Part shown: positions 1-64,000 of the stretch, piece by piece
Layout: each line of letters begins with the position of its first letter
Position numbering within the stretch: position 1 is the stretch's first letter
Assembly: GCF_004965515.1 (NCBI RefSeq)
Contig: NZ_SSHH01000001.1
Location: forward strand, 747,280-811,279
DNA from: Alteraurantiacibacter aquimixticola
Lineage (GTDB): Bacteria; Pseudomonadota; Alphaproteobacteria; Sphingomonadales; Sphingomonadaceae
Length of the DNA: 64,000 nucleotides
Reading direction: 5' to 3'
The notes under the pieces: generated by a model
The model's input: only the letters and a program-made list of their open reading frames with translations
Database searches by the model: none
What the model was told of the DNA's origin: nothing
Position numbers and translations under genes: made by a program

Positions 1-2431
1 CCGGACGACCGTAATATTCCTGCGACCCGGTCGAGCCCATCAGCGAAGTACAGATATCCTTGGTGAAGGCCGCACCCGTCGCGCCGTTGACATTGGCATC
101 GGGATTGGCGCTGTAGGGACCGTCCTCGTTATTCTCCGAACACTGGTCGCCATATTGCGTGGAGAGGAAGGCGAAGACCTGCGTGCCTTCCAGGAACAGC
201 TCGCCGATATTGGGTGCGCGCGTGGCCCTGTTATAGCCGCCGCGAACGCGCGCCCAGGGCGTGAAGGCCCAGTCGAGCAGGACCTTGTAGGTCTCCACCC
301 CGCCGATCGTGCTGTAGTCCGAATAGCGCCCGCCAAGCTCGAGATTGAGCTCGTGGATGCCCGGCACGTCACGCACCAGCGGCACCAGGAGCTCGCCATA
401 GACTTCCTTGACGTTGTAGCCGCCCTGTGTGCTGCTTTCCGGACGCCGGCCCACGACACCGTCGAGGAAGTTCTCGAAGCTCGTCTGCGAATCCGTGCGG
501 TAGATGTACTCATATTCGCGCCACGCACCGCCGACCGCGAATTGCAGGGCCCCGGCCCACATCTCGAAGGCGTTGCCCGTCAGGTTGATCTCGGCCGCCT
601 TCTGGATGAGGTTGGTGGTGTTCTGCAGATTGACGTCGATCGCCGCGATGCAGTCCTCCGAAGGCGTGAAATCCTGGATCAGCGGAAGACCGGTGGTGCA
701 GGTCGCGCTGCCGCCCGAATTGCCCCCGCGCTCCGTATTGTCCTGCGCCGCAAAGCCACGGCCGAAATTGGGCGCGGAGGCCACCGCACGCCAGCTTTCG
801 CGCGACAGGAAGCCCTCGTAGATCGCCACCGTCTCGGTTTCGCCATAGGCATAGCTTGCATCCCAGAACCAGCCATTGGGCAATTCGCCTTCGAGGCCGG
901 TCAGGAGCTGGTAGGTGGTCGTGTTGTTGAAGGTCTGGCGTGGCGGCAGGAAGTCCAGCGCCGTCTCGATCTGGATATCCGCATTGGGGTTGTTGCGGCT
1001 GTTGAGCAGCAGTTGCACTTCATCCGGCAGCGGGAACACCTCGCTCTCGGTACAGCCGCCCATCTCGGGGCAGTTCAGCCCGTAATTGCCGCCCGACAGG
1101 TAGAGGGCATTGGTGGTGCCATCGCCATTGAGCGAGCTGGGAATCCCGAGCGCCTCATTGCCCTCATAAATTTCCGAACCATAGGGAATGTCCACCGAAT
1201 GCGCGCCCACGGCGGAGCCGAAGCCCAGCAGCGTGCGGTTCTTGGTGCGGCTGAAGGTCCCCTGCGCGAACACGGTGATTTCCGGCGTCAGGTCGTAATC
1301 GCCGCGGCCGAAGAAGGAATAGCGGCTCAACGGGATGGAGATCAGCGATTCCAGCTGGTTCTCGTTGATCGACCCATCCGCGTTGAACTTGCGGTAGGGC
1401 GCATCGCCATAGCCATCGAGCGTGAACGGCCCGTCATACTTGTAGGCGCCCGGAGCGCTGGCACCGGCGCTGAAGAAGCCCGCGGCGCCGGTGAAAACCG
1501 TGCCCGTCCCGTCAGGCGTGGGATTGATGAACCACTGCGCGTTGCGCGGGATCGTGCCGGGTTCGAGACCCGGGAAGATTGAATCGATGGCAGCCTGGCT
1601 GGGCCAGCCGCCCGGCCCGCCGGGCTGGGGCACGATCTCGGTTTCGCCGAAGAAGAACTCGGTGCCGGGTACATTCGGGCTGGCTAGTTCGTCGCGGCGC
1701 CATTTGCGGTCGATGGCAAGCGCAGAGCCGCGCTCGGAATATTCCGCACCGAACATGACATTACCGCGACCGCTGGCGTAGTTGGTGCCCCACAGGCCCG
1801 AAACGCGATAGGTTTCGCTGTCGCCGACTTCGGTGATGCCGTACTGACCGTCGACAGTAAGGCCGTCGAAATTGTCCTTGAGAATGAAGTTGACCACACC
1901 GCCCACGGCATCGGCGCCATAGACTGCCGAGGCACCGCCGGAGATGATCTCCACGCGCTGGATTGCTGCGGAAGGGATCGAGTTGGTATCGACCACCAGG
2001 GCAGCGTTGACCGGCTGCGCGCGGCGGCCGTTCAACAGCACCAGGTTGCGGTTCGGCCCCAGACCACGCAGGCTGACCGTCGAAGCACCGACCGTGTTGG
2101 TGGCACTGTTCTGCACGTCGGTGGTGGTGAACTGGGTGACTGCCGGTACGAATTGCGGCAGCCGGTTCAGGATGTTCTCGACCCCGATCGAGCTCGTATC
2201 CTCGAAGGTTTCGGCATCGACCGTGACGATCGGGCTGTTGGCTTCGAAATCGCGGGCACGGATACGCGTGCCGGTCACGACAATGGAGTTTTCACCTTCC
2301 TCGATCTCGTCGAGTACCGATCCTTCTGCGCTATCCGCCACCTGCGCATAGGCAGGATTGGTCAGTCCCAGCGCCCCGCAGCCAGCCATCAGGGCGGCCT
2401 TGAGGCACAATTGGCGATCCGCAAACTTCAT
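1..2431 (-). CDS. TonB-dependent outer-membrane receptor (3' end outside window)
   Basis: Reading the minus strand from an ATG at 2431 gives an open frame that runs off the left edge, so the C-terminal barrel is incomplete. The first 30 residues are a Sec signal peptide ending in AYAQ. They are followed by a plug domain with the typical opening IVVTGTRI, the plug motif LRGLGPNRNLVLLNGRR and SGGASAVYGADAVGGVVN. About 800 codons are visible. The protein should import a large substrate such as a siderophore, glycan or other carbon source across the outer membrane using TonB energy. It is divergent from a LysR regulator and close to a sulfatase/DUF3604 cluster, so a sulfated or otherwise modified organic substrate is a reasonable guess, but nothing in the sequence fixes the ligand. 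Confidence 0.93.
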   Translation of the reverse strand, partial: MKFADRQLCLKAALMAGCGALGLTNPAYAQVADSAEGSVLDEIEEGENSIVVTGTRIRARDFEANSPIVTVDAETFEDTSSIGVENILNRLPQFVPAVTQFTTTDVQNSATNTVGASTVSLRGLGPNRNLVLLNGRRAQPVNAALVVDTNSIPSAAIQRVEIISGGASAVYGADAVGGVVNFILKDNFDGLTVDGQYGITEVGDSETYRVSGLWGTNYASGRGNVMFGAEYSERGSALAIDRKWRRDELASPNVPGTEFFFGETEIVPQPGGPGGWPSQAAIDSIFPGLEPGTIPRNAQWFINPTPDGTGTVFTGAAGFFSAGASAPGAYKYDGPFTLDGYGDAPYRKFNADGSINENQLESLISIPLSRYSFFGRGDYDLTPEITVFAQGTFSRTKNRTLLGFGSAVGAHSVDIPYGSEIYEGNEALGIPSSLNGDGTTNALYLSGGNYGLNCPEMGGCTESEVFPLPDEVQLLLNSRNNPNADIQIETALDFLPPRQTFNNTTTYQLLTGLEGELPNGWFWDASYAYGETETVAIYEGFLSRESWRAVASAPNFGRGFAAQDNTERGGNSGGSATCTTGLPLIQDFTPSEDCIAAIDVNLQNTTNLIQKAAEINLTGNAFEMWAGALQFAVGGAWREYEYIYRTDSQTSFENFLDGVVGRRPESSTQGGYNVKEVYGELLVPLVRDVPGIHELNLELGGRYSDYSTIGGVETYKVLLDWAFTPWARVRGGYNRATRAPNIGELFLEGTQVFAFLSTQYGDQCSENNEDGPYSANPDANVNGATGAAFTKDICTSLMGSTGSQEYYGRP

Positions 2432-2791
2432 AATATTCTCCCCCTCAATTTTTTGGCGAAGAGAAGAAAGTTTACCTATAGATATTTAAGGCGCAGAAGT
2501 ATGTTATGAGAATTCCATGTAAAAATGGACTCATTTCATTAAAGTCGGCTCACCTTGATCAGGTGATATTTATGATTCTTGGCCTAAAAGGCCTGTATTT
2601 CTGCGCTTTAGCGTCTAATTGGTTTCTCTCCCCGCCTTCGCGATTGATTTTCTATCGCGGAGGGTTGAAAGAGAGCAACGCATCGGGTGCTTATATTGAG
2701 CTATAAGAAGGTCCCGATATAGTGGATCGGCATGGTCGCGGCGCCGGCACGCGGCAGCAGGTCGCCGGCCTGCCCTGGAGAGTGTATCGAC
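2432..2791. promoter_or_regulatory. Divergent TonB receptor / lysR control region
   Basis: This 360-bp gap is clearly more AT-rich than its surroundings and holds no credible gene. It contains two inverted repeats. One is CACCT-TGATC-AGGTG at 2551-2565. The other is CGCGAT-N9-ATCGCG at 2639-2659, whose inner GAT/ATC pair resembles LysR-type binding sites. A weaker GGCCT-AAA-AGGCC element lies at 2581-2593. The position between a LysR regulator and the divergent receptor suggests that the regulator binds here and controls both. Confidence 0.5.
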
Positions 2792-3697
2792 GTGAGCGAA
2801 GACATCACATTCTGCCAATTGCGCACCTTCGTCTGCGCGGCGAAGCTTGGCAGCTTCGTGAAGGCGGCAGAGAGCCTGGGCATTTCCCAGCCGGCAGTAA
2901 GCGATCAGATCAGTACGCTGGAGAAGCGTTTGCGCGCGCCGCTGTTCCACCGCCGCAGGGGTACCACGCCGGTCCTCACCGCGCGCGGATTGGCGGTGCT
3001 GCAGGACGCGGAGGCTATCCTCGATGCCAGCGAAAGGATGCTGCGGAACAGCGATGGCGATTCCGACCGAGAGACGATCCGGATGGCCATCGGGCCGCAT
3101 TTGCGGGACAAGTACTTCAATCCGTTGGTCAGCGAGGTTTATCGTCACTATCCCCATGCGGATATCGAACTGCACTCCATGCGTCCTTACGAAGACGCCA
3201 TGCGGCTGCTGAACAGCGGCGATCTCGATATTATCGTGTCCACGGTTCTTGCCGGTGAGAACGCCATTCCCGAGGACATCAGGGTCTGCGATGTGGACGT
3301 GGCGCTCGTCGCCTCACCCGACCTTGCGGCTCGCATCGCAACGGGCGAGGCGCGGCTGGAGGAGCAGGACCTGCTGGTGCCGTTCAATCGGGCGCAGCGC
3401 TCGGCCCGCTGGATCAGCCAGTCGCTGAAGGAGGCCGGTCTCCACTTCCTGCGCCCTCCGCGCTTCCTCAACAATGGCGACATGGTGCAGCGCCTTGCCT
3501 GCGAGGGGCTGGGCGTGGCCTATCTGATGCCCGAAACCATCGAGAAGGAACTGGCTGAAGGCACGCTGGAGGTGCTCGATGTCGATCTGCCGCCGCTCAC
3601 ACGCGTGCTGGCAAAGGCGCCCGGCGGCAGCCGCGTCAATTCCTTCATCGAAAGCGAGCTGCGCGCGGCACTCACCGGAGCGGCGCGACCGGCTTAG
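2792..3697 (+). CDS. LysR-family transcriptional regulator
   Basis: 301 residues starting at GTG 2792; the open frame extends further upstream, but this start is preceded by GGAG and gives the normal LysR length. Residues about 5-64 form the winged helix-turn-helix (FCQLRTFVCAAKLGSFVKAA, then SQPAVSDQISTLE and LTARG), followed by the two-lobed periplasmic-binding-like effector domain. It is divergent from the TonB receptor and upstream of the DUF3604 cluster, the classic place for a LysR protein that senses the transported or degraded compound. The inducer cannot be told from sequence. Confidence 0.92.
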   Translation: MSEDITFCQLRTFVCAAKLGSFVKAAESLGISQPAVSDQISTLEKRLRAPLFHRRRGTTPVLTARGLAVLQDAEAILDASERMLRNSDGDSDRETIRMAIGPHLRDKYFNPLVSEVYRHYPHADIELHSMRPYEDAMRLLNSGDLDIIVSTVLAGENAIPEDIRVCDVDVALVASPDLAARIATGEARLEEQDLLVPFNRAQRSARWISQSLKEAGLHFLRPPRFLNNGDMVQRLACEGLGVAYLMPETIEKELAEGTLEVLDVDLPPLTRVLAKAPGGSRVNSFIESELRAALTGAARPA

Positions 3698-3880
3698 GCG
3701 AAAAGGCGGGCGCGGCTCCGGTATCAGATATAAGGATTAGCCTATTGCTCGTATAAGGGTGGCCGGTGTTGCTTGGTGCAGGGTGGACCAGTAATTCCTG
3801 CTCGAGGAGAGAGTTCGCCGCGCGCTTGATCGCAGGACAGTGCAGCCCGGCGTGCTAGAGGAGGGGCGGTAGCGTTGGGC

Positions 3881-5761
3881 ATGGATCGTATATCCACAAG
3901 ACGAAAGAGGTTGGGCCAGGCGCTGATGATCGGCGCCGGAATGGCGGCGCTGGCAATTGCACCGGCATCCGCGCTGGTTGCCCAGGCTGGGGGAGCGTCG
4001 CCGACCGAACTGTTCTGGGGCGAATTGCACCTGCATTCGAACCACTCGCTCGACGCCTATATCACCGACAATACGATGGTCACGCCGGACATGGCCTATC
4101 GCTATGCCCGCGGCATTCCGATCGAGCAGCCCGGTCTCGACCGCAAGATCCAGATCCGCCGTCCGCTCGATTTCATGGCCGTCACCGATCATGCGGAGAT
4201 GATGGGGCTGTTCACCCTGCTCAACCGGGCGGATGAAACGCTGCTGGCGACGCCATGGGGCCGCCGCGCCATGGCGGCGCATGTCCGCGATCCCGCGCGC
4301 GGGGCGATGAGTGTGACTACGGCCGGTATGGCTGGACCTCCCGTGCCCGAGCTGCAGGAGATGATGGGCGAGATCTATTCCGATGCGGTGCGCAGCACGG
4401 CATGGGCGGTGGAGATCGAGGCGGCAGAGCGGAACTACGTGCCGGGGACCTTCACCACCATGTTCGGCTGGGAATGGTCTTCAGTCGTCGATGGCGGCAA
4501 GAACCTGCACCGGATCGTGCTCGCCAATACCGATGGCGAAGGCGCGGGGAGCTTCATTCCCTATAGCAGCCAGGACAGCCAGCGGCCGGAGGATCTGTGG
4601 TCGTGGATGTCCTCCACGCGTGACCGCACGGGGATCGACTTCATCGCCATCCCGCACAATTCGAATATTTCGGGCGGGCTGATGTTCCAGATGACCGACA
4701 GCGACGGTCGGCCGATTTCCGCTGCCTATGCCCGCGCCCGGCAGCAGTGGGAACCGCTGGTGGAAGTGACGCAGGCCAAGGGTACGTCCGAAGTGCATCC
4801 CGAGATTGCGCCGAACGACGAGTTCGCGGACTTCGAGATCCGCCGCAAGCTGCTGATCGGCACGCCGACGCCAGCGGACGAGGGCGACTATGCCCGCTCC
4901 GCGCTGCAGCGCGGGCTGCAGATCCAGGAGCGCACGGGGGTCAATCCCTACAATTTCGGCATGATCGGTTCGACCGACAGCCATACCGGCCTCTCCTCGG
5001 TGCAGGAGAGCGATTTTTACGGCAAGCTGGTGTCGGACATTCCGCTCAGCTCGCATGTCATCGGGCCACGGCCCGTAATCTTTCCGGCGTGGGAAATGGG
5101 CGCTTCGGGTCGCGTTGCCGCCTGGGCAGAGGAAAATACCCGAGAAGGTATCTTTGCCGCCCTGCGCCGGAAAGAGGTCTATGCCACCACCGGCCCGCGC
5201 ATCGCGCTGCGCATGTTCGGCGGGTTCAACTTCTCGGCCAGTGATGCCGATGCACGCGATATCGCGGCGCTCGGCTATGCCCGGGGCATCCCGATGGGCG
5301 GTGACCTGACCGCCGCACCTGCAGGCCGCGCGCCGAGCCTGCTGATCCTTGCCGCCAAGGACCCGCTCAGCGGTAATCTCGACCGCGTGCAGGTGGTCAA
5401 GGGCTGGGTCGACGCCGACGGCGAGGCGCATGAGCACGTCTATGACGTCGCATGGTCGGACGATCGCCGCATCGGGCCCGATGGCAAGCTGCCCGCCGTG
5501 GGCAACACCGTCGATCTGGAAACCGGGCTCTACACCAACAGTATCGGCGCGGTGCAGCTGGCGACGGTGTGGACCGATCCCGATTTCGATCCGCAGCAGG
5601 CTGCCTTCTACTATGTCCGCGTGCTGGAAATCCCGACGCCGCGCCACTCGCTTCTCGACGCCATTGCGCTCGGCATCGATGTCGAGCAGACGGGGCAGCC
5701 CGCGACCATCCAGGAACGCGCCTACTCCTCGCCCATCTGGTACACGCCGGCCCGCCGATGA
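3881..5761 (+). CDS. DUF3604 family PHP-like metal-dependent hydrolase, exported
   Basis: 626 residues from ATG 3881 behind a GAGGAGGGG ribosome site; a TTG six bases upstream is a possible alternative. The N-terminus has a twin-arginine/hydrophobic leader (STRRKRLGQ, then an Ala-rich core), so the protein is probably exported. Metal-binding motifs of the PHP-like fold are visible: HLH at residues 50-52, TDH at 102-104 and GSTDSHTG in the second half. The family is found in marine and sphingomonad bacteria and its substrate is, to my knowledge, not settled. The stop overlaps the next ATG (ATGA), so it is translationally coupled to the PpiC gene. The neighbouring sulfatase suggests an ester hydrolase role, which is inference only. 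Confidence 0.85.
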   Translation: MDRISTRRKRLGQALMIGAGMAALAIAPASALVAQAGGASPTELFWGELHLHSNHSLDAYITDNTMVTPDMAYRYARGIPIEQPGLDRKIQIRRPLDFMAVTDHAEMMGLFTLLNRADETLLATPWGRRAMAAHVRDPARGAMSVTTAGMAGPPVPELQEMMGEIYSDAVRSTAWAVEIEAAERNYVPGTFTTMFGWEWSSVVDGGKNLHRIVLANTDGEGAGSFIPYSSQDSQRPEDLWSWMSSTRDRTGIDFIAIPHNSNISGGLMFQMTDSDGRPISAAYARARQQWEPLVEVTQAKGTSEVHPEIAPNDEFADFEIRRKLLIGTPTPADEGDYARSALQRGLQIQERTGVNPYNFGMIGSTDSHTGLSSVQESDFYGKLVSDIPLSSHVIGPRPVIFPAWEMGASGRVAAWAEENTREGIFAALRRKEVYATTGPRIALRMFGGFNFSASDADARDIAALGYARGIPMGGDLTAAPAGRAPSLLILAAKDPLSGNLDRVQVVKGWVDADGEAHEHVYDVAWSDDRRIGPDGKLPAVGNTVDLETGLYTNSIGAVQLATVWTDPDFDPQQAAFYYVRVLEIPTPRHSLLDAIALGIDVEQTGQPATIQERAYSSPIWYTPARR

Positions 5762-6654
5762 GTGTCATGCGCCGGCTCGCGCGGGAGCCGCTGGTCCATT
5801 TCGTGCTGCTGGGCGTGCTGCTGTTCGCCGTCTACGATGTCGTGAACGAGGACGACGCGCTCGATCCGCAATCGCGCGTGATCGAGGTCGACCGCGAAAC
5901 GCTCATCAATTTCCTGCAATACCGCTCGGCGGCTTTCGAGCCGGGCTATTTCGAAGCGCAATATGACGCGTTGTCGGAAGAGCAGCGGGCTGAACTGGCG
6001 CGCTCCTATGTGCGGGAGGAGGCGATGGCGCGCGAGGCGATGGCGCTTGGCCTCGAAGAGAACGATTACGTCATCCGGCGGCGGCTGGTGCAGAAGATCG
6101 AGTACCTTGTGGCCGATACTGATATCGAACCGGAGCCGCCCACGGAAGACGACCTGCGGGCGTATTTCGAAGAGCATCGCGCGGATTTCAGCCTGCCGGC
6201 CGAATATACCTTCACCCATGTCTTCGCCGATGCCGAGATCGACCGTGCGGGCGGCCCGCAGGCCCATGCGCGGGCGCTGCTGGCGCGGCTGCGCGCGGAT
6301 GGCGCCAACTTCAACGATGCCCCGTCCTATGGCGACCGCTTCCCCTACCAGCTGAACTATGTGCGCCAGAACCTGCGTCCGATTGCCGATGTCTTCGGCC
6401 CGGAATTCGCCGCCGCGCTGGACGCCATGACGCCGGACGAGACGTGGCAAGGTCCGGTCATGTCGCGCTTCGGTGCGCATCTCGTATTGCTGACCGATCG
6501 CGAGCAGGCCCGCGAACCTTCTTTCGAGGAAGTGCGTGCGCAAGTTGCCTCCGCCGTGCTGGAGGATCGCCGGACGAATACGCGCGAAGTCCTGCTCGAT
6601 GAACTCGTCGACCAATATGATGTTCGTTACGCTGAGGGTATTCCGGAGCCATGA
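5758..6654 (+). CDS. Membrane-anchored PpiC-type peptidyl-prolyl cis-trans isomerase
   Basis: 298 residues, overlapping the previous stop by ATGA. A single N-terminal membrane segment (residues about 8-26) is followed by a SurA/PpiC-like helical chaperone region and a parvulin domain near residues 135-260, with YTFTHVFAD and WQGPVMSRFGAHLVLL. It should act on the periplasmic side as a foldase. Its location between DUF3604 and HupE-like genes, with overlaps on both sides, suggests that it helps fold or secrete the DUF3604 enzyme or the downstream sulfatase. Confidence 0.85.
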   Translation: MSVMRRLAREPLVHFVLLGVLLFAVYDVVNEDDALDPQSRVIEVDRETLINFLQYRSAAFEPGYFEAQYDALSEEQRAELARSYVREEAMAREAMALGLEENDYVIRRRLVQKIEYLVADTDIEPEPPTEDDLRAYFEEHRADFSLPAEYTFTHVFADAEIDRAGGPQAHARALLARLRADGANFNDAPSYGDRFPYQLNYVRQNLRPIADVFGPEFAAALDAMTPDETWQGPVMSRFGAHLVLLTDREQAREPSFEEVRAQVASAVLEDRRTNTREVLLDELVDQYDVRYAEGIPEP

Positions 6655-7673
6655 GGCGCTGGCGCGTCCAAGCGTTGGCATCTCTGCTGCTGGCCATTGT
6701 CGTGGCATTGGGCGCGGTTCCGGCACAGGCGCATGACGCGCGCCCGGCCAGCGTGTTGATCCGAGAGCTTCCGAACGACCGCTTCGCCATGCGCGTGCGC
6801 GCGCCGGGCAGCGTGGCCCTGGATAACCGCCCGATCCCCGTCGCACCCGGGGGCTGTACGCCGGTGAACCTTGGCGCAGAGGATATAGGCGACGTCCTCT
6901 CACAGGCCGTGGTCTCCTGTCCGGGAGGAGTGCAGGGCAAGCGCTTCGGCATTGCCTATCCGATATACAACCCGTCGCTCTCCACGCTCTTCCGGCTCGA
7001 ACAGCTGGACGCGCCGCCGCTATCCGCGCTGTTGCCGCCCAGCGAAACAAGCTGGACGATCCCCGAACGCGCCAGCGTGCTCGAAGTCGTGGGCGACTAT
7101 TTTCGTCTCGGCGTGCAGCACATTCTTGGCGGGCTTGACCACTTGCTGTTCGTTACCGGCCTGCTGCTGGTGGCAGGCACTTTTCGCCGCTCGCTGATCG
7201 CGCTGACGGGCTTTACGCTCGCCCATTCGATCACGCTGGCGCTGTCCACGCTCAACCTCGTGCGGCTGCCCGCGCCTCCGGTCGAAGCGGTGATCGCCCT
7301 GTCGATCCTGTTCCTGGCGGTGGAGATCGTGCGCGGGCGCAAGGACAGCCTGACTTTTCGCTATCCCGCGCTGGTGGCAACCTTGTTCGGCCTGCTGCAC
7401 GGCTTCGGCTTTGCCGGCGTGCTGCGCGAAATCGGGATTCCGCAGACCGAGATCGCGGCGGCCTTGCTCGCCTTCAATGTCGGGGTCGAGGCAGGCCAGG
7501 TCGCCTTCGTGCTGCTGGCGCTGGCGCTCTACGCGCTGGTGCGGCGGGCCATGTCGGGGCTGGACCTTGCAGGACAGCGCGATCCGGGACCGGCGATCCG
7601 CCAGCTCTGCGCCTATGGTATGGGTATGGTCGCGGTCTTCTGGCTGGTGCAGCGGATGGAATCATTTGCATGA
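6651..7673 (+). CDS. HupE/UreJ family integral membrane protein
   Basis: 340 residues starting inside the previous stop (ATGA). There is a signal peptide to about residue 26 (ending AQAHDARP), a periplasmic region of roughly 110 residues, and a six-helix membrane domain carrying the HupE/UreJ signatures GGLDHLLFVTGLLL, FTLAHSITLALS and FGLLHGFGFAGVL. Classical HupE/UreJ proteins are implicated in nickel uptake, but this longer form with an N-terminal extracytoplasmic part is found with DUF3604 and PpiC genes and its role there is not known to me. A metal supply role for the DUF3604 enzyme is one possibility. Confidence 0.82.
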   Translation: MRRWRVQALASLLLAIVVALGAVPAQAHDARPASVLIRELPNDRFAMRVRAPGSVALDNRPIPVAPGGCTPVNLGAEDIGDVLSQAVVSCPGGVQGKRFGIAYPIYNPSLSTLFRLEQLDAPPLSALLPPSETSWTIPERASVLEVVGDYFRLGVQHILGGLDHLLFVTGLLLVAGTFRRSLIALTGFTLAHSITLALSTLNLVRLPAPPVEAVIALSILFLAVEIVRGRKDSLTFRYPALVATLFGLLHGFGFAGVLREIGIPQTEIAAALLAFNVGVEAGQVAFVLLALALYALVRRAMSGLDLAGQRDPGPAIRQLCAYGMGMVAVFWLVQRMESFA

Positions 7674-7742
7674 GGATGGCGGACAATGATCCGTCGCCCC
7701 GGCCCGCATAGCGGGGCAGGGGACAAGGAAGGGAGAGAGCAT

Positions 7743-9356
7743 ATGCTCCACACTGTTTCGAAACTGGCCATGGCCTGCGCCATGGGCGCAAGCGTCGCGA
7801 CCATGCCTGCCATGGCCCAGTCGGCGGGCGAGCAGCGCCCCAACATATTGCTGATCATCGCCGATGACGTGGGGCTGGATGCGACCACCGGCATGTATCC
7901 CGGCATCGAGCAGGAGATGCTGGAGGCCTATGGCCCCGAAGGTCTCGACCATCCCGGCTACCTGAACATCGAGGGCAATCCTGCCTCCACGCCCGTGCTG
8001 GACCAGCTGGCGCGGGATGGCATGGTGTTCTTCAACGCCTGGGCGCAGCCCTTCTGCTCGCCAACCCGAGCATCGCTGCTGACGGGCCTCTACGCCCGCA
8101 ACACCAATGTCGCGACCTATGCCGATGCGCTGAGCCAGCGGCATGACAGCTTCGTCCGCGACCTTGCGATGGACGGGAGTTACGTGACCGCCGCTTTCGG
8201 CAAGTGGCATATGGCGGGCCTGCCCAGCCAGAACGGGCCGGACTATCCCGGCATGAAGCCGAAGGAAGCGGGTTTCGACCTCTTCGTCGGCAATATGCAC
8301 GCCGCCCTGCCGACCTTCTGGGACTACGAAACGCAGATGCAGGATTCCGGCACGCCGCCGGGCGAGTGGCGCAGCTACACTGCCGGGCCTGCCGAACTGC
8401 CGGGGATTGCGCCCAGCACCTATGCCGCGGTCCACAAGGGGCGCGACACGATCGACTGGATCCGGGCGCAGGAGGCAAGCGATCCCGACCGGCCGTGGTT
8501 CGCCTGGATGGCCTTCAACCTCGCCCATGCCACGATCATCCAGCAGCCCAGCGCGATGATGATCCCCAATGCAGATACGCTGGACGATGCGACCCGCGCC
8601 GAAATCGATGCCTGCGGCGGGGAGTACGGCACACAGAATGTCGGCGATTGCTCGCCCTATGCGCAGCTTCGGGCGATGACCAATTCGATGGACACGATCA
8701 TCGGCCGGGTCCTGGACGAGGTCGACCGGCTCGATCCCAACACCATCGTCATCTTCGTGGGCGACAATGGCACGCCGATGTATGGCCGACCGGGCCTCGA
8801 TTTCATCGACAATCTCTACATCACCCGCGAAGGGCGCGGGAAGGGCTCAGCCTTCGAAAGCGGCGCGCGCGTGCAGCTTGCCGTCCGCGGGCCGGGGATC
8901 GCGCCGGGGACAAGCAGCGACGAGATTACCCATGTCGCCGACCTCTTCCCCACCATCCTCGAGCTTGCTGGGCTCGCTGTTCCGGCAGAGGTCGCCAATT
9001 CGGACGGCAGCGCCAGCATCCCGCTCGACGGGGTGTCGATTGCGCCGATCCTGCATGGCGAGGCGGAGCATGTGCGCGATCCGTTGCGTGGCTTCGTCAT
9101 CACCGAAAGCACCAATCTGATGCGCGATGGGCAGATGGTCGTGGGCGTGCGCAATGCCGGCTACAAGGTGGTATGCGTGGACGATGCGGGCAATTGCCTG
9201 CTCTACGACATGAAGCGCGACCCGCTGGAGGAATACCCGCTGGACCAGCCGGCAAGCTGCCCCGATGCGCTGGCCGGAGAGGAAAGCAGCCCCGGCTGGA
9301 GCTTCTGCTACCTGCAGGATATCGCCGCGCAGCGATCGATCCTGGCGCAACGTTAG
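7743..9356 (+). CDS. Cys-type arylsulfatase, exported
   Basis: 537 residues from ATG 7743, preceded by AAGGGAGAGAG; the frame is open upstream but the signal peptide (to about residue 26, AMAQS) fixes this start. Metal ligands DD at 41-42 and the sulfatase signature CSPTR at 105-109 are intact, so Cys105 should be converted to formylglycine. GDNGTP later in the protein is another conserved metal site. It belongs to the alkaline phosphatase/sulfatase fold and hydrolyses a sulfate ester in the periplasm. The maturation enzyme is encoded directly downstream, which supports a functional aerobic Cys-type sulfatase. Confidence 0.93.
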   Translation: MLHTVSKLAMACAMGASVATMPAMAQSAGEQRPNILLIIADDVGLDATTGMYPGIEQEMLEAYGPEGLDHPGYLNIEGNPASTPVLDQLARDGMVFFNAWAQPFCSPTRASLLTGLYARNTNVATYADALSQRHDSFVRDLAMDGSYVTAAFGKWHMAGLPSQNGPDYPGMKPKEAGFDLFVGNMHAALPTFWDYETQMQDSGTPPGEWRSYTAGPAELPGIAPSTYAAVHKGRDTIDWIRAQEASDPDRPWFAWMAFNLAHATIIQQPSAMMIPNADTLDDATRAEIDACGGEYGTQNVGDCSPYAQLRAMTNSMDTIIGRVLDEVDRLDPNTIVIFVGDNGTPMYGRPGLDFIDNLYITREGRGKGSAFESGARVQLAVRGPGIAPGTSSDEITHVADLFPTILELAGLAVPAEVANSDGSASIPLDGVSIAPILHGEAEHVRDPLRGFVITESTNLMRDGQMVVGVRNAGYKVVCVDDAGNCLLYDMKRDPLEEYPLDQPASCPDALAGEESSPGWSFCYLQDIAAQRSILAQR

Positions 9357-9364
9357 GGCGTCAT

Positions 9365-10261
9365 ATGCAATCAGACATGCGGCGGCTTGAGGGCGGCCGG
9401 TTCCTGATGGGCTCCGACCGGTTCTACCCGGAGGAAGCGCCCGTTCGCGAGGTCGAGGTCGGTCCCTTCACGGTCGACATGGCACCGGTCACCAATGACC
9501 GCTTCGCCCGCTTCGTGTGGGAAACGGACTATGTCACGCTGGCGGAGAAGGCGCCCGATCTGGCGCACTATCCTGACGCCGATCCGTCACTGCTGGTGGC
9601 CGGCTCATCGGTGTTCACGCCGCCTGCGGTGCAGCCGCCTCTCAATGACTCGTTCGAATGGTGGTCCTGGACTCCGGGAGCCTGCTGGCGCCATCCGGAA
9701 GGGCCGGGCAGCTCGATTGCCGACAGGTCCGATCACCCGGTGGTGCATGTCGCGCTGGAAGATGCGCAGGCCTTCGCCGCATGGGAGGGCAAGCGCCTGC
9801 CGACCGAGGCGGAATGGGAATTCGCCGCACGCGGTGGCCTTGAAGGGGCCGACTATGCCTGGGGCGACGAGCTTGCCCCCGATGGCCGCATGATGGCCAA
9901 TTACTGGCAGGGCCGCTTCCCGACGGAGAACTCGCTGGAGGACGGTTTCGCGCGCACATCGCCCGTCGGCCATTTCCCCGCGAACGGCTATGGGCTGTCG
10001 GACATGATCGGCAATGTCTGGGAATGGACCACCACGCCCTATGCCCCGGCGCAGAAGGAGGAGGGCGCCAGTTGCTGTGCGCCAGATGCGCGGATGGAAG
10101 TGGATCGCGAGCGCGAGGGGTACGCTTTCCATCTCATCAAGGGCGGATCGCATTTGTGCGCGGAGAATTATTGCCGCCGCTACCGACCGGCTGCGCGCTA
10201 TCCGCAGTCGGTCGACACCAGCACGTCGCATATCGGTTTCCGGTGTGTCGTGGATGTTTAG
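9365..10261 (+). CDS. Formylglycine-generating enzyme (sulfatase maturase)
   Basis: 298 residues, no signal peptide, so the protein is cytoplasmic and acts before export of the sulfatase. The SUMF1/FGE-sulfatase fold spans the whole length: GGRFLMGSD at the N-terminus, KRLPTEAEWEFAARGG in the middle, GNVWEWT, and GFRC at the end. The pair Cys265 and Cys270 in GGSHLCAENYCRRYR matches the copper-binding cysteine pair of human FGE (Cys336/Cys341), so this is a true FGE and not only a fold homologue. It begins 8 bases after the sulfatase stop. Confidence 0.93.
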   Translation: MQSDMRRLEGGRFLMGSDRFYPEEAPVREVEVGPFTVDMAPVTNDRFARFVWETDYVTLAEKAPDLAHYPDADPSLLVAGSSVFTPPAVQPPLNDSFEWWSWTPGACWRHPEGPGSSIADRSDHPVVHVALEDAQAFAAWEGKRLPTEAEWEFAARGGLEGADYAWGDELAPDGRMMANYWQGRFPTENSLEDGFARTSPVGHFPANGYGLSDMIGNVWEWTTTPYAPAQKEEGASCCAPDARMEVDREREGYAFHLIKGGSHLCAENYCRRYRPAARYPQSVDTSTSHIGFRCVVDV

Positions 10262-10292
10262 AGCGTGAGACTGGCCTCTTCCTTGCATTTGA

Positions 10293-10312
10293 ACGATAAA
10301 TATATATATCGT
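10293..10312. promoter_or_regulatory. Palindromic operator of the RES-Xre module
   Basis: A 20-bp near-perfect inverted repeat with ACGAT/ATCGT arms around an AT core lies 20 bp before the antitoxin start, just upstream of the AAAGGAGG ribosome site. Xre-type antitoxins repress their own promoter by binding such palindromes, so this is probably the autoregulatory site. Confidence 0.6.
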
Positions 10313-10331
10313 GCATGTGAAAGGAGGCGTA

Positions 10332-10709
10332 ATGGCTAGTCTACCGATCGAATTGCAGCCGGATGACGGCAAGCTGCTGACCTCCGCCATTGCGCGGATT
10401 GCGGAGTTCTGGGGGCTGACCAATGCGAAGTTGGGCAGTGTTCTGGGCCTCTCGGCTGCCACTGTGTCGCGCTTGCGGTCGGGTAAGGCGGAGCTGGACC
10501 CTGCCAGCAAGTCCTTCGAGGCGGCGCAATTCCTGCTGCGTCTGTTCCGCTCGCTCGACGCGATGCTGGGCAGTGACGATATGGCCGCGCGCGCCTGGCT
10601 CGCCACGCGCAATGTCGATCTCGACGCCAAGCCGATCGACCTGGTCGACAGCTTCAAGGGCCTGATGACGGTTTGCGACTATGTGGACGCCCACCGCGCT
10701 CGCGTCTGA
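10332..10709 (+). CDS. Xre/MbcA/ParS-type antitoxin
   Basis: 125 residues from ATG 10332, with a strong AAAGGAGG site 6 bp upstream. The N-terminal half has an Xre helix-turn-helix (LGSVLGLSAATVSRLRSGKA, around residues 32-51). The C-terminal half is the toxin-binding (DUF2384-like) domain, ARAWLATRNVDLDAKPIDLV. It neutralises the RES toxin encoded by the next gene, with which it overlaps by 29 bases, and probably represses the shared promoter. Confidence 0.88.
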   Translation: MASLPIELQPDDGKLLTSAIARIAEFWGLTNAKLGSVLGLSAATVSRLRSGKAELDPASKSFEAAQFLLRLFRSLDAMLGSDDMAARAWLATRNVDLDAKPIDLVDSFKGLMTVCDYVDAHRARV

Positions 10710-11409
10710 ATTCCGCCGCTATCGCCGGACCGTGTGGCGGGTGGTGGAAGCCCAGCACCGGATCTCGACCAATCGCCTTGCCGGCAATCTTGCCGAGCAG
10801 CAGCGGCTGGAGGAACTGGCAGACGCCGCCAAGCCGGACATGCCCAAGGCGGCGCAAGGCCTGCATTACCTGCTCGGCTCGCCCTTCCGCTATGGACACA
10901 CGGTTGCCAGCCGCTTTCGCCGCGCCAATGAGCGGCCAGGTATCTTCTATGCCAGCGAGCAAGAGCGCACCGCCATCACCGAGACAGCATACTGGCGGCT
11001 CAAATTCTTCACCCGCTCACCCGGCTTCCTGCCTGGCAACCGCACCAGCGAGCATCTGAGCTTTTCCGTGCCGCTGTCAGTTGGGCGCCTGCTCGACACC
11101 ACCAAGCCGCCGCTCGATGCAGACAAGCAGCGTTGGACCGATCCGGACGACTATTCCGCCTGCCAGGAGCTTGCGGGCAATGTCCGTGAAGCCAATGGAC
11201 AGGCCATCCGCGCCCAGTCCGCGCGCGACCCCGAGGGGATCAATATCGCCCTGTTCGATCCGGCCTGTTTCGCGCAGAAAACGCCTGATCACGGGCGCAA
11301 CTGGCACCTACGGCTCGAAGGCGAGAGGCTGACCGCCATCGCGCTCTTCCCGCATGACGAAGTTCTCGCCTTTTCGCCGCAGCAATTCGGGCTGCCTGCA
11401 CTCGGCTGA
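10681..11409 (+). CDS. RES-domain toxin
   Basis: 242 residues; starts inside the antitoxin gene. The RES core is visible: SPFRYG, then RPGIFYASEQERTAITETAYWR with the conserved Tyr and Glu, and a later Ser-rich segment IRAQSA. RES toxins degrade NAD+ in the cytoplasm and stop growth when the antitoxin is lost. The length is somewhat above the usual 150-200 residues because of an N-terminal helical extension. Its stop lies one base from the convergent fliA stop, so the module sits tightly against the flagellar locus. Confidence 0.86.
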   Translation: MWTPTALASEFRRYRRTVWRVVEAQHRISTNRLAGNLAEQQRLEELADAAKPDMPKAAQGLHYLLGSPFRYGHTVASRFRRANERPGIFYASEQERTAITETAYWRLKFFTRSPGFLPGNRTSEHLSFSVPLSVGRLLDTTKPPLDADKQRWTDPDDYSACQELAGNVREANGQAIRAQSARDPEGINIALFDPACFAQKTPDHGRNWHLRLEGERLTAIALFPHDEVLAFSPQQFGLPALG

Positions 11410-11410
11410 G

Positions 11411-12139
11411 CTACCAGGAATCCTCGCGCGCCATCAGGTCCTTCAGCTTCACCAGCGCTTGCGCCTTCAGCTGGTGGACGCGCGGCACGCTGACTTCCAG
11501 CACCTGCGCGATTTCGGTAAGGTTCAACTCCTCGACGAAATAGAGCTGCAGCACCAGTTTCAGCCGGTCGGGCAAAGCCTCCATCGCCTCTCCCAGCCGC
11601 TCATTGTCCTGCAATTCGCACAGCACGGCAAAGGGATCGGGCAGGTCGGAGGCGAAGGCGGAACTGCTGTCGTCATAGCTTGTCTCCATCGAGACGAGCT
11701 GGATTTCCTCGGACAGGTATTGATCAAGCTCGCCGACGGGGATGGCCAGCTGCTCGGCCAGTTCCTCGCGTGTGGGTTCGCGTCCCAACTGCTGGCGCAG
11801 GCTGTCGCGCGCCTCGGCTGCTTGCCGCCGGCGTTTCACGGCATTGCGGCTGTCCGGCATCTGCTTGCGGATGAGGTCGAACATCGCGCCGCGCACGCGG
11901 ATCTTGGCATAGGCGGCAAAGCCGTCCTCGCCCGGTCCCTCGTGATTGCGCGCGCATTCGGTCAGGGCAATGAAACCGGCCTGCATCAGGTCCTCGATCT
12001 CCAGCCCGTCGCGCCCCACGCCGTGGATATGCCAGGCGGCCTTGCGCACCATCGGCACGAAGCGCTTCACCCGGTCGGCGACGATATCCTGCGCGCGATA
12101 GGCGGCAGCGGCGGAGAAATTGCTGTGGTCGTGTTTCAT
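11411..12139 (-). CDS. fliA: Flagellar RNA polymerase sigma-28 factor FliA
   Basis: 242 residues. Regions 2 (DLMQAGFIALTECARN, AYAKIRVRGAMFDLIR), 3 (LGREPTREELAEQL) and 4 (LPDRLKLVLQLYFVEELNLT, VSVPRVHQLKAQALVKL) are intact. It directs transcription of late flagellar genes such as flagellin and is held inactive by FlgM (15599-15889) until the hook is complete. The start overlaps the flhA stop by four bases, so it is the last gene of a transglycosylase-flhA-fliA unit driven by the sigma-54 site at 15226-15241. Confidence 0.96.
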   Translation of the reverse strand: MKHDHSNFSAAAAYRAQDIVADRVKRFVPMVRKAAWHIHGVGRDGLEIEDLMQAGFIALTECARNHEGPGEDGFAAYAKIRVRGAMFDLIRKQMPDSRNAVKRRRQAAEARDSLRQQLGREPTREELAEQLAIPVGELDQYLSEEIQLVSMETSYDDSSSAFASDLPDPFAVLCELQDNERLGEAMEALPDRLKLVLQLYFVEELNLTEIAQVLEVSVPRVHQLKAQALVKLKDLMAREDSW

Positions 12140-14271
12140 GCGGCAAGCACCTCTTCAGCTCCTGCATCCGGCATGGCGGGCTGGTTCGCGGCGGCGAGGG
12201 CGGGCGCGGCAGGCGCGGCCTCTCCCCCGATCACGGCGATGACTTCGACCGGCTGGCTGGCCGGCAATTCGGTGATGGACAGCACCAGGCAGGCGGGCAC
12301 ACGCTGGCGCAGCAATGCGGTGAGCGCGCGGCGCGCGGGCGGCTGGACGATCAGCGCGAGGTTGCGCTCCGGGCCTGCCTCGGCGACGAGGGCGGAGACG
12401 CGCTCCCCGATCATGCGGGCACAATCGGGCTCGATTACCGGCTGCCCGGTCGCCGGGTCCTTCATCCCGCCCAGGATCGCGCTTTCGAGGCCTGCGTCGA
12501 GCGTCAGCACGCCCAGCGGCTGGTCCGGCGGACAGACCTGCCCCACCAGCCAGCTGCCGAGGTCGGCGCGGATATGGTCGACCAGCGTGTCGAAATCCTT
12601 GGTGACCTGCAGGCCCAGCGCGAGGCTGGAGAGCACGGGCAGCGGGTGGGAGAGGGTGATGCCATCGGCCAGCAACTGACGCAGCAGGCGCGTGATCGCG
12701 GCGAGCGAGAGCGGGTCGGGATGGATCGCCTCGACCAGCCCCGGCGCTTTGTCGCCCAGCGCATCGAGCAGTGCGCGCACCTCTTCGGGGCCGAGCAGCT
12801 GGTCGCCGCGCGCCTGCAGCAATTGGTTGAGATGGGTGGCGATGACCGTATCGGCCTGCACCGTCAGGAAACCCTCGGCGATGGCATGGTCGCGTTCGCC
12901 TGGAGAGATCCATAGGGCAGGGCAGCCGAAGCTGGGATCGCGCGTTTCCTCGCCCGAAAGGCCGTGGCTGCGCGCCACTTCGCCGGTATCGATGGCGAGG
13001 ACGGCATCGGGGCGCGCTACGGCCCGAGCCAGCTCCACGCCGCCCAGCACGATGCGATAGGTATTGGCAGGCAGGTCGAGTGAATCGCGAATGCGGAATT
13101 GCGGGACGACGAAGCCGAAAGCCTTGCTCAGCTGCTTGCGCACACCGGTGACCGCGGTGACCAGCTGCGCGCCCTTGGCCTCGTCCACCAGGTGGATCAG
13201 GCCATAGCCGAGTTCGAGCGTGACCAGCGTCTGGTCGCTGACATCGGCGAGCTCGATGCGCTGTGGTTCATCCACCTCGGGCTCCACTTCGACCGGGACG
13301 GGTGCGTCCAGCCGTTTGCGCAAGGTGCGGTAGAGCCAGAAGGCGAGCGCGGCGGCGGGCAGGAAGACCATTTGCGGCATGGCCGGGACCAGGCCGATCG
13401 CGCCGAGGACCAGCGCCACCGGGAGCCAGCTGCCCGGCTGGCCGAATTGCCGCCCGATCTGGCCGACAAGGTCGCTCTGGTCGGTCACGCGGGTGACGAT
13501 GGCGGCAGCGGCAATCGACAGCAGCAGGGCGGGGACCTGCGCCACCAGCGCGTCGCCCACGGCCAGCGTGATGTAGAGCTGCGCGGCCTCGCCTGCGGAA
13601 AGACCGTGCGTGATCATGCCGAGGGTGAAGCCGGCGATCACGTTCACCGCCAGGATCAGCAGCGCGGCGATGGCATCGCCCTTCACAAATTTGGAGGCGC
13701 CATCCATCGCGCCGTAGAAGTCGGCCTCGGTCGCGACTTCCGCGCGGCGGGCCTTGGCTTCCTGCGCCGTCATCAGTCCGGCGGCGATATCGGCATCGAT
13801 CGCCATCTGCTTGCCCGGCAGCGCGTCCAGCGTGAAGCGGGCAGAGACTTCGGACACGCGGCCCGCGCCCTTGGTGATCACCACCATGTTGATGATCAGC
13901 AGGATGACGAAGACGAACAGGCCCACGGCGAAATTGCCGCCGACGAGGAAGGCGCCGAAACTCTCGATCACCTGGCCCGCCGCCGCGCCGCCTTCATGGC
14001 CATTGACCAGCACCACGCGGGTGGAGGCGACGTTGAGAGAAAGGCGCAGCAGCGTCGCAAACAGCAGCACGGTGGGAAAGGCGGAGAAGTCGAGCGGCTT
14101 GGCGGCATTGAGTGCGGCCATCAGCACGCCGATCGACAGGGCGATGTTGAAGACGAAGAAGGCGTCGAGAAGCACCGTCGGGATCGGCAGCACCATCATC
14201 GCGATCAGCGCGAGGATGCCGGTGGGCAGCGCCAGCGCACGCAGAGCTGTGGGGGAGAAGCCTTTGATCAC
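12136..14271 (-). CDS. flhA: Flagellar export gate protein FlhA
   Basis: 711 residues, normal length. The N-terminal half has about eight membrane helices. The FHIPEP signature region reads RVSEVSARFTLDALPGKQMA, and the C-terminal half is the cytoplasmic FlhA-C ring that docks export substrates with their chaperones. It forms the nonameric core of the flagellar type III secretion gate with FlhB and FliPQR. It overlaps both the transglycosylase upstream and fliA downstream by ATGA. Confidence 0.97.
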   Translation of the reverse strand: MIKGFSPTALRALALPTGILALIAMMVLPIPTVLLDAFFVFNIALSIGVLMAALNAAKPLDFSAFPTVLLFATLLRLSLNVASTRVVLVNGHEGGAAAGQVIESFGAFLVGGNFAVGLFVFVILLIINMVVITKGAGRVSEVSARFTLDALPGKQMAIDADIAAGLMTAQEAKARRAEVATEADFYGAMDGASKFVKGDAIAALLILAVNVIAGFTLGMITHGLSAGEAAQLYITLAVGDALVAQVPALLLSIAAAAIVTRVTDQSDLVGQIGRQFGQPGSWLPVALVLGAIGLVPAMPQMVFLPAAALAFWLYRTLRKRLDAPVPVEVEPEVDEPQRIELADVSDQTLVTLELGYGLIHLVDEAKGAQLVTAVTGVRKQLSKAFGFVVPQFRIRDSLDLPANTYRIVLGGVELARAVARPDAVLAIDTGEVARSHGLSGEETRDPSFGCPALWISPGERDHAIAEGFLTVQADTVIATHLNQLLQARGDQLLGPEEVRALLDALGDKAPGLVEAIHPDPLSLAAITRLLRQLLADGITLSHPLPVLSSLALGLQVTKDFDTLVDHIRADLGSWLVGQVCPPDQPLGVLTLDAGLESAILGGMKDPATGQPVIEPDCARMIGERVSALVAEAGPERNLALIVQPPARRALTALLRQRVPACLVLSITELPASQPVEVIAVIGGEAAPAAPALAAANQPAMPDAGAEEVLAA

Positions 14272-15170
14272 AGTCCGAATGCCTCCATCCGGGCATAGGC
14301 CTTGCGGATATGGGCAAGGCCGGAATTGGTCTGGGTGTCAGCGCCGGTCAGCGCGAAGCTGTCGCGCAACGTGTCCGCCATGGACGTGCGCTGTGGCGCG
14401 TTCCCGGGCGGCGCGATGGGCGGCAGGCCGGGATAGGCGCGATCACGCCAGGCAGGTGGCGGCATACGGGATGAGGCGGGAATGGCCGGGAGCGGGGCAG
14501 GCGTGCCTGCCGCATAGCCATTGTCGGCCATGGCTCCCTCCACGCGGGTACGGACCAGCGCCATGACGTCCGCCACGCTGCGCTCGGCTCCGCCGCGTTC
14601 GTAGAAGATCGCGCGATTGGCGCTCGCCGCTTCGGGCAGCAGTCCGGCGGCCGGGCGGTCGGGATCAGTGGTGAGGGTGGTTAGGAAACGGCCCGCCGCT
14701 CCTGCGCCAAGGAAATGGGCGAGGTAGAGCTCGCTTGCATCGGGATCGCGGCCCAGCACGGGTTGCAGCGCTGCGCGGTTGTCGGTCGCCAGCGCGCCCG
14801 CCATCAGCGAGGCTGCTTGCGGGTCGAAGCGCAAATCCATGATTGCCTGCCGCATGGAGGGATCGGTGATGCGCGCGCGGCCGTTGCGCGTCTCGATCGC
14901 CTGCGCGATGCCGCCATAGCCCAAGGCATCGCCATGTTTGTCGAGCGTGGCGAGCCAGGTCTGGTCGATAAACTGGTAGAGGCCGCTGGCGCTGGACGTG
15001 CGCGCCTGCGCCATCGGGTCCATGCCGGATTCGATCCGCGCCTGTGCGAGGAGATAGGAGAAGTCGACGCCGGTGCGCCGCGCCGCCTGCGCGATCGCGG
15101 CATGCGGCGCGCGCGAGGCCATCATCGGCATGCCCGTGACGGCCGGGCTCATCATGCTGGGGTCACTCAT
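14268..15170 (-). CDS. Flagellum-associated lytic transglycosylase (SLT domain)
   Basis: 300 residues. The Slt/goose-lysozyme-like core lies at about residues 25-160, with the catalytic Glu47 in ARIESGMDP and the supporting SSASGLYQFIDQTWL. There is no obvious signal peptide, so it may be exported through the flagellar apparatus or by another route. FlgJ in this locus has only the rod-binding domain, so this enzyme probably opens the peptidoglycan for rod assembly. Genes of this kind are common in alphaproteobacterial flagellar loci. First gene of the SLT-flhA-fliA operon, following a sigma-54 promoter. Confidence 0.88.
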   Translation of the reverse strand: MSDPSMMSPAVTGMPMMASRAPHAAIAQAARRTGVDFSYLLAQARIESGMDPMAQARTSSASGLYQFIDQTWLATLDKHGDALGYGGIAQAIETRNGRARITDPSMRQAIMDLRFDPQAASLMAGALATDNRAALQPVLGRDPDASELYLAHFLGAGAAGRFLTTLTTDPDRPAAGLLPEAASANRAIFYERGGAERSVADVMALVRTRVEGAMADNGYAAGTPAPLPAIPASSRMPPPAWRDRAYPGLPPIAPPGNAPQRTSMADTLRDSFALTGADTQTNSGLAHIRKAYARMEAFGL

Positions 15171-15225
15171 CCGCCCACTTCCTTGCGATTACTCCAGTGG
15201 AGCCTTTTGCTCCTCCGGAACTCTC

Positions 15226-15241
15226 AGCAAGTTGCGTGCCA
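15226..15241 (-). promoter_or_regulatory. Sigma-54 promoter of the transglycosylase-flhA-fliA operon
   Basis: On the minus strand the sequence is TGGCACG-CAAC-TTGCT, a full match to the sigma-54 consensus TGGCACG-N4-TTGCW. It lies 56 bp before the transglycosylase start, leaving a normal 5' leader. The sigma-54 activator encoded at 31957-33237 is the obvious regulator. Confidence 0.8.
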
Positions 15242-15269
15242 TTTTCGCATATGGCGGATGTGGCGGAGC

Positions 15270-15602
15270 TCAGGCCCGCACGGCGGCTGGGTTGCTGTAA
15301 AGGGCGGGCGAGCGGGTCAGCGCATCGAGGCGCGCGGCGACATTGGCCGCCAGCAGGTTGCGGACCTTGCGATTGACCTCGTTCTGGTGCCGGGCGGCTT
15401 CGAGGAGGCCGGTGCATTCGCTGTCTATGTCCTGCGCGTTCTCGGCTTCGAGCACGGCGCAGAGCGAATGCTTCTGCGTGCTGGAGGCGAGCAGCGCATC
15501 CACGTCGAGGGCGGCAAGTGCTTGCCGCTCATCGTCTAGCACGGCAAGCATCTGCCGCAGGCTATCGGCAAGCGGGCGGGTCGTGGTCACGGAAGCGCTC
15601 AC
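15270..15602 (-). CDS. flgN: FlgN-like flagellar export chaperone
   Basis: 110 residues, predicted to be all helix (LADSLRQMLAVLDDERQALA at the N-terminus, HQNEVNRKVRNLLAANVAAR near the C-terminus), as expected for FlgN, the cytoplasmic chaperone of the hook-filament junction proteins FlgK and FlgL. Sequence identity in this family is low, so the call rests on size, helix pattern and location. It overlaps flgM by four bases. The palindrome GCGGCAAG-N2-CTTGCCGC lies inside it at 15511-15528. Confidence 0.75.
   Translation of the reverse strand: MSASVTTTRPLADSLRQMLAVLDDERQALAALDVDALLASSTQKHSLCAVLEAENAQDIDSECTGLLEAARHQNEVNRKVRNLLAANVAARLDALTRSPALYSNPAAVRA
15511..15528. promoter_or_regulatory. 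Palindrome shared with the flgB control region
   Basis: GCGGCAAG-TG-CTTGCCGC, perfect 8-bp arms. The same arms with a CG centre occur at 17732-17749 upstream of the flgB sigma-54 promoter. This copy is inside flgN, about 270 bp upstream of the sigma-54 promoter at 15226-15241, a distance compatible with enhancer action by a FlbD/FleQ-like activator. Confidence 0.45.
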
Positions 15603-15889
15603 TGGCCGTTGCTCAGCATCAGGCGGGCAGCGATGATCGCATCGGTGATCTTCGCCGGGACGATCGGATAGCTACCATCGCGCAGGGCCTCGCGGATCTG
15701 CGCCACGCGGTCATTATCGACCGGCACGTCGCCAGCGGAAACGCGGGATCCGGTCTGCACCGCCACGCCCTTGTCGGCCACGCTCTCGGCCTTGGCCGTC
15801 TTCGCTTCGGGCCGCGCGCCGGACATGTCGCGGCCGGTGGGGCGGATCGTGCCCGGGCCGCTCAGCTTGGATACGTCGTAGAGGGACAT
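15599..15889 (-). CDS. flgM: Anti-sigma-28 factor FlgM
   Basis: 96 residues. The C-terminal part (NDRVAQIREALRDGSYPI and DAIIAARLMLSN) is the sigma-28-binding FlgM region; the N-terminal half is polar and probably disordered, which allows export through the flagellar channel. It binds FliA until the hook-basal body is ready and is then secreted. A clear AAGGAG site precedes ATG 15889. It is followed by flgN with a four-base overlap. Confidence 0.92.
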   Translation of the reverse strand: MSLYDVSKLSGPGTIRPTGRDMSGARPEAKTAKAESVADKGVAVQTGSRVSAGDVPVDNDRVAQIREALRDGSYPIVPAKITDAIIAARLMLSNGQ

Positions 15890-15968
15890 GATCGTCGCTC
15901 CTTGTTGGTTCTCACCGCTCAGGACGGGTGCCGGAGGCGGGGTTTAAGATTTTCGTCAGTAAAATATT

Positions 15969-16502
15969 TCAGCCCAGCGGAATCACCGCGCGGCCGGGAG
16001 TATCGATACGGGCGCGCACCGCCTCGCGATTGCCTTCGGGCCGCACGCGGATCCATTCGCCTACGGAGCCATCTTCCAGCGCTTCGCCCTGCTGGCTGAC
16101 GCTGAAGCCGCGGCCCTGGATGGTTATGGTGAGCACCTGTCCACGCTCGACGCCCGGCATACGCCGAGCCTGCGCCGGGGCGGCAGCTACGGCAGCGGTT
16201 ACGCCACCGCTATTGACCGGCACGAAGATGCGCCAGCCCTGGCCAGCCGTGCATTCCACCCGCACCATGTCCGCTCTCACGCCATGCCAGGCGAGCGAAA
16301 GCTGCTGCGGGCAGGTCGAGAGGCGCAGGCGGCGATCGACCGGATGGCGCGCGCCGCCCGGCGTGCCGATGCCCGCGCCGGTGAAGGCGGCGACTTCGGC
16401 ATCGATGGCACCGTGATCGATGAAGCTTTGCGCGGCAAGCGGCGCGGAGGCCAGCAGGCACAGCGCGGCAGGGCCGGTGAGGGCTGCGGTAAGGCGAGGC
16501 AT
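15969..16502 (-). CDS. flgA: Flagellar P-ring assembly chaperone FlgA
   Basis: 177 residues from ATG 16502, chosen because GGGAG lies 9 bases upstream and a signal peptide (LLASAPLAAQ) follows directly; two ATGs further upstream (16511, 16532) are in frame. The C-terminal SAF-like domain includes VERGQVLTITIQGRGFSVSQ and ends in GRAVIPLG. FlgA works in the periplasm to assemble FlgI into the P ring. It lies downstream of the extra stator-like pair. Confidence 0.88.
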   Translation of the reverse strand: MPRLTAALTGPAALCLLASAPLAAQSFIDHGAIDAEVAAFTGAGIGTPGGARHPVDRRLRLSTCPQQLSLAWHGVRADMVRVECTAGQGWRIFVPVNSGGVTAAVAAAPAQARRMPGVERGQVLTITIQGRGFSVSQQGEALEDGSVGEWIRVRPEGNREAVRARIDTPGRAVIPLG

Positions 16503-16524
16503 GGATTGCATCTCCCGGAAGAGG

Positions 16525-16980
16525 TCAGTCATGCTCCGCTTCAAGCAAGCTGCGTGCCAGTTCCATGTTCCGATCATGCGCGAACAGAGCGATCACCTGC
16601 GAGCTTTCCGCAGGCTGCAGGATCACGCGTGCCTCCACACCCGCTTCGTGCGCTTCGGCCGCCCATTGTTCGGTCCGTTCGCGGATGGCGGGGCGATCTT
16701 CGGGGGCGTAGAAGCCCTGGATCGTTAATTGCTCGCCCTCCATCGGGCGATAGGCGGCGAGCCATTCGGAAAGCGGAGGCGCGCCGGGCGCATCGGCATG
16801 CACCGCGCTGGCGATGCCGGTCTCGATGGCTCCGCTGGCCGAGCGCGGCCTCGTGGCGGGCAGGTATTCATCCTCCGGCATCCCGGAGAGCCCTGACAGC
16901 GCCGTTCCCGTAAGCACGAAGAGGATCAGCGACAGGTCCGCCAGAGGCACCATCCATCCGGCTTCGCGTCCCGGCATCAT
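16525..16980 (-). CDS. Small ExbD/MotB-like membrane protein lacking a peptidoglycan-binding domain
   Basis: 151 residues from ATG 16980, which overlaps the stop of the MotA-like gene (ATGA). A short cytoplasmic N-terminus is followed by one membrane helix, MVPLADLSLILFVLTGTAL. Asp15 sits where the proton-carrying Asp of MotB, ExbD and TolR lies. The rest is a periplasmic domain of about 115 residues ending LLEAEHD, without the OmpA-like peptidoglycan-binding motif seen in the true MotB at 26571. It probably forms a proton-driven stator-type complex with the 16977-17657 protein. A role as auxiliary flagellar stator or as an energiser of another envelope process is open. Confidence 0.65.
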   Translation of the reverse strand: MMPGREAGWMVPLADLSLILFVLTGTALSGLSGMPEDEYLPATRPRSASGAIETGIASAVHADAPGAPPLSEWLAAYRPMEGEQLTIQGFYAPEDRPAIRERTEQWAAEAHEAGVEARVILQPAESSQVIALFAHDRNMELARSLLEAEHD

Positions 16981-17657
16981 GCGGCGACATCCCTGCCGCC
17001 GCCGCTCCTGCTCGCGGCGAGCGATAGCGAGGGCGGGCAACTCTCGCTCAGTTGCTCGGACAGCCAGTCGAACAATTGCTGGCGTTCCTGTTCCTCGCGC
17101 TCTCCGCGCCGGTCCACCGCGCGGGCGAGGGGATGGAAGACGAGATGCGCAAGCACCAGCCCGTAAAGCGTGGTGAGAATGGCCATGGCGATACCGGTCA
17201 CCAGCGCCCCTTCCTCGCCCTCCACGCCCAGCTGCATTTGCGAGAGGGCCAGCAAGGTGCCGACCATGCCGAAAACCGGCGCAGCCTCGGCGGCAAGGCG
17301 GATCGGGCGCAGCGCTGCCTCGCAAAGCCGTTGGCGATCCTCGCGAAAGCGGCGATGCACGGCGAGCAGCGAATGCAGCGAACGGTCATGGATCAGCGCA
17401 TTGGTGGCGAGGGTAATCTCGCTATCGGTGCTGGCGCAGGGGACGGAGCGGAGCAAGCCGTCGCGGCGCATATCCTCCACATTGCGGGCGATCTGCGCGC
17501 GGACTTTCTGCTGGTTGAAGGCGGGCGTGACGAGGCTGCCGATGGCCCGCGCGGCGGCACCAAGCTCGCCGCTGCCGCTGCCCAGCAGCACCGCCAACAG
17601 CGTGCCGCCCAGCACGATCACCGCACCGAGGCCATCCCACAGGGCCGAGATTTCCAT
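16977..17657 (-). CDS. Second MotA/TolQ/ExbB-like proton channel protein
   Basis: 226 residues, shorter than the MotA at 25706. A membrane helix lies near the N-terminus (ALWDGLGAVIVLGGTLLAVL). The C-terminal half has the paired helices typical of MotA, AEAAPVFGMVGTLLALSQM and VTGIAMAILTTLYGLVLAHL. The cytoplasmic loop between them is about 100 residues and Arg-rich. A polar tail follows. It is coupled by ATGA to the ExbD-like gene and precedes flgA, so it belongs to the flagellar locus. Confidence 0.8.
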   Translation of the reverse strand: MEISALWDGLGAVIVLGGTLLAVLLGSGSGELGAAARAIGSLVTPAFNQQKVRAQIARNVEDMRRDGLLRSVPCASTDSEITLATNALIHDRSLHSLLAVHRRFREDRQRLCEAALRPIRLAAEAAPVFGMVGTLLALSQMQLGVEGEEGALVTGIAMAILTTLYGLVLAHLVFHPLARAVDRRGEREEQERQQLFDWLSEQLSESCPPSLSLAASRSGGGRDVAA

Positions 17658-17731
17658 GCCAAATGCTCCTTTGCCTGATCCAGAACGGCTGGCGCGGCGT
17701 GTGATTTAGAGGCGGCGGCATTTTGCCGGTG

Positions 17732-17749
17732 GCGGCAAGCGCTTGCCGC
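17732..17749. promoter_or_regulatory. 18-bp perfect palindrome, candidate activator site for flgB operon
   Basis: GCGGCAAG-CG-CTTGCCGC, perfect across 18 bp, 43 bp upstream of the flgB sigma-54 promoter and also in front of the divergent MotA-like gene. The arms are repeated at 15511-15528. A further hairpin with perfect 10-bp arms (GCCCTGCCGC/GCGGCAGGGC) lies at 17754-17783. Candidate binding site for the sigma-54 activator encoded at 31957. Confidence 0.55.
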
Positions 17750-17791
17750 TTTCGCCCTGCCGCACGGGAGAGAGCGGCAGGGCAGGCGCAA

Positions 17792-17808
17792 TTGGCACAC
17801 CCCTTGCA
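17792..17808 (+). promoter_or_regulatory. Sigma-54 promoter of the flgB operon
   Basis: TTGGCAC-ACCCC-TTGCA matches the -24/-12 sigma-54 consensus with correct spacing. It lies 53 bp before the flgB ATG and drives the long flgBCDEFGHIJKL(-motAB) unit. Confidence 0.82.
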
Positions 17809-17860
17809 GAACTGATCGCGCATGGGCGGCTCCCCCGTCCGGCTGCAAAGGAGACACACG

Positions 17861-18208
17861 ATGAGCGAGAGGCTTTTCGGCATTCACGGCGCCGCGCTGG
17901 AATTGCGTTCGCACCGCATGGGGCTGCTCACCTCCAACATCGCCAATGCCGCCACGCCCGGATACAAGGCGCGCGACATCGATTTCGCCAGCGCGCTGGA
18001 AGCACGCACGGCGGGCGCAACGCGCGACGCCTCGATCGAGACCGCCACCCGCTATCGCATCCCCACCATGCCTTCGCTCGACGGCAATACGGTGGAACTG
18101 GCGAATGAGCAGATGGCCTTTGCCGAAAATGCCGTCGCCTATTCCGCCACGCTGACCTTCCTCAATGGCCGGGTGCAGACGATCACCCGCGCGCTGAAGG
18201 GAGAATGA
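17861..18208 (+). CDS. flgB: Flagellar basal-body rod protein FlgB
   Basis: 115 residues from ATG 17861 with AAGGAG upstream. It has the conserved rod-protein N-terminus (LLTSNIANAATPGYKARDIDF) and C-terminal helix. FlgB forms the proximal rod joined to FliE. First gene of the operon, directly after the sigma-54 promoter; it overlaps flgC by four bases if flgC starts at 18205. Confidence 0.93.
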   Translation: MSERLFGIHGAALELRSHRMGLLTSNIANAATPGYKARDIDFASALEARTAGATRDASIETATRYRIPTMPSLDGNTVELANEQMAFAENAVAYSATLTFLNGRVQTITRALKGE

Positions 18209-18210
18209 GC

Positions 18211-18615
18211 ATGAGCGGCCAGACCTCCCTCTTCAACATCGTCCAGCGCGGCATGTCCGCGCAGATGATCCGCATGAACGCGGCAGCATCCAATATCGCC
18301 AATTCGGGCTCCGTCGCCGGCAGCGAGGAGCAGGCCTATCGCCCCGTGCGCGCGGTGTTCCAGCAGGAGCTGGACCAGGCGAGCGGCATGTCTTCCGTGC
18401 GCGTATCCGAAGTGCGTCAGGCCGATGCCATGCCGATCCGCCGCCACGATCCCGGCCACCCCTTGGCCGACGAGAATGGCGATGTGTGGGAAGCCCCCGT
18501 CGATGAGACCGAGGAGATGGTCGAGATCATGGAGAGCGCCCGCCAGTACCAGAACCTCGTCGAAGCCATGCAGACCGCCAAGCAGCTGATGCTCGAAACA
18601 ATCAGGAGCAAGTGA
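18211..18615 (+). CDS. flgC: Flagellar basal-body rod protein FlgC
   Basis: 134 residues from ATG 18211; an in-frame ATG at 18205 overlaps the flgB stop, but AGGGAG is better spaced for 18211. N-terminal [14 protein letters not shown] and C-terminal [20 protein letters not shown] are typical of FlgC. Structural part of the proximal rod. Confidence 0.93.
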
Positions 18616-18932
18616 TGACCAGCATTTCCACCTCTGTCGCAAGCAATCTGAAGGCGATCAACAATGACGGCGACAAGCCCGTGATCAAGAGCGATGAGAG
18701 CGGCTTCGGCGCGCTCGGTCAGGGTGATTTCCTGCGCCTGTTGACCACCCAGCTGCAGCAGCAGGACCCGTTCGAACCGGTCGATAACAAGGACATGCTG
18801 GCGCAGATGGCGCAGTTCTCCGCTCTCGCCGGATCTTCCACCACCAATGCCACTCTGGGCGACATTTCCGCCAAGCTCGACGCGCTGATCGAGGCGCAGC
18901 GGGCGGCCCCTGCCACATCCACCGATTCCTGA
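18615..18932 (+). CDS. flgD: Short hook-capping protein FlgD
   Basis: 105 residues from ATG 18615 (AGGAG six bases upstream). It keeps the N-terminal FlgD motif, [20 protein letters not shown] and the [17 protein letters not shown] stretch, which directs export and capping. It lacks the C-terminal Tudor/fibronectin-like domains of the usual 220-230 residue protein. The frame is clean and closely spaced with its neighbours, so it looks like a reduced form and not a frameshift. Confidence 0.88.
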
Positions 18933-18945
18933 GGAGTACGACCCG

Positions 18946-19764
18946 ATGACCTCTTTCTATACGTCGCTGAACGGCCTGAAGAATTCGCAGACCGACCTGT
19001 CCACCATCGCGCATAACATCGCCAATGCCGAAACTACCGGTTACAAGAAGAGTAGCGTCGAATTTGCCGATATCGTCGCCAATGGCTCCGCCGCCAATCC
19101 GCGCCTGTCGCAGGGCCTGGGTGCGACGGTCGCCGGCGTCAACCAGAACTTCGGCCTCGGTGCGATCGAGCAGACCGGCCGCAGTCTCGACGTTGCCATC
19201 GATGGTGACGGCTTCTTCGCCATCCGCAACCCTGAAAGCGGGCAGGTACTGTTCACCCGCAACGGCAATTTCCAGATCGACGGTGCAGGCGCGCTGACCG
19301 ATTTTTCGGGCAAGACACTGCAGGTCTTCGAAGTCGATGCGACGGGCACAGTGATCAATCCGGGCGTCACGATCGATGGCATGGTGCCTACCGTCAACGG
19401 CGGTGGTGCGGAACTGTCCAGCATCGTCATCGAGAAGAACGGCCTGATTAACGCCGCCTATGCCGATGGCACCACCGAACCGGTGGGCCGCGTGGCGCTG
19501 GCGACCTTTATTGCGCCTACCGGCCTCAAGGCAGTCGGGTCGACCAATTGGGAGACCACCGGCTTTTCCGGCACGGCGACTTTCGAGCTGCCGGGCAATG
19601 GCCGCAACGGCCAGCTGCTCTCCGGCGCGCTGGAGAAATCCAACGTCGACCTGGCCGAGGAAATGGTCGGGCTGATCACCGCCCAGCGCAATTTCCAGGC
19701 CAATGCCAAGGCGATCGATACCGCCACCCAGTTCTCGCAGACCATCATCAACCTGCGCAGCTGA
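18946..19764 (+). CDS. flgE: Flagellar hook protein FlgE (short form)
   Basis: 272 residues. It begins FYTSLNGLKNSQTDLSTIAH and has the NIANAETTGYKKS rod/hook motif, ends with LVDLAEEMVGLITAQRNFQ-type sequence followed by a terminal helix, and contains DVAIDGDGFFAIRNP. It forms the universal joint. Typical hook proteins are about 400 residues or more, so the surface domain here is small. It follows flgD by 13 bases; FlgD and FlgE are both shortened, which suggests matched reduction. Confidence 0.88.
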   Translation: MTSFYTSLNGLKNSQTDLSTIAHNIANAETTGYKKSSVEFADIVANGSAANPRLSQGLGATVAGVNQNFGLGAIEQTGRSLDVAIDGDGFFAIRNPESGQVLFTRNGNFQIDGAGALTDFSGKTLQVFEVDATGTVINPGVTIDGMVPTVNGGGAELSSIVIEKNGLINAAYADGTTEPVGRVALATFIAPTGLKAVGSTNWETTGFSGTATFELPGNGRNGQLLSGALEKSNVDLAEEMVGLITAQRNFQANAKAIDTATQFSQTIINLRS

Positions 19765-19795
19765 TCCTGACCACAACTGACGGGAGGCCCAGACG

Positions 19796-20536
19796 ATGGA
19801 CCGGATGATCTATACCGCCCTGTCCGGCATGGATGCCGCAATGACGCGTCAGCGCGCCATTGCCAGTAATCTTGCCAATGCCGGCACGACCGGTTTCCGC
19901 GCGGAAACCTTCAGCACCGCCTCTCTCCACATGCGCGGCGAAAGCTTCGACGTGCGCGGGCTGGCGCAGGGCGCGGTGCGCGGGGCGGACATGACGCCGG
20001 GCTCCATCAACCAGACGGGCCGCAATCTCGATATCGCGGTCAATGGCGAGGCGCTGATCGCCTTGCAGGCGCCCGATGGCAGCGAAGTCTATTCGCGCCG
20101 CGGCGACTTGCTGCCCGATGCCGCAGGCCGCCTCGTCAATGGCGAGGGGCTGCCGGTGATGGGTGAGGCGGGGCCGCTGGTCGCGCCTCCGGGATGGAAC
20201 CTGTCGATTGCCAGCGACGGCGGCGTCTATGCCGCCGATCCCGGCGCGCCTGACGTGCCTGCCGATCTCGTCGGCCGGATCAAGCTCGCCAGTCCCGCCG
20301 GCAGTCCGCTGCTGAAAGGCCTGGACGGCCTGTTGCGCGTTCCCGGCGGCGGCATCCTGCCCGCCGATCCGGAGACGCAGGTGGTCACCGGCGCGCTGGA
20401 ACAAAGCAATGTCGATACCGCTGGCACGCTGGTGGACATGATCGACGCCCAGCGCAGCTTCGAACGCCGCGTGAAACTTATTTCGACCGCAGACCAGCTC
20501 GACCAGGCCTCCTCGCGCCTGATGTCGCTGAGCTGA
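19796..20536 (+). CDS. flgF: Flagellar rod protein FlgF
   Basis: 246 residues, starting MDRMIYTALSGMDAAMTRQR with the NLANAGTTGFRAE motif and ending with IDAQRSFERRVKLISTADQL. A component of the proximal rod next to FlgG. GGGAGG precedes the ATG. Normal length. Confidence 0.94.
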   Translation: MDRMIYTALSGMDAAMTRQRAIASNLANAGTTGFRAETFSTASLHMRGESFDVRGLAQGAVRGADMTPGSINQTGRNLDIAVNGEALIALQAPDGSEVYSRRGDLLPDAAGRLVNGEGLPVMGEAGPLVAPPGWNLSIASDGGVYAADPGAPDVPADLVGRIKLASPAGSPLLKGLDGLLRVPGGGILPADPETQVVTGALEQSNVDTAGTLVDMIDAQRSFERRVKLISTADQLDQASSRLMSLS

Positions 20537-20564
20537 CCCCTAAGCCAGTTGAAAGGATAGCAAG

Positions 20565-21353
20565 ATGCCTACATCCGCCCTCCAGGTGGCCCGCACGGGC
20601 CTAGAGGCACAGGACACCCGCATGCGGGTGATCGCCCACAACCTCGCCAATATCGGCACCACCGGATTCAAGCGCGATCGCGCCAGTTTCCAGACGCTCG
20701 CCTATGACGATGCGCGCGTGGCTGGGCAGCGTTCGACCGGCGAGACCGCCTATGCCATCGGCCTCAACCTCGGCACGGGCGTGGCGGTGCAGGGCACCAC
20801 GCGGATCGATACGCAGGGCACGATGAGCACCACGGGAAACAATCTCGACCTGGCGCTGGACGGTTCAGGCTTTTTCGAGGTGGAGCTGCCGGGTGGCGAG
20901 ATCGCCTATACCCGCGCGGGCAATTTCACCCTCTCGGCCGAAGGCACGCTGGTGACCGCGCAGGGCTTCACGCTCAATCCCGCGATCCAGGTGCCGGAGG
21001 GCGCGCAGTCGATCGCGATCTCGCCCGATGGAACGGTGACCGCTGTGGTCGCCGGCGACACGGCACCGGCCGAGTTGGGGCAGATCACCATCGCCAGCTT
21101 CGTCAATCCGGCGGGGCTGCAGGCGATCGGCGACAACCTCTTGAAGGAAACCGCCGCCAGCGGTGCCGCCGATACCGGTGCAGCGGGCGCGAACGGCCGC
21201 GGCCAGATCCGCCAGGGCATGCTGGAAGCCTCCAACGTGAACGTGGTGGAGGAGCTGGTCGAGATGATCGAGGCGCAGCGCTCCTACGAAATCAATTCCA
21301 AGATGATCAGCGCGGTCGACGAAATGCTGCGCAACGCCAACCAGACCTTGTGA
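20565..21353 (+). CDS. flgG: Distal rod protein FlgG
   Basis: 262 residues, the expected length. Typical motifs: MRVIAHNLANIGTTGFKRDR, LDLALDGSGFFEVELPGGE, and the C-terminal NVNVVEELVEMIEAQRSYE. It builds the distal rod that passes through the P and L rings. AAAGGA precedes the ATG, and the stop lies 8 bases from the chosen flgH start. Confidence 0.96.
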   Translation: MPTSALQVARTGLEAQDTRMRVIAHNLANIGTTGFKRDRASFQTLAYDDARVAGQRSTGETAYAIGLNLGTGVAVQGTTRIDTQGTMSTTGNNLDLALDGSGFFEVELPGGEIAYTRAGNFTLSAEGTLVTAQGFTLNPAIQVPEGAQSIAISPDGTVTAVVAGDTAPAELGQITIASFVNPAGLQAIGDNLLKETAASGAADTGAAGANGRGQIRQGMLEASNVNVVEELVEMIEAQRSYEINSKMISAVDEMLRNANQTL

Positions 21354-21361
21354 GACAGAAG

Positions 21362-22021
21362 ATGAGAGCGATCCTGATACTGGCCGCGGGCTGCAGCCTG
21401 CTGGCTTCCTGCGGCATGGAAGGCGGCCGGCCGAACCCCGGCTTTTCCGCCACCCTGCCGCCGCCCTCGCCGGTCCACACTCCGGAGAACGGCGCCATCT
21501 ACCAACGCAATGTCGGCTATGCCGCGCTGCACGAAGGTACGCGCGCGCGCCGGGTGGGCGATCTCGTCACTATCATGCTGGTCGAAAGCGTCGGCACGTC
21601 GAAGAGCACCAGCGCCTCCACCGCACGCGATGGATCGGTGGCCTTGACCCCGCCGACAGCGGGTCCGCTCGATTTCCTCAATCCCAATGCCCTTAATGCA
21701 TCGGCGGACTCGTCGTTCAATGGTCAGGGCAATGCTTCGCAGCGCAGCACGCTCAACGGCGCCATCGCGGTCACCATCGCGGAGGTTCGCCCGAACGGCA
21801 CCGCGCTGGTGGTTGGAGAAAAGCAGATGCGTTTGAGCCAGGGAGACGAGTGGGTGCAGTTCGCCGGTATCCTGCGCCTGGCCGATATCGACGCCGACAA
21901 TCGCGTTGCCTCCAGCCGCATTGCCGATGCGCAGATCATCTATGGCGGCAATGGCGCGATCCAGCAGGCCAGCCGTCCGGGCTGGCTGGGCCGCTTCTTC
22001 AACATGGTGAGTCCGTTCTGA
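21362..22021 (+). CDS. flgH: L-ring lipoprotein FlgH
   Basis: 219 residues from ATG 21362 (a GTG at 21350 overlapping flgG is possible). A lipoprotein signal ends at LLASC, so the mature N-terminal Cys is lipidated in the outer membrane. Conserved FlgH segments follow: ARRVGDLVTIMLVES, NGTALVVGEKQMRLSQGDEW and VASSRIADAQIIYGGNG. It forms the outer-membrane bushing. The stop overlaps the flgI start (TGATG). Confidence 0.94.
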   Translation: MRAILILAAGCSLLASCGMEGGRPNPGFSATLPPPSPVHTPENGAIYQRNVGYAALHEGTRARRVGDLVTIMLVESVGTSKSTSASTARDGSVALTPPTAGPLDFLNPNALNASADSSFNGQGNASQRSTLNGAIAVTIAEVRPNGTALVVGEKQMRLSQGDEWVQFAGILRLADIDADNRVASSRIADAQIIYGGNGAIQQASRPGWLGRFFNMVSPF

Positions 22022-23133
22022 TGGCGGCCTCTCTCATGCGCCTCGCCAGCGCGGTCCTTCTGGGACTGGCGCTTTTCATCCAGGCAACGCCCGCCCATGC
22101 GGAGCGTATTCGCGATCTTGGCGCCTTCCAGGGCGTGCGTCCGAACCAGCTGACCGGCTATGGCATCGTCGTCGGCCTCGATGGCACGGGTGACGATAAC
22201 TTCGAGTACGTGACGCAGGCCATGCGCGGCGTGTCGGGCCGCTTCGGCCTTACCCTGCCGCCGGGTGTCTCGCCGGGTCTCAAGAACGCCGCCGCGGTCA
22301 TCATCACCGCCGAACTGCCGGCCTTTTCGAAGCCCGGCCAGACCATCGATGTGACCGTGTCCACTATCGGCCGCGCGCGTTCGCTGCGTGGCGGGTCGCT
22401 GGTGCTGACGCCGCTCCAGGGTGCGGACGGGCAGGTCTATGCCATGGCGCAGGGCAACCTCGCCGTGGGCGGGTTGGGCGTATCGGGCCGCGACGGATCG
22501 CAGCTGTCGGTGAATGTCCCGACCGTGGGCCGCATCGCCGATGGCGCGACCGTGGAACTGGCGGTCGCGACCGGCTTCGACAGCGAGGGGGAGCTGCGCT
22601 TCAACCTCCACAATGCCGATTTCCAGACCGCCGCGCGTCTGCGCGACGCGGTAAACACCCAATTTCCCGGCGCGGCGCGCATCGTCGATGCGGTGACCCT
22701 GTCGATCGTCATGCCCTTTGGCGGCGATGCCCGGTCGGAGATGATCGCCGATATCGAGATGCTGCAGGTCGTGCCGGCGGAAACGCCCGCGCGGGTGATC
22801 GTCAACAGCCGCACCGGTACGGTGGTGATCAATTCCGCCGTCCGCCTTGCGCCCGCTGCGGTCAGCCACGGCAAGCTGGTGGTGCGGATCGAGGAAGATC
22901 CGATGATCGTCCAGCCCGAACCTTTCAGCCGCGGCCAGACCGCGCTGGAGGAATCGACCAATATCGACGTGACGCAGGAGGAAACCCGCGTCGCGCTGAT
23001 GCAGGGCGGGGCGAACCTGTCCGAGATCGTCGATGCGCTGAACATGCTGGGCGTCGGCGCCGCCGACCTGGTGGTGATCCTCGAAGCCCTGAAGCAGGCA
23101 GGCGCGCTGCAAGCCGAAATGGTGGTGCTGTGA
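22021..23133 (+). CDS. flgI: P-ring protein FlgI
   Basis: 370 residues. A signal peptide ending ATPAHAERI is followed by the conserved FlgI opening RIRDLGAFQGVRPNQLTGYG and the family motif VTISTIGRARSLRGGSLVLTP-like segment at about residues 115-140. It assembles around the rod in the peptidoglycan layer with help from FlgA. Start overlaps the flgH stop. Confidence 0.96.
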   Translation: MAASLMRLASAVLLGLALFIQATPAHAERIRDLGAFQGVRPNQLTGYGIVVGLDGTGDDNFEYVTQAMRGVSGRFGLTLPPGVSPGLKNAAAVIITAELPAFSKPGQTIDVTVSTIGRARSLRGGSLVLTPLQGADGQVYAMAQGNLAVGGLGVSGRDGSQLSVNVPTVGRIADGATVELAVATGFDSEGELRFNLHNADFQTAARLRDAVNTQFPGAARIVDAVTLSIVMPFGGDARSEMIADIEMLQVVPAETPARVIVNSRTGTVVINSAVRLAPAAVSHGKLVVRIEEDPMIVQPEPFSRGQTALEESTNIDVTQEETRVALMQGGANLSEIVDALNMLGVGAADLVVILEALKQAGALQAEMVVL

Positions 23134-23432
23134 GCCCGCTCGGTGTCCCTCCGGTCTCCACGACGAGCGCGGTCACGCCGCTCGAGCCACCAGCGAATGG
23201 CGACTTGCGCAAGGCCGCGCAGGCTTTCGAGGCGATCATGCTGCGCCAGCTGCTCGCCAGTGCGCGGGCGAACGATCTTGGTGGTGACGAGCTGTTCGGC
23301 GGCCCCGGCCTCGAACAGTTCGAAGCCATGCGCGACGAGCACTTCGCCGATGTCGCCTCGCAGCAGGGCGTGTTCGGCCTTGCCGAAGCGATCGAGCGGC
23401 AGCTGGCCGCGCATGTTTCCACGGAAGGGTAA
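23130..23432 (+). CDS. flgJ: Rod-cap protein FlgJ, rod-binding domain only
   Basis: 100 residues from GTG 23130, overlapping the flgI stop. It contains the rod-binding domain, AAQAFEAIMLRQLLASAR and FGGPGLEQFEAMRDEHFADV, but no C-terminal glucosaminidase domain. That is usual in alphaproteobacteria, where a separate transglycosylase (here 14268-15170) supplies the lytic activity. It acts as the scaffold for rod polymerisation. Confidence 0.9.
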   Translation: MSPLGVPPVSTTSAVTPLEPPANGDLRKAAQAFEAIMLRQLLASARANDLGGDELFGGPGLEQFEAMRDEHFADVASQQGVFGLAEAIERQLAAHVSTEG

Positions 23433-23438
23433 CGAGCA

Positions 23439-24770
23439 ATGTCGGGCAGCCTGATCCTGATTGGCAAGAGCGGCGCGATGGCCGCGCGTTCGGCGCTGGA
23501 CATCACCGCGCAGAACATCGCCAATGCCAGCAATCCGGATTATGCGCGAAGGACGATCACCATGGAGGAGGTCGCCGCGCGCGGCGGCATAGGCATGGAG
23601 CCTGCTGGAGCGTTGAGCGGCGTTCGCCCGGCGCAAGTGCTGCGCTCCAATTCCACCTTCCTGCAAAGCGAGGCGCGCCGTACCTCCAGCGACGTCAACC
23701 GCGCCGATGCGGAACTGTCGGGCCTGCGCAATGCCGAAGCGGCGGTGGAGCAGGCCGGCATCTATCCCGCCATCGTCGATTTCGAAGCCAGCCTCTCACG
23801 CCTTGCTTCCGACCCCCTCGACGGGTCCCTGCGCGCTGCGGTGCTGGAGGATGGCCGCCGCCTGGCCCAGACCTTCCAGATCGCCACCAGCGGGCTCGAC
23901 GTGGCCGAAGCCGACATCACCTTCCAGACCGATGCCGGGGTCGACCAGATGAACCTGCTGGCGAGTGAGCTTGCCCGCACCAATGTCTCGATCGCCCGCG
24001 TGCGCCCGGGCAGCAGCAATATGGCGGTGCTGCACGACCAGCGCGATGCGCTGCTGCGCGACATGGCCGAGCTGGGCGGTATCACCACCACTTACGATTC
24101 CGTCGGCCGGGTCAGCGTGCAGCTGGGCGGGGAAACGCTGGTGACCGGAGCGCAGACGACCGCGCTCAGCAAGAGCACCAATGGTGACGGCAGCTTCGCC
24201 TTCGCGGTAGGCGGAAATGCGATCACGCTTTCTTCGGGCAGCCTGCTGGGCGCATCGCAGGCGCGCGATGCCATCGCCACGCTGCGCACCGATCTTGACG
24301 CTCTCGCCAGCCAGGTTGCCACCACGGCCAATACCGCGCAGGGCAATGGCGCAGACATCAACGGTGCTGGCGGACAGCCATTCTTCAGCGGCACCACCGC
24401 TGCTACGATCTCGCTGGCGCTGACATCGGGAGGCCAGATCGCCACCGCGCCTGCCGGTTCGCCTGCGGGCAGCCGCGATATCTCGAACCTGCAGGCCTTG
24501 CGCGGTGCCATGGCCACCAACGGTCCGGCGCGGTCCGCCGATACGATCCTCTTCACCCTGTCGAGCGCGATAAGCGCGCGGACCGTTACGCGCGACGCCT
24601 TGCAGACCATCGCCGATACTGCCGGCATCGCCCTGTCGGCGGAGACGGGCGTGGACCTCGATCAGGAAGCCACCAACCTCCTTCGCTATCAGCAGGCCTT
24701 CGAAGCCTCCGGACGCGTCATACAGGTGGCCGCAGACATATTCGATACGATGTTGGGGATCGGCCGATGA
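23439..24770 (+). CDS. flgK: Hook-filament junction protein FlgK
   Basis: 443 residues. The N-terminal helix motif (ITAQNIANASNPDYARRTI) and C-terminal heptad segment (DQEATNLLRYQQAFEASGRV) are typical, with a low-complexity variable middle. First of the two junction proteins joining hook and filament. Its stop overlaps the flgL ATG. Confidence 0.93.
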   Translation: MSGSLILIGKSGAMAARSALDITAQNIANASNPDYARRTITMEEVAARGGIGMEPAGALSGVRPAQVLRSNSTFLQSEARRTSSDVNRADAELSGLRNAEAAVEQAGIYPAIVDFEASLSRLASDPLDGSLRAAVLEDGRRLAQTFQIATSGLDVAEADITFQTDAGVDQMNLLASELARTNVSIARVRPGSSNMAVLHDQRDALLRDMAELGGITTTYDSVGRVSVQLGGETLVTGAQTTALSKSTNGDGSFAFAVGGNAITLSSGSLLGASQARDAIATLRTDLDALASQVATTANTAQGNGADINGAGGQPFFSGTTAATISLALTSGGQIATAPAGSPAGSRDISNLQALRGAMATNGPARSADTILFTLSSAISARTVTRDALQTIADTAGIALSAETGVDLDQEATNLLRYQQAFEASGRVIQVAADIFDTMLGIGR

Positions 24771-25684
24771 ACGCGATTACAAATTCAACCCTTGCCTTCT
24801 ATCGCCGCGCGACTGTTCACATGAGCGGGCTGCGCGCCGAAGCGGAGGATTTGCAGGGCCAGCTCGCTTCGGGCGAGAAGCTCTCGCGCTCATCGGACGA
24901 TCCGGTCGCCGCCTCCCGCCTGCGCAGCCTGTCGCGGCAGGACCGGCTGGGCGAGATCGACGCCGGCAATGCCAAGCGCGCCAGCGACGACTTGCAGCTC
25001 ACCGGCAATGCGCTCGATTCCATCGCCGAGGACCTCATCCGCGCGCGCGAACTGGCGCTATGGGCGGCCAGCGATCCGCTGGGCGACGAGGAGCGCCGCA
25101 CGATCGGGCAGGAGCTGGAAGAGCTGGTCGGACGCGTGATGAGTTCGGCCAACGCGCTCGATTCCAGCGGCAACGCGCTGTTCGGCGGGGAGACCAGTGG
25201 CAAGGCCTATGAGATCGATGGCACGGGCGCGGTAGTCTATGTCGGCACTGCTTCCAGCGGCGAGCTCGACCTCGGCAGCGGGCAAACCGTCACGCGCGGG
25301 CTGACCGGCCCCGAAGTGCTCAATTTCACCACCGGCGGCACGCCGACCGACGTGTTCGCGCATATCGGCACGCTGGCCGCCGCGTTGCAGGGCGGTGCGG
25401 CCGATCCAGCCGCCGCGGCGCGCGATGCGCTGACCGGTTTCGACGACGCGCTGGATTCGCTCACGCGGGCGCAGACCGTGGCCGGATCGCGCGTGGCGTG
25501 GATCGACGTGATACAGGAGCGGCAGGTCGACCAGTCCTTCTCCCGCGCGCAGCAGATGGCGGATACGGGCGGCGTCGATTTTGCCTCTACCGTGGTCGAG
25601 CTGCAGCAGATCCTCACCGTGCTGGAAGCCAGCCAGACAGGCTTTGCGCGCCTCTCGCGCCTCAGCCTGTTCGACAACATCTGA
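24767..25684 (+). CDS. flgL: Hook-filament junction protein FlgL
   Basis: 305 residues, flagellin-like N-terminus (LQGQLASGEKLSRSSDDPVA) and C-terminal helix (DFASTVVELQQILTVLEASQ). Second junction protein, next to the filament. It overlaps flgK by four bases and is followed 21 bases later by motA. Confidence 0.93.
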   Translation: MNAITNSTLAFYRRATVHMSGLRAEAEDLQGQLASGEKLSRSSDDPVAASRLRSLSRQDRLGEIDAGNAKRASDDLQLTGNALDSIAEDLIRARELALWAASDPLGDEERRTIGQELEELVGRVMSSANALDSSGNALFGGETSGKAYEIDGTGAVVYVGTASSGELDLGSGQTVTRGLTGPEVLNFTTGGTPTDVFAHIGTLAAALQGGAADPAAAARDALTGFDDALDSLTRAQTVAGSRVAWIDVIQERQVDQSFSRAQQMADTGGVDFASTVVELQQILTVLEASQTGFARLSRLSLFDNI

Positions 25685-25705
25685 TCCTGAAGGGAAGGAC
25701 CCCTT

Positions 25706-26569
25706 ATGTTTGCAGCTATCGGGATCGTTATCCTGCTGATCATGGTGTTCGGGGGATTCGTGATCGCTGGCGGGTCGCTTGGCCCGGTGCTGGCGGCCGT
25801 GCCGCTGGAGATGATGATTATCGGCGGCGCCGCGCTGGGGGCGACGGTCGCCGGCAATTCCATGCACGAATTGAAGCTGTTGGGCGCGGGACTTGGCAAG
25901 GTGTTCAAGGGCCCGCGCTATTCGGACCAGGACCATGTCGATGCCATTGCGCTGACCAGCAAGATGATGAAGATGCTCAAGACCGAAGGGCCGGTGGCGC
26001 TGGAATCGCATGTCACCAATCCCAAGGATTCGACGATCTTCGCCGAATATCCCGCGCTGCTGGCAGACCCGGCGGTGACCAATCTGATCTGCGACACGCT
26101 GACGCTGCTGGTCGTCTCCTCCGGCTCGCTCGACACCCATGCGGTGGAGGATGTGATGGACAATGCCATCAAGTCCGAACTGCACGAGATGGAAGAGCCC
26201 GCCCATGCGCTGCAATCGCTGGCCGATGCGCTGCCGGCGCTGGGTATCGTTGCCGCCGTTCTGGGCGTGATCAAGACCATGGGCTCGATCGACGAGCCGC
26301 CTTCGGTTCTGGGTGGCATGATCGGTTCGGCGCTGGTCGGGACCTTCCTTGGCGTGCTGCTCGCCTATGGCATCGTCGGCCCGCTCGCCGGGAGGCTGAA
26401 GCAGGTCAATTCGCATGACGCGCAGATCCTCCAATCGATCAAGCAGGTGCTGATCGCCTCGCTTCACGGCTATCCTCAGCCGCTGGTGGTCGAAAGTGCC
26501 CGTTCGGGCCTGCCGCCCGCCCATCGCCCGCCGCTGACCGACCTGCTCGATGCGCTGAGGGGCAAGTAA
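25706..26569 (+). CDS. motA: Flagellar stator protein MotA
   Basis: 287 residues, a usual length for proton-type MotA. Four membrane helices: two at the N-terminus (GIVILLIMVFGGFVIAGGSL, MMIIGGAALGATVAGN), then a long cytoplasmic loop with torque residues, and two at the C-terminus (ALGIVAAVLGVIKTMG, GSALVGTFLGVLLAYGIVGP). It is the canonical MotA and is followed one base later by motB. AAGGGAAGG lies upstream of the ATG. Confidence 0.95.
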   Translation: MFAAIGIVILLIMVFGGFVIAGGSLGPVLAAVPLEMMIIGGAALGATVAGNSMHELKLLGAGLGKVFKGPRYSDQDHVDAIALTSKMMKMLKTEGPVALESHVTNPKDSTIFAEYPALLADPAVTNLICDTLTLLVVSSGSLDTHAVEDVMDNAIKSELHEMEEPAHALQSLADALPALGIVAAVLGVIKTMGSIDEPPSVLGGMIGSALVGTFLGVLLAYGIVGPLAGRLKQVNSHDAQILQSIKQVLIASLHGYPQPLVVESARSGLPPAHRPPLTDLLDALRGK

Positions 26570-26570
26570 C

Positions 26571-27425
26571 ATGGCGACAGCGCCAGCTCCCCTGCCGGAG
26601 GAAGCCATTCCTGCGCCGATCATCGTCAAGAAGGTGATCGTCTCTGGCGGAGATGGCCATCACGGTGGCGCGTGGAAAGTCGCCTATGCCGACTTCGTGA
26701 CCGCGATGATGGCCTTCTTCCTGCTGCTGTGGCTGCTGGGTGCGACGACTGAGGACCAGCGCAAGGGCCTGGCCGACTATTTCACGCCCACGCTGGTCAA
26801 GATGCGTGAACAGAGCGCGGGATCGGACGGCATGCTGGGCGGCTCATCCATCACCGATGTCGACAATTATCCCAATGCCGCGGGGCAGACCGGCACGATG
26901 TCGATCACGATCCCGCGCGGTACCAAGGGCGGTCCGAAAGAAGGCGGTGCCGAGGAGGCCGAGCGGCGGCGCGCGGAGATCGCCCGGCAGATCCAGGAAA
27001 GGATCGCGGCGGTCGAACGGCTGCGGCACCTTACGCGCCAGGTGCGGGTGATGCGCACACCCGAAGGCATTCGCATCGACCTGGTCGATGATGCCGATTT
27101 CTCCATGTTCCACCTCAGCTCCACCGTGCTGGTACCTGAAGCGCGCGAATTGCTGGGCATCGTGGCGGAAGCCGTTGAGCCGCAAGGCGCCCAGATCGTC
27201 ATTCGCGGCCATACCGATGCGCTGCGCTGGCGAGCGGGCGGGGGTGCGAATAACTGGTCGCTCTCCACCGGCCGGGCCGAGGCGACGCGCCAGCAAATGC
27301 TGCTGACCGGCATTCCGGAGGCGCGCTTCGACCGGATCGAAGGCGTCGCCGATCGTGAATTGCTGGTGCGTGACGATCCGGCCGATCCGCGCAATCGCCG
27401 CATCTCGATCCTGCTCTTGCAGTAA
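26571..27425 (+). CDS. motB: Flagellar stator protein MotB
   Basis: 284 residues. One membrane helix with the proton-binding Asp41 (AYADFVTAMMAFFLLLWLLG), a plug/linker region, and a C-terminal OmpA-like domain for peptidoglycan anchoring (IVIRGHTDALRW, LSTGRAEATRQQ, NRRISILLLQ). Forms the proton channel with MotA. This is the standard stator of the flagellum, in contrast to the reduced pair at 16525-17657. Confidence 0.95.
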   Translation: MATAPAPLPEEAIPAPIIVKKVIVSGGDGHHGGAWKVAYADFVTAMMAFFLLLWLLGATTEDQRKGLADYFTPTLVKMREQSAGSDGMLGGSSITDVDNYPNAAGQTGTMSITIPRGTKGGPKEGGAEEAERRRAEIARQIQERIAAVERLRHLTRQVRVMRTPEGIRIDLVDDADFSMFHLSSTVLVPEARELLGIVAEAVEPQGAQIVIRGHTDALRWRAGGGANNWSLSTGRAEATRQQMLLTGIPEARFDRIEGVADRELLVRDDPADPRNRRISILLLQ

Positions 27426-27483
27426 AGGACTGTTCCCGGAAGCCTTCGGAAAACTGCCTAGGCAGGTGCTGGAGATCGCTCAA

Positions 27484-27503
27484 CCATGCCCGTTTACGCA
27501 TGG
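27484..27503. repeat. Short inverted repeat between motB and the HAD gene
   Basis: CCATGC-N8-GCATGG, perfect 6-bp arms, in the 111-bp gap after motB. No T-run follows, so it is not a clear terminator; it could be a weak hairpin or a protein-binding site for the following two-gene unit. Confidence 0.35.
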
Positions 27504-27536
27504 CCCTCCCAATAGGAGCCACGCAGGAGCAAGGCC

Positions 27537-29942
27537 TTGACGATCAGCATCAAGCCGCATGACATCGCCCATCTGTTGGACCGTTTCCCGCAGGCGACAT
27601 GCCTGTCGCTCGACTGTTTCGACACGCTGATCTGGCGCGATACGCATGCGCCGGCAGACATATTCCGCGCGCTTCCTGGTATCAGTGCTGCTCAACGTGC
27701 GGGTGCCGAACGCAAGGCACGCAAGGCGCAGGACTTGGCGGGCAAGGGCACCGAGGTGTCGATAGGGCAGATCTACGCCCGCCTCATGCCCAATGCCAAA
27801 CCCGCCGCGCGCGAGGAGGCGATTGCCGCCGAATTGCTGGCCGAGGCGCGCCATTGCTATGCCTTTGCGCCCACGGTTGAGCTGATGCGGGCCGCCCGCG
27901 AACGCGGGCTCGATATCGTGATCGTCTCCGACACCTATCTGGACGAGGAGCAACTGCGCACCTTGATCGCGACTTCGGCCGGAGAGGATGTCGCCGCGCT
28001 GATCGACCGGATCTTCTGTTCCAGCACGCATGGCCATTCCAAGGCGGGCGGTCTCTACCGGCATGTGCTCAAGAAGCTGAAGCATACTCCTGAAGCGATC
28101 GTCCATCTGGGTGACAATTTCGCCGCCGACGTCGAGGGTGTCGCGCCGCTGGGCGTCCAGGCCGTTCATCTCGAGCAGTGGAGCGATGGCGCGCGCCAGC
28201 GCCTGCGGCTGGAAGCGGGGATGGACGCGATGATCCACGCGCGCGGCGGGACAGATGCCCCGTCGCTGCAACCGCACCGCGCCGCCATGGCGCTGGGCGA
28301 GCCTCAACTGGAGGATCCCGCCGCCCGGCTGGGTGCCGCGCTGCTTGGCCCGGTGCTCCATTCCTATGACGCTTGGTTGCGAGATGAAGCGGCTGCGCTG
28401 GAGAAGGCGCACGGTGCAAAGGTCCACCGGCTGTTCCTGATGCGCGACGGCCATTTGCCACAGCTGATCCATGAACGGCGCAGCGGCGGGACTGCGGCCC
28501 ATGCCGCCGAACTCAGCCGCTTTACCGCTACCGCTGCCCATTTCACCGATGACGCGGCCATCGCCGCCTATGTCGAGGAAGAGCTGGGCCATCGCCCGCA
28601 AACGCTCGCCCGCCAGCTGCTGATGCCGGAAGAGCGCATCGCCAGCCTGCTCGATGGAATGTCGATGCGGGATGGCAGCCTGGCGCTACTCAAGGAAAGC
28701 CGCAGCGGTGCCTTCCGCAAGGCCACAAGGCGTGCCTCGCGCGCCTTTGCCGATCGCCTTTGCGCGCATGTCCGCCAGCTCTGCGATCCGCAACCCGGCG
28801 ACGTGCTGATGCTGGTCGATCTCGGCTATAATGGCTCGGTGCAGAACCGCATCGACGGCGTGCTGGCTGACCGTTTGGGAGTGCATGTCGCGGGACGCTA
28901 CCTGCTGCTGCGCGAGAGGGATTGTCCCGGCCTCGACAAACTCGGCCTGATCGATGCGCGTCATTACGACGCCGAGATGCTCGATGCGATGTGCGCCAAT
29001 GTCGCGCTGCTCGAACAGCTATGCACCAAGGCGCAGGGCTCTGTCGTCGACTATGACGAAGACGGTACGCCCATTCGCGGCGCCATCGATATCAAGCAGC
29101 AGCAGAGCGAGGTTCGCGAACGCGTGCAGGCCGGCTGCCTCGCTTTCCAGGATTGGGCCGAGGGCGCGATGATCCGGCAGGGACGCGACGAGATGGAAGC
29201 GTTGTGGCGCAAGGGTGCGGCCAGCGTGCTGATGCGATCGATGTATCTGCCGCTGCCGGAAGAGCTGGAGGTGGTCTCCGCCTTCCAGCATGACGTGAAC
29301 CTCGGCACCGAACGCACCGTGCCGCTGTTCGATCGCAAGGTTGCGCGCGAAGGGCTGCGCCAGCGCGGCCTGTTCTACATGAACGGGGCAGAGCGCATGT
29401 ACCTGCCCGCCGAGATCGATGGCGAGGGGATGGCGACGCGCCTCAGCCTGCTCGCCCATCGTCGTTTCAACCTGCCTTTCACTTTCGCCGATTTCGCCGG
29501 TGCGCCGATCGCGCTGCCGGTGATCTTCGCCGATGCCAGGAGCGCCAGCCACCGCATGGTAGAAGCGACCCCCACGCATGACGGTTTCTACACCGCCGCC
29601 ATCCCGGTGGGGGAGGGGCGGCTGACTGTCGCCCCGCAATTCGGTGCGCTTTACGAATGGGTGGAACTGGCCGGCTGCACCTTCGTGCCCGTGGAGGACT
29701 ATGTCTCCGGCAAGCACGAGGCGCTGCGCCACGAATTCCCCGCCGATCCGCAATTCGAAGGGATCAGCAATGCGGGCGGAGGCCTGCTCCATTGCCACAG
29801 CGATGCCGGGGTGATGATGGTGCCGCCGCCCGCCGCGATCATGGACCAGCCCATGCTGCTGGCCTGCACCTTCCGCCCCATCGTTCACCGCGCCGGTGCG
29901 AAGAAAACTCTCATTTCCGAAGATGAAAGGGCTGTTGCATGA
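27537..29942 (+). CDS. Large HAD-superfamily protein (COG5610-like), possible flagellin-modification enzyme
   Basis: 801 residues from TTG 27537, with AGGAG seven bases upstream. The N-terminal HAD domain has all four motifs: DCFDT (26-30), VSDT (130-133), Lys169 in SKAGG, and GDNFAADVEG (192-201). The middle region has FLMRDGHLPQLIHE (around residues 300), a second motif seen in COG5610-type proteins. The C-terminal 250 residues are unassigned. These proteins are often found with glycan-processing genes. Position between motB and flagellin, in an overlapping pair with a methyltransferase, suggests that it acts on a nucleotide-sugar or modified residue for flagellin decoration. That role is inference. 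Confidence 0.7.
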   Translation: MTISIKPHDIAHLLDRFPQATCLSLDCFDTLIWRDTHAPADIFRALPGISAAQRAGAERKARKAQDLAGKGTEVSIGQIYARLMPNAKPAAREEAIAAELLAEARHCYAFAPTVELMRAARERGLDIVIVSDTYLDEEQLRTLIATSAGEDVAALIDRIFCSSTHGHSKAGGLYRHVLKKLKHTPEAIVHLGDNFAADVEGVAPLGVQAVHLEQWSDGARQRLRLEAGMDAMIHARGGTDAPSLQPHRAAMALGEPQLEDPAARLGAALLGPVLHSYDAWLRDEAAALEKAHGAKVHRLFLMRDGHLPQLIHERRSGGTAAHAAELSRFTATAAHFTDDAAIAAYVEEELGHRPQTLARQLLMPEERIASLLDGMSMRDGSLALLKESRSGAFRKATRRASRAFADRLCAHVRQLCDPQPGDVLMLVDLGYNGSVQNRIDGVLADRLGVHVAGRYLLLRERDCPGLDKLGLIDARHYDAEMLDAMCANVALLEQLCTKAQGSVVDYDEDGTPIRGAIDIKQQQSEVRERVQAGCLAFQDWAEGAMIRQGRDEMEALWRKGAASVLMRSMYLPLPEELEVVSAFQHDVNLGTERTVPLFDRKVAREGLRQRGLFYMNGAERMYLPAEIDGEGMATRLSLLAHRRFNLPFTFADFAGAPIALPVIFADARSASHRMVEATPTHDGFYTAAIPVGEGRLTVAPQFGALYEWVELAGCTFVPVEDYVSGKHEALRHEFPADPQFEGISNAGGGLLHCHSDAGVMMVPPPAAIMDQPMLLACTFRPIVHRAGAKKTLISEDERAVA

Positions 29943-30754
29943 CCCAGCTTCTTATCCACTCCATGGCCGAATTCGCGCCCAGCATCATCCAGCCTTGCCT
30001 GGATCGCGCTGGCGTTGCCGATATTACCGAGATTGGCGCCGAATTTGGCGGCATGTCCACTATCCTCGCCGATCACTGCGCCCGAGCGGGCGGTACGCTG
30101 ACCAGCGTCGATCCCACGCCCAAGCGCGAATTCCTCGACTGGGTGGATCAGCACGAAGCAGTGCATCATGTGGCCGAGCCGAGCCTTGAGGCGCTGGAGC
30201 ATCTCGGCCCGGCGGATGCGTGGTTCGTCGATGGCGATCACAACTACTACACTGTCTACCACGAGATGAAGGCGATCGATGCGATCTGCCGTCGCGAGGA
30301 CAAGCCGCTGCTGGCCTTCCTTCACGACATCAGCTGGCCCTGCGCCCGGCGCGATTGCTATTATGCGCCCGACCGCATTCCCGAAGAGCACCGCCACCCC
30401 TTCAGCTATGATGCCGGCGTGCATGTGGACGACAATGCCATACGCATGAATCGCGGCTGGCGCGGCATGGGCCAGTTCGCCTGGGCTTTGAAGGAAGGCG
30501 GGCCGAAGAATGGCGTGTTGACGGCGGTGGAGGATTTCCTCGCTGAAGCCGATAGCGATGAGCGTCCGCTCGTCTTCGCGCATGTGCCGGCTGTGTTCGG
30601 GCTGGGCGTCGTGTTCGATGCGGGCGCCGAATGGGCGGAGGAGCTTGCCGGTATCCTGCTGCCCTGGCACCAGAACGAACTGATCGCCAAGCTGGAAGTC
30701 AATCGCCTGCGCAATTACCTGGCGGTGATCGACTGGCAGGATCGTCAAGCCTGA
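29939..30754 (+). CDS. Class I SAM-dependent methyltransferase, flagellar locus
   Basis: 271 residues, overlapping the HAD gene (ATGA). The SAM-binding motif I is EIGAEFGGMSTILADH, followed by acidic motif SVDPTPKREFLDW and WFVDGDHNYYTVYHEM, typical of the Methyltransf_24 group. The C-terminal half is His/Trp-rich (HDISWPCARRDCYY) and may bind a metal or the acceptor. Likely partner of the HAD protein in modifying flagellin or its glycan, because the flagellin gene is the next gene. The target is not known. Confidence 0.75.
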   Translation: MTQLLIHSMAEFAPSIIQPCLDRAGVADITEIGAEFGGMSTILADHCARAGGTLTSVDPTPKREFLDWVDQHEAVHHVAEPSLEALEHLGPADAWFVDGDHNYYTVYHEMKAIDAICRREDKPLLAFLHDISWPCARRDCYYAPDRIPEEHRHPFSYDAGVHVDDNAIRMNRGWRGMGQFAWALKEGGPKNGVLTAVEDFLAEADSDERPLVFAHVPAVFGLGVVFDAGAEWAEELAGILLPWHQNELIAKLEVNRLRNYLAVIDWQDRQA

Positions 30755-30833
30755 CGGCTATTGCTGGAGCAGGCCGAAGCGGTCGAATAGCTCCTCCCCC
30801 CTTTGCCTTCGTTCCCAGAACCCGCAAAGCAAA

Positions 30834-30861
30834 ACGGCCCGGAACCGAAGTTCCGGGCCGT
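30834..30861 (-). terminator. Rho-independent terminator of flagellin
   Basis: Perfect 12-bp stem (ACGGCCCGGAAC/GTTCCGGGCCGT) with a CGAA/TTCG loop. On the minus strand the stem is followed by TTTTGCTTTG. It lies 43 bases after the flagellin stop. Confidence 0.85.
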
Positions 30862-30903
30862 CAGGGTAGGGGGAGAGAGGGATTGTCCCCCTATCGGTGC
30901 CTC

Positions 30904-31722
30904 TTAGCGCAGCAGCGAGAGGACGTTCTGCTGGCTCTGGTTGGCCTGCGCCAGCATCGCGGTGGAGGCCTGGCTCAGGATCTGTGCCTTGGCGAGGGCA
31001 GTCGTTTCTTCCGAATAGTCGGTATCCACGATCCGCGAACGCGCGTCGGACAGGTTGACCGAGTTGGTGGTCAGGTTGTTGATCGCCGATTCCAGGCGGC
31101 TCTGGCCGGCACCCAGCGTACCGCGGGCGGCGCTGATCGAATCCAGGGCGTTGTCGACATTGGTGATCGTCGTCCCCGCAGCCGCTGCGGTCGACACGTC
31201 GAGTGCGGTGGCCGAGATATTGGTGCCGTCGATCGCCTTGCTGGTCAGCGTCACCGTGTCGGTGGCGTTGGTGGCGATAGTCACCGAGACATCGGAACCC
31301 GAAGTCGTGCTGAACAGCGTCACGCCGTTGAACTGCGTGTTCGCAAGGATGTCGCTGATCTGCGACTGCAGTTCGTCGACTTCCGAGTCCATATAGCCGC
31401 GGTCGGTGTCGGAATAGGTTTCCGTCTTCGACTGGATGGCCAGTTCGCGAACGCGCTGCAGCATGTTGGTCACTTCGTTCAGTGCGCCTTCTGCGGTCTG
31501 CGCCAGGGCGATGCCGTCATTGGCGTTGCGGACGCCCTGCTTCATGGCGCGGATGTCGCTGGTCATCGTGGTCGAAATGGCGAGGCCGGCGGCATCGTCC
31601 TTCGCACCGTTGATGCGCTTGCCGGTCGACAGGCGTTCCATCGCCTGGCTCTGCATACGATCGGCCATGTTGGATGCGTTCGAGGCGCGCAGGGCACTGA
31701 TGTTCGTGTTGATAACAGCCAT
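30904..31722 (-). CDS. fliC: Flagellin
   Basis: 272 residues. The conserved D0/D1 ends are intact: MAVINTNISALRASNASNMA and RLSTGKRINGAKDDAAGLAI at the N-terminus, SQASTAMLAQANQSQQNVLS at the C-terminus. The variable middle is short, so the filament surface domain is minimal. Only one flagellin gene is present in the window. AGGAG precedes the ATG, a strong terminator follows, and the gene stands alone on the minus strand between the modification pair and the sigma-54 activator. Confidence 0.97.
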   Translation of the reverse strand: MAVINTNISALRASNASNMADRMQSQAMERLSTGKRINGAKDDAAGLAISTTMTSDIRAMKQGVRNANDGIALAQTAEGALNEVTNMLQRVRELAIQSKTETYSDTDRGYMDSEVDELQSQISDILANTQFNGVTLFSTTSGSDVSVTIATNATDTVTLTSKAIDGTNISATALDVSTAAAAGTTITNVDNALDSISAARGTLGAGQSRLESAINNLTTNSVNLSDARSRIVDTDYSEETTALAKAQILSQASTAMLAQANQSQQNVLSLLR

Positions 31723-31815
31723 TGGTAGTCTCCTGGTTTGTCCAAGTCTTCAGGTGTTCAAGGTCTTCTAGCCGCAGCCCGCATTCGGTTCGTTTCGGCG
31801 CGGCTGCCACCACCA

Positions 31816-31858
31816 AGAGCGGCCCCTGCGAAAAATGTTTAAGCGCCGCCGCCGATCG
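31816..31858. promoter_or_regulatory. Candidate sigma-28 promoters, both directions
   Basis: On the minus strand TAAA (31841-31838), 14 bases, then GCCGCTCT (31823-31816) resembles the sigma-28 pattern TAAA-N15-GCCGATAA and lies about 95 bp before flagellin. On the plus strand AAATGTTT (31833-31840), 10 bases, then GCCGATCG (31851-31858) is also similar and points to the activator gene. Neither is a full match and they overlap. Confidence 0.35.
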
Positions 31859-31956
31859 GACCTGCTGCAAAATTAGGTGTTCCTACGGGGACTTAAGTTC
31901 GCCCTTCATTGGCCGTTGCCGGGCCATTTATGGGGGCGACAAAAGTAAACGGGGGC

Positions 31957-33237
31957 ATGCAGATGGTGCGCGTTTTTTCTACTGAGGCGCTCGAAAAAAA
32001 TCATCCGCAGCTGGCGGCACATGCCAATGCGGTGCTGCCCAGCTGGCCGGGAGAAGGCGCGGTGATGCTGTGCGAAGGCACGCAGGACCTGCCCGCTCGC
32101 AGGCGCGAGGATCGCATGGTCGTGCTGCGGAAGGGAGATCAAGCCTCGCTGAAGCTGCTAGGTGCCAATGGGCTGGAGTTGACGTACGATAGCGGAGCGT
32201 CCGCTTCGGCCCGCGCGGCCCTGCTCGCCGCCTCCGCCGGATCGCAGGACCCGGTCTTTGCCGACACGGGCTCGATTGCCATGATCACGCTCGCACGCCG
32301 CGTGGCGGAAAGCGATATCCCGGTGCTGCTGGAAGGTCCGACCGGAACGGGCAAGGAAGTGCTCGCGCGCTTCGTTCACAAGGCCAGCACCCGCGCTGCC
32401 GGCCCGTTCATCGCGGTCAATTGCGCCGCCATGCCCGAAGCCATGCTGGAAGCGATGCTGTTCGGCCACCGCAAGGGTGCCTTCACCGGCGCGACGGAGG
32501 CGAGCGAAGGCTTCTTCCGCGCGGCCGATGGCGGCACGTTGCTGCTCGATGAACTGGGCGAGATGCCGCTTGGACTGCAGGCCAAGCTTCTGCGCGCATT
32601 GCAGGAAGGCGAAGTGGTGCCGCTGGGCCAGGCGCAGCCCGTGCCGGTCGATGTTCGCGTGATTGCTTGTACCAATCGCGACCTGCCTGCCGAAATCGCC
32701 GCCGGGCGTTTCCGCGAAGACCTTTATTACCGTCTCAACGTCTTTCCCCTGCGGCTGGAAGCTTTGCGCGAAAGGCGCGGCGATATTGCGCCGCTCGCCT
32801 TTGCCATGGTGCTGCGCCACGCTTCCAGCCGCGAACTCCTGCCGTGGATCACCGAAGAGGCGCTGGCGAAGCTGGAGGCGCATAACTGGCCCGGCAATGT
32901 CCGCGAGCTGGAGAATGTCATCCGCCGCGCGCTGTTGATGGCGGGCGATGCGCCCGAGATCACCGCGGCTCACATCATGTTCGATCATGCCGTGCGGCCC
33001 GTCGCCGCTGCGGCATCGCCCGCCGGTTCCCCGGCCCCCCTTTCAACCGGCGGGCGCAAACTTTCGGCCATCGTGCGCAATTCCGAAGCGCAGGCCATCA
33101 TCGATACGCTGGAACAGAATTCCGGCAACCGCCTCGCAACGGCCAAGGCGCTGGGGATTTCGGAGCGTACCTTGCGCTACCGCCTCGCCTCTCTGCGTGA
33201 AGCCGGGATGCTGGCAGCGGCGGGAGGTGCGCGATGA
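31957..33237 (+). CDS. Sigma-54-dependent flagellar activator (FlbD/FleQ-like)
   Basis: 426 residues from ATG 31957; ATG 31963 is an alternative with better spacing from GGGGG. The N-terminal 100 residues do not resemble a receiver domain. The AAA+ core has Walker A GPTGTGKE (127-134), the sigma-54 contact loop GAFTGA (174-179), Walker B GGTLLLDELGEM and the arginine region FREDLYYRLNVFPLRL. The C-terminus is a Fis-type helix-turn-helix (NRLATAKALGISERTLRYRL). It should activate the sigma-54 promoters at 15226-15241 and 17792-17808. Lack of a receiver means control by another route, for example a FliX-like partner or nucleotide binding. Confidence 0.92.
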   Translation: MQMVRVFSTEALEKNHPQLAAHANAVLPSWPGEGAVMLCEGTQDLPARRREDRMVVLRKGDQASLKLLGANGLELTYDSGASASARAALLAASAGSQDPVFADTGSIAMITLARRVAESDIPVLLEGPTGTGKEVLARFVHKASTRAAGPFIAVNCAAMPEAMLEAMLFGHRKGAFTGATEASEGFFRAADGGTLLLDELGEMPLGLQAKLLRALQEGEVVPLGQAQPVPVDVRVIACTNRDLPAEIAAGRFREDLYYRLNVFPLRLEALRERRGDIAPLAFAMVLRHASSRELLPWITEEALAKLEAHNWPGNVRELENVIRRALLMAGDAPEITAAHIMFDHAVRPVAAAASPAGSPAPLSTGGRKLSAIVRNSEAQAIIDTLEQNSGNRLATAKALGISERTLRYRLASLREAGMLAAAGGAR

Positions 33238-33614
33238 GCTCGATCAATGCCACCGGCGCCGCAGGCCTGCAGCAGGTGATGGCGCTGCGCCAGCAGGTGA
33301 TGCAGCAATCCGATGCGCTCAAGAGCCTGCGCGAAGCAGGCGTGAGCGGCGGTACGGTCAGCACCGGTGCGGCCAATGGCAGCGAGACGATCGGCGGCGG
33401 CTTTGCCGACACGCTGAAATCGACGCTCGAACAGGTCAGCGCCGCGCAGGCCAAATCGAGCGACATCACCGCAGCCTATGAACGTGGCGAAGTGACCGAT
33501 GTCGCCCAGGTGATGATGGCGCGGCAGGAATCGGGCGTTGCTTTCGAAGCGACGCTGCAGGTCCGCAACAAGCTGCTTTCCGCCTACCAGGAAATCATGC
33601 GGATGGGAGTTTGA
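33234..33614 (+). CDS. fliE: Flagellar MS-ring/rod adapter FliE
   Basis: 126 residues, overlapping the activator gene by four bases. C-terminal conserved region: FADTLKSTLEQVSAAQAKSS and FEATLQVRNKLLSAYQEIMRM. It joins the MS ring (FliF) to the rod protein FlgB and is the first exported rod component. Followed by fliF three bases later. Confidence 0.94.
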   Translation: MSSINATGAAGLQQVMALRQQVMQQSDALKSLREAGVSGGTVSTGAANGSETIGGGFADTLKSTLEQVSAAQAKSSDITAAYERGEVTDVAQVMMARQESGVAFEATLQVRNKLLSAYQEIMRMGV

Positions 33615-33617
33615 TAG

Positions 33618-35261
33618 ATGGCAGATGCCAATCTTCCCGCTTCGCCCGCACCCACGCTGGCAATGCCCATGGGTGGCGATGGCGCTTCCCTTACCGACCG
33701 GCTGAAGAGCTTCGCAGCACAGCCCGCCATTCGCCGCAGCCTGCCAGCATTGGCGGGCCTCGGCACGCTGGCGGGCGTGGCGGCGCTTTATATGACGCTC
33801 GCCGACGGGCCCAGCCGGGTGCTCTATTCCAGTCTTTCCGATGCCGAACGCGCGGGCGTGGTCTCCACGCTGGAAGCGGGCGCGATCGACTATGACATTG
33901 ACCCCGCCACCGGCATGGTCAGCGTGGCGGAGGACGATCTCTACCGTGCGCGCATGCTCGTCGCTTCCGACGGCACGCTCGCCAATCCGGACAGCACCAG
34001 CGAAATGCTCGATGCCATCCCGCTCGGGTCCAGCCGCACGCTGGAAGGCGAGCGGCTGCGCAATGTGCGTGAGCGGGAGCTGATGCGCACGATCCAGGAA
34101 ATCAACGGCGTCGAAAGCGTGCGCGTGCATCTCGCCTCGCCAGAACGCTCGGTCTTCGTGCGCGAGAATGTCGCGCCCAGCGCTTCGGTCATGCTGCGGC
34201 TGGCGCGCGGACGCACGCTCTCGCCCGACCAGGTGCAGGCGATCGTCAACCTCGTCGCAGGGTCGGTCCCCGGCCTTTCGCCCTCCGCCGTGCGCGTGGT
34301 CGACCAGTCCGGCCGGCTGCTCTCCGATACCGGCGGCAATGCCGGCGACGATTTGCAATTGCAGCGCGAGTTCGAGGAGAAGCTGCGGCTGCAGGTCTCC
34401 CAACTGCTCACGCCGATGCTGGGCGAGGGGAACTTCTCCAGCCAGGTACAGGTCGAACTCGACCTCACCGAAATGACGCAGGCGCGCGAAAGCTATGACA
34501 ATGACGGCGTCGTGCGCTCTGTCAGCGAAAGCCGCTCTGTGACGGGTGGCGAGCAAGTGGCAGGCGGCATTCCCGGCGCTACCGCGAACATGCCGCCCGA
34601 CCAGGCGGTGCTGGAACAGGGCCCGCCGCAGGGCAATGCCGCGCAGACGCAGACCATGCCGCAGGACGGGCAGACCAGCTCGCAGCGCACCTATGAGCTG
34701 GGCCGCGAAGTCGCCGTGACCTCCACCCGCCCGGGCGGCGTGCGCCGTATCTCGGTCGCCGTGGCCCTGAGCGAGGAGGCCTTGCAGGCAATCCAGCCCG
34801 CCACTGCCGAACAGGTGCAGCAGCTGGTTTCAGCAGCCGTTGGCGCCGATCCGCAGCGCGGCGACCAGGTCACCGTGATCGCGGGCGCATTCGGGCCGGT
34901 GGAGGAGGACGAAACGCCCTTCTACGACACCAGCTGGTTCGCCATGGCCTTGCGCTATGGCTCCGCCCTTATCGCTCTGCTGCTGGGCCTGCTCCTGGGC
35001 GTGCGCCCGATCATCAACGCGCTGCGCGGACCGGAAAGCGATGGCACGGCGCTGGAAGAGGGCGAGGAAGGCGGCGAGGGCGGGGTGCAAGTCCTCTCTG
35101 CCGCGAATGGTGGCACCGCAGGTGGAGCTATCGCCACGCGGCCCGAGGACCTGCGTGAGCAGGTCGAGCTGGCGCGCAGGCTCGCCGAAGAACAGCCCGA
35201 TCGTGCGGTCGCGGCATTGCGCCGCATGCTTGCTGCTCCCGCACCGGAGTCCGCCTCATGA
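33618..35261 (+). CDS. fliF: Flagellar MS-ring protein FliF
   Basis: 547 residues. Two membrane helices, near residues 40-60 and 440-465, flank the large periplasmic ring-building region (RVLYSSLSDAERAGVVSTLE, NVRERELMRTIQEINGVESV). The C-terminal cytoplasmic tail binds FliG. It forms the base ring that houses the export gate. ATGA overlap with fliG. Confidence 0.96.
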   Translation: MADANLPASPAPTLAMPMGGDGASLTDRLKSFAAQPAIRRSLPALAGLGTLAGVAALYMTLADGPSRVLYSSLSDAERAGVVSTLEAGAIDYDIDPATGMVSVAEDDLYRARMLVASDGTLANPDSTSEMLDAIPLGSSRTLEGERLRNVRERELMRTIQEINGVESVRVHLASPERSVFVRENVAPSASVMLRLARGRTLSPDQVQAIVNLVAGSVPGLSPSAVRVVDQSGRLLSDTGGNAGDDLQLQREFEEKLRLQVSQLLTPMLGEGNFSSQVQVELDLTEMTQARESYDNDGVVRSVSESRSVTGGEQVAGGIPGATANMPPDQAVLEQGPPQGNAAQTQTMPQDGQTSSQRTYELGREVAVTSTRPGGVRRISVAVALSEEALQAIQPATAEQVQQLVSAAVGADPQRGDQVTVIAGAFGPVEEDETPFYDTSWFAMALRYGSALIALLLGLLLGVRPIINALRGPESDGTALEEGEEGGEGGVQVLSAANGGTAGGAIATRPEDLREQVELARRLAEEQPDRAVAALRRMLAAPAPESAS

Positions 35262-36262
35262 GCGAGATGCTTGCGATCAGCGACGCGGATCGCGCGGCCG
35301 TGATCCTGATGCTGATGGATGATGACCAGGCGTCCAGGCTGCTCGGCCAATTGCAGCCCGAGGAGTTGCAGGTCGTGGGCGAGAAGATGCTCGCCCTGGG
35401 CGATGTGGGGACCGATCGCATCGCCGGGGCCATCGAAGGCTTCGTGCGCCATGCGGACGACAATTCGCTATCCTCCCACGATCGTCCCGCGCAATTGCGC
35501 TCACGCATGACCAAGGCGCTGGGCGAAGTGCGCGCGGATTCCATCATGCAGCGCATCGTGCCCGATGAGGCGCCGCGCTCGCTGGAACTGGCGCGCTGGC
35601 TGGCGGCGCCAGTGCTGCTGCCACTGGTCGAAGGGGAGCATCCGCAGGCGATTGCCGTATTGCTCCTGCTGCTCGAACCGCAACCTGCCGCCGAGCTTCT
35701 CTCCCTGCTGCCGCCACATTTACAGCCCGACCTGGTCGAGCGCATTGCCCGCATGCAGAAGGTTTCCACCCATGCGATGGCGATGCTGGACGAGATGCTC
35801 TCGGCCCGCATTGCCCAGCGTTTCGGCAAGGGCTCCCTCGAACTGGGCGGCGCGCGCGAGGCCGCGGAGCTTATCAACCTTGCCGCTGGCCATGTGGGCC
35901 GCTCCGTTATGCCCGCTATTTCCGAACGCGATGCCGACCTGGCGCGCGCGATCGAGGCCGAGCTGGTCACGTTCGAAATGCTCTTTGTTCTCTCCGCCAT
36001 GGATATGGGCCGCTTGCTGCGCGACGTCGAAGGCGAGGTGCTGGTCGATGCACTGAAGGGGCTGGAGGAAGAGCAGCGCGACTGTTTCTTCGCCGCCATG
36101 TCCAGCCGCGCCGCCGATGGCGTACGCGACGATATCGAGATGCGTGGCCGCCTGAAGAAGGAAGATGTGAACGTGGCGCAGAAGCGCATTGTCGAAGTCG
36201 CCCGCAAGCTTGCCGACGAAGGCGAAATCAGTCTGGGGGGCGGCGATGGCGAGTTCGTTTGA
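35258..36262 (+). CDS. fliG: Flagellar motor switch protein FliG
   Basis: 334 residues, the usual length. N-terminal FliF-binding part (AAVILMLMDDDQASRLLGQL), middle domain with HPQAIAVLLLLLEP, and C-terminal torque domain containing MSSRAADGVRDDIEMRG and AQKRIVEVARKLADEG. It interacts with MotA through the charged C-terminal helix and with FliM. Confidence 0.95.
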   Translation: MSEMLAISDADRAAVILMLMDDDQASRLLGQLQPEELQVVGEKMLALGDVGTDRIAGAIEGFVRHADDNSLSSHDRPAQLRSRMTKALGEVRADSIMQRIVPDEAPRSLELARWLAAPVLLPLVEGEHPQAIAVLLLLLEPQPAAELLSLLPPHLQPDLVERIARMQKVSTHAMAMLDEMLSARIAQRFGKGSLELGGAREAAELINLAAGHVGRSVMPAISERDADLARAIEAELVTFEMLFVLSAMDMGRLLRDVEGEVLVDALKGLEEEQRDCFFAAMSSRAADGVRDDIEMRGRLKKEDVNVAQKRIVEVARKLADEGEISLGGGDGEFV

Positions 36263-36887
36263 GCCTGCCTTCCAGCAAGTGCCCGCCGTTTCCGTGCCTG
36301 CTGCCGATGCCGCTCCCGCCCAGCCATGGTTCGCCATGCTGGATCGCGGCACCGGCTTTGCCGCCGATCCGCGCTTTAGCGGCGCGGCGCAGCAACAGTT
36401 GGAGCAGGAAGAGGCCGAGGCGAGGGCCGACGCGGTGCTAGCCGACGCGCTGGCTGATGCCGAAAGGCGCGGGCGCGAGGCGGCGCTGGCCGAAATGGCC
36501 AATGAAGGCGCGGCCTGCGCCGCACTGAAGCTGGCGCTGCGGCGGCTGGACGAGGAAATGCAGGAAGAGCTGGCCTCGAGGATGGCCGAAACCGTTGCCT
36601 TGCTGTGCGAGGAGGCGCTGGCCCCGCTGGCGCTCGACCGCGAGGCCCTGCAGAGCCGCTGCGTGACCGCTGCCGGCCATGTGGGCGAGGGGATCATCGA
36701 TGCCAGCCTGCGCCTGAACCCTGAAGATATCGCGCTGCTCGACAGCGACTTTGCCAGCACCTGGCACATCGTCCCCGATCCGGGGCTGGAGCGCGGCACG
36801 GTGATGTTCGACACACCCGAAGGCGCGGTGCGTGACGGGCCGGGCGAATGGCGCGCTGCCCTGCAAGAGGCGCTGGGTCTGTGCTGA
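36246..36887 (+). CDS. fliH: Flagellar export ATPase regulator FliH
   Basis: 213 residues from ATG 36246, overlapping fliG by 17 bases, with a GGGGGG ribosome site. An Ala/Glu-rich coiled-coil (residues about 50-115) is followed by a globular ATPase-binding part with DASLRLNPEDIALL and VPDPGLERGTVMFDT, which matches the FliH/SctL C-terminus. It regulates FliI and links it to the C ring. Confidence 0.85.
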   Translation: MASSFEPAFQQVPAVSVPAADAAPAQPWFAMLDRGTGFAADPRFSGAAQQQLEQEEAEARADAVLADALADAERRGREAALAEMANEGAACAALKLALRRLDEEMQEELASRMAETVALLCEEALAPLALDREALQSRCVTAAGHVGEGIIDASLRLNPEDIALLDSDFASTWHIVPDPGLERGTVMFDTPEGAVRDGPGEWRAALQEALGLC

Positions 36888-38230
36888 ATTTCCTCGAGCA
36901 TGAGCTCGACCGGATGCGCGGTTCCGCGCCCGCCCTCGGGCCGGTGCCGCTGGGCCGGATCGTCAGCTGCGATGGCGGCATGATCGAGGTTTCCGGCCTC
37001 AATGCGCCTATCGGTACGCTCTGCCGCGCCCAGCCGCGCGCGGGTGAGCCTGCCCCTGCGGCCGAAGTGATCGGCTTCCGTGGCGGGCGCAGCCTGATGA
37101 TGCTTTTGGGCGATACGGTACGCCTGCAACCGGGCACGCTGGTGCGCGCCGAGGGGCGTCCGGGCCTGGTCAATGTGGGTGAGGAATTCCTTGGCCGCGC
37201 GGTCGATGGCACGGGCCAGCCGATCGATGGCGGTCCGCCGGTAAAGGCAGGCCATCCATGGCCGCTGGGCGGCTATCGCGAAGGCGCGCTCGAACGCGCC
37301 TCGGTCACCGAACCTTTCGATTGCGGCGTGCGCGCGATCAACGCGCTGGCGACGCTGGGCGTAGGACAGCGCGTGGGCATCGTCGCCGGATCGGGCGTGG
37401 GCAAGTCCATGCTGCTCGACATGGTAGCGCGCGGTGCCAGCTGTGACGTCGCGGTCATCGGCCTGATCGGCGAACGCGGGCGCGAAGTGTCCGATTTCGT
37501 CGGCCGGCACATGACCGGCGAGATGAAGCGGCGCATGGCGGTTGTCGCCGTGCCTGCCGACCATGCCGCGAATTTGCGTCTCCGCGGTGCGCAGCTCGCC
37601 TGTTCGCTGGCCGAATATTTTCGCGCGCAGGGCAAGCGCGTTCTGCTGGTGCTCGACAGCCTGACCCGCGTGGCGCACGCGGCGCGTGAGATCGCGCTTT
37701 CGCTGGGCGAACCCGGTGCGGCGCGCGGCTATCCGCCTTCCGCGCTTTCCGCCATTACCAAGCTGATCGAACGCGCGGGCAATTCGGCCACCAGCGGCGG
37801 GGCGATCACCGGCATCTACACCGTGCTTGCCGATGGCGACGACCAGTCGGACCCGGTGGTCGATACGGCGCGCGCGATCCTCGACGGGCATATCGTGCTC
37901 AGTCGCGAGATCGCCCAGCGCGGGCATTATCCCGCGATCGACATTCCCGCCTCGCTCAGCCGCGTGATGGAGGCGGTGGCCGATCCTGACCATCGCCGCC
38001 GCGCGCATGGCTTGCGCGGCATGATCGCCGCGCATGAGAGCAATCGGGATTTCCTGCTGATGGGCGCCTATCGCGCCGGTGCGGACGCCCAGCTCGACCG
38101 CGCGCTGGCCTTGCAGGACCCGATCCGCGCCTTCCTGGCGCAGGATGCGCATGACACCGTGCCGCTGGGCAAGAGCATCGCCGCGCTGACGGAGCTGATG
38201 GACCATGCGGACGCCGCAGCGCAGGGTTGA
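36881..38230 (+). CDS. fliI: Flagellum-specific ATPase FliI
   Basis: 449 residues from GTG 36881, overlapping fliH by 7 bases. Walker A GSGVGKS, GLIGERGREVSDFV, the Walker B LLVLDSLTRVAHAAREIALS and the family signature GEPGAARGYPPS are present. It is the hexameric F1-like ATPase of the export apparatus. It overlaps fliJ by 26 bases. Confidence 0.97.
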   Translation: MLNFLEHELDRMRGSAPALGPVPLGRIVSCDGGMIEVSGLNAPIGTLCRAQPRAGEPAPAAEVIGFRGGRSLMMLLGDTVRLQPGTLVRAEGRPGLVNVGEEFLGRAVDGTGQPIDGGPPVKAGHPWPLGGYREGALERASVTEPFDCGVRAINALATLGVGQRVGIVAGSGVGKSMLLDMVARGASCDVAVIGLIGERGREVSDFVGRHMTGEMKRRMAVVAVPADHAANLRLRGAQLACSLAEYFRAQGKRVLLVLDSLTRVAHAAREIALSLGEPGAARGYPPSALSAITKLIERAGNSATSGGAITGIYTVLADGDDQSDPVVDTARAILDGHIVLSREIAQRGHYPAIDIPASLSRVMEAVADPDHRRRAHGLRGMIAAHESNRDFLLMGAYRAGADAQLDRALALQDPIRAFLAQDAHDTVPLGKSIAALTELMDHADAAAQG

Positions 38231-38630
38231 ACTGCTCAACCGGCTGGCGCGGCTGCGCGAAGTCGAAAAGCAGGCCGCCGCGCAGAAAGTGGCGGAAGCG
38301 CAGGGCACGCATGGCAAGCTGCTCGCCCTGCAGGAACGCAGCGGGGAAATCGCCGCCAGCTACGCCACGCGGACGGAGTCCGTCAGCGGTGACGAACTTG
38401 CGCGCCGGCAGCAATTCCTCGCCGGGCTGGAAGAGATCCGCCGCCAGACCAAAAGCGAAAGCCGCAAGGCGGAGGAGCACACGCGTGAGGCGATGAGCCG
38501 GCTGCAAGCGGCCGAACGCCGCCGCGAAGTGACCAGCGAGAAGCTGGGCGCGGAACGCCGCGCAGCCGAAATTGCGCTCGCGGCGCGCGACAATCCCGTT
38601 CTGGCACGAAAGTTGAAAGGGGCAGGTTGA
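38205..38630 (+). CDS. fliJ: FliJ-like export chaperone
   Basis: 141 residues, almost entirely charged coiled coil (LARLREVEKQAAAQKVAEAQ to the C-terminus), the expected FliJ architecture: an antiparallel hairpin that inserts into the FliI ring and contacts FlhA. Placement directly after fliI with a long overlap confirms the call despite weak sequence conservation. Confidence 0.85.
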   Translation: MRTPQRRVELLNRLARLREVEKQAAAQKVAEAQGTHGKLLALQERSGEIAASYATRTESVSGDELARRQQFLAGLEEIRRQTKSESRKAEEHTREAMSRLQAAERRREVTSEKLGAERRAAEIALAARDNPVLARKLKGAG

Positions 38631-38661
38631 ACGCAACCAGCCTCATTCGGGAGGGCCTCAC

Positions 38662-40071
38662 GTGAACCTGTCACTGCTGCAAAACCTCACCACTTCCACC
38701 AGCGCGCTGGCCGTCGCTCCTCAGGGCGACAAGGCGCTAGGCGCCGCCATTTCCGGGGATTTCGCCGCCCTTCTGGGTGATGGCGCATCGATCCTTGGCA
38801 TCGGCAAATTGCCGGCAGACGGCGAAGCGGCAATCGAGACCGGCAATATCTTGCCGGTGCCGGACGGCGAGATCTTGCCGGAAGAGTTGGCTGAGCTGGA
38901 CGGACTGCCGGTGCTCGTAGCCACGGTGGCATTGCCCGATCCGGTGAGCGGGGTGAGCGGCGAGGCGGTGGCTGCCAAATCGACCAAGGGCCAGTCGCTC
39001 GCCGCGAACATGCTTGCAGGCAAGGCCGATACAGCGCTGCCGGAACAGCCGGTGGCAGCATCGCCGGGGACTCCTGCGCAGGCGGAGAGCGCCAAGGGCG
39101 GGACGGTGGCCATTCCCCCGATTGCGCTGGGCAAGACACCCTCCGCATCGGACAAGCCGGTTATCACGACAGCCACGGGTGAGCTGGTCGCCGATCGCAC
39201 GACACCTGCGACAACGAACCAGCCGCGCGTCGAACCTGCCAGCCTTTCCGATGCCGCGAAGGCGCAGGTTGTTGCCTCCCTGAGGGACGCTGCTCCCAAG
39301 GCGACGGGCACACAGGCCGAAATGCAAGATCCCGCCATCCAGCCGATGGCATCCGAAGAGTTCACAGAAACCGAGGACATGGCTGCTCAGATGCGGCGCA
39401 CGGAGCAGGCCAGTGCCCTGTCGCCGCGTGCTGCCAGCGCCAGGGCCGAGAGCGCTGAGGCCGTTGCCATGCCGGCCGAGAGCGTGGCCAAGGCAGCGCA
39501 AGTACCCACTGCGCCGAGCGCGCCGGCCCAGACCACAGCACCCTCCCTGACCGATGCGTCGCAGCCGGCCGCCCGGGCCGCTGGGCTGGAGACTGCTCCC
39601 GCCAATACGACGGCCCAGCCAAGGCATGACTTTTCCGCCGCCGTCGACCGCCTCGTCGAAGCGCGCGAAATGGCGCAGCCGGGCCGCGCCGAAATGTCGG
39701 TGATGCACCGCGAATTCGGCAATGTCTCGCTGCAGTTCGAGCTTGCCGGACAGGCACTGCGCGTCGCCATGTCGAGCGATCATGCGGGCTTCGCGCCTGC
39801 CGTGCAGGCGGCGCTGGCCGAGCGCAATGTTGCCGCACCTTCCGAAAGCGCCCGCAGCGATGGGCAGCGGCAGGAAAATGGCGCGCAGCAATCGGGCCAG
39901 CAGCACCAGCAGTCGCAGGGCTCGTCCACGCCGTCCGCCCAGTCCGACGCGCAGCAGCGCCAGGGACAGGCAGGGCGCTCCGCTCGATCGGAAAGCGGCG
40001 AGCAGGCCAGCGGCGGCACCCACAATTCAACGGGCGATGCGCCCCGTCGCGATGACGGGCTGTTCGCCTGA
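38662..40071 (+). CDS. fliK: Flagellar hook-length control protein FliK
   Basis: 469 residues from GTG 38662, with GGGAGGG upstream. A long Ala/Pro/Gln-rich, low-complexity ruler region occupies most of the protein. The Flg_hook domain lies at about residues 335-395 (MSVMHREFGNVSLQFELAGQ), followed by a Gln/Ser-rich tail ending RRDDGLFA. It measures the hook and switches export specificity through FlhB. A ruler this long beside a short hook protein is notable. Confidence 0.88.
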   Translation: MNLSLLQNLTTSTSALAVAPQGDKALGAAISGDFAALLGDGASILGIGKLPADGEAAIETGNILPVPDGEILPEELAELDGLPVLVATVALPDPVSGVSGEAVAAKSTKGQSLAANMLAGKADTALPEQPVAASPGTPAQAESAKGGTVAIPPIALGKTPSASDKPVITTATGELVADRTTPATTNQPRVEPASLSDAAKAQVVASLRDAAPKATGTQAEMQDPAIQPMASEEFTETEDMAAQMRRTEQASALSPRAASARAESAEAVAMPAESVAKAAQVPTAPSAPAQTTAPSLTDASQPAARAAGLETAPANTTAQPRHDFSAAVDRLVEAREMAQPGRAEMSVMHREFGNVSLQFELAGQALRVAMSSDHAGFAPAVQAALAERNVAAPSESARSDGQRQENGAQQSGQQHQQSQGSSTPSAQSDAQQRQGQAGRSARSESGEQASGGTHNSTGDAPRRDDGLFA

Positions 40072-40092
40072 TCCTCTTTCGGAGACCGCAAG

Positions 40093-40683
40093 ATGAGCAA
40101 GAAGAAAGACGGCGATGATGCCGCGGGCGAAGGCAAGCCCAAATCGGGCATGATGAAAATGCTGGTCGGCGCGCTGTTGCTGCTCGGCCTCGGCGCGGGC
40201 GGAGCCTATGGCGCCGTGCATTTCGGCCTGCTCGGTCCTGCCGCCGGTGAGCCAGCCGGGCCCGACCTGCCCAAGCTCGTAGGCAAGGGCGATGACGATC
40301 CCTACGCCGCAGCGGGCGACCAGAAGGACGCGGCCCCCGCCGTTTATGGTGAGGGCGGCAGCGAATATCGCACAGCCTACTACGTGTTCGAGGAGGGCTT
40401 TACCTCCAACCTCAAGGACTCCCCCGGCCTTGTACAGGTGAGCCTCGCCGCATCGACCCGGCATGACGGGCGCGTGATCCAGTGGCTGGAAATGCACGAA
40501 TTGGCGATCCGCTCCGCCTTGCTGGTGGAACTCGCCAATACGGTGGAAGACGATGTCTATTCGGTCGAGGGCAAGCAGCGCATGCGGGGCCGCCTCGCCG
40601 AAGCGATCAACCGCGTGCTGGAGGAGCAGGAAGGCTTTGGCGGTGTCGAGGACGTCCACTTCCAGTCCTTCCTCGTCCAATGA
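40093..40683 (+). CDS. fliL: Flagellar basal-body protein FliL
   Basis: 196 residues. Short Lys-rich cytoplasmic tail, one membrane helix at residues about 17-38 (MMKMLVGALLLLGLGAGGAY), and a periplasmic stomatin-like FliL domain (YYVFEEGFTSNLKDSPGLVQ, VEDDVYSVEGKQRMRGRLAE, VEDVHFQSFLVQ). It surrounds the stator and supports torque. Its stop overlaps the fliM ATG. Confidence 0.93.
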   Translation: MSKKKDGDDAAGEGKPKSGMMKMLVGALLLLGLGAGGAYGAVHFGLLGPAAGEPAGPDLPKLVGKGDDDPYAAAGDQKDAAPAVYGEGGSEYRTAYYVFEEGFTSNLKDSPGLVQVSLAASTRHDGRVIQWLEMHELAIRSALLVELANTVEDDVYSVEGKQRMRGRLAEAINRVLEEQEGFGGVEDVHFQSFLVQ

Positions 40684-41597
40684 AGTCCGAAGGTGTCCTC
40701 GTCGCCGAGCGGGCGCTGGCGCAACATAGTGAGGCGCTGGCCGGGCGAGCGCCCGAGCCGGCCGAGCTGGCCAAGGATCTGGGCGAGATGTCCGGCCGCC
40801 TGTGCCAGTCGCTGGAAGAGGAGCTGGAACGCCTGCTGGGCGGGGAGCGTCCGACCGTCTCCTGCCCCAAGGTGGACAAGGCGAATGCGGCCAAGCTGCA
40901 CAAGCTCGTTAACACCGTGGCGGTCAATTTCCTGCTGGCGGACGGGCAGGGCGGGCAAGTGCTTGCCTCGCTCAACTTCCCGGCTGCGCTGACGCTGACC
41001 GACCAGGTCTTTGGCGGATCGGGTACGGTTACGGGCGCGATTCCCGAACGCCTGCCGTCCTCCTGCGACCTGGCGCTGGTTCGTCTGGGCAAGGCGTTGG
41101 GCGATGCGCTGGGTCAGGCCTTCGGGCGGGAGGCCCCTTTTGCACTCGCCGCCGAAAGCCGGGTGCTGGCCAAGCTCGTCTCCACCAAGGACGAAGAGCC
41201 CTTGCTCATGCTCGCCTGCGACGTTGCGCGCGAAGGGTGTGCGAACTGGGAGCTCATGCTCACCATTCGCCAAAGCGACGCCGCCTGCCTTCTAAGCGAT
41301 GAGGCGCGCAAGCCGCGTGCGGCCAAAGGGTCGGGGAAGGCCAATGCCGGCGCAGCGCCCTTTGCCGCCATCCCGCTTCCGCTGACCGCACAGCTTGCGC
41401 GGATCGAAGTGCCGGTGGCGAAGATCTCCACGCTCAAGCCGGGGGACACGCTGCCGCTGACGCTGGCCGCCAGCGTGCCGCTGCGGCTGGGCGATACCGA
41501 AATTGCCCGCGGGCAGGTGGGCGCCAGCGATGGCGCGCTGGCCCTGCGGATCACCTCCATGGCCTGGGAGAAGAAAGGAACTTCCAATGACGGATAA
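40680..41597 (+). CDS. fliM: Flagellar motor switch protein FliM without the CheY-binding N-terminal motif
   Basis: 305 residues from ATG 40680, somewhat shorter than the usual 330-350. The middle domain keeps the FliM core (FLLADGQGGQVLASLNFP, LTDQVFGGSGTV) and the C-terminal SpoA domain is present (IEVPVAKISTLKPGDTLPL). The N-terminus, MKSEGVLVAERALAQHSEAL, shows no LSQxEIDxLL-type docking peptide for phosphorylated CheY. Together with fliN and fliG it forms the C ring; how the switch is controlled is unclear. It overlaps fliN by 11 bases. Confidence 0.88.
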   Translation: MKSEGVLVAERALAQHSEALAGRAPEPAELAKDLGEMSGRLCQSLEEELERLLGGERPTVSCPKVDKANAAKLHKLVNTVAVNFLLADGQGGQVLASLNFPAALTLTDQVFGGSGTVTGAIPERLPSSCDLALVRLGKALGDALGQAFGREAPFALAAESRVLAKLVSTKDEEPLLMLACDVAREGCANWELMLTIRQSDAACLLSDEARKPRAAKGSGKANAGAAPFAAIPLPLTAQLARIEVPVAKISTLKPGDTLPLTLAASVPLRLGDTEIARGQVGASDGALALRITSMAWEKKGTSNDG

Positions 41598-41856
41598 TAT
41601 GCGCGGACTGGACCTCATCCGCGACGTCAACGTGTCGCTGACGGTCGAACTCGGCCGCGCCAGCATGATGTTGAAGGACGTGCTGGAACTGGGCGAGGAC
41701 GCGATCGTCCCGCTCGACCGGCAGGTGGACGAACTGCTCGACGTCTATGTCAACGGCAAGGCCATCGCCAAGGGCGAGGTCGTAACCGAAGGCGGCCGCT
41801 TTGCGCTGCGCATCGTCGAAATGGCGGGCGAGAAGCGCACGGAGGAGACCGCCTGA
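41587..41856 (+). CDS. fliN: Flagellar motor switch protein FliN
   Basis: 89 residues from ATG 41587, inside the end of fliM, with AAAGGAA upstream. A single SpoA domain: VNVSLTVELGRASMMLKDVL, then LDRQVDELLDVYVNGKAIAK and GRFALRIVEM. C-ring component and docking site for FliH. Confidence 0.94.
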   Translation: MTDNMRGLDLIRDVNVSLTVELGRASMMLKDVLELGEDAIVPLDRQVDELLDVYVNGKAIAKGEVVTEGGRFALRIVEMAGEKRTEETA

Positions 41857-42149
41857 TGGGCTGGTATATCGCCAAGCTGCTGCTCCTGCTGCCGCTTCTG
41901 GCTGGCCTCATCTGGGGCAGCCTGTGGCTCGCCCGCAAAGTGCAGGGCGGAGTCGGCACGCGCGAGGGCGGCAAGGCCGCACGGCTGGTGGAAACCACCA
42001 TGCTCGCCCCTGGCATGCGGCTGGCGGTGATCGAATTCCACGGCCGCGAGATCCTGGTCGGTGCGAGCCGGCAAGGGCTGGTGCGGCTGGCGGAGGCCGA
42101 GGCGCGCCCGCGCGCGGTCCAGCCGATCGCCGCGAATGAGGAGCGCTGA
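41856..42149 (+). CDS. fliO: Flagellar biosynthesis protein FliO
   Basis: 97 residues, overlapping fliN by TGATG. One membrane helix ([20 protein letters not shown]) and a small cytoplasmic domain with [20 protein letters not shown] and [15 protein letters not shown], as in FliO. It helps assemble the FliPQR core. Confidence 0.88.
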
Positions 42150-42151
42150 GC

Positions 42152-42925
42152 ATGCGTTTCTACTTCGCAATTGCCTTCGCTGTGATGGCGGGGCTGATGC
42201 TGCCCGACGCCGCGCAGGCAGCTGCGCTGGCACCGACGGCCGGCATTGGCGGAGCGCTCGAACGCGCGATGGATGGCGCGGCGGGCGGGGACGGCACGCC
42301 GCTTTCCTTCTCGCTGCAGCTGCTCATCATCATGGGCCTGCTCACCATTCTGCCCGCACTGGTGCTGATGATGACGAGCTTCACCCGCATCATCATCGTG
42401 CTGGCGATCCTGCGGCAAGCTTTGGGCCTGCAGCAATCGCCGCCCAACCAGGTGCTGATCGGGCTGGCGCTGTTCCTCTCGCTGTTCATCATGGCGCCTA
42501 CGCTGAACCAGGTGAATGCCGCCGCCATCGAACCCTATGCCGCCGGAGCGATCGAGGCCGATGTCGCGATCGAGGAAGCGGGCGAGGCATTCCACGGCTT
42601 CATGATGCGTCAGACGCGCGAGACCGACTTGGCCATGTTCGCGGACATGGCCGGGCAGCAGCAATTCGCCAGCACCGATGACGTGCCCTTCTCGATCCTG
42701 CTTCCCGCCTTCGTTACCAGCGAATTGAAGACCGCCTTCCAGATCGGCTTCATGCTGTTCATGCCATTTCTCGTGATCGATCTTGTCGTTGCGAGCGTGC
42801 TGATGAGCCTCGGCATGATGATGCTGTCACCCACTATTATTTCCCTGCCATTCAAGCTGTTGCTCTTCGTTCTTGTGGACGGATGGGCACTGCTGATGGG
42901 CTCGCTCGCCATGAGCTTCGGATAG
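42152..42925 (+). CDS. fliP: Flagellar export gate protein FliP
   Basis: 257 residues. Cleavable signal peptide (LPDAAQAAA), then the FliP signatures [20 protein letters not shown] and [19 protein letters not shown], and the C-terminal [20 protein letters not shown]. Five copies form the export pore with FliQ and FliR. Confidence 0.97.
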
Positions 42926-42939
42926 GGGAGGGCGAGGTC

Positions 42940-43215
42940 ATGGAAGACAGTGCATCGCTCTTCGCGCTGACCGACCGCATGTTGTGGACCACCGCGCTGG
43001 TGGCCGCGCCGATCCTCTTGGCTGCGCTCGCCGTGGGCTTGATGGTGGGCGTGATCCAGGCGGCGACATCGGTCAACGAACAGACGCTTACCTTCGTGCC
43101 CAAGCTCGCCATCGTCGCGGGTGTGCTGGTGTTTTTCGGCGCCAGCATGTTCGGACTGATCGGCGACTTCACGCAGGACGTCTTCAACCAGATCGCGGGT
43201 ATTTCGAGGCTGTGA
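42940..43215 (+). CDS. fliQ: Flagellar export gate protein FliQ
   Basis: 91 residues from ATG 42940, following GGGGAGGGCGAGG. Two membrane helices with the family pattern AALAVGLMVGVIQAATSVNE and QTLTFVPKLAIV. Its stop overlaps the fliR GTG. Confidence 0.96.
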   Translation: MEDSASLFALTDRMLWTTALVAAPILLAALAVGLMVGVIQAATSVNEQTLTFVPKLAIVAGVLVFFGASMFGLIGDFTQDVFNQIAGISRL

Positions 43216-43994
43216 GCCTGCCCGATTTCGGCCTTGGCGAGATGCAGGGGCAGCTCTGGCTGCTGCTGTTCGTGATGGTGCGCATTGGCGCTGCCCTCAT
43301 CGCCGCGCCGATCTTCGGGACGCGCGCCGTGCCGGTGCAGGTGCGCATCGTGCTGGCCGCGGGCCTCGGCATTTTCATCCTCAACTGGATGCCAGTGCAG
43401 ATGCCGGGGGAGATGCTGGCGCTGCCGACCTTCGTGGCGCTGCTGAGCGAAGCAGTGATCGGCTTCACGCTCGGCTTCGTGCTGCAGCTGGCCTTTTCCG
43501 CACCCTTGATTGCGGGTGAGCAGATCGCCGGCGGCATGGGCATGGCGATGGCGACGGCGGTCGATCCCTCCAGCGGCGCGCAATCGGGCGCGATCGGGCA
43601 GATGCTGGGCATCATGCTGACGCTGATCTTCCTCGCCATCGGCGGTCACCTGCTGTGGCTGCGGCTGGTGGTGGAAAGCTATTTGCTGTTCCCGCCCGGT
43701 GCTGAATGGGATGTGGGCGTGCGCGGCTGGTTGATAGCGAGCTTCGCCAGCCAGGCGCTGGCCACCGCCGTCGCGATCGCACTGCCGATCACCATGGTGC
43801 TGCTGCTGGTGCAGCTGGTCACGGGCGTGATCAGCCGCTCTGCCCCCTCGCTCAACCTCTTCGCACTGGGCCTGCCCGCCAGCGTGCTGGCCGGGCTCGC
43901 CTCGCTGATCGTCGCCTCGCCGCTCCTGACCGAGCAATTCGTTGGCCTTGCCGAAAGTGCGATCGACCAGGCCGGACTGGCGGTGCAGCCATGA
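43212..43994 (+). CDS. fliR: Flagellar export gate protein FliR
   Basis: 260 residues from GTG 43212, overlapping the fliQ stop. Six or so membrane helices; conserved segments include LPTFVALLSEAVIGFTLGFV and the C-terminal SAPSLNLFALGLPASVLAGL. Completes the FliP5Q4R1 channel and overlaps flhB by ATGA. Confidence 0.95.
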   Translation: MSLPDFGLGEMQGQLWLLLFVMVRIGAALIAAPIFGTRAVPVQVRIVLAAGLGIFILNWMPVQMPGEMLALPTFVALLSEAVIGFTLGFVLQLAFSAPLIAGEQIAGGMGMAMATAVDPSSGAQSGAIGQMLGIMLTLIFLAIGGHLLWLRLVVESYLLFPPGAEWDVGVRGWLIASFASQALATAVAIALPITMVLLLVQLVTGVISRSAPSLNLFALGLPASVLAGLASLIVASPLLTEQFVGLAESAIDQAGLAVQP

Positions 43995-45127
43995 GCGAGC
44001 AGCCCGCAGGCGAAAAGTCATTTGCACCGACAGAGAAGCGCAAGAAGGACGCGGCCAAGAAGGGCAATGTCCTGCGCTCCAAGGAAGTCGCCACCGCCGT
44101 CGCCGTGCTGGCGGGCGCGATGTGGCTGAAAATGGCCGGTCCATGGCTGTTTGCACTGGTGGAGGAGAGTGCCGAGACCCAGCTTAGCTTCGATCGCTCC
44201 ACACTGGAGAATTTCCAGGCCGGCCAGATGATGCAGGACATCCTGTGGTCTATCCTGCCCCCGCTCCTGACGCTCGGCCTGCTGGTCATCGCCGTGACCA
44301 TGGTCGCGCAGCTCACCTTTGGTGAAGGGCGCTGGGTGGTGCAGAACTTCCAACCCAAGCCCTCCAAATTGAACCCGCTGACGGGCCTCAAGCGTATGTT
44401 CGGCCCGCAGGGGCTGATCGAGCTGGGCAAGAGCCTCGCCAAGCTGGTGGTGCTGGGTTCCATTGCCTGGTGGTGGGGCAGCGCCAACCTCATCACCGTG
44501 CTCTCGCTGGGGCGGGGGGAGCTGACCGGACAGCTGGTCGCGGCATGGGATGCCATTGCCACGCTGCTGCTGCTGCTCTCCGCCGGACTGGTGCTCATCG
44601 CCATGGTCGACTGGCCGATCCAGTATGTCCGCCGCATCTCGCAGCTGAAGATGACAAGCCAGGAAATGCGGGACGAGAACAAGGAGGCTGAAGGCTCGCC
44701 CGAGAAGAAGGCGGCGATCCGGCAGCGCCAGCGCGACCTCTCCAAGGGCGGCATGGCCCCGGCGATGAAGGAGGCGCAATTCGTCCTCACCAACCCGACG
44801 CATTTCTCCGTCGCCATGACCTATGACCCGGCCGTTGCCCCGGCACCCTATGTGCTGGCCAAGGCGCGCGGGGAAAGGGCGCTGGCAATGCGCGAGCTGG
44901 CGGCCGAATACGGCGTGCCGGTGCTGGAATATCCGGTCCTCGCCCGCGCGGTCTATTTCACCACGCGCGAGAACCAGCTGGTCCGCGCAGAGCTTTATGC
45001 CGCCATCGCCAGCGTGCTCGCCTTCGTCATGTCGCTGAAGCGCGGCGAGCGGCCCCAGCGCCCGCAGGTGACCGTGCCTGTGGAACTGTGTTTCGACGCC
45101 GAGGGCCAGCCGCAGAACGCGGCTTAA
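43991..45127 (+). CDS. flhB: Flagellar export switch protein FlhB
   Basis: 378 residues. N-terminal EKRKKDAAKKGNVLRSKEV, four membrane helices, and a cytoplasmic domain with the self-cleaving NPTH motif at residues 268-271 (VLTNPTHFSVAM). Cleavage lets FliK switch substrate specificity from hook to filament. Ends the fliE-flhB run of closely overlapping genes; fliD follows after 30 bases. Confidence 0.97.
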   Translation: MSEQPAGEKSFAPTEKRKKDAAKKGNVLRSKEVATAVAVLAGAMWLKMAGPWLFALVEESAETQLSFDRSTLENFQAGQMMQDILWSILPPLLTLGLLVIAVTMVAQLTFGEGRWVVQNFQPKPSKLNPLTGLKRMFGPQGLIELGKSLAKLVVLGSIAWWWGSANLITVLSLGRGELTGQLVAAWDAIATLLLLLSAGLVLIAMVDWPIQYVRRISQLKMTSQEMRDENKEAEGSPEKKAAIRQRQRDLSKGGMAPAMKEAQFVLTNPTHFSVAMTYDPAVAPAPYVLAKARGERALAMRELAAEYGVPVLEYPVLARAVYFTTRENQLVRAELYAAIASVLAFVMSLKRGERPQRPQVTVPVELCFDAEGQPQNAA

Positions 45128-45157
45128 ATCCAGCCAGGGAAACCCGTTCTTCGCATC

Positions 45158-46603
45158 ATGGAAAGCACCACCACCTCCTCGATCATCAGCGCCCTTGGCG
45201 GCGGCAGCGGCGTCGATATGACGAAGCTGGCCAATGACCTTGCCGAGGCGCGCTTCCTGTCGCAGGTCAGCCAGCTGGAAAGCCGCAGCGAGCTGCTGGA
45301 GGCGCGCATTTCCGCCGCTTCCACGCTGAAGAACCAGCTGAGCCAGCTGGCGAGTGCGCTGGGCGACCGCATCCGAAACGGCAACCTTGCTCCCTCCGCC
45401 ACCATCGGCAACGGCTCGGTGGCGCAGGTTTCGGTGCTGGCGGGCGGCAGCGGCACTGGGACCTATTCGCTGGAAGTGAACCAGCTCGCCGCATCGCAGA
45501 CGCTGGCGAGCCAGAGCTATGGCGCGTCCACCGACCTGGTGGGCGAGGGCGAGCTGACCATCCGCTTCGGCTCGGTCTCCGGCGGCAGCTTTACCGAGGA
45601 TACGGAGCGCACCGCAGCGGTGATCAGCGTGTCGGCCACCGATACGCTGGCGGACGTGGCGGACAAGATCCGCACTTCGGGCAGCGGCCTCAACGCTTAT
45701 GTCGCCAATACCGCCAACGGTCCGCAACTGGTGGTGAAAGGCGCCACGGGCGAGGCCAATGGTTTCGTGATCGAAGCCTCCGGTGCTTCTGCAGCTGCCG
45801 TCCCCGGCACTGCGGCCCCTGGCAATATCGATTACCTCGCCTGGGATCCCTCCACTGACAGCGGTCAGCTGAAGGCGAGCGCGCAGAACGCGGCATACCT
45901 GTTCGATGGCGTGGCCATGACCTCTGCCGGCAACAAGGTGACCGGCCTTCCCGCCGGGCTGGTGCTGTCGCTGACGGGCACCAACAGCGGTGCGCCGACA
46001 CAGATCGGCTTTGCCGACAAGTCGAGCGAGATCACCACCATGATGGGCGATTTCGTCGCCGCGCTGAACGATATCTCTTCCAGCCTTGCCGAACTGGGCA
46101 ATCCGGAGGGCGGGGAGCTGGGCAATGATCCGGGCGCGCGAGCATTGCGCCGGGCGCTGGCGAGCCTGTCGACGCAGGTGGTGATGCCCAATGCAGGCCC
46201 GGGTGAGCCTTCGACGCTGGCGGACCTCGGCCTGAAGCGCACGCGCGAGGGCAATTTCGAGTTCGACGGGGACCGCTTGCGCCAGACGCTGGCCGACCAG
46301 CCTGCGGCGACCTCTGCCATGTTCACCACCGGCCTGTTCGGCGTCTTCGCCACGGTCGACTCGTTTGCTCGCAACGTCGGCAGCCGGACCGATCCGGGAT
46401 CGCTGGGCGGGTCCATCACCCGCTATTCCAGCCAACTGGAACGGATGGACGATCGCCTCGCCAAGATCGCCGAGCAGCAGGAATCGCTGCGCGAGCGGCT
46501 GGTGACCAATTTCACCGCCGCCGATCGCCGCGTGGCGCAGTCGCAATCGACGCTCGAATTCCTGAAGAACCAGGTCGCGATCTGGACCGCGAACCGGAAC
46601 TGA
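45158..46603 (+). CDS. fliD: Flagellar filament cap protein FliD
   Basis: 481 residues. N-terminal FliD region (ISALGGGSGVDMTKLANDLA), a domain with repeated Gly/Ser/Ala β-segments in the middle, and the C-terminal helical part (YSSQLERMDDRLAKIAEQQE, TLEFLKNQVAIWTANRN). It forms the cap under which flagellin polymerises. Confidence 0.93.
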   Translation: MESTTTSSIISALGGGSGVDMTKLANDLAEARFLSQVSQLESRSELLEARISAASTLKNQLSQLASALGDRIRNGNLAPSATIGNGSVAQVSVLAGGSGTGTYSLEVNQLAASQTLASQSYGASTDLVGEGELTIRFGSVSGGSFTEDTERTAAVISVSATDTLADVADKIRTSGSGLNAYVANTANGPQLVVKGATGEANGFVIEASGASAAAVPGTAAPGNIDYLAWDPSTDSGQLKASAQNAAYLFDGVAMTSAGNKVTGLPAGLVLSLTGTNSGAPTQIGFADKSSEITTMMGDFVAALNDISSSLAELGNPEGGELGNDPGARALRRALASLSTQVVMPNAGPGEPSTLADLGLKRTREGNFEFDGDRLRQTLADQPAATSAMFTTGLFGVFATVDSFARNVGSRTDPGSLGGSITRYSSQLERMDDRLAKIAEQQESLRERLVTNFTAADRRVAQSQSTLEFLKNQVAIWTANRN

Positions 46604-46604
46604 C

Positions 46605-46979
46605 ATGCTCAAGCTCGCCGATCCTGCCGCCACATATCGCCGCGTGGCTTTCGATGGCTATGTTTCCGGTTGCGGCGGTACGCAGCTGGTGCGCCTGTGC
46701 CTGGAGGATCTGGCAGCCGCGATGCAGCGCGCCATCTGGGGCGAGGCCAACAATCGCCGCGATATCCGCACCAAGGCCCTCTCCCGCGCGCAGTTGGGGC
46801 TGGTCGCCCTGTTGCAGGGTATCGACCCACAGCAACCGCTCGCCGATGTACTGGAGACATTCTATCGCGGCCTGATGCAGGATGTCACCGCTTGCCAGGC
46901 ACGATTCGACGCAGCGCGCCTCTCGCGCGCGCGTCAGGACGTGATGGAGGTCACGGACACGCTGTTCGCAACCACCTAG
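46605..46979 (+). CDS. fliS: Flagellin chaperone FliS-like protein
   Basis: 124 residues, one base after fliD. Mostly helical with RLCLEDLAAAMQRAIWGEAN and ALSRAQLGLVALLQGIDPQQ, in keeping with FliS, which holds flagellin monomers for export. Sequence similarity is weak; the position directly after fliD supports the call. Last gene of the flagellar locus. Confidence 0.78.
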   Translation: MLKLADPAATYRRVAFDGYVSGCGGTQLVRLCLEDLAAAMQRAIWGEANNRRDIRTKALSRAQLGLVALLQGIDPQQPLADVLETFYRGLMQDVTACQARFDAARLSRARQDVMEVTDTLFATT

Positions 46980-47279
46980 GCCGGGATAGTGCATGGGTGC
47001 GGTAAACTGACGGAATGAAGCCTTTTTTCGACACATTCCTGCCGTTTCCGTCTGTCACCTGATGCTGCAGTTGCCACGTATTCGCGAATGGCGCGCAAAT
47101 CGACCCGAAAAGGGCAGGCGCTATCCGGATGATTACGAATGGCGGTCGAGCCGAAGGCGCTTCTAGGCGTCAAGGTTCGGGCATATTCGCTTTTTGGGGG
47201 AGCGAGACAATGCAACAGCGGATCGGCCATGCGGCCGCATCAATCGAACGCGGCCGATTGGGCCCCGAGGCAGACGCCC
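46980..47279. promoter_or_regulatory. 300-bp gap between fliS and fixJ-like gene
   Basis: No gene is evident. At 47071-47098 there is a symmetric element, TTGC-N5-ATTCGCGAAT-N5-GCAA, about 180 bp before the response-regulator start, that could be an operator. No convincing terminator is seen after fliS. Confidence 0.35.
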
Positions 47280-47963
47280 ATGTCTGACGGTCACCTGATC
47301 TATGTCGTTGATGACGAGGACTCGATCCGGCGGTCACTCGACTTCCTGCTCTCGACATCGGGATATCGCGTCAAGCGCTGGGAAAGCGGCGATGCCTTCC
47401 TGAAGTCAGCCGATTTCGACGAAGCGGATTGTATCCTGCTGGACATCCGCATGCCCGGTATGGACGGGCTGCAGGTGCAGCAGGAATTGAAGGCGCGGGG
47501 TGTGGACCAGCCGGTGATCGTGCTCACCGGACATGGCGATGTCGACATGGCCGTCGCCGCGATGAAGGCCGGCGCACTCGATTTCCTGCAGAAGCCCTTC
47601 GAACGCGAGCGCCTTCTCCAGTCTGTAGGCAATGCCGTGCGCCTGATGGCCGATCGCCAGGCGCGCATGCTGCAGTCGGATTGGGCGCGTACCCAGCTGG
47701 GCAAGCTGTCGGACCGCGAGTGCCAGGTGCTGGACGGGCTGGCCTGCGGCTATCCCAACAAGACCATTGCATATGACCTGGGGATCAGCGTCCGGACCGT
47801 GGAGGTCTACCGTGCCAACGTGATGTCAAAGCTCGACGTTCCCAGCTTTGCCGATGTGCTGCGCATTGCCTTTGCAGCGGGCCTCGGCTCCGAAAACGAG
47901 TGGTACCGGACGCATATGCAGGTCGCCGGGGAGCCCGGCGAAAAGGAGCGTTCGGGAAGCTGA
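47280..47963 (+). CDS. FixJ-type response regulator
   Basis: 227 residues from ATG 47280; the frame is open for 47 codons upstream, but the receiver begins directly after this ATG. Receiver with Asp11-Asp12, phosphoacceptor Asp55 in LLDIRMPG, Thr83 and Lys105 (FLQKPF), all intact. The C-terminal LuxR-type helix-turn-helix is LSDRECQVLDGLACGYPNKT and ISVRTVEVYRANVMSKL. Probable output partner of the FixL-like kinase at 49186, although encoded on the other strand 1.2 kb away. In rhizobia FixJ activates respiratory and microaerobic genes; the targets here are not known. Confidence 0.88.
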   Translation: MSDGHLIYVVDDEDSIRRSLDFLLSTSGYRVKRWESGDAFLKSADFDEADCILLDIRMPGMDGLQVQQELKARGVDQPVIVLTGHGDVDMAVAAMKAGALDFLQKPFERERLLQSVGNAVRLMADRQARMLQSDWARTQLGKLSDRECQVLDGLACGYPNKTIAYDLGISVRTVEVYRANVMSKLDVPSFADVLRIAFAAGLGSENEWYRTHMQVAGEPGEKERSGS

Positions 47964-48271
47964 AGACTGTGTCGCTGAGCAACCGTATGAATTCGGGACA
48001 GTGTGTCGAAACTTTACAAAAAATAATGAAAATCAAGAGTTTCGATGGGTCACGGTTCGTCGCAAATAATGCCTGTTGCGGCGCGAAACGGCACTCAAAA
48101 TTTGAATGCAAAGGGAATAGCTGATATTGGTTAATTTCGGTTGTCGCCAAATGCTGAAGGCACTTGGTTGATAGGAAGATCAAGCCTCCAGCGATGTTTG
48201 GTGATGCTCGTCGACGAATCGAGTCGGCGGGATGGGAGAGGCACGAGATTTGGACAGGGGGCCAGTCCGCG
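47964..48271. other. AT-rich intergenic stretch with a long-loop inverted repeat
   Basis: About 300 bp of clearly lower GC than both sides. It contains TCGAAACT at 48006-48013 and its complement AGTTTCGA at 48038-48045 separated by 24 AT-rich bases. No convincing gene; probably the control region of the small gene at 48272. Confidence 0.4.
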
Positions 48272-48478
48272 ATGAGAACGGACACGATCGAAGCTGAGAA
48301 CTCGATGATGATCTGCAAACAGAACATCAAGAGATTGCTGAAGAAGATGAATGGGGCGACCAACCCAGAGTTGAAGGAGACGCTGCTCGACCTGTTGATC
48401 AAGGAGGAAGAGAAGCTGGGCAGTTTGACCGCGGAGTGCCGCGAAGGCCCGGCACAAAGCTCAATTTTCCGATTCTGA
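48272..48478 (+). CDS. Small hypothetical protein
   Basis: 68 residues from ATG 48272; an earlier in-frame ATG at 48194 would give 94 residues. AGGGGG lies about 12 bases upstream. The product is charged and helical, with the core KQNIKRLLKKMNGATNPELK followed by ETLLDLLIKEEEKLG. No membrane segment or cysteine cluster apart from single residues. I do not recognise the family. It lies between a FixJ-type regulator and the degenerate regulator/FixL operon, so a role as a small two-component modulator is possible. Coding status is likely from codon pattern but not certain. Confidence 0.5.
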   Translation: MRTDTIEAENSMMICKQNIKRLLKKMNGATNPELKETLLDLLIKEEEKLGSLTAECREGPAQSSIFRF

Positions 48479-48493
48479 CATTTCGCATGGAAA

Positions 48494-48522
48494 GGATGCG
48501 GCTACTCCCGGCTCGCGCATCC
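48494..48522. terminator. Candidate bidirectional hairpin between convergent genes
   Basis: GGATGCG (48494-48500) and CGCATCC (48516-48522) are perfect 7-bp arms between the ends of the small gene and the convergent response regulator; the right arm reaches the regulator stop codon. No T-run. Confidence 0.35.
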
Positions 48523-49196
48523 TACCCGAGCGGGAGCTCCGGCTCGTCCGGCCGCGCCGGGCTTGCGAGTTTGGCCGGCACGCCAGCGTCATAGGCGATC
48601 TTGAGCATGCTGGCGGAATCCACCACGCCAAGGCGCCTTTTCAGGTTTCCCCTCGCCATCCTCACTTGATGCAGGTCCAAGCCGAGATCGGTCGCGATAG
48701 ATCGTGCGGGAAGGCCGTTGGCGATCGCGCTGAGGATGCGCATTTCCATCGGGTCGAGCACGGCCAGCCGGCTGCGGGCAGCCTGGCGGATGCCGATCAC
48801 GCTCAACTGACCGTGCAACAGCTTTTGGCAGCGCCCGAAGGCGGTCTTCAGATCTTGCGCGGAGAAGGGCTTGATCATGAAGTCGCAAGCCAGCCGCAGC
48901 TTGCGCGCACGCATCGCCATCGGCAGGTCGCTCCGGTCGACAAGGGTGATCACTGCGAGCTGGTCTTTCCGCCGCGCATCTATGCGTTCGAGGATGGAGA
49001 AACCGTCCGGCTGCCGCACGCGCATGTCGAGAAGGACGATGCCTGGCGGCAGACTGTCCAGCTCGGCGAGGAATGGCGTGCCATCGGCAAAGCTCCTGAC
49101 CTTGGCGTGCCCCATGGCGCCGAGCATGAAGTGCAGCGAATTACGCAGCCCCTCGTAATTGGCGACCACATAGACGGGGATGTCGCTAGCGCCCAT
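48522..49196 (-). CDS. FixJ/NarL-like regulator with degenerate receiver
   Basis: 224 residues, overlapping the end of the FixL-like gene by 11 bases. The receiver fold is recognisable and keeps Asp57 (VLLDMRV) and Lys109 (FMIKPF), but the acidic pair that binds magnesium is replaced by Ala12-Asn13 in YVVANYEGLRNSL. Phosphorylation is therefore doubtful. The C-terminal LuxR-type helix-turn-helix is LDPMEMRILSAIANGLPARS and LHQVRMARGNLKRRLGV. Coupled to the kinase, it could act as a phosphate-independent regulator or compete with the FixJ-type protein. Confidence 0.8.
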   Translation of the reverse strand: MGASDIPVYVVANYEGLRNSLHFMLGAMGHAKVRSFADGTPFLAELDSLPPGIVLLDMRVRQPDGFSILERIDARRKDQLAVITLVDRSDLPMAMRARKLRLACDFMIKPFSAQDLKTAFGRCQKLLHGQLSVIGIRQAARSRLAVLDPMEMRILSAIANGLPARSIATDLGLDLHQVRMARGNLKRRLGVVDSASMLKIAYDAGVPAKLASPARPDEPELPLG

Positions 49197-50364
49197 CGTT
49201 AATGCCGTCCGGCTCCGCTTGGATCACGCGGGGGACGGTAAAATGGAACCCGGCCCCGCCAAGGCTGGAGGTCTCGATCCACAGCTTGCCGCCATGCGCC
49301 TCGACAATCGCACGGCAGATCGACAGGCCCACACCCATCCCCTCGGGCTTGGCGGAGTTGAATGGCCGGAACAGCAATTGCTGCTTCTCGCCATCCATCC
49401 CGGGTCCGGAATCCTCGATCGCCACCTCGGTCATCGCGCGGTCCGGCTTGCTGATCACGCGAATGACGGCCTCTCCTTCATGCTTCATCGCCTGGAAGGC
49501 ATTGCGCAGGAGGTTGAACAGCACTTGCTCGATCTGCACGCCGTCGACCAGCACGGCATCCGCTTCCGGCGAGAGCTTCACCACTGTGTTGACCAGCCGC
49601 GCGTCACCGTCCGCCTGTGCCAGCGCCAAGGCGTTGGACACGAGACGGGACAGCGAGCAGCGGTCCATTTCGGCATCGCCGCGGGTCAGGAACTGGCGCA
49701 GGCGGAAGATGATCTGGCCCGCGCGCTCGGCCTCCTCGCTGCAGGCCTTCATTGCCTCGTGCAACTTCTCCCGATCGATTGGCGCACCGCTTTCGGCCAT
49801 ATGCGCCACCGTCTCCACGTAATTGCGCAAGGCGGTCAGCGGCTGGTTCACCTCATGCGCGATGGCGCTGGCGAGCAGGCCCATGGCACCCATGCGAAAT
49901 GCCTGGGCAATTTCCTCGCGCAGCTCCTCCAGCTTGCGCCGGTCGGTCTCGTCGGTTTCCATCCCTGCCATCAGGGCGATGAAGACCGCCTCTCCCGAGA
50001 GTTCCGCTTCGCCCAGGCTCAAGTCGATGGGGAAGTGCCGCCCATCCTTGCCGCGTGCCATCAGGTAGCGGCCGATCCCGATAATGCGCGGCTTGCGCGT
50101 CCGCATATAGGTGGAGACGTATTCGGCGTGCTGGTCCCGCTCTGAATCGGGCATCAGCATGGAGATATTGCCGCCCAGCATTTCCCTGCGCCGATAGCCG
50201 AACATTTGCTCGGTCATCGCATTGACGGCCAGGATCTTTCCCTCGGCGTCGGAGATCACCAGTGCCACGGGCAGGGTTTCCGCCAGCGGGCCGATCAGTT
50301 CGACCGTGGCCAGCTCGGGCGGGAAACCCTTGTCCTCCTGCGTATCCGCGATGGTGCTGCGCAT
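49186..50364 (-). CDS. FixL-type haem-PAS histidine kinase (oxygen sensor), soluble
   Basis: 392 residues from ATG 50364 (AAAGG upstream); ATG 50391 would add nine residues. No membrane helix. The PAS domain contains His79 in DQHAEYVSTYM and, exactly 20 residues later, Arg99 in RIIGIGR. These correspond to the haem ligand His200 and oxygen-sensing Arg220 of Bradyrhizobium FixL. The kinase core has the H-box AIAHEVNQPLTALRNYVE with His170, an N-box around LFNLLRNAFQAMK and the G-boxes DSGPGM and GMGVGLSICRAIVEAHGG. It should autophosphorylate when oxygen is low and pass phosphate to the FixJ-type regulator at 47280. Confidence 0.88.
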   Translation of the reverse strand: MRSTIADTQEDKGFPPELATVELIGPLAETLPVALVISDAEGKILAVNAMTEQMFGYRRREMLGGNISMLMPDSERDQHAEYVSTYMRTRKPRIIGIGRYLMARGKDGRHFPIDLSLGEAELSGEAVFIALMAGMETDETDRRKLEELREEIAQAFRMGAMGLLASAIAHEVNQPLTALRNYVETVAHMAESGAPIDREKLHEAMKACSEEAERAGQIIFRLRQFLTRGDAEMDRCSLSRLVSNALALAQADGDARLVNTVVKLSPEADAVLVDGVQIEQVLFNLLRNAFQAMKHEGEAVIRVISKPDRAMTEVAIEDSGPGMDGEKQQLLFRPFNSAKPEGMGVGLSICRAIVEAHGGKLWIETSSLGGAGFHFTVPRVIQAEPDGINDGR

Positions 50365-50454
50365 ATGATCCGACCTTTGCGGCGGCGTCATCCGTGGTGG
50401 TCACGAATGTCCTGCGAATGCAGCAAGCCGCACACAAAAGGTCAACCATCGCAG

Positions 50455-50496
50455 CTTGGCACCACCATACGTAGAATTACGTAAGGTGGTGCCAAG
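50455..50496. promoter_or_regulatory. 42-bp palindrome with TACGTA-N4-TACGTA core
   Basis: Outer arms CTTGGCACCACC (50455-50466) and GGTGGTGCCAAG (50485-50496) are perfect over 12 bp. Inside lie two TACGTA hexamers at 50468-50473 and 50478-50483. The element is about 90-110 bp upstream of the fixL-like start and just after the fapF-like stop. No T-run follows on either strand, so an operator is more likely than a terminator, though it may do both. TACGTA resembles FixJ-type binding sites as I recall them. Confidence 0.6.
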
Positions 50497-50512
50497 AATG
50501 ACCTCTCCTCCC

Positions 50513-51904
50513 TCAGAAGCGGTAGGGAATGCGCAGGCTCACGGACATGTCGGGACTGTCATCGGTCAGGCCGATGCCGACATTGCTGACCAGTGCGAGC
50601 CGCGAACCGAGCGTGAAAGTCGCGCCCAGGTTCATCACCGCCACATTGGCCTGGCTGCCCACCACTTCCCTCACATCCTGCCCTTCGGGTTGCAGAATGG
50701 TATGTTCGACCAGGCGCTGGCTGTAGGACATGGAAATGCTCGACTTGTCGTTCAGCGCAAAGGCAAGCCCCGCGCCGAACTGCCAGGCATCGCCAATATC
50801 CACGCGGCCGGGAAGATCGCCCGGATTCTCGTCGATATCGTCGAATTCGCGCGCGAAATTGTGGAAGTAGGTCGCATTGCCGAACACCACCAGCGGATCG
50901 AGCGTCTTGAGCACCGATGCGCCGATCGATGCGCCATAGACCCCGCTTCCGGTGGCGAGAGCCTCCGGCACCTGCAGATTGCCTTCGCTATTGGCGACTT
51001 CGACGAATTCGATGCCGAAGGGATGGCGCCCGGTGGGAAGCTTCACGCGGCCGTTGAGCACCACGTCGGGCCGCCCGGCGCGTTCCTCCAACAGGCGGTA
51101 GCTGACCCCGGCGTTGAAATCGCCGAGCCCGGTATCGCGCACCGTCTCCTCGATCAATGCGGAGGCCGAGCCGCCCGCGCCGCCCGAACGGAAATTGGAG
51201 GTGCGTGCCAGCAGCGGCAGGTTGGCATCGAAGAACAGCCTGTCAGACACGCCGAAGCGCAAGGTCGGATCGAGCGTGAAGATGTCCGACTGCACCTGGT
51301 CGATGCTGATCGTGCCGAGGAAGATCGCGTCGAGTGCGAGGAAGCCGTCCAGCGAAATCCGCGCATTGTCGAAATGCGAATAGCTCAGGCCCAGGTCGAG
51401 ACCGATATTGCTGCCGAAGCGGCCCTGCTGTTGCTCGGAAATTTCGACCACTGCCTCGGTCGGGGCAGGGGAGCGGCGCTCGCCATCGGCGGTCTCGTCA
51501 CTTGCCCCGCCGGTCGCCGGTTCCGGGACCTGCGGCTGTGCGAGCCGGCTGCTGCCATTGTGGAAGTTCCGCAGGTCCTGCCGCCGGAAGAACGCCAGCG
51601 AGGGATCATCGGGGATCGAAACGGGCTGGCTGTCGATGAAGGTGCCGCGCATGCCGGCGGCCTCTACCGGAGAGATCGCGCGCATCGGCGTGCCGTCCGC
51701 GCGTTCCATGGCCGCGAGGCGCGATTCCAGCTCCTCCAGGCGATCGAGATACAATTGTTCGCGCTGTTGCAGTGCATCGACTTCGGATCGCAACTGCTCG
51801 ATTTCCTCGGCCGGGTTGTCCTGCGCCATGGCGCTCAACGGCAGGATGAGGGCAAGCGCGGATACGCTGATCAGCGCGGTCTTGGTGAAACTTGTGCGGG
51901 TCAT
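50513..51904 (-). CDS. FapF-like outer-membrane amyloid secretion pore
   Basis: 463 residues from ATG 51904 (GGGAGGA upstream). Signal peptide to AMAQ (about residue 28), then a coiled coil at residues 32-68 (heptads in EEIEQLRSEVDALQQ and LDRLEELESRLAAM), a Pro/Ser-rich linker, and from about residue 165 a β-barrel of alternating strands ending in the outer-membrane C-terminal pattern SVSLRIPYRF. A periplasmic coiled coil joined to a barrel is the FapF architecture that exports amyloid subunits in Pseudomonas. Last gene of the operon, as fapF is. The barrel alone could also be a generic transporter-type porin, but the gene order argues against this. Confidence 0.75.
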   Translation of the reverse strand: MTRTSFTKTALISVSALALILPLSAMAQDNPAEEIEQLRSEVDALQQREQLYLDRLEELESRLAAMERADGTPMRAISPVEAAGMRGTFIDSQPVSIPDDPSLAFFRRQDLRNFHNGSSRLAQPQVPEPATGGASDETADGERRSPAPTEAVVEISEQQQGRFGSNIGLDLGLSYSHFDNARISLDGFLALDAIFLGTISIDQVQSDIFTLDPTLRFGVSDRLFFDANLPLLARTSNFRSGGAGGSASALIEETVRDTGLGDFNAGVSYRLLEERAGRPDVVLNGRVKLPTGRHPFGIEFVEVANSEGNLQVPEALATGSGVYGASIGASVLKTLDPLVVFGNATYFHNFAREFDDIDENPGDLPGRVDIGDAWQFGAGLAFALNDKSSISMSYSQRLVEHTILQPEGQDVREVVGSQANVAVMNLGATFTLGSRLALVSNVGIGLTDDSPDMSVSLRIPYRF

Positions 51905-51924
51905 GATTGTGTCCTCCCTTTCGA

Positions 51925-52521
51925 TCAGGGGTTGAGCAGGGTCCACAGCGTGGCCGGATCGGGCACGCCGGTGGGTGTCAGGCTGGTTTCTTGCTGGAAC
52001 TGGCGGAAGGCTTCCTTCAGCTCCTCGCTGTACTGCCCGTCTTCCGGGCCGGAATAGAGGCCGCGAATGCTGAGCGCGGCCTGCGCGCGGCGCAGGATCG
52101 TCTCGTAGACAAGCGCGCGGTTCTCGCTGTCGCCCACCTCCAGCAGGCGCGAGAATTGCGCGACCCGCAGCGGGCGGAAGCCCACCACCATGCGTTGCGT
52201 GACGCTGACCAGCGGATCCTCGGGATTATCCTTGCAATGGCTGTCGAGGATCAGGTCGAAGGCCGCGGCATTGTGCCACGGCGTCAGGTCGAACGTGTTC
52301 GGCTCATAAAGGTTTGCCGCGCTCAGATAGCCTTCGATGAAGCCGATCATGCGCTGGTATTCTGCCGATTGCCGGTCCTCCCGCGCCTGGGTGAAGCGGG
52401 CGCAGGTGAGGACACCCACTCCCTCGACGGCGAATTGCCGTGTCTCCTCCTCTTGCGCACTGGCTGGCGCCGGCGCGACGGCCAGCATCAGGGCCGCAGC
52501 GGCCCATAAACGGTAAGTCAT
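51925..52521 (-). CDS. Exported peptidoglycan-binding protein in the amyloid operon
   Basis: 198 residues from ATG 52521 (GGGAGGAAC upstream). Signal peptide ending ASAQ. The N-terminal domain has LTCARF and FIEGYLSAAN and later DSHCKDNPED, a two-cysteine helical pattern seen in HdeA/Rap1a-like small periplasmic proteins. The C-terminal 55 residues are a PG_binding_1 domain (LYSGPEDGQYSEELKEAF, TGVPDPATLWTLL). There is no such gene in the standard fapA-F operon. It could anchor the secretion pore or the fibre base to the cell wall. It ends 20 bases before the FapF-like start. Confidence 0.75.
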   Translation of the reverse strand: MTYRLWAAAALMLAVAPAPASAQEEETRQFAVEGVGVLTCARFTQAREDRQSAEYQRMIGFIEGYLSAANLYEPNTFDLTPWHNAAAFDLILDSHCKDNPEDPLVSVTQRMVVGFRPLRVAQFSRLLEVGDSENRALVYETILRRAQAALSIRGLYSGPEDGQYSEELKEAFRQFQQETSLTPTGVPDPATLWTLLNP

Positions 52522-52557
52522 TCTTGTTCCTCCCCAACAAAGGAAACTGCTAAGTGA

Positions 52558-53403
52558 TTAGAAACCGTGTCCTTTCATGGCGCTCAGCGCTTCCTGCGCG
52601 CGGACGACTTCCATGTTCTGGATGGCGTCGACGCCGAAGATCACCGAGGCGCTGTTATCGACCAGGTTGTGGTCGCTGTTCAGCACGGTCTGTTGCAGGA
52701 CCTGACCCACATCGCCGCCGACCAGCTGGCTTGTGCTGTCCGTCCCGTTATTGCCCGTCATCACGATGCCCAGCTGGTTGTCCGCCAGGCGGAATTGCAG
52801 GTGGTCACCGTCGCTGAAGGCCAGGTTCACCGGTCCGTTCACTTCCTGCATACCGGCCTGCGACAGTGCAGGGACGGCGGACGAGGGCACGATCATCATC
52901 TGCATGCCGTTCGCCGTGCTGTTGTCCGCTCCTGCGATCACATTGGCCTGCGCGGCGCCGGAGAAATCGGCGAGTCCGCCGATCGGCGTCACATTCTGCG
53001 GCGTGATATAGGGGACATAGCCTTCATGGCTGTCCGTCACATTCATGCCCTGGTCGCCCTCGCGCGCCCAGGCGATCATCAGCTGCGGGACGGGCTTGCC
53101 GCCATTCGGGGCGGACAGGAAATCGACATTGAACACCAGCCGGGCGAGCGTGGTGACGCCGCTGGAATCCTGCCAGCTGGTGAGCATGGTGATGCCGAAA
53201 TAGGAAACCGATTCCGGCGTCACGAACTTTCCGTGCATATCCGACAGCTCATCATCCGCCAGTTTTTGGTGCCCGGCGAGCGCTGTCAGATCGGGCGTGC
53301 TGGCCGACACCGGGACGGCGCAGGCGAGAAGGGCAAGGGCGGCGAGCGAGCTGCCTTTCCCCCATCTTGCGGACCTGTTTCGACAGGCTGGTTTGGGTGA
53401 CAT
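52558..53403 (-). CDS. FapE-position secreted protein
   Basis: 281 residues from ATG 53403 with GGAGGAG directly upstream; the longer upstream frame lacks a signal. A signal peptide runs to about residue 34 (ALLACAVPVSAS). Then comes KLADDELSDMHGKFVTPESV and a Ser/Asn/Gly-rich β-type body with SVIFGVDAIQNMEVVRAQEA near the end. I do not recognise the family by sequence alone. It lies directly after the C39 peptidase gene (11-base gap), where fapE is found in Pseudomonas, and its size and composition suit a minor fibre or export component. FapE identity is inferred from order. Confidence 0.5.
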   Translation of the reverse strand: MSPKPACRNRSARWGKGSSLAALALLACAVPVSASTPDLTALAGHQKLADDELSDMHGKFVTPESVSYFGITMLTSWQDSSGVTTLARLVFNVDFLSAPNGGKPVPQLMIAWAREGDQGMNVTDSHEGYVPYITPQNVTPIGGLADFSGAAQANVIAGADNSTANGMQMMIVPSSAVPALSQAGMQEVNGPVNLAFSDGDHLQFRLADNQLGIVMTGNNGTDSTSQLVGGDVGQVLQQTVLNSDHNLVDNSASVIFGVDAIQNMEVVRAQEALSAMKGHGF

Positions 53404-53414
53404 GATCTCCTCCA

Positions 53415-54173
53415 TCAGAATGAAAAGCCGCGGGTGAAGCCGAACTCGGCGACTTCGGCTCCCGGTATGCTTGCGTGCAAAGCCATCAGGCGCCGGGCCG
53501 AAAGCGGCTCCGGCGGCTGCAGCAGAACGGTTTGCGGGTCGTATCCTTCGCCGGCGACGACGAAGACGATATCGTTCCACGCCTCTTCGAAATCGGCGCG
53601 GCTCATGTTCCGGTTGCCAAGGGCGGGATCGCCGATCGCGACCCTGTCGTCCCAGGCGCGGCGGACGACCACGAAATGCTTGTATCCGCGGATATCCAGC
53701 AACGCGATCGAGGGCACTTCAAGCGCCTGGATCGTGGCGTAATCGACGCGGTATCCTTCGGCTTCATAGCCGACCATCTGCGCGTAATTCTTCATGTCGA
53801 GCAGCGAGAAGCCCTTCTGCCGCACGATGTCGGGATCGGCGATCCGCAGCATGTTGACGAGGACTTGCTCCTCGGTCGTCTCGCGGCCGAAGGCGAAGTT
53901 GAAAATGGTCGCCATCACCGCGGCGCCGCAGCTGAAATCGGTGCGCTGGCGCACCAGATTGTCGAACTTGCGGTCCTGCCAGCTGGTGACGGAGACCGGA
54001 ATAACGGGGGCATTGGAAGAAACGGCGCCCAGCCACAGCGGCGTCGCCTGGCCGCCGGGTGCGCTTGCGCAGGCGGAGAGCAGCGCCGCGGTGCCCGCAG
54101 CGGCCAGGCCTGCCGCGATCTTGCGGCGCACTCTGTCAGTCGTGATACCCTGTTTGCCCATCTTAGCCTTCAT
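53415..54173 (-). CDS. FapD-like C39-family cysteine peptidase, lipoprotein
   Basis: 252 residues from ATG 54173 (54161 also possible). Lipoprotein signal with lipobox LLSAC (Cys35). The peptidase C39 fold has the oxyanion Gln76 and catalytic Cys82 in RQRTDFSCGAAVMATI, His166 in GYKHFVVV and Asp182 in AIGDPALGN. FapD is the C39 protease of Pseudomonas amyloid export and is needed for fibre secretion. Here it follows the major fibre gene after a strong hairpin. The predicted lipid anchor would place it in the periplasm. Confidence 0.85.
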   Translation of the reverse strand: MKAKMGKQGITTDRVRRKIAAGLAAAGTAALLSACASAPGGQATPLWLGAVSSNAPVIPVSVTSWQDRKFDNLVRQRTDFSCGAAVMATIFNFAFGRETTEEQVLVNMLRIADPDIVRQKGFSLLDMKNYAQMVGYEAEGYRVDYATIQALEVPSIALLDIRGYKHFVVVRRAWDDRVAIGDPALGNRNMSRADFEEAWNDIVFVVAGEGYDPQTVLLQPPEPLSARRLMALHASIPGAEVAEFGFTRGFSF

Positions 54174-54284
54174 TCGCCTGTGTGTTGACTGGTCTCTGCG
54201 CTCCGGTCGGAGGAGAGGTGGTCGTGCCCCCCCTCCGCCCGGAAGGCGGACCGTATCTGTTGGGGGCATCGGTCTCGCCCCCGG

Positions 54285-54312
54285 GCTTCGGCCGCCCGGA
54301 AGCGGCCGAAGC
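54285..54312 (-). terminator. Strong intercistronic hairpin after the major amyloid gene
   Basis: Perfect 11-bp stem GCTTCGGCCGC/GCGGCCGAAGC with a six-base loop, 18 bases after the fapC-like stop and before the fapD-like gene. No T-run follows on the minus strand, so it probably acts as a partial terminator or 3' mRNA stabiliser that raises fibre-subunit expression above the downstream genes. Confidence 0.6.
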
Positions 54313-54329
54313 TGACGGTTCGGTTGGAC

Positions 54330-55358
54330 TTAGCTGGGGTCGCCGCCGCCACCGCCATTGTCGGCGGGCGCACCCGACGACGCAGCGATGGTGAGAGCGT
54401 TCAGCTGCTGGTTGCCGACGCCTGCTGCGAAGTTCACGCCGACATTGCCGGAGGTCCCTGCGATTTCGAGGCCGGTCACCAGGTTCTTGCTGTCCTGCTG
54501 TTCCACGAAGCTGAGCGTCGCGGTCTGGATCAGGCCGGCATTGGCTTCAGCCAGCGTCGTATCGGCGGCAACAGCCAGGGTCAGCAGGTTGGCCTGCTGA
54601 TTCAGGCTGCCTGCAGCCGCGTTGACACCGATATTGCCGGATCCGGCGATCGTGCCGCCCAGCACCGTGTTGCGGTCGCGGAAGTTGTTCAGCGCACCGC
54701 CCTGCTCAACGTCATCCTCGGGGAGGATTTCACCCGGGGTGGCGAGATGCGAAACACCCAGCAGCGACTGGAACGACGTGGTCGAAGCTTCCGACCAGCC
54801 GCCCATAGCTTCCTCGGACGTGTTGTTCGAGGTCGCCAGCGTGGCCGAGTTCATCTGCATGTTGAAGTAACCTGCAGCCAGGTTCACGCCGGTGTTGCCG
54901 GAGGAATCGATCGCGAACGTATCGACCGTGTTGACCACCGGAGCGAAGAAGCCGACGCGGATCTGCGGCTCGAACATGCCGTCTTCCAGATCATCGTTCG
55001 GGTCGTTGCCGGCTTCGCTCCAGCCACCGCCGAAGACGGGATCGACATAGCCGTTCTCGCCGTTCAGCTCGTTTTCCTCGCGATAGGTCACGGCCACGCC
55101 CTGCTGCAGCTGCTTGACGTCGTTGACGGCAACAGCCGAGCTGTCGACGTTGACCACGCCGCGCACGAGTGCGCCGCCCAGCAGGCCGACCAGCTTCCAG
55201 TAGGTCACATCGGTGGTGACGCTGGTGTCGATGTTGTTGGCATAGGCAATGTCCACGTCAGCATCGACATTGACTTCCAGCGACGAGCCCTCCTGTGCAA
55301 GCACGGGAGTGGCGATCACGGCCGAGGCCGCGACTGTTGAGAGAAGTAACTTCTTCAT
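54330..55358 (-). CDS. FapC-like major functional-amyloid subunit
   Basis: 342 residues; AAGGAG precedes ATG 55358. Signal peptide to about residue 21 (VLAQ). Three imperfect repeats share the pattern SGNxGVNxAAGxxNxQxN and lie at residues 153-175, 240-262 and 303-325, joined by linkers of 64 and 40 residues rich in Asn, Gln, Gly and Ser. Three Gln/Asn-Gly-Ala repeats separated by variable linkers are the hallmark of FapC and FapB. The tail is Gly/Asp rich. Its size and position third in the operon match FapC, the main fibre component. It should be exported by the FapF-like pore and form extracellular β-fibres. Confidence 0.82.
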   Translation of the reverse strand: MKKLLLSTVAASAVIATPVLAQEGSSLEVNVDADVDIAYANNIDTSVTTDVTYWKLVGLLGGALVRGVVNVDSSAVAVNDVKQLQQGVAVTYREENELNGENGYVDPVFGGGWSEAGNDPNDDLEDGMFEPQIRVGFFAPVVNTVDTFAIDSSGNTGVNLAAGYFNMQMNSATLATSNNTSEEAMGGWSEASTTSFQSLLGVSHLATPGEILPEDDVEQGGALNNFRDRNTVLGGTIAGSGNIGVNAAAGSLNQQANLLTLAVAADTTLAEANAGLIQTATLSFVEQQDSKNLVTGLEIAGTSGNVGVNFAAGVGNQQLNALTIAASSGAPADNGGGGGDPS

Positions 55359-55378
55359 CGGTAGTCTCCTTCATTCAC

Positions 55379-56008
55379 TCAAGGTTGTCCCCCCGCCAAG
55401 ACAGTCAGCGAGAAGGTGTTGGCGGAGGAGTTCCTCTCGCCGCCGATCAGGTTCGTCTGAAAAAGGCCACTGCCGCCGCTGAAGGCGTCATCGCTTACGC
55501 TGACGCTGTCATTGCGATGGGCAGAGGCTGTTTCAGTGCCCCCGTACGGTTCGGTGGGCGCACGCGACTGTTCCAGAAGCTGGTCCGTCAGTGCGCCGGA
55601 TTGTCCGATTGCCAGGCTTGCCAGATTGGCCGACTGGTTGTTCGAGCCGGCAGTCACATTGAGGCTGACGAGCCCCGAATTGCCGGAAAAGGCATCGCCG
55701 GAAATGGTCACGGCGGTTGCGCGGTCGCCGGCAGCATCCATGCCGTGCTGGACCACGTTTTCGCTGGCGATGGCGACTTCGCCGATGGCCAGGGCCGCGC
55801 TGCCCGCCTGCTGGTTGCCGTCGCCCGCCGCCATGTTGACCGCCAGCCGGCCGGACGTGCCGGAGAATTGGCCCGCCTCGACGATGGCCTCGTCCTGCAG
55901 GGTTTCCTGCACCGGCGGCTCGTCCTGCGCCTGCACCGCGGATGCGGCTCCCAGCGCGGGGATCAGGGCGGCGAGGGCGGCTGCGTGAAGTATGTTGAGG
56001 TGGTTCAT
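55379..56008 (-). CDS. FapB-like amyloid repeat protein (candidate nucleator)
   Basis: 209 residues, overlapping the upstream gene by ATGA. Signal peptide to about residue 27 (AVQAQ). Three repeats of the form SGxSGxxxxNxxxGxxNxxxN lie at residues 49-76, 108-135 and 178-205, related to those of the downstream protein but with shorter linkers. Two adjacent repeat proteins, the smaller first, is the fapB-fapC arrangement, where FapB nucleates fibres. No cysteine is present. It is followed by the FapC-like gene after 20 bases. Confidence 0.78.
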   Translation of the reverse strand: MNHLNILHAAALAALIPALGAASAVQAQDEPPVQETLQDEAIVEAGQFSGTSGRLAVNMAAGDGNQQAGSAALAIGEVAIASENVVQHGMDAAGDRATAVTISGDAFSGNSGLVSLNVTAGSNNQSANLASLAIGQSGALTDQLLEQSRAPTEPYGGTETASAHRNDSVSVSDDAFSGGSGLFQTNLIGGERNSSANTFSLTVLAGGQP

Positions 56009-56508
56009 TGTCCGCCTCCCGCAAGCGCGGACAGGCTGCCGAGCGCGCCGTCCAGCGCGTCCATCGAACGATCGATGGTGGAAGTGACGACGGATCCCAC
56101 CTGGGTCCCGCTGGCGAGCTGGCTGCCGCCCCCTGCCAGTTCTACCGTCTGGCCCATCTCGGCCAGGGCGCCGTTCTGCATTTGCGGAGAAGTCAGCTGT
56201 GCGGTGACCTGCGCAGTCTCGCCATCGGTCAGCGGCTTCAGGCCGTTGTCGAGAGTCGAGACGACCAGGCGGCCTGGCGCCGTGACCACCCGGTGGGTCT
56301 GACCGGGAAAGTATGGCGCACCGATCGTGTGGTGGACGTCGCGCGACACGATGATCGTGCCGTCTTCCGGTATTTCGGATCCGCTTGCCTCAGCCTCCTG
56401 CGCATTGGCGCAAGTTGCGGAAGCAAGCAGGCCTGCCAGGATAGCAGGCGTAAGTCTGCACGCGCCGGGCAGCATGCCCCGGCGTAACGTCGCGTTGCGG
56501 CGGTCCAT
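56005..56508 (-). CDS. FapA-position exported protein
   Basis: 167 residues from ATG 56508, with GGGAGGA upstream. Signal peptide ends near CANAQEAE. The body contains DGTIIVSRDVHHTIGAPYFP and a Gly/Ser/Ala-rich C-terminus (LGSLSALAGGGQ). I do not recognise it by sequence. It is the first gene of the operon and is translationally coupled to the fapB-like gene, as the periplasmic chaperone gene fapA is in Pseudomonas, and its size is close to FapA. The assignment is positional. Confidence 0.5.
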   Translation of the reverse strand: MDRRNATLRRGMLPGACRLTPAILAGLLASATCANAQEAEASGSEIPEDGTIIVSRDVHHTIGAPYFPGQTHRVVTAPGRLVVSTLDNGLKPLTDGETAQVTAQLTSPQMQNGALAEMGQTVELAGGGSQLASGTQVGSVVTSTIDRSMDALDGALGSLSALAGGGQ

Positions 56509-56750
56509 CAAATTCCTCCCACAGGCAGCCACGCTCTTGCGACAAGCGCGAGGAGCAATGCTGGCTAGGTGGTCCCCAAGTCGGATCGAAAGACTCGGTC
56601 CCGACGGACAAAGAGTAGGAGGAAGCGGTGGGGGGAATTATTGGAAAATCTACGTAACCAAAGTTGGTAGGGTTCCCCTGTGCGTCATCCATTCGTCATT
56701 AGGGAGGTGGCGAATTCCTACAAAATTCGACTTCGCCTGCCGGCGCGGAT
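56509..56750 (-). promoter_or_regulatory. Control region of the amyloid operon
   Basis: A 242-bp gap between the LuxR-type gene and the operon. It contains CTACGTAAC with TACGTA at 56651-56656, matching the hexamer in the fixL palindrome, followed by ACCAA-AG-TTGGT at 56657-56668. It probably includes binding sites for the adjacent LuxR-type regulator. Confidence 0.4.
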
Positions 56751-57332
56751 TCAAAGCGCGCAGGATTGCAGCTTGACCCACATCTCCTCGCGGCAGTTCA
56801 CGCCCATCTTCTCGTAGCAATGCTTGATATGCACGCGGACCGTGTGGATGGAGTTGGAGTGGTGGTTGGCAATCTCCTGCGGTGTCATCCCGGCAAACAG
56901 GTCCTCGATGATACGTGCCTCGCTCGGCGTCAGACCGAACAGCGCATTGAGGTCGGGCAGCTCGCGGCGGTGCATGGACTGTGCGGAAGCGAGCACCCAG
57001 CACACGTGATCGGGGCCGGTGGCCGCGGCGTGGATGAAGAGCGGGTCGACGTTTTCTGTCAGGCCGAGGCAGGCTGATCCGCGCTTGCCTTCGGCCACTT
57101 CGAGCAGGCTGGCGACCAGCCGGGCATCTTCCTCGCACACGGCGCGGACCTGCCCGTCGATATGCGCCAGCAACTCCTGCTTGCGGATCAGCTGCCAGGC
57201 CATGCGGCATGCGGCGACAAGACGGCCGCTGCGATCGAGCAACAGACGCGCGCGCCCATCGAGGGCGGACTGTGCCTGCAGTAGTGCTTCAGCGCCTTCG
57301 CGGCCCGGCCATGCCGGCAATTCGGTGTCCAT
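56751..57332 (-). CDS. LuxR-type transcriptional regulator of the amyloid operon
   Basis: 193 residues. The C-terminal helix-turn-helix is LTPSEARIIEDLFAGMTPQE followed by IHTVRVHIKHCYEKMGVN. The N-terminal 125 residues look PAS- or GAF-like (LLLDRSGRLVAACRMAWQLI) and contain several cysteines, so a redox or ligand sensor is possible. No receiver domain. It is directly upstream of the Fap-like operon on the same strand and is the natural candidate regulator. Confidence 0.85.
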   Translation of the reverse strand: MDTELPAWPGREGAEALLQAQSALDGRARLLLDRSGRLVAACRMAWQLIRKQELLAHIDGQVRAVCEEDARLVASLLEVAEGKRGSACLGLTENVDPLFIHAAATGPDHVCWVLASAQSMHRRELPDLNALFGLTPSEARIIEDLFAGMTPQEIANHHSNSIHTVRVHIKHCYEKMGVNCREEMWVKLQSCAL

Positions 57333-57430
57333 CGGCAGGCTCCGATCCTCCCTTGCTCGCCCCGGCCGATGCGGGGTGGGCAGGTGGCTAAGCAGAGGCG
57401 GGAGGATCGGTGTATGCGTAGACTTACTGA

Positions 57431-57448
57431 GGCGCTCCAGGCAGCGCC
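57431..57448 (-). terminator. Candidate hairpin after fadL-like gene
   Basis: GGCGCT-N6-AGCGCC, perfect 6-bp arms, between the FadL-like stop and the LuxR-type gene. No T-run, so weak. Confidence 0.3.
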
Positions 57449-57478
57449 AGGCCTCCCGTCAGGGCGTCTAGGCGTGGG

Positions 57479-58762
57479 TTAGAAGCTCCAGCCGAAGGAC
57501 ATGCCGAAGGAGGTCTCGGCGAGCCGGACATCCGCTTCGCCGCCGCCATAGGGCGCCGGGATCGAGCCGCTGCCTTCAACCGTGTTGCGCGGTGCGCGCA
57601 TGGCGAAGGCAGTCAGTTCCTTTCCGCCGCCAATGCCCAGCGTCGCACCCACGGTGAAGTGATCCTGCACCACGCCGGGGGCCAGGATGTTGATGAAGGT
57701 TTCGGAGGAGGGGACCGGATTGTCCGAGCGGCCATAGCCTGCGCGCAGGGTCAGGTCTTCGCTCACATCCACGCTGCCGCCGACCTTGAACACGGTGACA
57801 TCCTCCCAGCCGAAGCCGGGTCCGCCTTCCGCGCCGAAGGGTGTGCCGGTGAACAGCGGGGCGAGCGGATTGCCGACCGACTGGACTTCGGAATATTCGA
57901 TCCGCTTCACGTCCACGCCCAGCGTCACGCCCTCCACCGGCTGTACCGCGATACCCGCGCCATAGCTTTCGGGAACGTCGAAGCCGCCCTGTTGCGCGAA
58001 CAGGCCTGCGTAATCGTCGAAGCCGCCCGCCCAGATGCGCGACTGGTAGAAGGCGCCGACATTGATGCCCGGCGCCAACTCGCCCAGATAGCCGACGCGG
58101 AAACCGCCGCCGAAGGACCAGTCGGTGCCGTTATGGGTGAAGTGGGCAGGATCGGCGGACGCGGCGGTGAAGGGCTGGATTCCGGTCGCCCGGAAGCCCT
58201 GCACCAGCAGGATGGGCGATACGCCCAGCGAGTGCCCCTCGGCAAACTCCACCGCGATGGTGGGCGAGATGAAGACCTGCTTCAGGTCAACGCCCGCCGG
58301 GCCGGTGGCGCCAAAATTGGCAAAGGGATTGGCCTCGTAATCGGTGTTCATCCCGCCATTGCCATTGATGGTGAGCGCGACCGAGACATGGTCCGAAAGC
58401 GGGCGGACATAGCCGAATTCGGGCAGGATGAAGGGATTGGCGCCATTGCCCGAATAGTCGCCATCAAGGCCCGCACCATTGCCGGAAATCGTCGCGCCGC
58501 GATCGGGCACGAAGATCTCGACACCGAAATCGACGCGCTTTTCCAGCGCGGTGGCCGCGGCCGGATTGGTGGCGGTGGACAGCGCATCTTGCGGGAGCGC
58601 TATGGCGACGCCGCCCATGCCCTTGGCCTTCGCGCCGATGCCGTTGAGGAAGTATCCGTCGGTCGCCTGCGCCGGGCTGGCGGCGAGCAGTGCAAGCGCG
58701 CTGGCGGTGAAGGCGAAGGCCACGCGGGTGCGGATGGTGCGGGAAGCGGTGTGTGCGGACAT
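57479..58762 (-). CDS. OmpP1/FadL-family outer-membrane transporter
   Basis: 427 residues. Signal peptide ending AQAT, then the FadL opening [20 protein letters not shown] and [20 protein letters not shown] with the hatch-forming NPA motif, and a β-barrel ending [13 protein letters not shown]. These proteins carry long-chain fatty acids and other hydrophobic compounds across the outer membrane. It is divergent from the LOV regulator, so its expression may respond to light, but this is inference from position. Confidence 0.92.
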
Positions 58763-58932
58763 GTCGTGACCCTGTTTCGTTTTCTATTGCCCCCGTCTTG
58801 TCGGGGTTTGCGCCGCGGATATGGGGACAAGGGGTTCAGACGAAAGGAAGAATGCCTTTCGTACCAATCAGGCCAGCTTGTCCGCCGGCACTGGTTAATC
58901 GCGCAAAGCGCCGCTACATATGCACTGTGGGC
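58763..58932. promoter_or_regulatory. Divergent fadL / LOV-regulator control region
   Basis: It contains the perfect inverted repeat CGAAAGG-N7-CCTTTCG at 58841-58861 and the hexamer CTTGTC (58797-58802) with its complement GACAAG (58826-58831). These are candidate binding sites for the LOV-HTH regulator, which in EL222 binds near its own gene. Confidence 0.45.
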
Positions 58933-59547
58933 ATGGAGCAGGACATAACACCCGAGGCGTGGGTCGCCGATCTGATCAATGGGTCCCCCGTGGCATCGGT
59001 GGTCAGCAATCCGCGCCTTCACGACAATCCGATCGTCGCGTGCAACCAGGCCTTCCTCGACCTTACCGGCTATCCGGAAGAGGAAGTGGTCGGCCGCAAT
59101 TGCCGGTTCCTGGCCGGTCCGGATACCGAACCCTGGCTGACCGACGCCATCAAGGAAGGTGTCCGCGACAAGAAGCCGGTGATGGTCGAAATCCTCAATT
59201 ACAAGAAGGATGGAACGCCATTCCGCAACGCCGTGCTGGTGGCGCCCATCTTCGGCGACGATGATGAGCTGACCTATTTCCTTGGCTCGCAAGTGGAACT
59301 GGATGAGGATGCCCCCGGTCCCAGCATCTCGCGCCGGGCCAAGGCGGCCGAGAAGATTCGCACGCTGTCACCGCGCCAGCTGGAAGTGCTCAAGCTGGTC
59401 GCCTCCGGCCTCAGGAACAAGCAGATCGCCTGGGAACTGAGCCTGTCGGAAAAGACGGTGAAGATGCATCGCGGCATCGCGATGGAAAAGCTTGGCGCGA
59501 AGAGTGCGGCGGAGATGATCCGTCTCGCCGTGGAAGCGGGCATCTGA
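58933..59547 (+). CDS. EL222-like blue-light LOV-HTH transcription factor
   Basis: 204 residues from ATG 58933. The N-terminal LOV domain has the flavin-binding signature [20 protein letters not shown] with the photoactive Cys57, and [20 protein letters not shown]. The C-terminal LuxR-type helix-turn-helix reads [20 protein letters not shown] and [18 protein letters not shown]. The whole chain follows Erythrobacter litoralis EL222 closely, as I recall that sequence. Blue light forms a Cys-flavin adduct that frees the DNA-binding domain for dimerisation. Confidence 0.93.
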
Positions 59548-59739
59548 CACCGTCTTCGGGCCACATGCCCCAAGGTCCATATTCCGGCTTGGCTGCCCAA
59601 GCTTCATAAGGAGGCTGCATCGCAGTCGGACCTTCCTCGCGGAACAGCTTCTTCCCCCCTCCCGTTCCGCTCCCTCCATCCCATCAGATCCGGCTGCGAT
59701 GCCCCTTTTTCCTAAGGCGCATTCGCAGTTCGAGGCCGC

Positions 59740-60705
59740 ATGAGCGACAATACCAGCACTTCCCGTCATGTGGCGATCATCGGGGCGGGAATGGCAGGGA
59801 TGAGCTGCGCCCGGCGCCTGGGTGAGTCGGGCTGGAGGGTCAGTCTGTTCGACAAGGGCCGTGGTCCCGGCGGCCGGATGTCCACTCGCTGGATGGAGCA
59901 TAATGGCCAGCAACTGCGCTTCGACCATGGCGCGCAATATTTCACCGCAGACGATGCGCTGATGGCGCGTCAGGTCGATGAATGGCACGCAGCCGGGGTG
60001 GTCGAACGCTGGCCACCCGACCGGCCCGGCGCATGGGTGGGCGCGCCCTGCATGAATGCGCCGCTCAAGCACATGGCGCAATCGCTCGACATCTCCTTTG
60101 CCACGCGGATCGAGATGATCGAGCGCGGGGAGGGGGGCTATCGGTTGCGCGCCAAGGATGCGCAGCTGCCGGACACCTTCGACGACGTGGTGATCGCCGT
60201 GCCGGCCGAGCAGGCAGCAATGCTGGCCTTCCCGATCGATCGGGAACTGGTGCGGCTCGCCGTCTCCATACGCTCCGCCCCCTGCTGGACGCTGATGTGC
60301 GCCTTTGGCGAGCGGCTGGACGCAGCGCATGACAGCTATCGCAGCGAGAGCGCGATTGCTTGGGCAGCGCGCAACAATGCCAAGCCCGGCCGCGGCGAGG
60401 CTGAATGCTGGGTCATACAGGCCGGAGCGGAATGGTCGCGCCAGCATCTCGAGAGCCGGCCGGACGCCATCGCTGCAGCCCTGCTGGCGGAATTCGCCGA
60501 ATTGACCGGCATCGTCCAGCCCAAGCCGGTGGCGGAGGCTGCCCATCGCTGGCGCTATGCCTTCCCGGCAGCGAGCGACAGGGGATATCTGTGGGACTCC
60601 GGTACAAGGATGGGTGCCTGCGGGGACTGGCTGCGTGGCCCCACTGTGGGCGATGCCTGGATGTCCGGGCGGTTGCTGGCCGACGCGATATTTAGTGGGG
60701 GGTGA
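59740..60705 (+). CDS. Renalase-like FAD/NAD(P)-dependent oxidoreductase
   Basis: 321 residues. N-terminal Rossmann motif AIIGAGMAGMSCARRLGESG, then FDKGRGPGGRMSTRW with the second nucleotide-binding motif, and the C-terminal FAD contact region GDWLRGPTVGDAWMSGRLLA. This matches the COG3380/renalase-like flavoprotein group. The substrate is unknown. It follows the LOV regulator on the same strand (193-bp gap) and may be one of its targets. Confidence 0.85.
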   Translation: MSDNTSTSRHVAIIGAGMAGMSCARRLGESGWRVSLFDKGRGPGGRMSTRWMEHNGQQLRFDHGAQYFTADDALMARQVDEWHAAGVVERWPPDRPGAWVGAPCMNAPLKHMAQSLDISFATRIEMIERGEGGYRLRAKDAQLPDTFDDVVIAVPAEQAAMLAFPIDRELVRLAVSIRSAPCWTLMCAFGERLDAAHDSYRSESAIAWAARNNAKPGRGEAECWVIQAGAEWSRQHLESRPDAIAAALLAEFAELTGIVQPKPVAEAAHRWRYAFPAASDRGYLWDSGTRMGACGDWLRGPTVGDAWMSGRLLADAIFSGG

Positions 60706-60786
60706 GGCGCTAGTCGCCCGGGAACAAGCGCGCGCGGGGCATTGGTGGCAAGCCCCTTGCGCGGGGCGGGTGGGCCCAAACGAAAA

Positions 60787-60811
60787 CGGGGGCCCCGCAA
60801 TGGGACCCCCG
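60787..60811 (-). terminator. Terminator of the quinoprotein operon
   Basis: CGGGGG/CCCCCG arms extended by CCC/GGG after one mismatch, five-base loop. On the minus strand it is followed by GTTTTCGTTTGG. It sits 34 bases after the DUF6152 gene. Confidence 0.7.
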
Positions 60812-60844
60812 CTTCTTGCATTCCGGCGAAGTGCCGGAAGGTGC

Positions 60845-61270
60845 TTAGTTGCCGGCGCGGCGTGCAGCAGCGGCAACGGCTTCCGTGGTCGGGTTGCCGA
60901 GCGACAGCTCGCGACCGTTCGGGAAGCGGATTTCCGCAGCCGACGCGCGGGTGTCACCGTCGCGAGCCTGGAAGGCGTCCACGATGATGTCGGTGCCCGC
61001 GGGCAGCGAATTTCTGTTCCAGCCGCGACGCAGCAGGGCCGAAGGCGCACCGCCTTCAACACGCCAGCGCTCGGTACGGCCGTTGCGTTCCACGTCGATG
61101 TGGATCCAGGAGTGGGGGTTCACCCACTCGAACATCACAACCTTGCCTTCCAGACGGACGGGCTTGTTGCGGTCGAACTCAGTGGCGAACGAGTGGTGCG
61201 CGGCAGCGCCCAGGCCCGTCACCGCCAGCACGGCGCCAATCGCGGCAGCGCTGAGCTTCTTCATTTGCAT
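60845..61270 (-). CDS. DUF6152 family exported protein
   Basis: 141 residues from ATG 61270 (AAGGAG nine bases upstream; ATG 61264 is close). Signal peptide to the AAAHHSF motif that typically begins the mature protein in this family. Then EGKVVMFEWVNPHSWIHIDV and ERWRVEGGAPSALLRRGWNR, the conserved DUF6152 core. The function is unknown. It is found with PQQ-type quinoproteins, here as the last gene of the three-gene unit. Confidence 0.85.
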   Translation of the reverse strand: MQMKKLSAAAIGAVLAVTGLGAAAHHSFATEFDRNKPVRLEGKVVMFEWVNPHSWIHIDVERNGRTERWRVEGGAPSALLRRGWNRNSLPAGTDIIVDAFQARDGDTRASAAEIRFPNGRELSLGNPTTEAVAAAARRAGN

Positions 61271-61334
61271 GGCAGGTAACTCCTTGGTTTTCACGAATCG
61301 TGATGTCTTGCGGGACGTCAACGAGAGTGTCTTA

Positions 61335-62180
61335 TCACTCTGCGCCTTGGTCCTCGATTAAGTCGCCGTAAAGCAGCTGTTCAGAAAACGGAACACACTT
61401 GAATTCAAGCAGTTGCGCGTTGTCTTCTACGCGGCGGTACAGCGGCATGCTGATGGTCCACGGGCGAGTGTAGATCGTCGGATCCTCGATCGTCGCCTCG
61501 TAGTCGATGTGGTTGCCACCCTCGGCGAGCGTGAAGCGCTCCACCACGGTCGCATGGTTGGTCAGGTAGTTGCCGGCACGATCCAGCCAGGTCACGCCTT
61601 CCACCATTTCACCGGCGGGCAGCTTCACCAGGCCCGGGCCCAGCGCCAGCGTGGTGACGACCAGCGTGTCGCCTTCCCACTGGCCGTAGGACGTGCCCAT
61701 CCAGGTATCGATCGGCGGGATGCCGACTTCCTGCATATGCACGACGCGGTTGGCCGATGCATATTCATAGACCATCAGGATATCGTCATTGTTGCCCTGA
61801 ATGATCTGGAACGGATACGGCATGTAGGTCGCCCGGGGGATACCCGGCAGGTAACATGCAGCTTCCGGATCGTGATAGATCACGTTTTCCTTATGCGCGG
61901 CGAGGCGTTCCTGCGCAGCGTCGTTGTAGGGAATTTCGCCCCCTTCGATCACGCCCAGGCCGGCCGGAATGGCACCGATCGCGCCCAGCAGGCGGTCCGC
62001 CACCGGGTTGCTGGCGGCGCTATGCGGCTCCAGGTTCCAGTTGGCATTGTTCATCACCTGCCACACACCGTTCAGATTCGGCTTGCCGTCAATCTGATCC
62101 TGCGCGGTAGCGGGCACAGTGCCCAGCGCCATGAGCGCCGCAGCTGCAACCGCCGTCGAAAACTTCTTAATCCCCTGCAT
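61335..62180 (-). CDS. Exported protein of unknown function, quinoprotein-associated
   Basis: 281 residues from ATG 62180 (AGGAGAGG upstream). Signal peptide ends ATAQ. The mature N-terminus DGKPNLNGVWQVMNNANWNL resembles a family of periplasmic proteins that begin KPDLSGVW. Other visible segments are CYLPGIPRATYMPYPFQIIQ and WEGDTLVVTTLALG. I know no assigned activity. It lies between the PQQ dehydrogenase (25 bases) and the DUF6152 gene, and the three are probably co-transcribed and act on one substrate in the periplasm. Confidence 0.7.
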   Translation of the reverse strand: MQGIKKFSTAVAAAALMALGTVPATAQDQIDGKPNLNGVWQVMNNANWNLEPHSAASNPVADRLLGAIGAIPAGLGVIEGGEIPYNDAAQERLAAHKENVIYHDPEAACYLPGIPRATYMPYPFQIIQGNNDDILMVYEYASANRVVHMQEVGIPPIDTWMGTSYGQWEGDTLVVTTLALGPGLVKLPAGEMVEGVTWLDRAGNYLTNHATVVERFTLAEGGNHIDYEATIEDPTIYTRPWTISMPLYRRVEDNAQLLEFKCVPFSEQLLYGDLIEDQGAE

Positions 62181-62204
62181 AACCTCTCCTGTATGCACCA
62201 ATCA

Positions 62205-64000
62205 CTAATCGAGCGTGTACACCATGATAACGCCGCTGGCGTTGATGGCGACATATTGTTTGCCGTCGCTGCCCCGATAGGTCATCGGATTGGCGTTGGC
62301 GTTCCCGTTGAGCGTGGTCTCCCATAGCTGCTCTCCGGTGTCTGCGTCAAAGGCGCGGAAACGGCGATCGTTCGTTGCGCCCACGAATACCAGCCCGCCC
62401 GCGGTAACGGTGGGCCCAGCGCTGCCGGCATTGCCCAGCAGCTGCTTGCCCTCGGGCTGTTCCTCGTAAATGCCCAGCGGCACGGCCCAGGCGATCTCGC
62501 CGGTATTGGCATCGATCGCGGTCAGGCGCGCCCATGGCGGCTTGTAGCACGGTGCGGCCACGCCCACGGGGCGGCCATTGTCGTCATACTCGCCGCTCAA
62601 CGGCGCCTGGAAACTGAAGAAGGGCCCCTTGCCGTCCACGCTCGCCCGGTCATAGGGTGGCGGTTCGGAGGCATCGAAGCTGTAGGGCTCATCACCCGCA
62701 ACACGTTCCACCCAGCCGACCAGCGAGGTGTCAATCGCATTGACATAGACCATGCCGGTTTCAGGATTCGCGGTGGGCCCGCCCCAGTTCACGCCGCCGA
62801 TGCCGCCCGGAAGCTGGATGGTGGACTGCACCGGCGATCCTTCCGCGCGGTACATGAACGGGGTGAAGATACCTTCGTTGATATAGCCGCCGGCCCTGTC
62901 CCACATGGCGATGCAGGCTGCGGCATGCGCCTCGTTCGTGTCTTCCGCCGTCACGATGTCGTCCCAGGTCATGCTCACGCGGCTGAGCGGCGGCGTGACC
63001 TGCGGAATCGGCTGGGTTGGGTGGTAATACTCACCCGGCGCGTTTCCGCGCGGGACGGGCATTTCCTCCACCGCATGCACCGGCTCCCCATCTTCGGCAT
63101 CGAGGACGTAGAACAGCGAGGACTTGCCGACATTGGTGATCGCCTTGCCGCCATTGGCGAGCGGGATCAGCGGGCCGGCATGGCTCATGTCGATGTCCCA
63201 GATGTCGTGATGGACGGTCTGGAAGTGCCATTTGTATTCGCCGGTGTGCAGGTCCACCGCGACAACGGAGTTGCCGAACAGGTTGGAGCCCGGACGGTCG
63301 CCGCCATAATAATTGTGCGAGGGGCTGGCGATGGGCAGGTATACGGTGTCCGTATCGGTATCCACCGTGGCCATGAAGCCCCACATATTGGTGCCGCCGC
63401 GCCCTTCTGCACCGCTATTGCCCCAGGTGTCGCCACCCAGTTCGCCATGGTCGGGCGTGGTATCGAATTCCCACAGCTTTTCGCCGGTCACCACGTCATA
63501 GGCACGCGGATTGCCGGAATTGCCGCGCGGATTTTCCAGCGAGGCCGCGCCGATCACCGCCACATTGCCGTGGATGGTAGGCGTGCCGCCGAACCCAATG
63601 ACGATATCGACCACGCCGCCATCGCCGAAGCCTTCGACCGGCTCACCCGTCGCCGCATCGAGCGCGACGAGATTGGTGCCCTGCGTCACCAGCACGCGCG
63701 GGCCGTAATCGCCCGAGCCGGGCCAGTAGCCGACACCGCGGCCGGAATAGCCCGCACCGGGCCCCTGGCCGCCTTCGGTCTGGTGAACCCACACTTCCTC
63801 GCCCGTGGCGGCGTTGAGCGCCACGACCCGGTTCTGCGCGGTGATATACATATTGCCGTTCACCACCAGCGGGACGGCGGTGTTGAAGGCGCGCAGCGGA
63901 TAGGTCCAGGCCTGCTGCAGCTCGCCCACATTGGACCGGTTGATTTCAGCGAGCGGAGAGTAGCGGGTGGCTGCCAGGTCGCGATTGATGGTCTGCCAGT
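62205..64000 (-). CDS. PQQ-dependent dehydrogenase (5' end outside window)
   Basis: About 597 residues are visible; the frame stays open to the right edge and still reads RYSPLAEINRSNVGEL, so the true start and signal peptide are beyond the window. Repeated tryptophan-docking motifs of the eight-bladed propeller include VVALNAATGEEVWVHQ, ALDAATGEPVEGFG, TAIDANTGEIAWAVP and AFDADTGEQLWETTLNGNAN. HHDIWDIDMSHAGPL is the PQQ-site region. It ends VMVYTLD with no cytochrome c domain. It oxidises an alcohol or related compound in the periplasm and passes electrons to a cytochrome or quinone. Confidence 0.9.
   Translation of the reverse strand, partial: WQTINRDLAATRYSPLAEINRSNVGELQQAWTYPLRAFNTAVPLVVNGNMYITAQNRVVALNAATGEEVWVHQTEGGQGPGAGYSGRGVGYWPGSGDYGPRVLVTQGTNLVALDAATGEPVEGFGDGGVVDIVIGFGGTPTIHGNVAVIGAASLENPRGNSGNPRAYDVVTGEKLWEFDTTPDHGELGGDTWGNSGAEGRGGTNMWGFMATVDTDTDTVYLPIASPSHNYYGGDRPGSNLFGNSVVAVDLHTGEYKWHFQTVHHDIWDIDMSHAGPLIPLANGGKAITNVGKSSLFYVLDAEDGEPVHAVEEMPVPRGNAPGEYYHPTQPIPQVTPPLSRVSMTWDDIVTAEDTNEAHAAACIAMWDRAGGYINEGIFTPFMYRAEGSPVQSTIQLPGGIGGVNWGGPTANPETGMVYVNAIDTSLVGWVERVAGDEPYSFDASEPPPYDRASVDGKGPFFSFQAPLSGEYDDNGRPVGVAAPCYKPPWARLTAIDANTGEIAWAVPLGIYEEQPEGKQLLGNAGSAGPTVTAGGLVFVGATNDRRFRAFDADTGEQLWETTLNGNANANPMTYRGSDGKQYVAINASGVIMVYTLD

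Follow-up and report, generated by a model that had tools for sequence, protein, structure and literature searches.

The window, i.e., the whole stretch of 64,000 nucleotides of Alteraurantiacibacter aquimixticola under analysis, harbors seven consecutive genes on its minus strand, whose start codons were chosen among the in-frame ATGs. The first one, fapA (56005..56508), encodes a small exported protein, the predicted periplasmic chaperone (NCBIfam chaperone_FapA, 1.3e-5, 25.5 bits, cut-off 110), and is followed by fapB (55379..56008; minor subunit or nucleator, with three repeats; NCBIfam FapB, 1.6e-23), fapC (54330..55358; major amyloid subunit, also with three repeats; NCBIfam FapC, 4.6e-21), fapD (53415..54173; C39 cysteine peptidase and predicted lipoprotein; NCBIfam FapD, 4.1e-68, and Pfam C39, 2.9e-20), and fapE (52558..53403; exported accessory protein of 281 amino acids; NCBIfam FapE, 9.6e-22). 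The array is completed by a gene referred to here as fapX (51925..52521; the label is coined in this work), whose predicted exported product consists of a helical N-terminal domain and a PG_binding_1 domain (PF01471, 1.1e-12), and by fapF (50513..51904; NCBIfam FapF, 4.6e-109), coding for an outer-membrane pore made up of a coiled coil (recognized by eye), a linker, a plug, and a β-barrel. The fapA and fapB genes overlap by 4 bases, fapC and fapD are separated by 156 bases, and most of the other gaps are 11-36 bases long.

The six NCBIfam Fap models match in the order fapA-B-C-D-E-F, as expected from the original prediction of a Fap-like operon in an alphaproteobacterium, though none of the six proteins reaches its equivalog cut-off. 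Such a cut-off should be regarded as a naming threshold rather than as a defining trait of Fap, since the FapE model matches 20 of 398 genomes of the phylum, and just seven of these pass it. The proposal that all seven genes are colinear with fapABCDEF has to be corrected in one respect: all of them are found in place, but six are Fap genes and the seventh is an insert between fapE and fapF. The same gene order was also found in named alphaproteobacterial loci, the closest named relatives being Sphingomonadales, and its recurrence indicates that the gene set does not stand together by chance. The fapA gene was found in 20 of the 22 named alphaproteobacterial loci, and of the two without it one is truncated by a contig end; among the type-1 loci, FapA was not detected in L024 and is cut off in L025.

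The two repeat proteins, the small one preceding the large one as predicted, each contain three imperfect repeats, at residues 50-76, 109-136, and 178-203 of FapB and 151-178, 239-265, and 301-328 of FapC, as located by a repeat model built partly from these same two proteins. Three repeats are reported for about 94% of the FapB and FapC sequences surveyed in the text of PMC12392863. The FapC sequence matches PDB entries 9nqd/9u4u with an E-value of about 2e-9, and the best PDB match of its AlphaFold2 model is the cryo-EM FapC structure 9u4u (2e-6), in agreement with a fold of stacked repeats; the mean pLDDT of this model is only 59.8, and its TM-score is 0.57 by target length and 0.27 by query length. 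Both PDB entries date from 2025. Pseudomonas FapC ends with a CxxC motif; it was found in none of 34 FapC sequences (23 alpha- and 11 gammaproteobacterial), a set devoid of Pseudomonas FapC, which the model failed to recover, and no conclusion is drawn from this absence.

The presence of a coiled-coil-plus-β-barrel pore was borne out by the match of FapF with the FapF crystal structure 5o65 (8.7e-82 over residues 142-463); its N-terminus appears heptad-like by eye, the first PTG motif is kept, and the second one reads ATG. Four residues, E98, F102, R157, and K401, are needed for secretion in Pseudomonas. The window retains R157, as do 17 of the 22 named alphaproteobacterial FapF, K401 is replaced by Arg in the window and in all 22 of them, and E98 and F102 correspond in the window to Gln and Arg, respectively. 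Since both of the latter positions also vary among 24 gamma/beta sequences (Gln occupies the E98 position in 13 of them), they were not treated as defining for Fap.

On the basis of the gene order, the six family models, the solved relatives of FapF and FapC, the three repeats in each subunit, and the FapC-like predicted fold, the locus is, with high confidence, a functional-amyloid (Fap) biogenesis operon. Gene sets of this type provide bacterial biofilms with tough amyloid fibres. The identity and the order of the genes rest on computation, and we infer the rest, from secretion and cleavage to the role of FapX and the assembly of fibres. If the scheme described for Pseudomonas holds here, FapB, FapC, and FapE would reach the periplasm by the Sec route, FapA would hold the subunits unfolded, a FapF trimer would carry them across the outer membrane, and FapC, nucleated by FapB, would build cross-β fibres of stacked three-repeat units. 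It might be objected that amyloid formation is deduced from genes and that the so-called type-2 loci pair FapD and FapF with other proteins, so that the operon might be a Fap-derived export system shipping a non-amyloid adhesin; however, the FapC repeats and predicted fold match those of solved FapC fibres, which makes this possibility very improbable.

As far as the distribution of the system is concerned, the 196 genomes of the order include eight with a strong FapF match. Such a patchy occurrence would fit a recent horizontal transfer of the operon from a gammaproteobacterium, an event that we nevertheless consider highly unlikely, because the FapF sequences of Sphingomonadales join in the phylogenetic tree (support 92/88) apart from those of Gamma- and Betaproteobacteria (98/95), and the best-segment identities between the window proteins and those of Pseudomonas amount to 36-44%. 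The extension of Fap to Alphaproteobacteria that had been suggested agrees with the text of a 2013 survey, where Fap was confined to Beta-, Gamma- and Deltaproteobacteria (PMC3792158), but has to be weighed against the 25 additional genera of a 2018 paper, whose running text, as covered here, does not mention Alphaproteobacteria (PMC6173800). Among the matches listed from the running text of open-licence papers, none places Fap in this class. Given that the 2018 and 2025 surveys, considered here through their running text, disclosed many new taxa, it cannot be claimed that this is the first Fap system of Alphaproteobacteria.

The inserted gene lies before fapF in all 22 named alphaproteobacterial loci and in none of the 24 gamma/beta ones (in Laribacter locus L136, where no fapE was found, only the space before fapF was judged). 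The operon is a Sphingomonadales variant of the Fap operon, with fapX as the seventh gene, which is also present in an alphaproteobacterium of another order (G317). The FapX model used for this count was built from the eight genomes with a strong FapF. This set is not independent of the named loci, since at least five of the eight duplicate records among them (L104, L107, L111, L121, and L149). When the best candidates (up to 16 per genome) were considered, the genomes with FapX above 270 bits coincided exactly with those carrying a strong FapF, 8 out of 196. The genome of A. aquimixticola contains one copy of fapX. A match of FapX to HdeA lies under the Pfam cut-off, and a fold search with its AlphaFold2 model (mean pLDDT 82) returned nothing with E < 0.001 to which the N-terminal fold could be assigned; YmgD (E 2.8) was discarded as a fold relative. 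Distant full-length relatives (115-166 bits; at least 12 matches in 11 of the 196 genomes) occur outside fap operons, and the search of 12 such loci for a shared context revealed a few neighbour families common to three of them and none common to most. These relatives might suggest that fapX is a passenger caught in the operon and serving the cell wall in general rather than the fibres; this appears unlikely, however, given its fixed place in the 22 named loci and in G317, as well as its co-occurrence with strong FapF in eight out of eight genomes. As a component of the system, FapX might bind peptidoglycan and hold or chaperone the machinery between the wall and the pore.

Upstream of fapA, on the same strand, a LuxR-type (GerE) regulator is located (56751..57332, minus strand; Pfam GerE, 1e-7). 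A same-strand LuxR gene precedes the operon in 16 of the 19 named alphaproteobacterial loci with upstream sequence, and it is probably the operon regulator; no contrast with Pseudomonas is implied. Other neighbours were left out of the system: the FixL/FixJ-like genes adjoining fapF (48522-50391), rarely found near other type-1 loci (a FixJ match in one of seven, L025, on the other strand, and a FixL match in none), and a FadL-like gene (57479-58762), with a FadL match in none of the other seven.

In the window FapD, the alignment revealed the Cys, His, and Asp motifs of the predicted C39 triad, and the protein appears, from its N-terminus judged by eye, to be exported. The catalytic Cys codon (53928..53930, minus strand) belongs to the motif DFSCG, invariant in the alignment; DFSCG or DYSCG occurs in all 46 FapD sequences. 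A pattern search of the N-termini disclosed a lipobox, LSAC (54069..54080, minus strand), in this protein, and the pattern was also found in 19 of the 22 named alphaproteobacterial FapD (for L106, L117, and L135 the assessment was visual). In 3 of 23 gammaproteobacterial FapD the pattern falls inside the hydrophobic core, and by eye these proteins are not lipoproteins; FapD of the Sphingomonadales clade is predicted from its sequence to be a lipoprotein. In Pseudomonas, the active-site Cys is essential, its replacement by Ala having abolished secretion, and among the Fap proteins FapE alone is completely processed at its N-terminus, according to the text of Rouse et al. (PMC5557850). What FapD cuts is described as "unclear" in the text of that 2017 paper and as "yet to be determined" in that of 2018 (PMC6173800).

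A candidate site was recognized in FapE by means of a C39 leader consensus taken from PMC6363468. The leader-like motif LADDELSDMHGK (residues 48-59; 53227..53262, minus strand), proposed as the FapD site, is the only match to the pattern among 11 genes of the window, and the pattern recurs in 67 of 69 FapE sequences, from alpha- to gammaproteobacteria; the misses are L103 and L101, the latter coming close to the pattern by eye. The 69 sequences comprise those of the window, of named loci (22 alpha and 23 gamma), of 22 matches from genomes of the phylum, and of G317; the window copy is counted twice (again as L099), three matches come from one genome (G647), and Laribacter L136 yielded no FapE. 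Residue classes were fixed by the pattern at P12, P8, P7, P4, P3, P2, and P1', so P10 and P1 alone were unforced, and these are Asp in 66 of 67 motifs and Lys/Arg in 67 of 67, respectively. A stricter pattern matched 6 of 8 type-1 FapE, missing L023 and L024. In Pseudomonas FapE, no peptides were recovered from the first ~70 residues, a gap spanning the motif near residue 40, so that a cut at the motif itself is putative. A similar motif, ISPVEAAGMRGTF (residues 77-89; 51638..51676, minus strand), lies in the FapF linker as a possible second FapD site; it is present in 23 of 23 Sphingomonadales FapF and in none of 24 gamma/beta ones, and is absent from FapF of G317, an alphaproteobacterium of another order.

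The two motifs mark FapE, at the sequence level, as a candidate FapD substrate and, in Sphingomonadales, FapF perhaps as a second one. It may tentatively be proposed that Fap uses a periplasmic double-glycine-leader code: a lipid-tethered (predicted) FapD would cut FapE after Gly-[Lys/Arg] and perhaps also the FapF linker of Sphingomonadales, freeing the barrel from its coiled coil and gating the pore, with FapX as a wall-bound seventh component. It is also possible, if doubtful, that the FapE motif remains uncut and serves as a docking or secretion signal for FapD or FapF, like the inactive C39-like domains of T1SS. Indeed, P1 is Gly, Ala, or Ser in classical C39 sites and never so in the 67 located motifs, and the text of PMC6173800 describes some C39 subsets serving only as chaperones; on the other hand, the catalytic Cys motif is kept in all 46 FapD, the Cys-to-Ala replacement kills secretion in Pseudomonas, and a true Gly-Gly occupies the corresponding position in all 19 FapE-like proteins of type-2 loci. 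When distant Fap operons are compared, one conserved candidate FapD site emerges in FapE, and one clade adds a second candidate within its FapF linker; fapX is a candidate seventh Fap component, here in a genome of Alphaproteobacteria in which CsgG has no match.

Curli (csg) and Fap are both functional amyloids exported across the outer membrane; the search for CsgG, which matches 4 of 14 control genomes, gave no match in this one, and curli was rejected on that ground. The FilB/FilC putative pilus system of NCBIfam includes a related C39 peptidase and pore (FilB, 4.7e-32; FilC, 1.5e-21). It was rejected as a name, FilB scoring 111.5 bits (cut-off 475) and FilC 77.2 (cut-off 630), and the Fap models outscore it (FapD 229 vs. 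111.5 bits; FapF 365 vs. 77.2 bits). The type-2 loci of Alphaproteobacteria contain FapD- and FapF-like proteins close together and a FapE-like protein (f2) with the leader motif; FapB and FapC were not found in 19 of 20 of them, which harbor low-complexity partner proteins instead. The FapB/FapC repeat model matched none of the 331 genes of loci L031-L053, including the FapB/C-like genes of L040; as NCBIfam matches the latter, the repeat model is narrow, and look-alike C-termini in the type-2 partners are unproven. Pairs of fapD and fapF are reported from five additional phyla in the text of PMC6173800. The Fap systems of Xanthomonadaceae/Lysobacteraceae (Stenotrophomonas, Xanthomonas, and Lysobacter) share with the window the gene order, the Gln at the E98 position, and the FapE motif, but they lack fapX and the FapF linker motif, and their FapD signal peptides were judged not lipoprotein-like. 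Lastly, Pseudomonas Fap (UK4, PAO1, and others) has the same six-gene order, FapF barrel, C39 FapD, and three repeats in FapB and FapC, whereas the operon described here is distinguished by fapX before fapF, the FapD lipobox, the Arg-Gly motif in the FapF linker, and the replacement of E98 and F102.

The seven tightly spaced genes on which the original prediction was based are present on the minus strand of the window (50513-56508), and the analysis with NCBIfam models bore out their assignment to a fap operon, recognizing in order FapA (1.3e-5), FapB (1.6e-23), FapC (4.6e-21), FapD (4.1e-68), FapE (9.6e-22), an extra gene and FapF (4.6e-109), with all six scores below the NCBI equivalog cut-offs. 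FapD also matches the Pfam C39 family (2.9e-20) and FapF the crystal structure 5o65 (8.7e-82). The extra gene, referred to here as fapX (51925-52521), receives no Fap name from NCBIfam; it matches Pfam PG_binding_1 (1.1e-12), with a sub-threshold HdeA match. A CsgG search of the same genome gave no matches. This is a Fap operon of the kind found in Sphingomonadales, distinguished by three traits: fapX, a FapD resembling a lipoprotein and a FapF linker that bears a motif. Fibre formation by this operon, the cleavage of FapE by FapD and the role of FapX are inferred.

The repeats previously noticed in FapB and FapC were recovered, three in each protein, by a repeat model that was derived in part from these same window proteins; three repeats are reported for ~94% of FapB and FapC in a 2025 structure paper (PMC12392863). 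By sequence, the window FapC matches two cryo-EM FapC entries of the PDB (2.0e-9 and 2.6e-9). The AlphaFold2 model of the 54330 protein, FapC (19 alphaproteobacterial sequences), has three repeat blocks at ~83-85 pLDDT and is poor elsewhere (mean 59.8); its top PDB match is FapC 9u4u (E 2e-6, TM 0.57 by target length), in agreement with the Fap assignment; next comes FapC 9nqd (E 0.067), then E. coli CsgA (0.4). The FapC of G317, an alphaproteobacterium outside Sphingomonadales, apparently has four repeats rather than three, as judged by eye (L151:11297-12292).

A scan of named genomes with the FapF alignment disclosed 46 loci, that is, 22 alphaproteobacterial (Altererythrobacter, Erythrobacter, Pontixanthobacter, Allopontixanthobacter, Parasphingorhabdus, Sphingomonas edaphi and metagenome bins) and 24 gamma/beta (Pseudomonas, Stenotrophomonas, Xanthomonas, Pseudoxanthomonas, Lysobacter, another Lysobacteraceae and one Laribacter bin). 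Within the window's order, the FapF model matches 35/196 genomes, strongly (>330 bits) in 8; fapB-fapF are in order in all of these except L025, whose contig ends before fapB, and fapA was detected in 6/8. In the FapF tree, the Sphingomonadales are grouped (support 92/88) separately from gamma/beta sequences (98/95). The G317 sequence is placed weakly beside the latter (84/44), so that the tree does not support a single group of all alphaproteobacteria.

A LuxR gene lies upstream on the same strand in the window and in 16 of the 19 named alphaproteobacterial loci with upstream sequence; in the window it is preceded by a gene for a FadL/TodX-type outer-membrane transporter (57479-58762). Directly 3' of fapF there is a pair coding for a FixL/FixJ-like PAS histidine kinase and a response regulator (48522-50391); of the seven other type-1 loci, those with a strong FapF match, a single one has a FixJ match nearby.

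In the named-genome scan, fapX is located between fapE and fapF in 22/22 alphaproteobacterial loci and was matched in 0/24 gamma/beta loci, one of which (L136) likewise gave no match for fapE. The G317 operon (B-C-D-E-X-F), the sole one seen from another alphaproteobacterial order, also holds fapX, the only one of the three distinguishing traits that it shares. Matches above 270 bits occur in exactly the 8 strong-FapF genomes of the window's order, and the window's genome has a single copy. FapX is predicted to consist of a helical N-terminal domain, in which C40 and C96 are invariant in 22 sequences, and a peptidoglycan-binding C-terminus; no known structure matched the predicted fold at E 0.001. 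Full-length relatives with lower scores (115-166 bits), matched 12 times in 11 genomes of the order, are located elsewhere, with no neighbourhood in common among them. Such orphan genes of Sphingomonadales are found at L163-L174, and in three of these loci (L163, L165 and L167) the same exported-protein family adjoins them. In another alphaproteobacterial genome (G332), a FapX-like gene (L154:168-1112) adjoins a type-2 locus, i.e., a FapD/FapF-like pair with a weaker FapF match.

FapD of Sphingomonadales is probably a lipoprotein, as predicted from sequence, since a lipobox is present: the pattern was found in the window and in 19/22 named loci, with three more recognized by eye. FapD of 23 gamma loci resemble ordinary signal-peptidase-I substrates, the lipobox pattern of three of them falling inside the hydrophobic core, and G317 FapD appears by eye to be of this ordinary type. 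According to Rouse et al. (PMC5557850), FapC secretion requires FapD and its active-site Cys, and FapE alone among the Fap proteins is completely processed at its N-terminus; these authors left the FapD target open and described canonical C39 sequences as absent from Fap proteins. The window FapE carries a leader-like motif, a candidate site for FapD cleavage, which reads L(-12)ADD-E(-8)-L(-7)-SD-M(-4)-H-G(-2)-K(-1) and is unlike classical C39 sites at position -1. Its pattern occurs in 67/69 FapE of alpha- and gammaproteobacteria and further members of the phylum, where positions not forced by it are nevertheless fixed (Asp at -10 in 66/67, Lys/Arg at -1 in 67/67). A stricter pattern, sought in the first 130 residues, matches 19 of 735 genes around fap and type-2 loci, all belonging to FapE, FapF or the type-2 families f2 and f3, and FapE alone among 11 window genes.

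A motif shaped like that of FapE, [ILV]xxx-acidic-xxx[MLIV]-Arg-Gly (acidic in 21/23), follows the FapF coiled coil in the window and in 22/22 named alphaproteobacterial loci; it is missing from 24/24 gamma/beta FapF and from G317, and these counts are not probabilities, the orthologues not being independent. R86 and G87 are the sole invariant residues between positions 62 and 147 in an alignment of 8 FapF sequences. Position -7 is mostly Ala, not Leu, and the window FapF thus fails the stricter pattern; the core pattern occurs in 14/631 unrelated neighbouring genes and a looser form in 6/32 type-2 FapF pieces. In a speculation of Rouse et al. (PMC5557850), FapF would be cleaved by FapD immediately ahead of the plug. 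Among other residues of the window FapF, R157 is kept, K401 is replaced by Arg, E98 by Gln and F102 by Arg. A type-2 FapF linker (L157:6984-8384) has a textbook double-glycine leader (LSDDELGEARGG).

The weaker FapF class (115-182 bits) is present in 20/196 genomes of the order, with FapD and FapF homologues near each other in 20/20 loci (L031-L050) and, in 19/20, accompanied by f2, whose termini look FapE-like by eye, and by the small protein f3. Arg-Gly-Gly stands at the FapE-like site of f2 in 19/19, and a similar Gly-Gly is found in f3 in 13/19. The other partners are long, low-complexity proteins, and the three that were scanned matched no known family. These loci represent a second Fap-related system in Sphingomonadales, and in other alphaproteobacterial families FapD adjoins FapF in 10/11 weaker-class loci examined. 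In one type-2 locus (L040:8704-12281), three FapB/FapC-like paralogues (342, 290 and 268 aa) adjoin FapD; this locus may stand midway between type 1 and type 2. Since a 2018 paper (PMC6173800) had recorded fapD-fapF pairs from five additional phyla, the pairing itself was already known; for the type-2 loci, the present analysis adds the leader motifs of f2 and f3.
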